Assembly (NCBI GenBank): GCA_015662595.1
Contig: DQTV01000015.1
Coordinates: 1 to 34,819, forward strand
Direction of reading: 5' to 3'
DNA from: Ignisphaera aggregans
Lineage (GTDB): Archaea > Thermoproteota > Thermoprotei_A > Sulfolobales > Ignisphaeraceae
DNA: 34,819 bases
Shown here piece by piece: positions 1-34,819 of this stretch (position 1 is the first letter of the stretch; each line of letters starts with the position of its first letter). The translations under genes were made by a program, and so were the position numbers. The notes under the pieces were generated by a model. The model did not search any database. It was not told the origin of the DNA and worked only from the letters and a program-made list of their open reading frames with translations.

Positions 1-372
1 CACGTCATCGATATCTGGCTACCTGATTTCAAGTATGGAAATAACGAGTGTGCTAAGAGGCTTTCAGGAATCGATAACTACGTTGATGTGGTGACGCGAA
101 ATCTGAAGATAGCGATTAATCATGGGGATATGATAATAAGGCACTTAGTCCTTCCAAATCATGTCGAGTGCTGTTCCTACAAAGTCTTAGAATGGATAGC
201 ACATAATCTGCCTAGGGATAGGGTCCTGGTCAACATTATGGATCAGTACCGTCCGGAGTATAGAGCTTATGAGTATAAAGAGATTGCCCGAAGGCCTCGT
301 ATCGATGAGTTAGAGTCCGTCTATAGCTATGCAGACAGACTTGGTATTCTATGGCGCGACATTTCTCGATAG
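1..372 (+). CDS. Radical SAM protein, PflA-activating-enzyme-like (COG1313 type), C-terminal part; 5' truncated by window edge
   Basis: Frame 1 is open from base 1 (HVIDIWLPDFKYGNNECAKRLS...), in frame with the listed ORF 88-372. The DxWLPDFKY and IRHLVLPNH...NIMDQYRP motifs are typical of this family. Confidence 0.8.
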   Translation, partial: HVIDIWLPDFKYGNNECAKRLSGIDNYVDVVTRNLKIAINHGDMIIRHLVLPNHVECCSYKVLEWIAHNLPRDRVLVNIMDQYRPEYRAYEYKEIARRPRIDELESVYSYADRLGILWRDISR

Positions 373-456
373 AGGTATCCGTATGGCGATCACGTAACGC
401 TAGGTATTGGGTAGCCATATGTCATGCCTATGGTTTCGAGCCAGGTCTGGGTGAAG

Positions 457-468
457 TATATTTATAAG
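457..468 (+). promoter_or_regulatory. TATA-like promoter element TATATTTATAAG upstream of antiporter gene
   Basis: AT-rich 12-mer about 40 nt upstream of the 507 ATG. An identical 12-mer occurs upstream of sufC. Confidence 0.5.
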
Positions 469-506
469 CATCTAGGATAGCTCCTTCACATTGGCTGAGA
501 GGTGAG

Positions 507-1676
507 ATGGATCAGCATTTTATAGCATACATCGTACTGCTTCTCGCACTTGCAAAACTACTTGAAAAGCCTGTAGAGAAGGCTAAGCTAAGTCCCATAG
601 TAGCTCACATAGTAGCAGGTCTGATACTAGGTTCGCACATACTTGGATGGGTAAAACCCCTTCCAGAACTCGAAGCAATCTCATACTTTGGCTTGCTACT
701 ACTAATGTTCTACACGGGGATGACTACAAACTTCGGTGAGTTGAAGAGGCTGAGCCTATGGATTATAGCTACGGGTCTATGTGGAGTAGTGGTCACATTC
801 GCAATGATCTTCTACGTTATGTTAGCTCTCGGATACTCACTAACTAAGTCTCTAATCATAGCGATACTCCTATCCAATACCGCCACTGAAACAGTTGCTG
901 CAGTTATTGTTAGGAGTAGAAATGAGATCGTGAGGTCGATAGCTATTGGCGCAAGCGTAGTCGATGATATAGCGGCCGTTGTGGTGCTAAGCATGGTGTC
1001 TAGTAGTTTTCTGGGTGAGAACCCGCTGTCTATAGCCTACACGCTCCCCATGTCGATAGTCGTGCTAATGTTGATAATATTGCTAAGTGAGGTCCTTGTT
1101 AGGAATCCAAGAATCTTCTATTACAGAATAGCTAGTAATCAAACAGTATTTGCCTCTGTATCCATGATACTGATGACCGGATTCGCACTTCTGGTCAAAG
1201 TACTTGGATTGAACGAACTTATAGGTGCTTATCTTGCTGGACTCCTCATAGGCCGAGGACGGGAAGGGCACGACCCACTACTCATTACCGAGACTGCGAT
1301 CGTAGACTTTCTGAATCAGTTAAAGGTGTTCTTAGAAGCTTTTGCATTACCACTATTCTTTACATATGTGGGGCTTCTCATAGCTCCGACACATGTAGAT
1401 CTCCAGCTCTTTGTAGTACTGCTGCTAACAGCTGTTGCCGGTAAAATTATCGGATGTGGTTTTGTAACATACCTAGCCACTAGAAATCGTGCTATAGCTC
1501 TAAGCGTTGGAACTGCAATGATAAGCCGAGGAATTCTAGAGACAGCGCTTCTAAAGATACTTCTGGATGCAGGGTTGATCGATAGCGTTGACTACACGTC
1601 AGTTCTACTGGTAGCCATAACGACTATAATCCTCAGCCCAATACTGCGTAAGTTGGTAGAGAGCGTAGCGGTGTAG
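507..1676 (+). CDS. Cation:proton antiporter (CPA2/Kef-type Na+/H+ exchanger)
   Basis: 389 aa, about 12 hydrophobic helices; LSPIVAHIVAGLILG, SNTATETVAAVIV, ASVVDDIAAVVVL motifs. Confidence 0.88.
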   Translation: MDQHFIAYIVLLLALAKLLEKPVEKAKLSPIVAHIVAGLILGSHILGWVKPLPELEAISYFGLLLLMFYTGMTTNFGELKRLSLWIIATGLCGVVVTFAMIFYVMLALGYSLTKSLIIAILLSNTATETVAAVIVRSRNEIVRSIAIGASVVDDIAAVVVLSMVSSSFLGENPLSIAYTLPMSIVVLMLIILLSEVLVRNPRIFYYRIASNQTVFASVSMILMTGFALLVKVLGLNELIGAYLAGLLIGRGREGHDPLLITETAIVDFLNQLKVFLEAFALPLFFTYVGLLIAPTHVDLQLFVVLLLTAVAGKIIGCGFVTYLATRNRAIALSVGTAMISRGILETALLKILLDAGLIDSVDYTSVLLVAITTIILSPILRKLVESVAV

Positions 1677-1683
1677 AGACTAG

Positions 1684-1732
1684 GTGATGAACCCTTCATG
1701 CACTGATAAATGATGACATGGACCGCATCTGA
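1684..1732 (+). ncRNA. Candidate C/D box guide sRNA (2'-O-methylation guide)
   Basis: Box C GTGATGA (1684-1690), 12-nt guide, D' CTGA (1703-1706), 3-nt spacer, C' ATGATGA (1710-1716), 12-nt guide, D CTGA (1729-1732). This is the symmetric archaeal architecture. Confidence 0.82.
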
Positions 1733-2024
1733 ACACTTTTCATAAACCCATTACACAAAGCTGCATTCTCCAAATATACTATCTAGCGGAGCAGTATTGG
1801 CTAAGAACATGGTATCGCCAGCAAACCCTCACAGTCCTTCAACGGTCTTTATTGAGGGGTAAGTAAACCGTCAACCACACTTCTCCAAGCATGTTTTGAT
1901 GCTGAAGATAGTTAAAATGTCAATAACCTAGAGTTGCAGAATGCTAAAGATAACTTTGTTAGAAGACGTGTAAGTAAGATAAGCTTTACTTCTCAACTGA
2001 TGTAGATTTAGCGGGCGCTGTTAT

Positions 2025-2576
2025 TTGGTCTCGTACTACCTAAAGCTTATAACTATCGGCGATGTCGGTGACGTTGTTGAGGAGGTTAAGGAAGCTGCTA
2101 AGTGTATGAACTTAAATGTCGTAAGCATGTTGAGGGCTTCAGCTCCCAGCAATGCTTTTGATAGTGTTAGACAGCAGTATCTAGCAGATAGACTGCTCGA
2201 ACATATAGCTAGACTATACCGGGAGTCTCTTAATGAAGTTCTACTGCTTGTAGCTGATGTTGACGCCTATGTACATGGATTAAACTTTGTCTTTGGAATA
2301 GCTCTTCCTTACCTTGGAGCAGCGGCTGTGTTTCTGCCTAGGCTAAGGTATTTCGCTGATCAAGATAGGTTTCGGAGGCGTATAAGAAAAGAGGTTCTTC
2401 ATGAGCTTGGACACGTCTTCGGTCTCGAACACTGTATGACACCGGGCTGTGTAATGAACTTCAGTAACAGTGTATTCGATGTTGATGCAAAGATGGATGC
2501 GTTCTGTCATAGGTGCGTTAAGATGCTTCAACGTAGTGGTGTAAAGGTAGATGTACGCTGCATCCTAAGTCTCTGA
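2025..2576 (+). CDS. amzA: Archaemetzincin family zinc metalloprotease (TTG start)
   Basis: HELGHVFGLEHCMTPGCVMNFSNSVFDVDAKMDAFCHRC matches the archaemetzincin HExxHxxGx3CxxxxCxM...CxxC signature. Confidence 0.92.
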   Translation: MVSYYLKLITIGDVGDVVEEVKEAAKCMNLNVVSMLRASAPSNAFDSVRQQYLADRLLEHIARLYRESLNEVLLLVADVDAYVHGLNFVFGIALPYLGAAAVFLPRLRYFADQDRFRRRIRKEVLHELGHVFGLEHCMTPGCVMNFSNSVFDVDAKMDAFCHRCVKMLQRSGVKVDVRCILSL

Positions 2577-3392
2577 TGTTAGGTTTTGACAAGATTTCTC
2601 AATTTTGAGAGGTGTCCGGAACCACACATCGATTTGTGTGAATGGTATCTCTATACCGGCTTCGCTTATAGCTTTCTTCAGCTTCCATAACAAATCCATC
2701 GTAACATCGTACCATAGCTCGGTAGGCACCCATACCCTGACGGTTATGTTGACACCGCTTGAATCTAGCTTAGACACAAATACCTCCGGTGGAGGCTCTA
2801 TCAATACGTATGGATGTTGTTCGAGAACATGCTTTATCACATTATAAGCTTTTTCAGCATCCTCTCTATACGCTATCGATACCAGAAATTCTATTCTTCT
2901 AACAGGCGTCTGACTGAAATTCCTTAGAATGGAGTTGAAGACCTCGTTGTTCGGTATCCTGAGTATCGCTCCATCAAGCGACCTTATCTTCGTTGACATT
3001 AGCGATATCTCTAAAACATAGCCCTGAATTCCATTTACCTCTATTAGCTCTCCTGGATTCAGCGCCTTTTCACTAATGATGTATATGCCTGTAAACAGAT
3101 TCGATAGCAGTGGCTGAAGAGCAAAGCCGACGACTATACCCGCGAATCCTCCAGCTAGTGCAAGTGCTGTAAGATCTATACCCGCTGTACCCAGCGCTAT
3201 GAGAAGTGTTAGAGCTGTAAGGATGTAGAAACAGACTTTAGCTATGTTCTTTGCTAGGCTTTGCGGCAATACTCGTATCAAGGCCTTGAAAAGCGCCTTA
3301 CGTACGAGATACGCTAATATGAACCCTACGCATAGTATAGCTATAATGCTAAGAGCTCTAACTGTGCTGCCTAGATCTAGCGGTAAGATCAT
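2565..3392 (-). CDS. MscS-family mechanosensitive ion channel
   Basis: N-terminal TM helices, then GGFAGIVVGFALQPLLSNLFTGIYIISEKALNPGELIEVNGIQGYVLEISLMSTKIRSLDGAILRIPNNEVF, a classic MscS pore and beta domain. Confidence 0.92.
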   Translation of the reverse strand: MILPLDLGSTVRALSIIAILCVGFILAYLVRKALFKALIRVLPQSLAKNIAKVCFYILTALTLLIALGTAGIDLTALALAGGFAGIVVGFALQPLLSNLFTGIYIISEKALNPGELIEVNGIQGYVLEISLMSTKIRSLDGAILRIPNNEVFNSILRNFSQTPVRRIEFLVSIAYREDAEKAYNVIKHVLEQHPYVLIEPPPEVFVSKLDSSGVNITVRVWVPTELWYDVTMDLLWKLKKAISEAGIEIPFTQIDVWFRTPLKIEKSCQNLTSET

Positions 3393-3398
3393 CGTGTA

Positions 3399-4109
3399 TT
3401 AGTACCCCCATAACATATCGGTTCTGTTGTAGATCCGCGGAGGTTTTAACTCGTGAGGATCGTCGATAGGTTTCGCGTTCTCTACAAAGGGCTGTCCATA
3501 GCTCACTATGGCGGAGGTGGAGGAGACGATGTTCATTGTGATCTCCTGGGTGTATACACGTAGATCGTTGGGGATGTAGTAAAGTCGTAGGGGTGAAGCA
3601 TCGAGAAGAATCTTATTAACGGTGGCTATACTCTTTGTATTGTTGCGTATGATGAGCTTCGCTATTGCTATACCCAACCTAGGTCTATGATCAAGGTGAT
3701 CCCGTATGTTGGCTATGCAGTATCTTGCTAGTACTCCACCACTTAATGGACCGTAGAGTATGAGCTTAGGTGTAGTGTGTAGCGGGAGTATGTCGAGAAT
3801 TGTAAAACTCGATTTATTGTAAGCGTATATAGCGGCATCTATCGGAATTTCGATGTATAGCGATACACTGTTTCCTGGAGCTACGGTAATAGGCTTCTCA
3901 AATTTGCACAGTATGTATTGAGTAAGAAATCGAGGGTAGAAAACGGGGTATATGGGGACTAACCTTAACTCTAGTGACGGATCTACCAACAGCTCCTTCA
4001 CATGCTTTCCATCGGTTATACGCCTGTATAGAGTATGGGATTCGAATTTCAGTACCTCTATGCTGTGAGGCCCTATGGAAATACTTCCCACTATCTCTAC
4101 ACCAAACAT
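3399..4109 (-). CDS. Conserved hypothetical protein, DUF432-like
   Basis: 236 aa intact ORF directly upstream of and co-directional with mscS. The DUF432 assignment rests on overall resemblance and this neighbourhood. Confidence 0.55.
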   Translation of the reverse strand: MFGVEIVGSISIGPHSIEVLKFESHTLYRRITDGKHVKELLVDPSLELRLVPIYPVFYPRFLTQYILCKFEKPITVAPGNSVSLYIEIPIDAAIYAYNKSSFTILDILPLHTTPKLILYGPLSGGVLARYCIANIRDHLDHRPRLGIAIAKLIIRNNTKSIATVNKILLDASPLRLYYIPNDLRVYTQEITMNIVSSTSAIVSYGQPFVENAKPIDDPHELKPPRIYNRTDMLWGY

Positions 4110-4215
4110 TGTGTTGCAACCTCGAAAAAGATAGTGAGATATACACTGCAGGTTCTTGGCTGGGGAAGGGGTAGGTTTTTAAACTATTTGTAAAAAGCTG
4201 TACGAGGGGTTTAAT

Positions 4216-4614
4216 ATGGGTGTTGAGAGTGCTGGTCAAAGATGTGGAAAAGGGGTTTGGATCGAAGGCGATGTCATGTATGTCGCTGGTGAAGAGTTCA
4301 TAGAGCGCGTAGCTAGTGCTTTAGCCTCCATAACGAGGCTAAGGATTCTTGGCCTTGCTATGAAGGAGGATATGGGTATAGAGGATCTTGCAGAGAAGCT
4401 GAAGCAGAGCAAGGCGAACATCAGTACACATGTAAAGAGGCTCGAGGAGGCTAATCTTGTAAAGCCCATATATGTACCTGGTCATCGCGGTATAAAGAAG
4501 ATAGCTAAGCCGACGGTTAGGGAGATAAGGATCATACTATCGTCGTTGATGGAGGAGGTTGAGGAGCGCATACGTGAAGTGCCTATACCTCCAGAAGAGG
4601 GTGAGAAGACGTGA
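4216..4614 (+). CDS. ArsR-like winged-helix transcriptional regulator
   Basis: RLRILGLAMKEDMGIEDLAEKLKQSKANISTHVKRLEEANLVKPIYVPGHRG is a clear wHTH. The true start may be the ATG at MYVAGEEF. Confidence 0.8.
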   Translation: MGVESAGQRCGKGVWIEGDVMYVAGEEFIERVASALASITRLRILGLAMKEDMGIEDLAEKLKQSKANISTHVKRLEEANLVKPIYVPGHRGIKKIAKPTVREIRIILSSLMEEVEERIREVPIPPEEGEKT

Positions 4615-4657
4615 GCAGGTGTCTACAACGTTAAAGATTTTATTTTGGCTCGGTATC

Positions 4658-4707
4658 GTGATGAGAACTTCGGCTTACTGAGAAGTGATGATTATCACCC
4701 TCGCTGA
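4658..4707 (+). ncRNA. Candidate C/D box guide sRNA
   Basis: Box C GTGATGA (4658-4664), 13-nt guide, D' CTGA (4678-4681), GAA, C' GTGATGA (4685-4691), 12-nt guide, D CTGA (4704-4707). An AT-rich TATA-like stretch (attttatttt) lies upstream. Confidence 0.87.
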
Positions 4708-4777
4708 GCTCAGAATCAGGATAGACAAGTACACCAAAACTAAGATACGAGGTCGTGCGATGGTGTGTTATGGAGAC

Positions 4778-4789
4778 TATATTTATAAG
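4778..4789 (+). promoter_or_regulatory. TATA-like promoter element TATATTTATAAG upstream of sufCB
   Basis: Lies 42 nt upstream of the sufC ATG; identical 12-mer to the one at 457-468. Confidence 0.5.
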
Positions 4790-4819
4790 TCTTTAACGTA
4801 GGTCTTCACTAGGATCGGT

Positions 4820-5563
4820 ATGCTGAGAATTGAGAGGGTAGCAGTAGCTGTTGAGGGACGGATAGTAGTTAAGAGAGCTTCGTTGGAGCTTAGGAGAGGC
4901 GAGGTTAACTTACTACTCGGACCCAACGGTAGCGGAAAGTCTAGTCTGCTGAACGCGGTGATGGGACATCCTAAATACGTTGTTGTTGCAGGCAAGGTGC
5001 TACTAGATGGAAACGATATAACGCACCTAAACCCTGAAGCTCGTGTTAGGCTCGGTTTAGCTCTAGCTGTTCAGCACCCACCGAGGATACGGGGTGTACG
5101 TGTAGGTAAGCTTCTTGAAAAGCTGGTACTACGGCGTGTGAAAAGCGTTCAGGAGGCTATGAAGGAGGTTCAGAACATTGCTAAGCTGCTTAACATATCT
5201 CACCTTCTCGATCGTGACCTTGGAGTTGGGTTCAGCGGAGGCGAGATGAAGCGTATAGAGTTAGCGTCTCTCATGGCGTTGAGGCCTCGTATAGCGTTGA
5301 TAGATGAACCAGACTCCGGTGTCGATGTGGATAGTGTGCTGCTTATAGCTGAAGCTATCGAGGAGATGATGTCTATGGGTACTCAGAGCATTCTAATAGT
5401 AACGCATACAGGCCTAATAGCTAAGCATGTCAAGCACCATAGGGCATACGTGATGGTGGATGGCGAGATTGTGGCTGAGGGTTCTTCTGAAAGGATACTG
5501 CCCATGGTATTAGAACACGGCTTTTCTGCTGTAGTGTCCTGTGCGGTGAAGCGAGATGAGTAG
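4820..5563 (+). CDS. sufC: Fe-S cluster assembly ATPase SufC
   Basis: ABC ATPase: LLGPNGSGKSSLLNAVMGHPKY, VGFSGGEMKRIELASLMALRPRIALIDEPDSGVDVDS (SufC-type signature). Confidence 0.93.
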   Translation: MLRIERVAVAVEGRIVVKRASLELRRGEVNLLLGPNGSGKSSLLNAVMGHPKYVVVAGKVLLDGNDITHLNPEARVRLGLALAVQHPPRIRGVRVGKLLEKLVLRRVKSVQEAMKEVQNIAKLLNISHLLDRDLGVGFSGGEMKRIELASLMALRPRIALIDEPDSGVDVDSVLLIAEAIEEMMSMGTQSILIVTHTGLIAKHVKHHRAYVMVDGEIVAEGSSERILPMVLEHGFSAVVSCAVKRDE

Positions 5564-6767
5564 AGATACGATATACGAGGAGCTGAAGAGGAGAGCTCTT
5601 GAAGCTCTATCTAAGCCTGCACCCTATGGCGTGGATATAGATGTAGAGCAGCTCGTCAACTATACTCCGAAGCGCAGAGTTACCATACTGAGTGAGAGGG
5701 AGCGAGTTAAGCAGGTAGGTATTGACGTTAGCAGTAAGACAAGGTCTGCATACTTTTACCAAGTAGATTCAAGGATAGAAGCTTATGGAAGCTTGGTATC
5801 GGGAGTCGAGATTCTACCCCTTGAACAGGCTATTGAAGAGCGGTGGGATGAGGTCAGGAAGTACTTCTGGAGGTTGATACCTGTCGACATGGATAAGTAC
5901 ACTGCTGTAACGTTTTTGAAGAGTTCGGGAGGCTGCTACATAAGGGTTAAAAAGAATACACGAGTTGATCTACCCATACAAACGTGTTTCCTACTGAGCG
6001 GTGGTACACAATTCGTTCACAATATTGTTGTTGTCGAGGAGGGAGCCGAAGCGACGATAGTAACAGGCTGTACAATAGCTCCTGAAGAGATGGGATTACA
6101 TATCGGCATAACCGAGATATACCTAGAGCGAAAAGCTAAGCTAGTAGACGTCATGATACATTCTTGGAACAGAGTTACCCATGTGAGACCCCGAACGGCG
6201 GTGGTATTAGATGATGATGCTGTGTATGCAAGTTACTACATCAATATGAGCGTCACCAAGAGTTTGCAAAGCCTTCCCAAAGTATATGCACGTGGGGTGA
6301 ACTCCCGGGTTTACTCTGCAACGATAATTCTAGGGCTTGGAGAGTCAGTACACGATATCGGCTCGATTGCTGAGCTTTCTGGCGAACATAGTCGGGCTGA
6401 GCTTGTTAGCAAAGTAGTTGCTCGGGACAGATCGAAGATAACCACTAGATTACGCATATCTAGTTTAGCGCCTAAGACCAGTGGGTATGTTGAATGTCGT
6501 GGACTTCTGCTATCGGAAACCTCCTCCATCACTACAATACCTGAGCTAGAAGCAAGCCATAGTGATGCAGAACTGTTTCACGAAGCTTCCATAGGTAAGC
6601 TAAGAGACGACGAGATCGAGTATCTGATGATCAAGGGGTTTAGTTACGAGGAAGCCATATCCATGCTTATAAGGGGGTTTGTAGACATAGAGCTGAAGTA
6701 TTTACCTCCACAGGTTGAGAAAGCACTTCAAAGCGTATTAGATGTTTTAGCGAAGAAAAGTGTATGA
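5556..6767 (+). CDS. sufB: Fe-S cluster assembly scaffold SufB (single SufB/D-family protein)
   Basis: 403 aa overlapping sufC by 8 nt; beta-helix SufBD core and C-terminal HEASIGKLRDDEIEYLMIKGFSYEEAISMLIRGFV. Confidence 0.9.
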   Translation: MSRDTIYEELKRRALEALSKPAPYGVDIDVEQLVNYTPKRRVTILSERERVKQVGIDVSSKTRSAYFYQVDSRIEAYGSLVSGVEILPLEQAIEERWDEVRKYFWRLIPVDMDKYTAVTFLKSSGGCYIRVKKNTRVDLPIQTCFLLSGGTQFVHNIVVVEEGAEATIVTGCTIAPEEMGLHIGITEIYLERKAKLVDVMIHSWNRVTHVRPRTAVVLDDDAVYASYYINMSVTKSLQSLPKVYARGVNSRVYSATIILGLGESVHDIGSIAELSGEHSRAELVSKVVARDRSKITTRLRISSLAPKTSGYVECRGLLLSETSSITTIPELEASHSDAELFHEASIGKLRDDEIEYLMIKGFSYEEAISMLIRGFVDIELKYLPPQVEKALQSVLDVLAKKSV

Positions 6768-6781
6768 TAGGTCTCGATTGG

Positions 6782-7369
6782 CTAAGTTCTGAGCACACAC
6801 TTTCTAGCTATTTCAGGAGTTATAACGAATTGTAGTACAGCTTTACCCTCTTCGATGCGCTCAAGCTCTATACCAGCGATAGCGCCAGCCTTCAACTTAA
6901 TGTTGCCTCCCCCAATAAGGTTGCTCAACAACCTTTCAATGCTTGGCGCATGACCTACGAGAACAGCGTTATCGGTTAGAGGTACGCGCTTTAGACTATC
7001 TAAGCTGAGTAGCTGGGGGTGAAGCTCCTCAACAACTCTAAGCTCTACACTCCATACCCGAGATACTACCTCGCCTGTCTCAACAGCACGACGGATAGGA
7101 GAGGTAAATACTACGGATGGCTTATACGGCATCAATCGAGCTACAAGCTCAACGTCTTGCCGTCCCTCATCAGTTAGTCTACGCTCCTCATCGCTCTGAC
7201 CTGGTTTCCTCTCCTCAGCTTTACCATGCCTCATAATGTACAGGAACACACATGGACACCTCAGAGACTTTAATTGGTTGAGCTCTCCGTGCTTGATAAT
7301 AATCGCAGAAATAAATACTGTTACAACATCGCCAACTAGATGCGTGCACGCCATACAAGCTATTAGCAT
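6782..7369 (-). CDS. sixA: SixA-type phosphohistidine phosphatase (histidine phosphatase superfamily); true start probably the internal GTG before VFLYIMRHGKAEE
   Basis: MRHGKAEE...DEERRLTDEGRQDV...VFTSPIRRAVETGEVV...LVGHAPSIERLLSNLIGG. Confidence 0.85.
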   Translation of the reverse strand: MLIACMACTHLVGDVVTVFISAIIIKHGELNQLKSLRCPCVFLYIMRHGKAEERKPGQSDEERRLTDEGRQDVELVARLMPYKPSVVFTSPIRRAVETGEVVSRVWSVELRVVEELHPQLLSLDSLKRVPLTDNAVLVGHAPSIERLLSNLIGGGNIKLKAGAIAGIELERIEEGKAVLQFVITPEIARKCVLRT

Positions 7370-7450
7370 AGCTGCTATGTCATATGCTAAGGAATTTCTA
7401 TGCGGTATGCGCTGAAGGTGGCCAGGGAACTTTCTTGAAACAGCATTTCA

Positions 7451-7509
7451 TCGGCGTGGGGAGGCCTGTCATCACCAACGCTTCAGGCTGGGACTAATCT
7501 CCTCATCAG
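7451..7509 (-). ncRNA. Weak candidate C/D box sRNA on minus strand
   Basis: Minus strand: CTGATGA (7509-7503), 16 nt, CTGA (7486-7483), 7 nt, GTGATGA (7475-7469), 14 nt, degenerate D box CCGA (7454-7451). Confidence 0.35.
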
Positions 7510-7562
7510 CTCGCAGTGCACCGTACTCATGTATAGAGACTCGGTGACCCAAGCTTATTAGG

Positions 7563-9266
7563 TTACTGTTTAGCTTTTCGATAAACTATCGCTGTCACTA
7601 TTGTCGGGATCGCCAAGATAATAGCTATAACGATGTTAGCGTATCGCTTGCTAACGATCGTTGAAACTACACTCGTATCCACGGTATGGAGGGAAGGCAT
7701 GTCGAGCTCAGTGATGCTCCGCGATGTAGATCTATGATGAGGACTGAGCCCTGTGGCTATATCAGTTCTCTCTGATGCAGTTTGGGTGTTTATGGTGTTG
7801 AGGGGTGTAGTATATGGTGTTGTGCTGCCTGTTTGTATTGTGAACGTATGTGTTGGTGAAGTCGTGTGCATAGATTCAGGTCTAGTCACATGTTTCGGTG
7901 TTGTGGTTGGCCTTGATAATCTTCGATATAGTGAGGTATAGGTTGCAGAGATCGTTTCGCTAGTCGGCAGGTATGGTGTAGGCGTTGTAGAGTCTACAGC
8001 AGTCGTGGTCAGCGTTGTTCTAGTAAGGCTGGGAGTGACCCTTGATACTGTTGTTGTGTTGGTCTTTACAACCCTCTTTTCTATTACGACCGTGAGGTTC
8101 ATCGACATATTTACATACGCACTTATAGCCTCTATAGGATCCTCAGAGTAGTTAAGGATTTTGAGGTATTCATCGTCATCTAGTATTGCTATAAGTTGAA
8201 TACCGCTAATACGTCTACTCATATTTCTAAACTCATTAACGGCCGTCATGTTGACTGATGTGTCTATGGAAAGGTCTTCGAAAACGAATGGATATACAAG
8301 CATGGAACCTGCTAATAGATCTAGTGGGATCCAGCCATAGCCAGGCACATATGCTATGGTAAATGCGTGTGGGCCCGCGTAGTGAATAACGTATGTCAGG
8401 TTCTCTACTGGAATCACATAATGTCTAAGCCAATCAGCTTTTATGAACACGTAGCCATAGGCTATCACTGCCGGGATTCCATAGCTTCGTAATAAATCGA
8501 CCAAAACACGTGACATGTCATCGCAGTCTCCCTGCCTCTTCTGAATTACGTAATCTATCGGTCTAGGGAAAGGTGATGGCGTGTACGTTATATAGAACTG
8601 GCCATAGATGTAGTACGCAGCGATAACAGCAAGGCTGAACTTGGATAAGTTGGTTACGCTAACATTAAACATGTATTTAACCCATTTCTCGAATTCAGGT
8701 TTGAGAACCTCGACCACTACTCTATGTGGTTTTAGTATGTACTTCGACTTTATCTCGCTTGGTATAGTCTCATTCGCTTTACCCTCAATAATGAGGTCTC
8801 TATAATCCTTACTGTGGATGATCCTCTTGATAGTACGTAGAAGCATTGCTCTATGCGGTCCACAAACCACAACCTTAGCTAAGAAGAATCCATAGAATGT
8901 GCTATTTGGCTTAATCTGAAATGCGTAATGCTTGCTACGGTTTAAAAATACAAGGTTTTTAACGTATAGCGTTGTGACGGTTTGATTGATAAACGAATTG
9001 AAACTCAGATTTTGAGGGGTCTCCATGTAGAGCGTTGTATTTAGAGTACTATTCTCGATGTAGATAGCGTTTAGAAAGTATAGAGTATCACACACCGTAT
9101 ATGCGATTCCTGAATGCGTCTCGCCATAGCTATGAACGACGATCATCTCAGCCATGCTTAACTGTAAAGTGATTAGGGTAATCATCAACGCTATGGATAT
9201 GCCGCGATGAATGTTGACGGTCAACGAAAAGCCCGCCCTCTCCTCACCTCTCGGGTACGGCCGCAA
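7563..9266 (-). CDS. Secreted, membrane-anchored transglutaminase-like protein with Ser/Thr-rich stalk
   Basis: N-terminal signal-like helix; transglutaminase core QGDCDDMSRVLVDLLRSYGIPAVIAYGYV...GPHAFTIAYVPGYGWIPLDLLA (Cys/His/Asp); T/S/P-rich linker; C-terminal TM helix followed by YRKAKQ. Confidence 0.8.
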   Translation of the reverse strand: MRPYPRGEERAGFSLTVNIHRGISIALMITLITLQLSMAEMIVVHSYGETHSGIAYTVCDTLYFLNAIYIENSTLNTTLYMETPQNLSFNSFINQTVTTLYVKNLVFLNRSKHYAFQIKPNSTFYGFFLAKVVVCGPHRAMLLRTIKRIIHSKDYRDLIIEGKANETIPSEIKSKYILKPHRVVVEVLKPEFEKWVKYMFNVSVTNLSKFSLAVIAAYYIYGQFYITYTPSPFPRPIDYVIQKRQGDCDDMSRVLVDLLRSYGIPAVIAYGYVFIKADWLRHYVIPVENLTYVIHYAGPHAFTIAYVPGYGWIPLDLLAGSMLVYPFVFEDLSIDTSVNMTAVNEFRNMSRRISGIQLIAILDDDEYLKILNYSEDPIEAISAYVNMSMNLTVVIEKRVVKTNTTTVSRVTPSLTRTTLTTTAVDSTTPTPYLPTSETISATYTSLYRRLSRPTTTPKHVTRPESMHTTSPTHTFTIQTGSTTPYTTPLNTINTQTASERTDIATGLSPHHRSTSRSITELDMPSLHTVDTSVVSTIVSKRYANIVIAIILAIPTIVTAIVYRKAKQ

Positions 9267-9470
9267 ACATCATCCCATTATAAGGTTGCTAGAGCGGTAA
9301 ATAATGTTGTAGGCTCTTAGTTTGTAGGTTTGTAACGCTAATGACAGGCATTGGGGTATAGTGGAGTTCGTTACAGTACTGGCTTGATATGGTGTGTAGA
9401 TATCGGTTTAAGAAATAGAAACAGTCAGGTTTATTGCTACGATTAGTTCTATGTAGGGTAGGGTCAGGGG

Positions 9471-11342
9471 ATGGAAGCCGGACTTCTCATTCTCATAGCG
9501 CTAATAATATACGCTGTGTTTTACTTCACGCACGGTAAGTATATAGAGAGAGCTGTTGTGAAGGCCGATTCTAGACGCGAAACTCCTGCGAAGAGACTTT
9601 ATGACGGTGTTGATTACGTACCGGCTAACAAGTATGTTCTGTATGGCCATCATTTCGCGTCTATAGCTGGTGCAGGACCTATTGTTGGACCCGCTATTGC
9701 ATTGGCCTGGGGCTGGCTTCCCTGTATATTGTGGATATGGTTTGGAAACGTCTTCATAGGAGTGGTCCACGATTACCTCTCGCTGATGGCGAGTGTCAGG
9801 TATGATGGTAGGTCTATTGGGTGGATAGCTGGTAAGCTCATGGGGAGGAAAGCTACGTACATATTCAACGCATACATATGGTTTGCTCTACTGCTTGTAG
9901 TTGCAGCATTTGCTTTCGTGATTTCAGCGCTCTTCTCAGCAACTCCGGGTGCAGGAGTATCAGCCTTATTGCTACTGCTTTTCGCAGTCATAACAGGATT
10001 TCTAATGTATAGAACAAGGCTTGGATTTAAGGGCGGTACTGTGATAGGCTGGATCTTCATAATACTCGCCGTCTTGGTGGGTGTATATGTTCAGCAAGTA
10101 GGAACGTTCCATCTAGATTTTTACCAGTGGCTTGTAATCCTCCTGGTCTACATAATCGTAGCAGCTTCACTACCTGTATGGGTACTACTTCAGCCACGTG
10201 ACTATCTCAACGCATATATTCTATGGGCTAGCTTAGCAATAGGTGGTGCTGCTCTCATAGCTTTAGCATTGAGAGGAGGAGCAACACTTGTTCTACCTAG
10301 CGTAACAGGGTTTGTAGCAAATGTTGTTGGTGGTCAACCCTCACCGTTCTGGCCAACAGTCCCGTTAATAATAGCGTGTGGAGCTCTCTCAGGATTCCAT
10401 AGCTTGGTAGGCTCTGGTACTACGAGTAAGCAGCTTGCGGACGAGCTTCACGGACTTCTAGTAGGTTATGCAGGTATGGAAACTGAGGGCTTTCTATCAA
10501 CGATGGTCATAGCGTCTATGGCAGCCTTTGGGGTTACCGCCCTTACCGACACCGTATACTCAGCTATCGCTGCGGGTAACGCTAAGGTGTTGAGCATAGT
10601 CAACAAGATATCGATGAGTCTCGGTATGGGAAGTATAGCGGCCGGTGCATCTAAGGAAGCGATAGCCGAGGTTATGAAGGCGTTTGCAGCTAACCCAACA
10701 GTATTTGGTAAATACTATGCACCTCTCGCTGGAGCATTAAAGTGGAAGGTGATACCTCTTAGCTACGCCTATGCAACGAACAAAGCGTTTGGACTCGATC
10801 TAACGGCTATGTGCATCTTCAGCACTCTATGGATCACAGGTTTCGCACTGACATCCCTTGACACAGGGACTAGGCTGGGTAGATACGCGTGGCAGGAGCT
10901 TATGGAGCCCATAAAGTCGAGATCTACAACGGTATACAGGGTGCTTGTCAATAAGTGGGTAGCTTCCACTATACTAGCTGTGTTGGGAGTACTTCTCGCA
11001 GCAACAAAGCAGTTCCTAGTTATATGGCCAGCCTTTGCGGGCATGAACCAGCTTCTAGCAAGCCTTGCACTGATGACCATAGCGATCTGGACCGCTAAGG
11101 TGCAGAAGGCAACAGGTTTAGGAAAAGCTTTGGTAATAGCACCGGCTGTCTTCCTATGGATAACGGTTACAATAGCTTTGATATGGTATGAAGTTGTGGT
11201 CATACCAGCTTTAGTCAAAGCTGGTAAAATCGCTACGGCTAGTGCTGTAGCTGGGATTACAGCTATAGGACTACTATTGAACTTCCTAATCTTCGGACTA
11301 TGGATTAAAAGTCTTAGAAAGCCAGAAACTGAGTTCGTGTAA
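9471..11342 (+). CDS. cstA: Carbon starvation protein CstA family transporter
   Basis: YVPANKYVLYGHHFASIAGAGPIVGPAIALAWGWLPCILWIWFGNVFIGVVHDYLSLMASVRYDGRSIG is the CstA hallmark; many TM helices. Confidence 0.93.
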   Translation: MEAGLLILIALIIYAVFYFTHGKYIERAVVKADSRRETPAKRLYDGVDYVPANKYVLYGHHFASIAGAGPIVGPAIALAWGWLPCILWIWFGNVFIGVVHDYLSLMASVRYDGRSIGWIAGKLMGRKATYIFNAYIWFALLLVVAAFAFVISALFSATPGAGVSALLLLLFAVITGFLMYRTRLGFKGGTVIGWIFIILAVLVGVYVQQVGTFHLDFYQWLVILLVYIIVAASLPVWVLLQPRDYLNAYILWASLAIGGAALIALALRGGATLVLPSVTGFVANVVGGQPSPFWPTVPLIIACGALSGFHSLVGSGTTSKQLADELHGLLVGYAGMETEGFLSTMVIASMAAFGVTALTDTVYSAIAAGNAKVLSIVNKISMSLGMGSIAAGASKEAIAEVMKAFAANPTVFGKYYAPLAGALKWKVIPLSYAYATNKAFGLDLTAMCIFSTLWITGFALTSLDTGTRLGRYAWQELMEPIKSRSTTVYRVLVNKWVASTILAVLGVLLAATKQFLVIWPAFAGMNQLLASLALMTIAIWTAKVQKATGLGKALVIAPAVFLWITVTIALIWYEVVVIPALVKAGKIATASAVAGITAIGLLLNFLIFGLWIKSLRKPETEFV

Positions 11343-11469
11343 TTGGGATCAGGAAGAAGATGAATACGTATCCCAGACATTTTTACCGTCTACGCTCCTA
11401 ATCTTAGACCGTATCCCTCAGGTCATGGAATCTCTAACCGCTTTGCATACCTAAGAGGTAGACCGGTAG

Positions 11470-11751
11470 ATGGTCATGATGATACGCAACGTTGTTAATA
11501 AGGTGCTCAACATGATTGCGTCAGTATTCAGGGGTAAGTCGGTAGAATATCTCGGGATTGAGCTTCGAGAATTAGAAAACATCTTTGCATTATTGATCAT
11601 AGGCTCATTCATTGGGCTCCCGAGCCCACCTACAACCATATCTCTAAGGCTTTTACCATACCTAGGTCGCGAACTTATAGTAGCTACATACATAAGCGAG
11701 AGATTGGACGATATGCTAGGGGAGATGGCGGGAGTCTTTGATATAGAGTAG
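11470..11751 (+). CDS. Small conserved-type hypothetical protein upstream of arsA
   Basis: 93 aa ORF ending just before arsA. Hydrophobic central segment with PSPPTTISLRLLPYLGRELIVATYISERLDDML. Confidence 0.65.
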   Translation: MVMMIRNVVNKVLNMIASVFRGKSVEYLGIELRELENIFALLIIGSFIGLPSPPTTISLRLLPYLGRELIVATYISERLDDMLGEMAGVFDIE

Positions 11752-11754
11752 AGC

Positions 11755-12753
11755 GTGTTTTCAATGAGACAGACGATCATAAGGTTCTTTGTAGGTAAAG
11801 GTGGGGTGGGTAAGACCACTTGTGCTGCAGCTTACGCTCTTCGAAAGGCTCGAGAAGGCTATAGAACACTAATCGTTAGTCTAGACCCCGCGCATAACCT
11901 AGGCGATGTATTTGATACGGAGTTAGGTGATGAGCCGAGGACCATCGAGAGTAACCTGGTAGCTATAGAGGTTGACTATGATGCCATGATTAGAAAGCAT
12001 TTGAAGACTCTTGGTGAGAGAATTAAGGATATCTATGGCTATCTCAGGGTACTGAACCTCGATAAGTACATAGATGTGCTTAAACATGCTCCAGGGATAG
12101 AGGAGCAGGCTGTGCTTGATAGGATTGTTGAGATAGTCAAGGATTATGTGTTCAGAAAATCTGTTGATGTACTGGTATTCGATACTCCTCCAACAGGTTT
12201 GACACTGCGTATCATGGCACTTCCAGCGATCTCGCTTATCTGGATAAGCAAGTTGATGGAGTTGAGGTTAGCGATACTCGATAGGAGAAAGGCTATTGCT
12301 AGAGTACTTGGTGAGAGGCGTTGGGAGGTTGTGGTGGCTGGGCACAGAATAGAGCTGCCTATCGATGTTGCTGAAGACCCCATATTCCAGGAACTCAAAA
12401 AGCTCTATGAGGAGTACTCGATGATACATTCTGTACTTACGAACAAGGATATGTCTAGCGTAATAATCGTAGTAAACCCCGAAACACTACCGATCGTAGA
12501 GGCTAAGAGAGCATACGATTTCCTTTCAAAGCTTGGTATCTCAGTTAGCTATCTAATCGTAAACAAGGTCCTTAAACTACATGCCGTAAGTAATGAGCTC
12601 AGGCAGAAGTTGACTGAACAGGAAAGAGCTCTGAGCTTGGTACATCAACTATTTAGCGGTATGAACGTGGTTGAAGTTCCGTATCTACCCTTTGAACCTC
12701 GAGGCATCGAAGCGCTTGAAAAGTTAGCACAGATTTTGAAAAGCGTGGAGTAG
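11755..12753 (+). CDS. ArsA/Get3-family P-loop ATPase
   Basis: FFVGKGGVGKTTCAAAYALRKAREGYRTLIVSLDPAHNLGDVFDTEL; VFDTPPTGLTLRIMALP. Confidence 0.92.
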   Translation: MFSMRQTIIRFFVGKGGVGKTTCAAAYALRKAREGYRTLIVSLDPAHNLGDVFDTELGDEPRTIESNLVAIEVDYDAMIRKHLKTLGERIKDIYGYLRVLNLDKYIDVLKHAPGIEEQAVLDRIVEIVKDYVFRKSVDVLVFDTPPTGLTLRIMALPAISLIWISKLMELRLAILDRRKAIARVLGERRWEVVVAGHRIELPIDVAEDPIFQELKKLYEEYSMIHSVLTNKDMSSVIIVVNPETLPIVEAKRAYDFLSKLGISVSYLIVNKVLKLHAVSNELRQKLTEQERALSLVHQLFSGMNVVEVPYLPFEPRGIEALEKLAQILKSVE

Positions 12754-12772
12754 TTACTATAGGGATTAGCTC

Positions 12773-13444
12773 TTGGTGTTAGGGTATGCACATAAGCTCT
12801 CAATTATGATTACTAGCCCTGTATTCTTTGGGATTCTTTTACTGGCTGGCGTCACTATAATTCAATTCTATCGTGGGAGGAGGAAGAATCTTGAGATACT
12901 GGAGAGGAGTATAAGGATTCTTGAAGAGGTGATTAAGCCGAAAAGCAAGGAGTATACCGTTATAGGTATTTACGTGGGATATCACGCAAAGTACCTAGTT
13001 GATCGAGGTGGGGTTCGCGAGGTAGATGCGACGGTTGTGCTTTTACCTCGTCAAAGCCTTCTCTACATACCGATAGCTATCGTGACCAGTAGATTCGATA
13101 GACTTTACCTGGTATTTCAACTGCGTAAAACACCTTGTGCAGAAGCTCATTTAGTACGTAAGGGGTATTACCGTCTTGGCGTAAAGCGAGTCGTTAAAAA
13201 CTTTGAAAATATGGTATGTGAAAGTGTTGAGATAGGCAATGCTAGGTATCACCTTGTGTATACCTCGAGGCCTATGGCTGAGAAGCTGCTGAGGTTTGCT
13301 AATGAGTTGAGTAGACCGTCGATACTGAATCACGTTGCTGTAGTTCCTAAACTAAACCGCCTCTATATAGCAGCTAAACTCGATCTGGAGGTATTACACG
13401 AATTGATAGCTAAAAGCTATGCTCTAGCCAGAGAGGTTGCTTGA
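12773..13444 (+). CDS. Hypothetical protein with N-terminal TM anchor, downstream of arsA
   Basis: 223 aa, TTG start, helix SPVFFGILLLAGVTIIQFY followed by RGRRK. Co-directional and close to arsA. Confidence 0.65.
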   Translation: MVLGYAHKLSIMITSPVFFGILLLAGVTIIQFYRGRRKNLEILERSIRILEEVIKPKSKEYTVIGIYVGYHAKYLVDRGGVREVDATVVLLPRQSLLYIPIAIVTSRFDRLYLVFQLRKTPCAEAHLVRKGYYRLGVKRVVKNFENMVCESVEIGNARYHLVYTSRPMAEKLLRFANELSRPSILNHVAVVPKLNRLYIAAKLDLEVLHELIAKSYALAREVA

Positions 13445-13825
13445 GCTTTGTGAGGTACCCGCTTTAGTATCGCCACATGTCTGGGCTCTATGCACGGGAA
13501 CTAACACTATTGGTCTAAGCTCTACCATAGCCTGAACAAGCTTTCTTCGGCCACTATCAAGTAGTCGCCATAGTGTACCTCGGGATATACCCATGCGCTT
13601 AGCTGCCTCCTCCTGCGTGAGTTTTTCAAGGTATACAAGCCTCAAAGCCTCTAGCTCATCTGGATAAAGCTCTATACCCTCACCTTGTGCTGCTGGTCTT
13701 CCTGAGCTATCTATGGGGATGAATGTAACGTGAGGAAATGCAAACCATATAGCTCTAGGCTTCGGCATTCTACCAACACAACCTCGCCTCCAACGCCATA
13801 TCCACGGGCCACTCATACCAAACAC
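13424..13825 (-). CDS. DUF134 family DNA-binding protein (sigma-70-like HTH regulator)
   Basis: P(F)HVTFIPI...LYPDELEALRLVYLEKLTQEEAAKRMGISRGTLWRLLDSGRRKLVQAM is the DUF134 signature. Start may be MSGPWIW (13816) or MPKPR. Confidence 0.88.
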   Translation of the reverse strand: MFGMSGPWIWRWRRGCVGRMPKPRAIWFAFPHVTFIPIDSSGRPAAQGEGIELYPDELEALRLVYLEKLTQEEAAKRMGISRGTLWRLLDSGRRKLVQAMVELRPIVLVPVHRAQTCGDTKAGTSQSSSNLSG

Positions 13826-13911
13826 CTCAGTACTCTCTAGACAACCCCTTACATAGCAGCCTACCTAGTTTCCTTACTCAGAGTTCAGAGGTATAGAACT
13901 TAGCAACTTTG

Positions 13912-13951
13912 TGTGCAGCCGCACAAAACTTATAATCTGTGCAGCTGCACA
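13912..13951. promoter_or_regulatory. Twin palindromic operator: TGTGCAGCCGCACA (13912-13925) and TGTGCAGCTGCACA (13938-13951) flanking TATA-like aaacttataatc
   Basis: Two 14-bp inverted repeats (TGTGC-N4-GCACA), centre-to-centre 26 bp, immediately upstream of the ATG at 13970 and in the divergent gap next to a DUF134 regulator. Confidence 0.75.
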
Positions 13952-13969
13952 GAAATCTTGGTGTTAAGT

Positions 13970-14233
13970 ATGTGGTGGCTTTTCATGCCATGGATGGGCT
14001 TTGGCAGAGGAGGGCGTTGGGGATGGGTAGGACCATACCCAGGACGTGGACCATGGAGTCACTTGCCACCGTGGATGAGGCCCGGATGGATATGGGGTAA
14101 AGGAGCTTGTTGGTGGCTTTTCGGCCTCCCATACTGGATCATGAGGGCTTGGTATCCACCGCCGATAGTTCCATGGTACGCCATATGGAGATACCCGATA
14201 CCTTGGTACCCATACTACCCCTATCCCTGGTGA
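13970..14233 (+). CDS. Trp/Pro/Tyr/Gly-rich mini-protein (87 aa from ATG MWWLFMPW; listed ORF begins at 13913), possibly DUF5320-like
   Basis: The start at 13970 places the palindromes in the promoter, not the CDS. Manual count gives 17 Trp and 17 Pro in 87 residues. Confidence 0.7.
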   Translation: MWWLFMPWMGFGRGGRWGWVGPYPGRGPWSHLPPWMRPGWIWGKGACWWLFGLPYWIMRAWYPPPIVPWYAIWRYPIPWYPYYPYPW

Positions 14234-14240
14234 CTAGCTG

Positions 14241-14432
14241 ATGTACTGGTACCCATACTATCCTCCATACATTGTGTTTCCCTACGACCCGATAGCGTTG
14301 ATGTACAGCGTCTTACAATGGCTTTGGTATCCCTACTACGTAGCGCTAACACTGGAGATCTACAGGATAACTTTAGAGAGCATTCGTAAAGCGATGGAGA
14401 TGCTTAAAGAGCACAGAGAGCACGTACGTTAA
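14241..14432 (+). CDS. Second Trp/Tyr/Pro-rich mini-protein with helical C-terminus
   Basis: MYWYPYYPPYIVFPYDPIALMYSVLQWLWYPYYVALTLEIYRITLESIRKAMEMLKEHREHVR, starting 7 nt after the previous stop. Confidence 0.65.
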   Translation: MYWYPYYPPYIVFPYDPIALMYSVLQWLWYPYYVALTLEIYRITLESIRKAMEMLKEHREHVR

Positions 14433-14889
14433 GCAGCGTAAATAAGTCCAGAGCTTGACCCTAAGCTTTAACAAGTTTTGACGTATACGGTCTATCGTTT
14501 TACAAGCTAGATAGCCGCTATGCACGTTCAGAATCATTATTACGGTAAACAGCGACCCTTATAGAAACCTGCTTTTTCACATAAAGTCTTCGCATTCTGA
14601 ACCTGATGAAGGTGAGCCGTAGACGATGATATGGTACTTCAGCACATGAAGCTATAGAGTGTTCAGGTAGAGAGCCTTTTCTAGACAACGTTGAGCTCAC
14701 TAACGATGGTATTGTTGGAGATTAGGTTTGGAACACTAAGAACATGAGTCTTAATCTTTAGAACTACTACACGGACAACGATGCTGTATGACATGGTAGT
14801 GTTCAAACTTCCATCCTATGATTACTAAGAAGCGCTATTTAGGAGGGTAGGCCATTGAGATAATACGCAACATCATTACAAGGATTGTT

Positions 14890-15120
14890 ATGACAGTGGT
14901 TGATGTGCGTGTATTTTCAATGCGTAGCAAGGTCGGGACCCAAGCTCGACCAATATGAAGATGTCTATGATGTGATTAGAGAGCGTCTTACTGCATACTA
15001 TAGAACTGACATTAACACCGCGAATTGTATCGAGAAGCATTCACCTACCTGAGGGAAACGATAAACGCTTATTGCAAAGTCGAACACCAGACCCCTTATT
15101 TTCCTCAGAGTTGCTGTACT
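14890..15120 (+). pseudogene. Possible decayed coding remnant (frameshifted)
   Basis: DQYEDVYDVIRERLTAYYRTDINTANCIEK runs to a stop near 15050. The adjacent frame continues with protein-like FTYLRETINAYCKVEHQTPYF. No ORF of 60 aa or more on the + strand spans the region. Confidence 0.3.
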
Positions 15121-15130
15121 AGACCTAGGT

Positions 15131-15736
15131 TTGCAGGTGAACATGCATCGCTATTACTATCGCTATTATATAGGGTGGTACAGGTATAGAGAAGTCGTAG
15201 ACTTGATAATATCTTGGGGTATACTAACGGTAGTCTTCTCTTGGAGTAACGTAGTGAGAGGCGATATAGCGGCTCTCCCGATATACGGCCTCGCCGTTCT
15301 ACTTAGTTTTGTCATACATGAGCTTGCTCATAGGAATGTTGCTAGGAAGCTTGGCGCTCACTCTTACTACCAGGCATGGTATCCCGGTTTACTAATGGCG
15401 CTACTCATATGCGCAATTAGCAGTGGTAGATTCGTTATTGCAGCTCCAGGTGCTGTAGTAGTTGAGAGCCCAAGTATACGTATTGCCGGTATCGTTGCTC
15501 TATGGGGTCCTCTAGCAAATGCTATAATGGCACTGTGTATGTATCCCCTTTCTCGATTATGTCATCCCATAGCCATTTACACGCTGATCATAGGCAATGT
15601 CAACTCGCTTTTAGCACTCTTTAATGCTCTACCCATACCACCTCTCGACGGTTATAAGGTTCTCAGGTACTCTCCCAAGCAATGGCTATGCTTATTCATT
15701 GCATCAGCGCTCATATACTTGGCATACGTATGCTAA
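15131..15736 (+). CDS. M50 (site-2 protease-like) membrane metalloprotease
   Basis: FVIHELAHRNVARKLGA (HExxH) and LLALFNALPIPPLDGYKVLRYS (N-P-DG motif); multiple TM helices. Confidence 0.85.
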   Translation: MQVNMHRYYYRYYIGWYRYREVVDLIISWGILTVVFSWSNVVRGDIAALPIYGLAVLLSFVIHELAHRNVARKLGAHSYYQAWYPGLLMALLICAISSGRFVIAAPGAVVVESPSIRIAGIVALWGPLANAIMALCMYPLSRLCHPIAIYTLIIGNVNSLLALFNALPIPPLDGYKVLRYSPKQWLCLFIASALIYLAYVC

Positions 15737-16017
15737 ACGTAACACACTTTCCAATTGTGGGATGTTACCATCTCAGCTTAAGTCCATACACCGTCCTAAC
15801 GCTGTGAGGACAGTGGAGTTCAGCACTACGATACAGCGAGCACAAGTCCCTAAGATATAAGGCGTTGCTGAAGTCCATCGACATACATCACGTGTGCGAA
15901 CTATCGTGATTTGTAGGGAGTAGAGCATTCGATTAGCGTACATGGCCAAGGGTTTGCAGCGCCCCACGTGAAGAACGTAGTGTTCGCGGCCAGTCAAGGT
16001 ATTGGGTAGGAGAAGTG

Positions 16018-16126
16018 TGGTGCGGGGGGTGGGATTTGAACCCACGCAGGCCTACGCCAGCGGGTCTCTTACCCCAGCCGGAAGGTCTTAAGCCCGCCCC
16101 CTTTGACCTAGCTCGGGCACCCCCGC
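16018..16126 (-). tRNA. tRNA-Leu(UAA) with 21-nt intron at 37/38; 3' CCA encoded
   Basis: Minus strand: GCGGGGG acceptor, D arm CCC/GGG, anticodon stem GCGGG/CCCGC, loop CTTAAG^intron^A, T arm GTGGG-TTCAAAT-CCCAC, acceptor CCCCCGC, A, CCA. The intron ACCTTCCGGCTGGGGTAAGAG forms a BHB (CTTA/TAAG, AGA bulges). Confidence 0.93.
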
Positions 16127-16210
16127 ACCACTCGCTCATCTGATGATAGTTTTAGAGGCTAAAAACCTGCTTCACTAATCGGATGCTGGCTGTGATGAAG
16201 CACGAGCGTA

Positions 16211-16792
16211 GTGAGTGTTATGATCGAAGTCAAGGGTTCTGAGCCCCGGTTGCTCATAACTACGGTGTTTGGACGTGAGGCTATGGCAGCGCTTGAGGTG
16301 GAGAGCGCACTTCTAGATATGTGTAGGGATGTAGTTGTTGAGTATCGTAGGAGAAAGGGACTGGTAATCGTGTTCTCCAGCGTCTGCAGGGATCCTTATA
16401 GCATGGTTTTGAGACTACGTGCGAGAGGTTGTAGCGCTATTAGATGGGCTATACCTCTACAAAGCTATGTACGGTCACGCTATGAGGATATTCGAAGAGC
16501 TTGTCGCGATATTGTGATGTTCTATCCAGAGAGAAAGCCGATCATACTCGTGGGCATATGTAGAAAGAGAGGGTGGTACATAGACTCCTGTACACGCTTA
16601 CTAAAGTTTGTTGGTGAAGATCTTGAGAGCTTAGGTATAGCTGAAGTCGATTTCAAGAGGTACTCCTACGTTTTGCGAATCGAGATAGTAGATGATGTAG
16701 CATTCCTAAGTCTTTACCGTAGAAGTGACGAACATCTATTTAGATTCAGACCTAGCTATCTCCATACACAGCTTCCACAAGTCATCGTTTAG
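16211..16792 (+). CDS. THUMP-domain-like RNA-binding protein (COG1818 type)
   Basis: Small basic ORF beginning PRLLITTVFGREAMAALEVESALLDM, resembling archaeal THUMP proteins. Start codon uncertain. Confidence 0.6.
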   Translation: MSVMIEVKGSEPRLLITTVFGREAMAALEVESALLDMCRDVVVEYRRRKGLVIVFSSVCRDPYSMVLRLRARGCSAIRWAIPLQSYVRSRYEDIRRACRDIVMFYPERKPIILVGICRKRGWYIDSCTRLLKFVGEDLESLGIAEVDFKRYSYVLRIEIVDDVAFLSLYRRSDEHLFRFRPSYLHTQLPQVIV

Positions 16793-17266
16793 CCATGTCA
16801 GATTCCTTAGCCCCTTACCCTTAACCCCAGGCGCTATAGTCGATGAGTCGATCAGTGCGTATCCAACAACTATGGCATACCTTTCACTAGGTTCGAGAAC
16901 AGCAACAAAGTCACCTACAGAGAAAGGGGTAAGCACTCTCCTTATCCCCGGGATCATGACATCGGCACCGCGCATTAGCGGGTCTACAGCTCCCTCATCA
17001 ACAACGACCATAGGTAGGAGCCTGACTCCCTTAGCATACATATAGTTTACTATGAACAGCGTTGGTGCATATCCACTATATCTAGGACCTTTAAATAACA
17101 GTGGTAGGTTATCAGCTACAATAACTTCATACTTACTCTCTGAAACGACCTTGACACTCTCCGCATTCCGTAGAAGGTCTATGATAGCCTTATCAACATC
17201 TTTTCTAAGCTCTAGAGACTTCACAATCTCTTTTATGTTCTTCTTAGACAGGTACTGCACCCTCAT
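16736..17266 (-). CDS. PUA-domain protein, MCT-1/Tma20-like (COG2016)
   Basis: VDEGAVDPLMRGADVMIPGIRRVLTPFSVGDFVAVLEPSERYAIVVGYALIDS...KGKGLRNLTWLNDDLW. Confidence 0.85.
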   Translation of the reverse strand: MRVQYLSKKNIKEIVKSLELRKDVDKAIIDLLRNAESVKVVSESKYEVIVADNLPLLFKGPRYSGYAPTLFIVNYMYAKGVRLLPMVVVDEGAVDPLMRGADVMIPGIRRVLTPFSVGDFVAVLEPSERYAIVVGYALIDSSTIAPGVKGKGLRNLTWLNDDLWKLCMEIARSESK

Positions 17267-17328
17267 AGTGGTGACTACCGCTATCCAACAACGTAGGGTA
17301 AGAAATCTTTATATTTCTTAAGCAAGGG

Positions 17329-17925
17329 ATGTGCATTGGTGGAGCGGTCATGAGTATCAGAGCGTTTATAGCTATAGAGATTGAGAACCCATCAGTGTTA
17401 TCTAACCTGATAAGGGTACGTGATATGTTCACTGCAACTGGTGCTGATCTAAAACCTGTTGAGGATGAAAATATTCACCTAACTATACGGTTCTTAGGAG
17501 AGGTGTCTAGCGTAACCATTGAGGAGATTAAGAGGATTCTGAACGATATACCGAAACACATTACTAAGTTCGAGATGAGGGTTTTTGGTGTAGGAGCATT
17601 CCCATCGATATCGAGACCTCGTGTAATCTGGGCAGGTGTTGTTGACGGTGTTGAGCAGCTAGCTAAGATGAGACGGATAGTTGATGAGGGTATCGCCAGG
17701 GCAAGGCTTCACGATGTGCATAGGGATCAGCATGAGTTCTCGCCACATATAACATTGGCTAGAGTTCGTAGCAGTCGTAACATAGCTAGGGTTACAGATC
17801 TTCTCAATCAGTTGAAAGACTATGATTTTGGGGTGACACCAGTTACAGAGGTAAAGCTTAAGCAGAGCATACTAACCCCTAGAGGCCCCATATACAGAGA
17901 CTTATACGTTGTGAAGCTGGGGTAG
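17329..17925 (+). CDS. thpR: RNA 2',3'-cyclic phosphodiesterase / 2'-5' RNA ligase (2H family)
   Basis: Two HxT motifs: NIHLTIRFLGEV and FSPHITLARVRS; RAFIAIEIENP N-terminus. First ATG codons ambiguous (17329 or 17350). Confidence 0.92.
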   Translation: MCIGGAVMSIRAFIAIEIENPSVLSNLIRVRDMFTATGADLKPVEDENIHLTIRFLGEVSSVTIEEIKRILNDIPKHITKFEMRVFGVGAFPSISRPRVIWAGVVDGVEQLAKMRRIVDEGIARARLHDVHRDQHEFSPHITLARVRSSRNIARVTDLLNQLKDYDFGVTPVTEVKLKQSILTPRGPIYRDLYVVKLG

Positions 17926-17927
17926 AG

Positions 17928-19349
17928 ATGTCGAGTTCACATAGTGATATAGAGAAAGTGGTTTCAGCGATCATCGAGAAGGTTAAGCCGCGTAGGGAAG
18001 ACTACGAGAGGCTGAGACAGGTCTACGATACCGTATCACAGCTTCTCACGGAATGCCTCGGCCCTCTAAACAGGGAGTTCGTCATCTCTTTACAGGGGTC
18101 TGTAGCTAAAGACACGTTTATTCGTGGGGAAGTGGATATCGATGTATTCGTTCTTTTCAATCCACAGCAAGTAGATGAGACATGGTTTGGTAGTGAGTTT
18201 GTAAATATTGTGACTGAGTGCTTCAAACGTAGGAATTACGAGGTAAGGCTAGAGTATGCAACGCATCCTTACGTAACGGCAGTCGTTGATGGTGTTGAAG
18301 TGAATGTGGTTCCAGCGTTTCGAGTTGAGAACCCTAAAAAGATCATTTCAGCTGTTGACAGAACGCCTTTCCATACAGAATACGTGGTTAAGAAGCTATC
18401 GCCTGAGCAGAGAGATCATGTTAGAGTGTTAAAGCTCTTTCTCAAGGCATGGAATATCTATGGAGCAGAAGTAGCGGTTCAGGGATTCTCTGGCTATGTT
18501 ACTGAGCTTCTAGTGATTGCATATGGAAGCTTTGATAGAGTGCTTAAAGCAGCGACAAAGTGGAGACCCTATAGAACCTGCATCGATATTGAAGGTCATT
18601 ATCCAGACGAACGACGTTGCATCGAAAGATTTCGAGATAGCGTTCTAGTAGTCGTCGATCCTATAGATCCCGATAGAAATGCAGCTGCAGCCGTCTCCAT
18701 AAAGAGCTTTGCGTTGTTTAAGCTCTTGTCCTACTTATTCACGATAAAGCCCTCCCTCGAATTCTTTGACAAACCGAGAACTATCGTACCATCAACATGG
18801 TCCAGGGATATACATGATAGATTGCGAGCTATAGGTAGCTGCCTTATACACCTCGTCTTTAAGGTTCGAAAGCCGATTCCGGATGCTGTATGGGGTCAGC
18901 TACGTAGAGTTGAGAGGGTTTTACTTAACGAACTTAAAAGCTTAAGGCTATCGGTTCTAGCTATCGATAGCTGGGTCGACAAATCTCTTAGCAGAGCTAT
19001 CGTTGCGATAGAGATTGCTGACTGTGATAAGGAGTTTGAGGTTCATAAAGGTCCTATAGCACTCGATCTAGACAACGCGCTCAGGTTCCTTATAAAGAAT
19101 GCCAATGCTCTTGCAGGTCCGTGGCTGGGCTACGATGGGAGGCTGTACTGTATAAGAAAGCGTAAGTACAGCGCTTACGAAGCTGTAGAGAGGATTGCTA
19201 AAAAACTCGCTTCTCTCTCGGTATTAGAGCTTGAACGAGTGGAGAGCGATATACCAACTATAGCTAACCATGACTTTGTTGAGTGGCTTTACGGTTTTGT
19301 ATTTCGTAAACAGTTTGAGCGTATAGCACGAATTATGGAGTCTACATAA
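17928..19349 (+). CDS. cca: CCA-adding tRNA nucleotidyltransferase (archaeal class I)
   Basis: LQGSVAKDTFIRGEVDIDVFVLF nucleotidyltransferase motif; RDHVRVLKLFLKAWNIYGAEVAVQGFSGYVTELLVI. Confidence 0.95.
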   Translation: MSSSHSDIEKVVSAIIEKVKPRREDYERLRQVYDTVSQLLTECLGPLNREFVISLQGSVAKDTFIRGEVDIDVFVLFNPQQVDETWFGSEFVNIVTECFKRRNYEVRLEYATHPYVTAVVDGVEVNVVPAFRVENPKKIISAVDRTPFHTEYVVKKLSPEQRDHVRVLKLFLKAWNIYGAEVAVQGFSGYVTELLVIAYGSFDRVLKAATKWRPYRTCIDIEGHYPDERRCIERFRDSVLVVVDPIDPDRNAAAAVSIKSFALFKLLSYLFTIKPSLEFFDKPRTIVPSTWSRDIHDRLRAIGSCLIHLVFKVRKPIPDAVWGQLRRVERVLLNELKSLRLSVLAIDSWVDKSLSRAIVAIEIADCDKEFEVHKGPIALDLDNALRFLIKNANALAGPWLGYDGRLYCIRKRKYSAYEAVERIAKKLASLSVLELERVESDIPTIANHDFVEWLYGFVFRKQFERIARIMEST

Positions 19350-19351
19350 GC

Positions 19352-19552
19352 TTACCTAGGTCGTATACTCACGTTAGACAAATCGACGTTTGTAGAAAGA
19401 GTCTTACCACAGTAAGGACATACACCACCTAGTCTTGCAGATAACTCACTTGGAGTTGGGATACCGTAGTAATCCTGTCCCGCTCTCGCAAATGTGTAGA
19501 TAACATTCTTACATCTGGAGCAGCGGTAGATAACGGGCATGGGTAGCCCCAT
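19352..19552 (-). CDS. Small zinc-ribbon protein
   Basis: 66 aa with CSRC...CPYC knuckles. Confidence 0.75.
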   Translation of the reverse strand: MGLPMPVIYRCSRCKNVIYTFARAGQDYYGIPTPSELSARLGGVCPYCGKTLSTNVDLSNVSIRPR

Positions 19553-19719
19553 TCGAAACTAAGCATTGTGGTGCTCATAGTGTGCCGTTGCGTATTATCG
19601 TCTGCTCTTTATCGTGGTGTTATGTAGCACTGAGCTCTGTCTGATGTTTGTGGGTTGCGCATCTCGTTAAGAAACCGCGTAAGGGTATTACTAAGGGCTA
19701 AGTTTTAAAACTTGTTTAG

Positions 19720-19813
19720 TGGGGCCGCCGGGATTTGAACCCGGGACCACCAGCGCTCCGGAGTTCGGGGTCTTCCCCAGGCTGGCATCCTAGCCAGGCT
19801 AGACGACGGCCCC
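19720..19813 (-). tRNA. tRNA-Pro(GGG) with 19-nt intron at 37/38; CCA not encoded
   Basis: Minus strand: GGGGCCG TC GTCT-AGCCTGGCTA-GGAT G CCAGC CTGGGG^AAGACCCCGAACTCCGGAG^C GCTGG TGGTC CCGGG TTCAAAT CCCGG CGGCCCC A. BHB helix CTGG/CCGG with 3-nt bulges GGA and AGC. Spliced length 75 nt. Confidence 0.92.
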
Positions 19814-19870
19814 CAGCAACATTCATAGGAGTATATGCATGGTTTAATAAGCTTAAGTGAGCGACACAAT

Positions 19871-20137
19871 CTAAATCTTTATGATCTTAATCTCGTCAGC
19901 TTGCTTACACTTCTCCATCTCACGCTTCCATAGTGTTGGCGGTACCCACAAGATCCAGGCGGGCACTTTCTTTACAAACTCGTATGCCTCCATCCAGCTA
20001 TCCAGGCCTAGATGCTCAGCAAGTTGCTCTAAACTCATTTCAGTACGTGCGTAGTGATTGAGTATCTTCACAACGGATTCATCGATCTCTATCTCCTTAT
20101 CCCCAACAACTATGACATACTTTTCACACGTTGTCAT
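19871..20137 (-). CDS. Hypothetical protein (88 aa)
   Basis: Intact ORF with ordinary amino-acid composition, upstream of tRNA-Pro on the same strand. Confidence 0.6.
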   Translation of the reverse strand: MTTCEKYVIVVGDKEIEIDESVVKILNHYARTEMSLEQLAEHLGLDSWMEAYEFVKKVPAWILWVPPTLWKREMEKCKQADEIKIIKI

Positions 20138-20198
20138 ATACTCAACCCTTCGCCTATAATTTTGAGGGAACTAAAAAGTCCTTATAGCGAAACCTTGC

Positions 20199-22310
20199 CT
20201 ATAAAACGAAGGCGTAGCATCCTTCCTTAGCTTCGAATATTAATCCCTCGCGCTTCATCTTAGTCAGCATCTCTTCTATAAACCTCTCGTCCAGACCACG
20301 CTGCTTTCCGCGGCTAACTATAGCTCTTACCTTTGCGCATCCCTCCTCCTTGGCTAGCTCGCGTATTATCTCCTCGAGTATCAGCATCTTCTCCCGCTGT
20401 GACTTCGGTTTGCCCGTCATTATCACGTCGACGTCTATCTCACCGCTCTCCACGTCGATACCGACGCTCTCCAGCATACTCTTCATAAGCCTTATCGCCT
20501 CGGCTGCGTCCTCAGCCGTCACCTTGTCCCGCAGAGCCATCCTGGCGTGTGCCTCGGCGAGCCTTATCAGGGCCTCTAGCTGTCGCGCCGTGATAGCTAT
20601 CGGCGCATCGGGTACCTCTAGGCTGCGCTTCCTCATCTCCACGAAGAACTCCTCGATGAGCCTGCGGGCCTCCTCGGTTAGCACGGGCCTGACGTACTTC
20701 CTTGCGTAGGCGATGTACTTCCTAAGGAGCTCCGGCTCTATAGGCGGTTTCACACCCTCCGGCGCTCCATGAACTAGCGTGATGTGTCTAGCCAGGTTTC
20801 GATCGCGCTCCATACTGGGGGTGTCGCGTATAACGAATATGAGGTCGAACCTCGATAGTATGGTTGGGGGTAGGTTGACGTTCTCCGATATGGATCTGTT
20901 GGGTAGGTACCTACCGTACTTCGGGTTGCCCGCCGCTAGTATGGCTGTGCGCGCGTTGAGCCTGGCGACGATACCGGCCTTGGCTATGGAGACGGTCTGC
21001 TGCTCCATCGCCTCGTGTATGGCCACCCTATCCTCCTCACGCATCTTGTCGATCTCGTCTATACACGCTATACCCCCGTCGGCCAGGACCAGGGCTCCGG
21101 CCTCGAGATAGTACTCACCGGTCTGCTTATCGCGTACGACCGCCGCTGTGAGTCCAGCGGCTGTTGATCCGCGCCCTGTTGTGTATATGGCTCGGGGGGC
21201 TATCCGGGTGACGTACTGAAGGAGCTGCGACTTGGCTGTACCGGGATCGCCTATTATAAGCACGTGGATATCTCCACGGATGCGGGTCCCGTCGGGCAGC
21301 ACCTTGGGCACGCCGCCGAATAGGAGGAGCGCTATAGCCTCCTTGATATCCCACATCCCGTAGATCCCTGGGGCTATGGACGATATTATCTTCCTGCGGA
21401 TCATGGGGTCCCGAGCGAGCTCCAGGATACGCTCCTCGTCCTCCTTGGTTATCTCTATCTCCTCTAGCACCCTCTGAGACACGATGATGTTGTTCACATC
21501 GATATAGACGTCGTAGATGGTCTTAGCCTTCCTGGACGACTTCTGGCCGCGCAGCCTAAGCACACCGACAACATTCACCCTGTCTCCTGGTCGACAGGTA
21601 TCGACGAGGCTACCCCGAACATCCGCCTCGATAGACCTTGGGAGCTGGCCCGGAGGCACCTCCTCTGGACGCTCCTGGATTACCAGCCGCTGAAAGTCCT
21701 CGAACTCCGACCTATCCTCGAGAAGCCGGAAGCCTGTGGACTTTCCACAGAACGGGCATAGAGTAGGCTTCTCAACAACATCGCTATTCACAGCAACTGT
21801 AATCTCGTTTCCACAGGGTTCGTGGAGGAACACGGCCTTGACCATCCTTTGCTTTGGGGGTGTGGACCGGACCACGATGCCCTCTATGGAGATGAGCTTG
21901 CCGATGTGGGTACTCCTTATATCCCTTATCTTGACCAGGTGAGGTACGTCGCGAAAACGCACTACATAGGTACTGTACCTCTCTAAGTACTCCGGATACT
22001 CGAGCTCCACGACTCGCTTTATGGCCTCGGAGAACATCTCAAACGCTTTGTCGGGATTGTTTATGATGAAGTCGGCTAGCGAGGGGGAGAACGATATGAT
22101 ATCCCCAAAGTCGACCTCAACATCATTTCTATTCTCTAAGATCATAACCCTGATTCGCTCTCGATACTTTAGCCTACCGCTTTCATCTCTGAACTCCTTA
22201 AGAAAGCTCTCAATCTCTGAAACCCTATCTACGGTCTCAATACCCTCCTCAATCTCAACGACCATGGGTGTCTCACCTAATAAAGCCGATGAATCTACGC
22301 TTCCATTCAT
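20199..22310 (-). CDS. mcm: Replicative helicase MCM
   Basis: IIGDPGTAKSQLLQYVTRIAPRAIYTTGRGSTAAGLTAAV, GIACIDEIDKMREEDRVAIHEAMEQQTVSIAKAGI, LSRFDLIFVIRD. No intein seen. Confidence 0.97.
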   Translation of the reverse strand: MNGSVDSSALLGETPMVVEIEEGIETVDRVSEIESFLKEFRDESGRLKYRERIRVMILENRNDVEVDFGDIISFSPSLADFIINNPDKAFEMFSEAIKRVVELEYPEYLERYSTYVVRFRDVPHLVKIRDIRSTHIGKLISIEGIVVRSTPPKQRMVKAVFLHEPCGNEITVAVNSDVVEKPTLCPFCGKSTGFRLLEDRSEFEDFQRLVIQERPEEVPPGQLPRSIEADVRGSLVDTCRPGDRVNVVGVLRLRGQKSSRKAKTIYDVYIDVNNIIVSQRVLEEIEITKEDEERILELARDPMIRRKIISSIAPGIYGMWDIKEAIALLLFGGVPKVLPDGTRIRGDIHVLIIGDPGTAKSQLLQYVTRIAPRAIYTTGRGSTAAGLTAAVVRDKQTGEYYLEAGALVLADGGIACIDEIDKMREEDRVAIHEAMEQQTVSIAKAGIVARLNARTAILAAGNPKYGRYLPNRSISENVNLPPTILSRFDLIFVIRDTPSMERDRNLARHITLVHGAPEGVKPPIEPELLRKYIAYARKYVRPVLTEEARRLIEEFFVEMRKRSLEVPDAPIAITARQLEALIRLAEAHARMALRDKVTAEDAAEAIRLMKSMLESVGIDVESGEIDVDVIMTGKPKSQREKMLILEEIIRELAKEEGCAKVRAIVSRGKQRGLDERFIEEMLTKMKREGLIFEAKEGCYAFVL

Positions 22311-22809
22311 CTATTAAATTAGCTATCTTCAAGGTCATAACACGCTCTTCAAGTGTTAACTGCCTAACGACAGTGTTGACGCCTTCCAACTGTATCGCTT
22401 TTAGGATCGTGCTGAATCTAGACTTAAAGATCTCAAACAGGTCTTGCTTTGCCTTCTCAACAGCCTTTATAAGCACGTAATCTGTCTCACGTTTAGCTCT
22501 AAGCTCAATATCTTCGATGCTTCTACGCGCCTTGATGTAAAAGAAATCCTCCTCTAGTTTAGGTATCTGACTATGCTGTCTATGCTGAAAGCGAAGCTTA
22601 GAGATCTCAGAAGGCGTAAATAATTTACCTTGTACCTCTACATACTCAAACTTTTCCAATGTTTCAGCTAGCCAGAGCGGAAGTGTAACTTCGCTTCCTC
22701 TCTGGAGAGGTGTATCGATACCTGGTATAGAGCCTAAGCTTTGGAGCACTATTGCCCGTACGGGTTTCAGCATGTATGCTAACTCTAGAAGTTCGAGCTC
22801 TATCATCAC
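22273..22809 (-). CDS. gins23: GINS complex subunit, Gins23-like
   Basis: Overlaps the mcm 5' end, as in crenarchaeal gins23-mcm operons. DTPLQRGSEVTLPLWLAETLEKFEYVEV followed by an alpha-rich region. Confidence 0.75.
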   Translation of the reverse strand: MMIELELLELAYMLKPVRAIVLQSLGSIPGIDTPLQRGSEVTLPLWLAETLEKFEYVEVQGKLFTPSEISKLRFQHRQHSQIPKLEEDFFYIKARRSIEDIELRAKRETDYVLIKAVEKAKQDLFEIFKSRFSTILKAIQLEGVNTVVRQLTLEERVMTLKIANLIDEWKRRFIGFIR

Positions 22810-22954
22810 CTACTTGCCCATCACTACTCGCTTGGTCACAGACAATGTATAAGCTCGCCGCCTCAAAAATTGGCAGACCGGCGAAAGTTGTCGTGCTTAC
22901 GGCCAGTAGCGTTATTAAGATACCTATGACGATATCTAGCATGGGTACAACGGT

Positions 22955-23938
22955 ATGAGTTCGAGCGAAGTATTTGCTGAACTTCTGTGGGCTGAGAAGT
23001 ACAGGCCAAAGTCTCTGAAGGAGATCGTAAATCAGGAAGAAATTGTTCGTAGGCTAATGAAATTCGTAGAAGAGAAGAACATGCCCCACCTCCTCTTTGC
23101 AGGTCCTCCGGGCACTGGTAAAACGACTACAGCTCTTGCGCTAGCCCACGATCTCTATGGTGAGGAATGGAGAAAGTACGTGTTAGAGCTAAACGCAAGC
23201 GATGAAAGAGGGATTGCGGTCATACGAACGAAGGTAAAGGAGTTTGCGCGAAGCAAGATCCCTGGCGACGTCCCGTTCAAGATAGTGCTGCTAGATGAAG
23301 CGGACAACATGACCGCTGATGCACAACAGGCTCTAAGAAGGCTTATGGAGATGTATGTTGAGACTACCCGGTTCATCCTCATAGCTAACTATCCAAGTAA
23401 AATAATAGAGCCTATACAGTCGAGGTGTGCGGTATTCCGATTCACGCCGTTGAAGAAAGAGGATGTTATTGCTAGACTCAAGTGGATATGTGATCAGGAG
23501 AAGGTTAAATGCCGTGACGATGCTTTGGAGGTGATATACGAAATTAGCATGGGCGACATGCGCAAGGCTATAAACATACTCCAGTCGGCTGCAGCATTGG
23601 GAGAGGTAACGGTGTCCCATGTATTCAAAGTTGTTGGTTTAGCTCATCCCAAAGAGGTTCGCGAGATTATCCAGCTTGCACTAGCCGGCAAGTTCATAGA
23701 GGCTCGCGATAAGCTACGGAACCTCATGGTGACGTACGGTCTAAGCGGCAACGATATTCTGAAGCAGCTGCACAGAGAGATATTCTCAGCAGACCTCAAG
23801 ATACCTGAGGACGTTAGGGTTATCCTAGCTGATTACATAGGCGAGATTCAGTTTAGGATTGTCGAAGGAGCTGACGATGAGATTCAGCTTACAGCGCTAT
23901 TAGCTAGGATGGCTCTACTGGGTCGTAAACTCGGGTGA
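22955..23938 (+). CDS. rfcS: Replication factor C small subunit
   Basis: [61 protein letters not shown]. Confidence 0.97.
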
Positions 23939-23942
23939 AGCC

Positions 23943-25388
23943 GTGAGCGCAGAGAGAAAACTCCCATGGATAATAAAGTACAGACCTAAGCGTATAGCCG
24001 AGGTTGTAAATCAGGAAGACGCTAAAGCAAAGTTCGTAGAGTGGTTGAAAAAGTGGCCGAATGTGTCCAAACGTGCAGTACTACTTTACGGCCCTCCTGG
24101 CTGTGGAAAGACCAGCCTTGTTGAAGCTGCCGCACACGAGTTTGGGTATGAACTTGTTGAGATGAATGCTAGCGACTTTAGGAGGAAAAGCGATATTGAG
24201 AGAGTAGCTAAGAGAGCTGCATCTGCACACAGCCTCTTCGGTGCTAAGAAGAAGATTGTGCTGCTCGATGAAGTAGATGGCATTGCTGGACGTGAAGATG
24301 CTGGCGGTCTCGAAGCTATACTCCAGCTAATCAAGACTGCTGGAGCCCCGATAGTGATGACGGCTAACGATCCGTGGGATACGAGGCTTAAACCTCTTCG
24401 CGATGTATCGGAGATGATTCAGTTTCGTAGGCTTAGTAAGCATGATGTGATGAAGGTTCTTAGGAGAATATGTGAGAACGAGGGGCTTGTGTGTGAAGAA
24501 CAAGCGCTTGAGTACATAGCTGAGCGCTCTGAAGGAGATCTACGTGCAGCGATTAACGATCTTCAGGCTATCGGCGAAGGTTTTGGAAAGGTAACTCTCG
24601 ATCTAGCACGCGCTATGCTTAGACCTCGCGATAGAGAGCACGATCCATTCGAAACTCTGAGGAATCTGTTCTCCGCACGCTATGCATGGCAAGCAAAAAT
24701 GGCTCTCACACAGTCACAGCTCGATTATGAACAAGCAAAGCTGTGGTTGCTAGAGAACATAGCTAATCAGTATAGCGATCCTGAAGACCTAGCTAGAGCC
24801 TACGATGCTCTTAGCAAAGCGGATGTGTATCTAGGCAGGATTATAAAGTCTAATGACTGGGATCTACTAGCCTACGCAATCGATATGATGACAGCAGGTG
24901 TTGCAATGGCAGCACAGAACAATCCCAAAGACAAGTACCGCTGGGTTAAGTATAGCTTTCCACAAAAGCTTCTACTACTCTCCAAAACAAAGGAGGTTAG
25001 AGCGATAAGAGATGATATAGCCAGGGTTATCGCTTCGCATCTACACACCTCTACAGCTATAGTCAAAAGCGAGGTGATTCCATTTCTACACGTTATATTC
25101 ACAACCAATCCTAGGTACGCAGCTAAGCTAGCTATAGGTCTAGGCCTCTCAGAAAAGATGATAGAGCTACTAGCTGGACCCGCAAAAAGCGAGGTGTTGA
25201 AGTATTATAGAGAATACAAGCAGCAGATGGAGAGTATTGCGCGAAAGGAGGCTGAAGAGGTAACACAGCTCAAGAGCCAGTTACAGGTATATGCAGAGGC
25301 AGGTAAAGAGAAGGAAAAGAGGGAGAGTAAGACGAAGAGGAAGGAGAAAACAGCTACTGACTTAACGGCCTTCTTTAGGAAGCGCTGA
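23943..25388 (+). CDS. rfcL: Replication factor C large subunit
   Basis: [65 protein letters not shown]-terminal [10 protein letters not shown] resembles a PIP box. Confidence 0.97.
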
Positions 25389-25745
25389 AATCTCTAACAA
25401 TTCAAACATGCGTTTAAGAAGCTCACTATTCTCATTAACCTTTATTAACCTGAGCCTTCCAATCTTGTAGTCTTCGACTAGGCCAAGCTTCTTCATATGC
25501 TCTATACATTTATTTACTGTGCGATAGTTACTATTGAGCTTATTTACTAGAGCCGTTATGTTGATCATTCCACTCTTTCGCTCTTTTAGTATCGCTAGGA
25601 TAAGCCATGTACATCTACTGCTAAGTAACTTCAGTACCTCCATTCGCTGACTAGAAAGCTCGTCAGATTCATTCAAAAGCATGTCCTGAACACTCATAAC
25701 TCTATCCCAATAAATTGTCAGAGCACTTAAAGCGGTATTGCTCAT
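25362..25745 (-). CDS. HTH (winged-helix) regulator co-transcribed with orc1/cdc6
   Basis: [58 protein letters not shown]; overlaps the cdc6 stop by 4 nt. Confidence 0.78.
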
Positions 25746-26995
25746 AGTAGCCTCTTACGATTTGCGGTACGCCTCTTCTCTATCAGGCTATCAACCTGTT
25801 TCTCTAATGCATCGAGAGGAGCCATTATAGATACCAGTGTTGAGCGTCCACGAAAGCCTTTCCCAGAGACTCGAGCTTCGATTACACCCATCTTCTTAAG
25901 GTTGTTGACGTACTCATAGACTTGTGTGTGCTTTCTAGGCTCTTCGCCATACATTTGACATATAGACCTATACTCCTCCTCTATCTCACCGATCCTCGCA
26001 TATGCTTCACCCTTTCTTCTGAGAACTCTTATAGCAGCTTTGAGAATCAATAGCTCGTGTAGCTGTAGATATGGTAGTATCTCAGATACCCTCACGATAT
26101 CCGGCTGAACATGGCTAAGAGCCTTTCTCACGTGTTCTATTGTAACCTTTTGAGCTCCCTCGTAATCCGCCGCCTCTCCAGCTAGAAGCAGTGCTTCGAT
26201 TGCAGCTCTTGCGTTACCTTCACCGCCTCGGTCTACACCCTCCATATCGGCTATGTAGCGTAGTACTTCGTCGTCTACGGTCCCCTCGTAGAATGCGGCA
26301 TTTCTTCTCTGAACTAGTATATCGAATAGCTCGTCGGATGTGTAGGGATCGAACTTTATAACGTGTTTGAGTATGTAGCTCTCTGTCGTTGGATCGAGCT
26401 GACTCAGAGCTGAGAGGTCTCGAGCGATGAAGATGAAGCTCATTCTCTTCTTAGCCTCTGGATACTCATCGTAGAGCCTAACGATGAAGTACACAGCATC
26501 GTTTCCAGCAGCGCTTACGAAGTAGTCAAACTCGTCTAACGTTACAAGTGCATAGATATCGTTTCTCTCGATATAGTTCAGGAGGGCTAACATCATCTCG
26601 CGTGGTGACAGTCCGCGTAGTGGTATGGGTGCGCCGATCTGTCTAACTATCTCGGCAACCACTTCGTACAGCGTTCTATCTCTATGACAGTTCACATGGA
26701 TGTACCGCAGGTCGATACCGCGTTCACGAGCTAGTGAGCGCATTGTCGAGCCGAAGACACGCGCCGTTACTGTCTTACCCACACCCACACCCCCAACAAG
26801 CATAGCCCTCATGCTAACACTTCCAGGGGCCGTAAGCATCACACGGAATATCTCAGCTAGCTGCTTGAGCTGAGCCTCGCGATGAGGAAGATGCTGAGGT
26901 ATGTACTCTGGGTACAACACCTCCTTGTTCTTGAACACCGACATACGCTTAATAACACTTTCGAGCACGTCTCTGGCAGACGCCATTAGATTCAC
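25742..26995 (-). CDS. cdc6: Orc1/Cdc6 replication initiator
   Basis: YIPQHLPHREAQLKQLAEIF, VGGVGVGKTVTARVFG (Walker A), LVTLDEFDYFV (Walker B), C-terminal winged helix. Confidence 0.93.
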   Translation of the reverse strand: MNLMASARDVLESVIKRMSVFKNKEVLYPEYIPQHLPHREAQLKQLAEIFRVMLTAPGSVSMRAMLVGGVGVGKTVTARVFGSTMRSLARERGIDLRYIHVNCHRDRTLYEVVAEIVRQIGAPIPLRGLSPREMMLALLNYIERNDIYALVTLDEFDYFVSAAGNDAVYFIVRLYDEYPEAKKRMSFIFIARDLSALSQLDPTTESYILKHVIKFDPYTSDELFDILVQRRNAAFYEGTVDDEVLRYIADMEGVDRGGEGNARAAIEALLLAGEAADYEGAQKVTIEHVRKALSHVQPDIVRVSEILPYLQLHELLILKAAIRVLRRKGEAYARIGEIEEEYRSICQMYGEEPRKHTQVYEYVNNLKKMGVIEARVSGKGFRGRSTLVSIMAPLDALEKQVDSLIEKRRTANRKRLL

Positions 26996-26999
26996 CCAC

Positions 27000-27067
27000 C
27001 TACCAAAATTAGTTCACGCTAATAGATATTAAGCTAGCGGTTAGGCTAGCACTTAACCCTACCAAAA
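27000..27067. repeat. Direct repeat CTACCAAAA (27000-27008 and 27059-27067), 59-bp spacing, in the cdc6 promoter region
   Basis: Exact 9-bp repeat with similar context (CTACCAAAATTA / CTACCAAAACTTA). Confidence 0.4.
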
Positions 27068-27166
27068 CTTACCTCATAGCTTCGACAGCTCGTGATTAGT
27101 CTCGTAGCTCTTAGCCAGATAAAGCTTATGTTTCTCGTTATGAGTAGGTATATCAGCGCCTAAGGT

Positions 27167-27222
27167 GTGATGAATCCCTCCGGCTGCAGCTGAAAAGATG
27201 ATTGACAGGGACTACCCACTGA
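27167..27222 (+). ncRNA. Weak-to-moderate candidate C/D box sRNA
   Basis: GTGATGA (27167-27173), 16 nt, CTGA (27190-27193), degenerate C' TGATTGA (27199-27205), 13 nt, CTGA (27219-27222). Confidence 0.45.
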
Positions 27223-27309
27223 CCATCGATACACATCGCTCCGTACACTCACGATTTTGTTCACGACTTTAATACGGCCCCTGACCAGCTTTCGTAACGT
27301 GGGGAGAGT

Positions 27310-28041
27310 ATGGCTTTCGCACCAGCAGCTATGGGCTACGATAGAGCACTAACGATATTCTCTCCCGATGGTAAGCTATATCAGGTTGAGTATGCAGCAG
27401 AAGCAGTGAGACGCGGATGGACCTCTATAGGGCTTAGATCTGATAGAGGAGCTGTGATAATTGCTGAGAGGAGAAGGGTAGCACCATTACATGACGTGTT
27501 AAACCTTGAGAAGGTGTTCGTGGTCGATAGCCATGTAGGTGCCACCTTCTCAGGGCTAGGTCACGATGGTAGGGTCCTAATAGACTATGCACGACTGTTA
27601 GCAGTTCGCTATCGCCTAATATACGACGAACCTATAGATGTTGAGCTACTGGTTCGTAGCGTATGCGATTTAAAGCAGGCATACACGCAGCAGGGAGGTG
27701 TAAGACCTTTCGGTGTATCGCTTATAGTGGCGGGCGTGGATCGAAAAGGTGTTGAGCTATTTCGAACTGAGCCAAGCGGACTCTACTTCATGTACTATGC
27801 GGTTGCTGCAGGTTCTGGTGAAGAGAGTGTGACGAGGTATATTGAGAAGCACTACAGGAAGGATATGGAGGTTGAGGAGCTTATAGTGCTAGGCTTGAGA
27901 GCTTTAAGAGCTGCACTTGAAGAGCCCCTAACTGTTGAGCGTGTAGAGGTTGGATACATAAGTGCTGATGAGAAGGTGTTTAAGAAGCTGACAACCGAGG
28001 AAACTATGAAGTATTTGGAAAAGGCTGGGGTTACTACATGA
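27310..28041 (+). CDS. psmA: Proteasome alpha subunit
   Basis: MGYDRALTIFSPDGKLYQVEYAAEAVRRG signature. Confidence 0.97.
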   Translation: MAFAPAAMGYDRALTIFSPDGKLYQVEYAAEAVRRGWTSIGLRSDRGAVIIAERRRVAPLHDVLNLEKVFVVDSHVGATFSGLGHDGRVLIDYARLLAVRYRLIYDEPIDVELLVRSVCDLKQAYTQQGGVRPFGVSLIVAGVDRKGVELFRTEPSGLYFMYYAVAAGSGEESVTRYIEKHYRKDMEVEELIVLGLRALRAALEEPLTVERVEVGYISADEKVFKKLTTEETMKYLEKAGVTT

Positions 28042-28745
28042 GTAGAGGTAAACGTAAAGAGCCGGTTGTGGCGCGGATAACTATTAAGGGAAGACACTTT
28101 GAAATACTTGTAGATCCTGAAATGGCTTTTCGCTTTAGAGAGGGAGAGAAAGTACCTATTGAGAACGTTGTTGTAAGTGACTACGTATATAAAGACGTTA
28201 GACGGGGGCTCAAGGCTTCACCTGAAGAGCTTCGAGAGATCTTTGGTACTGACAATGTTTACAAGGTTGCTGAGGAGATCATTAAGCGAGGCGAGCTTCA
28301 ATTAACGACGGAGCAGCGTAGAATGCTGCTAGAGATGAAGAAGAAGCAGATAGTTACCTACATAGCCAAGTCTGCCGTAGACCCTCGAACCGGTACTCCC
28401 ATACCTCCTTCAAGAATAGAGAAGGCTATGGAGGAGGCGCGCGTAGCAATAGACCTGTATAGAAGTGTTGAAGAGCAGGTACCTCACATACTGAAAGCGA
28501 TCTCGCGCCTATTACCAATAAAGCTTGCTAAAGCGTTACTTCAGATCCACGTACCGCCAGAGTATGCTGGAAGAGTAGCCGCTCAAATTACGAGGCTTGG
28601 CGATGTTAAGAAGAGCACGTGGTTAGCTGATGGATCCCTCTTAGTGGAGTTGGAGATTCCTGCAGGAATGCAGAATGAGGTAATAGATAAACTCAACACA
28701 CTGACTAAGGGTAGTGCCAGTGTGAAGGTGATTACGGTTGGCTAG
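28038..28745 (+). CDS. sdo1: SBDS/Sdo1 ribosome maturation protein
   Basis: VARITIKGRHFEILVDPEMAFRFREGEKV...LKASPEELREIFGTDNVYKVAEEIIKRGELQLTTEQRR. Confidence 0.95.
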   Translation: MSRGKRKEPVVARITIKGRHFEILVDPEMAFRFREGEKVPIENVVVSDYVYKDVRRGLKASPEELREIFGTDNVYKVAEEIIKRGELQLTTEQRRMLLEMKKKQIVTYIAKSAVDPRTGTPIPPSRIEKAMEEARVAIDLYRSVEEQVPHILKAISRLLPIKLAKALLQIHVPPEYAGRVAAQITRLGDVKKSTWLADGSLLVELEIPAGMQNEVIDKLNTLTKGSASVKVITVG

Positions 28746-29493
28746 CTCGTCGAAACCAATTCTCTACGTAAGTAATAGGCAGGTAGTGGTTGTGGGAGAT
28801 ATCGTAGCTTCAGGAGATGTGATTATCGATTCGCCGAACTACCTTCAAAAGCTTAGCGATGGGAGAGTCATAGCTACGGTGACAGGGCTCATAGATATTG
28901 AGGAGTCTGAGAATACAGTGAGGCTACGAGTTATACCGTTGAAGGGCAGGTACATCCCCAAAGAGGGAGACATAGTCATAGGTATCGTGACTGACATCGG
29001 TGTCACAGCCTGGTTCCTAGATATAAGAGCTCCATTTCCTGGAGTTCTCAACGCAGCTGACTACCTTGGTAGACCCTTCAACCCCGCCTCTGAGAGCCTA
29101 AGGAAGTATCTCGATGTTGGAGACGTAGTCATAGCTAAGATTGCGCAGTACGATAGAACTCGAGACCCAATACTCACCGTCCAGGACAAGGACTTGGGCA
29201 AGGTTGTTGAGGGGTCTCTCATAGAGATCGAGCCTTCTCGTGTTCCTAGAGTTATTGGTAAGAAGAGATCAATGATAAACATGCTTATGGAGGAGACTGG
29301 ATGTAAAATTATTGTGGGAAACAATGGTAGGATACTCCTCAGGTGTCCTAACCCTGAGATAGAGGCTATAGCGATATTAGCCATCAAAAAGATTGAGGAG
29401 GAGGCGCATACGATGGGCTTGACCGAACGTGTTAGAGACTTCATTATTGAACAGAAGGTTAGGCGAGGGCTTATAGGCCATGGTAGTGGGTAA
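28738..29493 (+). CDS. rrp4: Exosome RNA-binding subunit Rrp4 (TTG start)
   Basis: S1 and KH domains; [44 protein letters not shown]. Confidence 0.95.
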
Positions 29494-30211
29494 GGAGAAG
29501 CCCAAGCTTATAGTCAATGGGAAGAGAGTTGATGGGAGAGCTCCCGAAGAGCTGCGTCCAGTGAGGATGGAGGTTGGAGTTCTAAAGAATGCTGACGGGT
29601 CGGCTCTTGTTGAGTATGGTAATACCAAGGTCCTAGCCGCGGTGTATGGGCCTAGAGAGGTCATGCCTAAACACGTTGCGCTACCTGATCGCGCTGTAAT
29701 TCGCTGTCGATACAGAATGCTATCCTTCTCAGCAGAGGAACGTAAGAGTCCTGCACCGAGTAGAAGAGAGATCGAGTTGTCTAAGGTGATCAGAGAAGCC
29801 CTAGAACCTGCTATAATGAGCGAGCTCTTTCCGAGAACAGCCATCGACATATTCATAGAGGTTCTAAATGCTGATGGAGGTACGAGAACTGCTGGTGTTA
29901 CTGCAGCATCGCTAGCTCTTGCCGATGCTGGTATCCCCCTACGCGATCTCGTAGCTGGTGTAGCGGTGGGTAAGGTCGATGGTGTGTTGGTGCTGGACAT
30001 CAATCAGATTGAGGATATGTATGGCGAGGCGGATATGCCTGTAGCCGCGATGCCGAGTCTTGGAAGGATAACGCTGCTTCAGTTAAATGGTGTATTGACA
30101 CCTGATGAGTTTAGACAAGCGCTTGCCCTAGCTCTCTACGGGATAAGGAAGCTCTACGACCTCCAGAAGGAGGCTTTGAGGAGGAAGTACATCTCTACGG
30201 CTGAAGAGTAG
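29480..30211 (+). CDS. rrp41: Exosome subunit Rrp41
   Basis: RNase PH-fold; [44 protein letters not shown]. Confidence 0.97.
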
Positions 30212-30225
30212 TCATAGGTGATTCG

Positions 30226-31059
30226 ATGTCTGTAACCCCTGAACAGCCAGTGATTCCGAAGATAAGGCTCAACGCCATACTCAACGTTATGTCTAAAGGC
30301 GTTCACACCGATAAGAGGCCTCTACATAGCTATCGCCAGATTGAGATAAAGACTGGGGTTGTACCAAATGCTGAGGGCTCAGCGCTGGTTAAGCTTGGGA
30401 ATACGCAGGTTATAGCGGGCGTTAAGCTGGAGGTGGGACAGCCATACCCTGATACGCCAAACGAAGGCGTTCTAATAGTGAATACGGAGTTTGTGCCTGC
30501 AGCATCACCAACGTTTGAGCCAGGGCCTCCAGATGAAAATGCTATTGAGCTTGCCAGAGTGATAGATCGGTCGCTGAGAGAGCCTCGTGTTATCGATCTA
30601 AGTAAGCTCGTTATAATACCCGGGAAGAAGGTCTGGCTCGTATGGCTAGACATATATGTGCTTGATCATGACGGAAATCTGCTAGACGCGTCAATGCTGG
30701 CTGCTATGGCAGCGCTGGCCACAACAAAGATCCCGAAGTACGAGGTCAACCCAGGGACGGGTGAGGTTGTAATCGATCGCACTACCCGTACAACACCGCT
30801 CCCGATAAGCAAGTTCGTTGCAACTGTTACGGTTAATAAGATAGGCAATTACCTGGTGATAGACCCCAACCAAGAGGAGGAGTCCATAGCTACGGCTAGG
30901 CTAGCGATTTCGGTAAGTGAAGACGGTACTATCGTGGGTATGCAGAAGATGGGTATGGGCTACTTTACTGAGGATGAGATCGTAAAGGCTATAGAGCTAG
31001 CCTTACAGAAGGGCCCAGAGCTAATCAACACTATCAAGGCTAGCATCGGAATGGGGTAA
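30226..31059 (+). CDS. rrp42: Exosome subunit Rrp42
   Basis: RPLHSYRQIEIKTGVVPNAEGSALVKLGNTQVIAGVKLEVGQPYPDTPNEG. Confidence 0.97.
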   Translation: MSVTPEQPVIPKIRLNAILNVMSKGVHTDKRPLHSYRQIEIKTGVVPNAEGSALVKLGNTQVIAGVKLEVGQPYPDTPNEGVLIVNTEFVPAASPTFEPGPPDENAIELARVIDRSLREPRVIDLSKLVIIPGKKVWLVWLDIYVLDHDGNLLDASMLAAMAALATTKIPKYEVNPGTGEVVIDRTTRTTPLPISKFVATVTVNKIGNYLVIDPNQEEESIATARLAISVSEDGTIVGMQKMGMGYFTEDEIVKAIELALQKGPELINTIKASIGMG

Positions 31060-31112
31060 ACGCTTTTAAGCTCTAACAAAGCTAGAGACGGGGATCAGAT
31101 GGGCTGAGACTC

Positions 31113-31343
31113 ATGGGTAGGACTAAGGTTGTAGGTATTGCTGGCCGCTTTGGTGCTAGGTATGGTGCTAGCGTTAGAAAGAAGTGGAAGGAGGTTATGG
31201 AGCGTCGCTACGCTAAGTATACCTGTCCATACTGTGGGACCGTAACTAGGATGAAGAGGATATCCGTTGGAATATGGCAGTGTCCTAAGTGTGGAACTAC
31301 CTGGGCAGGAGCTGCTTATACTCCCTGGAGTATAGAGCACTGA
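31113..31343 (+). CDS. rpl37ae: Ribosomal protein L37Ae (eL43)
   Basis: GRFGARYGASVRKKWKEVMERRYAKYTCPYCGTVTRMKRISVGIWQCPKCGTTWAGAAYTP. Confidence 0.96.
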   Translation: MGRTKVVGIAGRFGARYGASVRKKWKEVMERRYAKYTCPYCGTVTRMKRISVGIWQCPKCGTTWAGAAYTPWSIEH

Positions 31344-31357
31344 TGTGAAGATGAGCC

Positions 31358-31936
31358 GTGGGCAAAACTATCGTAACAACATCCCATAGACCTACTCCTA
31401 GGACACGCTCATTACTAAAGGATCTCGTTGCCATCATCCCGAACAGCATAAGGATTACTCGTGGTAAGGCCACACTCGAGCTTCTAGCACTAGAAGCTCT
31501 GGACATTGGCGCAGATCGGATTCTGGTTATAAGGAATTGGAAGGGTAATCCACGCTACATAGATCTGTACATGGTTACACCTCTAAGCAGAGGAGCCACC
31601 AAGATATGTACTCTAATTCTATGCGGATACAAGCTGACACGCGAGGGTACGAAGAAAAACCCAGCTCGACAGCCCTCAGCTCTCATAATCCCTGTATCCA
31701 CTGTAGTTAGTGCAAAAATTCCTGAGGAGCTGATGGAGTGCCTCGTCCAGTGTCTACGAGCGCAGGTATCGAGCGATGAGGAGATCTGTACTGAGGCTGA
31801 GAACGTGCTGATTGTGGATGTGTCTGAGAGACGTAGTAATGTTTTTGAGGTTTCGTTTAGAGACTGCAAGGGGGATCGCTATGGACCGGTGCTACGTGTA
31901 TGCGGAGCGAAGATGGTAAGTACTGGGCAAGGCTAG
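31358..31936 (+). CDS. Brix-domain (Imp4-like) rRNA processing protein
   Basis: TTSHRPTPRTRSLLKDLVAIIPNSIRITRGKATLELLALEALDIGADRILVIRNWKGNPRYIDLY. Confidence 0.88.
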   Translation: MGKTIVTTSHRPTPRTRSLLKDLVAIIPNSIRITRGKATLELLALEALDIGADRILVIRNWKGNPRYIDLYMVTPLSRGATKICTLILCGYKLTREGTKKNPARQPSALIIPVSTVVSAKIPEELMECLVQCLRAQVSSDEEICTEAENVLIVDVSERRSNVFEVSFRDCKGDRYGPVLRVCGAKMVSTGQG

Positions 31937-32196
31937 TTATATGCCCTGTCGATAACGAGGAGAGGTTGATTGTTCAAGCACTTGAACAGAGCTTGATAGC
32001 CGAGGCTAAGAGCCCTACGGATGTCGAGAGGATAAGAGTTGATGTTAGAGGTCTTAATGCATGTACGCAGATAACGTTCTCTACAGATACGTTGAGCCAT
32101 CTGCGTGCTGTGATAAACTCATTTCTTTACCTCATACATAGCGCTGTAAAGTCGATAGAACTCGCACTCCGCAAGACCGATCAGTACCGTGATTGA
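31900..32196 (+). CDS. pcc1: KEOPS subunit Pcc1-like protein
   Basis: About 98 aa; overlaps brix by 37 nt; position between brix and prefoldin beta. Small alpha/beta protein with ITFSTDTLSHLRAVINSFLYLI. Confidence 0.65.
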   Translation: MRSEDGKYWARLVICPVDNEERLIVQALEQSLIAEAKSPTDVERIRVDVRGLNACTQITFSTDTLSHLRAVINSFLYLIHSAVKSIELALRKTDQYRD

Positions 32197-32257
32197 GCTA
32201 GAGGTATCGAGCAGTATTTAAAGTCTTGCTAAGCGTCATAGGTCTAGGGGGCGGGTT

Positions 32258-32617
32258 ATGGCTGAGAAGCTTCCCCCCGAGGTACAGCAGCAGATAGTTA
32301 AGCTTCAACAGCTTCAAGCACAGCTAAACCAGGTCGTTACGGAAAAGGCTTTGCTACAGCAAGAGCTTCGCGATATCAGTCGAGCACTCGATATACTGAA
32401 GGACATACCAGAGGATGGTGAGGTCTATAGGAGCAGTGGTCATCTGCTGATAAGGATCTCGAAGAGTGATGCTGAGAAGGAGCTTAATGAGCGTAAAGAA
32501 CTTATAGAGCTAAGGCTTAAGACCCTAGATAAGCAGGAGTCGCTGATAAGGCAGCAGATATCGGAGCTACAGTCAAAGATTAACCAAGCTGTTGCGGGTC
32601 TCTATAGAAAGCAGTGA
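32258..32617 (+). CDS. pfdB: Prefoldin beta subunit
   Basis: MAEKLPPEVQQQIVKLQQLQAQLNQVVTEKALLQQELRD coiled coil. Confidence 0.95.
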   Translation: MAEKLPPEVQQQIVKLQQLQAQLNQVVTEKALLQQELRDISRALDILKDIPEDGEVYRSSGHLLIRISKSDAEKELNERKELIELRLKTLDKQESLIRQQISELQSKINQAVAGLYRKQ

Positions 32618-32627
32618 GATCATCGTT

Positions 32628-33011
32628 ATGAGGTCTAGGAAGATACGTAAGAGAATCGATCTGGAGGAGATAGGCTTAAACCTCGAAACTATTGATGAGG
32701 AGGCGATGCTGCGTATAGCTGAGATCGCTGAGGAGGAGATTAGGAAGGCTTTAGATGAAGTGCTTGGGCCTAGGATGATTAAGTACCTTCTGGCGGTCGA
32801 AGTTTTTGTCGATGATAAGCTTAACGTGTTTGTAGATCTAGCTGTTGACTCACGTATACCTCCAGCTATAAGTTTGGAGAGCGTAATTGATAGAGCCATT
32901 AAGAGAGGGCTAGATAAGGCGGCTGCTTATGTACGTGAGCTTGCGAGACTTCATAGAGCGGCTACAGACAGCGATAAGACAAGCGAGACGAGTAGCTCTA
33001 CTATGTCATAG
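32628..33011 (+). CDS. DUF3194-like protein (listed ORF begins 32592; ATG MRSRKIRKRIDLEEIG preferred)
   Basis: Position after prefoldin beta; IGLNLETIDEEAMLRIAEIAEEEIRKALDE...FVDLAVDSRIPP. Confidence 0.7.
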   Translation: MRSRKIRKRIDLEEIGLNLETIDEEAMLRIAEIAEEEIRKALDEVLGPRMIKYLLAVEVFVDDKLNVFVDLAVDSRIPPAISLESVIDRAIKRGLDKAAAYVRELARLHRAATDSDKTSETSSSTMS

Positions 33012-33996
33012 CAATGCCGATCCAGATGCTATGGCAGCTCTCTGCACATTCACGTACATGGTTAAGAGGCTTGGCGTAGAGGATGTCTCTGCGCTAGTTC
33101 CAGAGGGTATTGGCTTAGAGTCTCGTAGAATTGCAGAGCTATGCAGGGACCTAGGTGTAGACGTTCAGGTAGTTAGAAAGGGTAGCAAGGTAGACACGGG
33201 TTACGATCTGTGTATCTTAATCGATGTAGCATCTCTTGATCAGCTCAAAATGCTTAAACCTCTAGTCCTTGAGGGCTGTAGGTACCGCGTAGTGATAGAC
33301 CATCATGAAGAGCATAGCGTTGAGTCTGAGCTAAAGCTTGTGGATCCAGAAGCGTCATCAGCATCCGAACTCGTTTTCGAGCTGGCTGTGGAGCTGGGTG
33401 TAGAGATTCCTCGAGAACTAATTGAGGCTCTGTTGGCGGGCATAGTGTTTGATACACGTAGATTCTTAAGAGTTACACCCCGTACGCTTAGGAATGCCGC
33501 TAGAATGCTTGAGTATGGAGCAGACTACCAGAGATCTCTATCCCTAACCTCGGTACCTAGACCTCAGCATCAGAGAATAGCGAGGATAAAGTGCATGCTT
33601 CGCCATAGGGGGTTCAGAGCTCGCATAGCCTCAGATGATGTCTTCATAGCGCTTTCCGAGGTTGGAGCGTACGAATCTGACTGTGCTAATACGCTCCTCT
33701 CCATAGGATACGACATTGCCTTCGTCCTATCGGAAGACGATGTGCTTCGAGCGGTAAGGGTTGTGTATCGCGCACGTGAGGATGTGATTACGAAGCTCGG
33801 CATCGACATCTATAGCTCGATACTAGCTAAGCTCGTTGAGAAGCTCGGAGGTGGAGGTGGTGGACATAGAGCTGCTGGAGCTGCTATCCTAAGGACTAGA
33901 AGCTGTTCTGATGCTGGACGCGAGCTAATACGGACATTAGTCGAGGTTTTTAAAGATGGTTTTGTTGAGCTAGCTGAGCCAAGGGTGGCTGACTAA
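32929..33996 (+). CDS. DHH-family phosphoesterase (DHH and DHHA1 domains)
   Basis: ALLCHSNADPDAMAALC, VIDHHEEH, GGGGGGHRAAGAAI. Confidence 0.9.
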   Translation: MYVSLRDFIERLQTAIRQARRVALLCHSNADPDAMAALCTFTYMVKRLGVEDVSALVPEGIGLESRRIAELCRDLGVDVQVVRKGSKVDTGYDLCILIDVASLDQLKMLKPLVLEGCRYRVVIDHHEEHSVESELKLVDPEASSASELVFELAVELGVEIPRELIEALLAGIVFDTRRFLRVTPRTLRNAARMLEYGADYQRSLSLTSVPRPQHQRIARIKCMLRHRGFRARIASDDVFIALSEVGAYESDCANTLLSIGYDIAFVLSEDDVLRAVRVVYRAREDVITKLGIDIYSSILAKLVEKLGGGGGGHRAAGAAILRTRSCSDAGRELIRTLVEVFKDGFVELAEPRVAD

Positions 33997-33999
33997 GCT

Positions 34000-34746
34000 A
34001 TGGTCGTCGTCTACGTCGATGAGCGTGAGAAGAGCAGTAGAGTTCCATCTCTCCTGAGCTCCATGGGGGTGACGGTGATATTCAAGGCCCTCGATGTTGG
34101 TGACTACATAGTTTCTGAGCGCATAGGTATTGAGAGGAAGAGCGCTAACGACTTCGTTAAGTCGATAGTGGATGGGAGACTGTTTGACCAGGCTAGAAGA
34201 CTTCGTGAGGTTTTTGAAAAGCCTGTGATAATCATAGAGGGCAGTCTGTCCAAGGCTTTGAAGGCATTCAACGTTAGGAGGAGCGCTGTTCAGGGAGCTT
34301 ACCTAGCTCTCGGTATAGACATGGGTATAGTGATCGTGTTTACTAGAAGCGAGGAGGAGAGTGCAGAGATCATCAAGAGGCTCGCTATAAGAGAGCAGGA
34401 GAAGCAGGGTGGTGTCAAGGCCATAAGCGTCAGGAAGCCCCGTCTTAGCACAGTTGAAGAGTGGCAACTATATATCCTTCAATGCTTCCCCCACATAGGT
34501 CCAAAAACAGCGCGTAGGATACTCGAGGTACTGGGCTCGATACAGAGGTTCTGCAACGCCTCTCCAAGCGAGCTAGCTAAGATAGAGGGGCTGAGCGAGA
34601 AGAAGGCGAGTGAGATAGTACAGATCCTGAGAGCTGTGTACCGTGGATACATGGAGAAGAGGTGTAGGAAGGAGACGAGGTCTATCATCGACTACATGAG
34701 CAAGGTTGACGCCGAGACATCCGGATCACAGTCTCAGCAAACTTAA
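34000..34746 (+). CDS. xpf: XPF/ERCC4-family structure-specific nuclease (short crenarchaeal form)
   Basis: VYVDEREKSSRVPSLLSS, IGIERKSANDFVKSIVDGRLFDQA (ERxxxD), tandem HhH in the C-terminal third. Confidence 0.94.
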   Translation: MVVVYVDEREKSSRVPSLLSSMGVTVIFKALDVGDYIVSERIGIERKSANDFVKSIVDGRLFDQARRLREVFEKPVIIIEGSLSKALKAFNVRRSAVQGAYLALGIDMGIVIVFTRSEEESAEIIKRLAIREQEKQGGVKAISVRKPRLSTVEEWQLYILQCFPHIGPKTARRILEVLGSIQRFCNASPSELAKIEGLSEKKASEIVQILRAVYRGYMEKRCRKETRSIIDYMSKVDAETSGSQSQQT

Positions 34747-34786
34747 TAAGCTAACCGTCAGACCCTACCTAAGGGTTTGAGTAGCG

Positions 34787-34819
34787 ATGAGGTATGTCAA
34801 GACGGTTGAGCAAGTACTG
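34787..34819 (+). CDS. Possible start of next gene (MRYVKTVEQVL...), truncated by window end
   Basis: ATG open to the window edge; only 11 codons visible. Confidence 0.3.
   Translation, partial: MRYVKTVEQVL

Follow-up and report, generated by a model that had tools for sequence, protein, structure and literature searches.

Two palindromes flank the TATA-like element of a Trp-rich (W-rich) mini-protein gene in the archaeon Ignisphaera aggregans. We consider it highly probable that both are operators of the adjacent DUF134 gene product. This protein would be a helix-turn-helix regulator that acts as a dimer and represses its own gene along with a regulon for iron-sulfur storage or assembly. 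This reading was reached without binding or expression data. The window, that is, the whole 34,819-nt stretch analysed, contains two matches to TGTGCN4GCACA against 0.02 expected, a number reached in no shuffled sequence. The initial annotation had described two palindromes sharing TGTGC-N4-GCACA, 26 bp apart and with a TATA element in between, and their positions were confirmed (Table 1).

Table 1. Features of the DUF134/W-rich locus (positions are those of the window).
Feature	Position	Strand	Remarks
DUF134 gene, predicted regulator, recognition helix SRGTLWR	13424..13816	-	PF02001 match and structural model; alternative GTG start at 13825
Operator 1, TGTGCAGCCGCACA	13912..13925	.	Predicted DUF134 dimer site; abuts the TATA box on its upstream side
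AT-rich spacer aaacttataatc with TATA-like box of the W-rich gene	13926..13937	+	Sequence; layout recurs elsewhere
Operator 2, TGTGCAGCTGCACA	13938..13951	.	Directly 3' of the TATA box; W-rich ATG 18 bp on
Trp-rich 87-aa protein, predicted target	13970..14233	+	No Pfam or NCBIfam family
Tyr-rich 63-aa protein	14241..14432	+	Similar W-rich/Y-rich pairs in L008, L055 and L061

The palindromes had also been placed between two divergent genes. Measured start to start, the 26-bp pair brackets the TATA element before the ATG at 13970. The most plausible DUF134 start (ATG 13816 or GTG 13825) lies about 90 bp from site 1, which makes the bracketed promoter that of the W-rich gene. Since TTATAA is symmetric, use in both directions can be envisaged. 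Operator 2 is identical to the site preceding the W-rich gene (L061) of genome G003. The predicted W-rich protein comprises 17 Trp, 17 Pro, 12 Gly and 9 Tyr residues and not a single Asp or Glu; the Tyr-rich gene that follows is probably part of the same operon. No match to DUF5320 (PF17253) was obtained with the W-rich proteins of the window. An ArsA/GET3-like ATPase gene, recognised by its P-loop sequence, occupies positions 11755-12753, upstream of the DUF134 region.

The identification of the divergent neighbour as a DUF134 protein with a sigma-70-like helix-turn-helix was borne out by profile scores, a structural model and fold matches. The protein scores 66.3 bits against PF02001 (gathering cut-off 27) and matches PF04545, the sigma-70-region-4-like helix-turn-helix family; its score of 78.8 against the NCBIfam equivalog PRK04217 is below the cut-off of 115, making it a member of the family and not of that equivalog. 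In the AlphaFold model, pLDDT exceeds 90 over the helix-turn-helix, and the class-defining residues R79-G80 open the recognition helix. The best Foldseek matches of this model include sigma region 4 and operator-bound DeoR, none of them at E below 0.001; a PDB sequence search returned no DUF134 structure and only distant helix-turn-helix matches. The family, also named UPF0251 and COG1342, was detected in 112 of the 301 genomes sampled from the window's phylum and in 97 of 149 from a second archaeal phylum.

The assembly from which the window is taken (1,107,727 bases, 81% complete) contains four TGTGCN4GCACA matches in all, and none to a reversed-pattern control. Each of the four falls in a promoter belonging to a single group of genes, made up of DUF134/W-rich, a coiled-coil gene, and the genes for NifX and a MinD-ferredoxin protein. 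One site precedes a Trp/Pro-rich coiled-coil protein (L002) and another a NifX-type protein (L001) whose N-terminus is rich in Gly and Trp and whose downstream neighbour is a MinD-ferredoxin ATPase. In the relative G005, the genes for DUF134, W-rich, Y-rich, coiled-coil and NifX proteins form a single run with one site. That the genes are dispersed here and contiguous in G005, with each transcription unit having the same site, is the hallmark of a regulon. In a set of 61 related genomes, a promoter-located match almost always stands before a W-rich or NifX gene. Most of the other matches in these relatives are internal to coding genes and were discounted as chance occurrences.

By the criterion set in the initial annotation, the idea would fall if orthologous DUF134/W-rich loci lacked the motif. 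The motif proved to be conserved. A total of 80 archaeal DUF134 loci were examined, with titles that include Desulfurococcales, Thermofilaceae, Bathyarchaeota, Hadesarchaea and Archaeoglobales; at distances of up to 3 kb they have 28 perfect sites versus 0 and 0 for two control palindromes of equal composition, and 26 one-mismatch sites versus 4 and 9. The perfect sites mostly precede the starts of W-rich, NifX, coiled-coil or DUF134 genes, with four exceptions. Where the DUF134 recognition helix begins with RG, as in the window, and a W-rich gene is nearby, a site with at most one mismatch is found within 1.5 kb at 42 of 52 loci. By the same measure 46 of 101 RG loci have no site; 36 of these also lack a recognised W-rich gene in the vicinity.

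Sites away from DUF134 genes were surveyed in 28 genomes picked for having a site near DUF134, so that totals derive from a biased sample. Two of these sites precede feoA (L198 and L201), both perfect and just over 70 bp upstream, and one a W-rich gene beside superoxide reductase (L189); they point to FeoA and the L189 gene as predicted further members, suggesting that ferrous iron uptake is part of the regulon in some genomes. Genes for Cys-motif proteins are also found at such sites (L188 and L190). Among regulon members, the L188 protein matches DUF5320 (33.4, cut-off 27) and that of L123 scores below the cut-off (21.4). The remaining off-cluster sites checked were mostly within coding sequence. 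The context of the L195 site resembles that of the feoA sites, the identity of the gene being unchecked. Intergenic sites at L039 (G035) and at L191 and L207 (G063) lie beside transporter-type or unrelated genes, outside the regulon pattern.

A subgroup of DUF134 proteins with the helix SKATFWR shares the gene order and promoter layout and has a different palindrome, TGAAA-N4-TTTCA. The correspondence between helix and half-site was assessed on loci collected without reference to the motif. The first RG set had been gathered by protein similarity; further loci came from a Pfam search of the 301 and 149 genomes and were reduced at 85% identity to 145 and 55 (about 200 non-redundant archaeal loci). 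Every exact 5-N4-5 palindrome within 1.5 kb was counted for all 1024 possible half-sites. In each of four helix classes a single half-site dominates: TGTGC in RG (34 of 101 loci, runner-up 5), TGAAA in KA/EA (14 of 20, runner-up 3, in the window's phylum; 16 of 22 with the second phylum included), TGTGA in RN (5 of 18, runner-up 2) and TGAAT in QP (15 of 22). The QP figure is from the second phylum, where KA again gave TGAAA (2 of 2). Thus tabulated, helix class and half-site yield an almost diagonal table. Spacers other than 4 gave counts of about 0 for the three classes tested (RG, KA/EA and RN), and after dinucleotide shuffling of the loci the means ranged from 0.03 to 0.33, with no count above 2. 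No 5-N4-5 palindrome was enriched near 30 DUF134 proteins of the RK/RR type from the second phylum (among L318-L407); their operator, if any, is of another form.

At KA-class loci (L029, L297, L299, L312 and similar ones) a second TGAAA-type palindrome lies near the DUF134 coding end, in codons for KLVS; it may be a coding coincidence or a dual-use operator. The KA counts may include it, and nearly all the loci concerned also have a palindrome before the W-rich gene.

The helix classes are nearly clades: on a tree that is only weakly resolved, at least 5 changes of helix and 8 of operator are needed. Independent co-switches are therefore few, and what gives the correspondence its weight is that the counts were unbiased and that geometry and target genes stay constant. 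Because the operator changes with the recognition helix, DUF134 is the likely binder of the palindromes as far as sequences can tell. Altogether, conservation at the loci and a half-site that follows the helix strongly support the proposal that the palindromes are DUF134 operators, binding itself being inferred. Beyond what had been annotated, the sites appear to make up a regulon (NifX, MinD, coiled-coil proteins, FeoA) whose predicted specificity varies between subfamilies. A testable code ensues, in which residues 2 and 3 of the S-x-x-T motif are predicted to set the half-site.

Placement of the sites bears on the direction of control. Overall, sites abut or bracket the TATA element or lie a few bases before W-rich, NifX, Mrp or DUF134 starts. 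The TATA-adjacent geometry pointed out in the window recurs at other loci: twin sites enclose the element at 26 bp in the window, 24 at L148, 23 at L208 (where one is half-degenerate), 29 at L275 and 28 at L268 and L272, among others. Paired TGTGA-type palindromes, 28-29 or 44-45 bp apart, were seen in the DUF134 promoters of the RN-class loci L283, L275, L268, L272, L269, L247, L266 and L259, in most with a TATA-like stretch between them. At QP loci the site is found a few bases before the DUF134 start, which makes autoregulation likely, or some 20-45 bp before the NifX/Mrp start. DUF134 could bind these sites and yet act mainly as an activator, aiding TBP/TFB loading from a TATA-adjacent position. 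We regard this as improbable. The L198 feoA site, 74 bp before the start and upstream of the TATA box, would suit it, as would some W-rich sites just upstream of TATA (L116, L140); the feoA sites, being further upstream, might be compatible with activation. However, when 23 W-rich/NifX promoters were scored, 20 had their better TATA-like match upstream of the palindrome (several of these scores are weak) and 3 downstream; in the 20, the site would cover the start region. Bracketing of TATA by twin sites, in the window and elsewhere, also speaks against activation, and in the QP class a site lying 3 bp ahead of the DUF134 start fits autorepression better.

Another regulator of the same iron-sulfur genes, such as a DtxR-type iron repressor, could own the operators, DUF134 being no more than a co-regulated neighbour. 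DtxR-type regulators and FeoB do occur close to some DUF134 genes, and two genomes (G003 and G049, 70% and 63% complete) have sites and no DUF134 that could be found. However, the half-site tracks the DUF134 recognition helix over four classes, and a regulator unrelated to it would have to vary in parallel; moreover, the site stands directly before DUF134 itself at many loci, and a DtxR-like family occurs near only 7 of the 80. We rejected this explanation as quite unlikely. The notion that the palindromes act in RNA, as 5' leader hairpins, or are structural repeats was rejected as well and deserves very little credence: the stretch from TATA to the start codon does contain some sites, which could be partly transcribed, but many others flank TATA or are located upstream of it, where they are unlikely to be transcribed, and serve divergent genes, and exact 5-base half-sites are kept in each class with the gap fixed at 4, not mere complementarity.

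The preferred reading, autorepression by DUF134, can be cast as a mechanism. A DUF134 dimer, itself inferred, probably binds a 14-bp palindrome of two 5-bp half-sites with 4 bp between them, and the choice of inner bases in the half-site (TGTGC in the window) would rest with the first two residues of the recognition helix (here RG). In the window the pair encloses the TATA box of the W-rich operon; its occupancy should then exclude TBP/TFB and polymerase, resulting in repression. Such a steric block to loading is the simplest reading, and DUF134 would likely control its own gene too. In the QP class the predicted operator, TGAATATATATTCA, would act before DUF134, NifX and Mrp genes. Most likely, DUF134 would adjust the storage or assembly of iron-sulfur material according to redox state or to iron or sulfide, the signal being an inference.

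A role of DUF134 in iron-sulfur handling is likely in view of what the sites precede: W-rich and coiled-coil small proteins (partly DUF5320-like), NifX/IssA-like proteins, MinD/Mrp carriers and, in some genomes, FeoA; FeoB and DtxR-type regulators as neighbours point the same way. The L001 NifX protein has a Nitro_FeMo-Co (IPR003731-type) domain (PF02579, E 2e-16). IssA of Pyrococcus furiosus is a thioferrate storage protein with a tail rich in Trp, Gly and Arg (PMC5524996). IssA and the regulon NifX protein have this kind of domain in common, the latter adding a Gly/aromatic/Arg-rich segment, and the separate W-rich proteins resemble the IssA tail in composition. In L001, though, the rich segment is N-terminal, as opposed to C-terminal in IssA, and much of the aromatic material resides in separate small proteins. 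No link to DUF134 is described in the parts of that study consulted. The comparable composition leads us to conjecture that the W-rich proteins might be the detached matrix of an iron-sulfur store, thioferrate binding being inferred by analogy.

Outside archaea, a DUF134-NifX-PaaI-Dps cluster on a conjugative Klebsiella (enterobacterial) plasmid (L408) supports the iron link, DUF134 being found beside NifX and Dps. Possible TTGAC-N4-GTCAA or GCATATGCC-like palindromes were seen upstream of bacterial DUF134 genes (L408; L410, Roseburia; L411, Treponema), a sample too small for half-site inference. The broadest formulation, a simple DUF134 recognition code across archaea and probably bacteria that in hyperthermophilic archaea controls an iron-sulfur store made of NifX/IssA-like proteins and a Trp/Tyr/Gly-rich matrix, is offered tentatively, as a hypothesis we would not yet favour over its negation.

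In the open-access literature, which leaves out most subscription journals, we found no study of a DNA site, regulon or specificity for DUF134/UPF0251/COG1342 and no DNA-binding study for DUF5320 or MTH1175; UPF0251 appeared in one mutation listing, with nothing on DNA binding. A family without a known DNA site thus gains a predicted operator for each of four helix classes and a functional link to iron-sulfur handling, and the small Trp-rich proteins, devoid of Pfam or NCBIfam matches, get a first functional handle. Should the broadest formulation hold, the recognition code of DUF134 and the aromatic matrix proteins would each be new.

In sigma factors, the N-terminus of the recognition helix reads the -35 element, and it is in this same part of the helix that the class-defining residues of DUF134 lie. 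The fold shared with sigma-70 region 4 and SorC/DeoR-type helix-turn-helix domains extends over 40-50 residues with an rmsd of about 0.6-0.9 Å (PDB 7bhy, DeoR with operator; 2h27, sigma-E region 4 with -35 DNA). In contrast to these proteins, DUF134 is free-standing, about 110-130 aa long, and has neither the sugar-binding domain of DeoR nor sigma region 2.

The operators of CRP (TGTGA-N6-TCACA) and FNR (TTGAT-N4-ATCAA) are, like those predicted for DUF134, short palindromes of fixed spacing, and the TGTGA of the RN class resembles the CRP half-site. However, the DUF134 spacing is 4, compared with 6 for CRP, the fold is another one, and there is no cyclic-nucleotide or Fe-S sensor domain. As to the type of inference, the closest parallel is a study of the GntR family which derived regulons and protein-DNA correlations by comparative genomics (PMC4494728); co-evolution of regulon and motif was used there much as here, in a different family.
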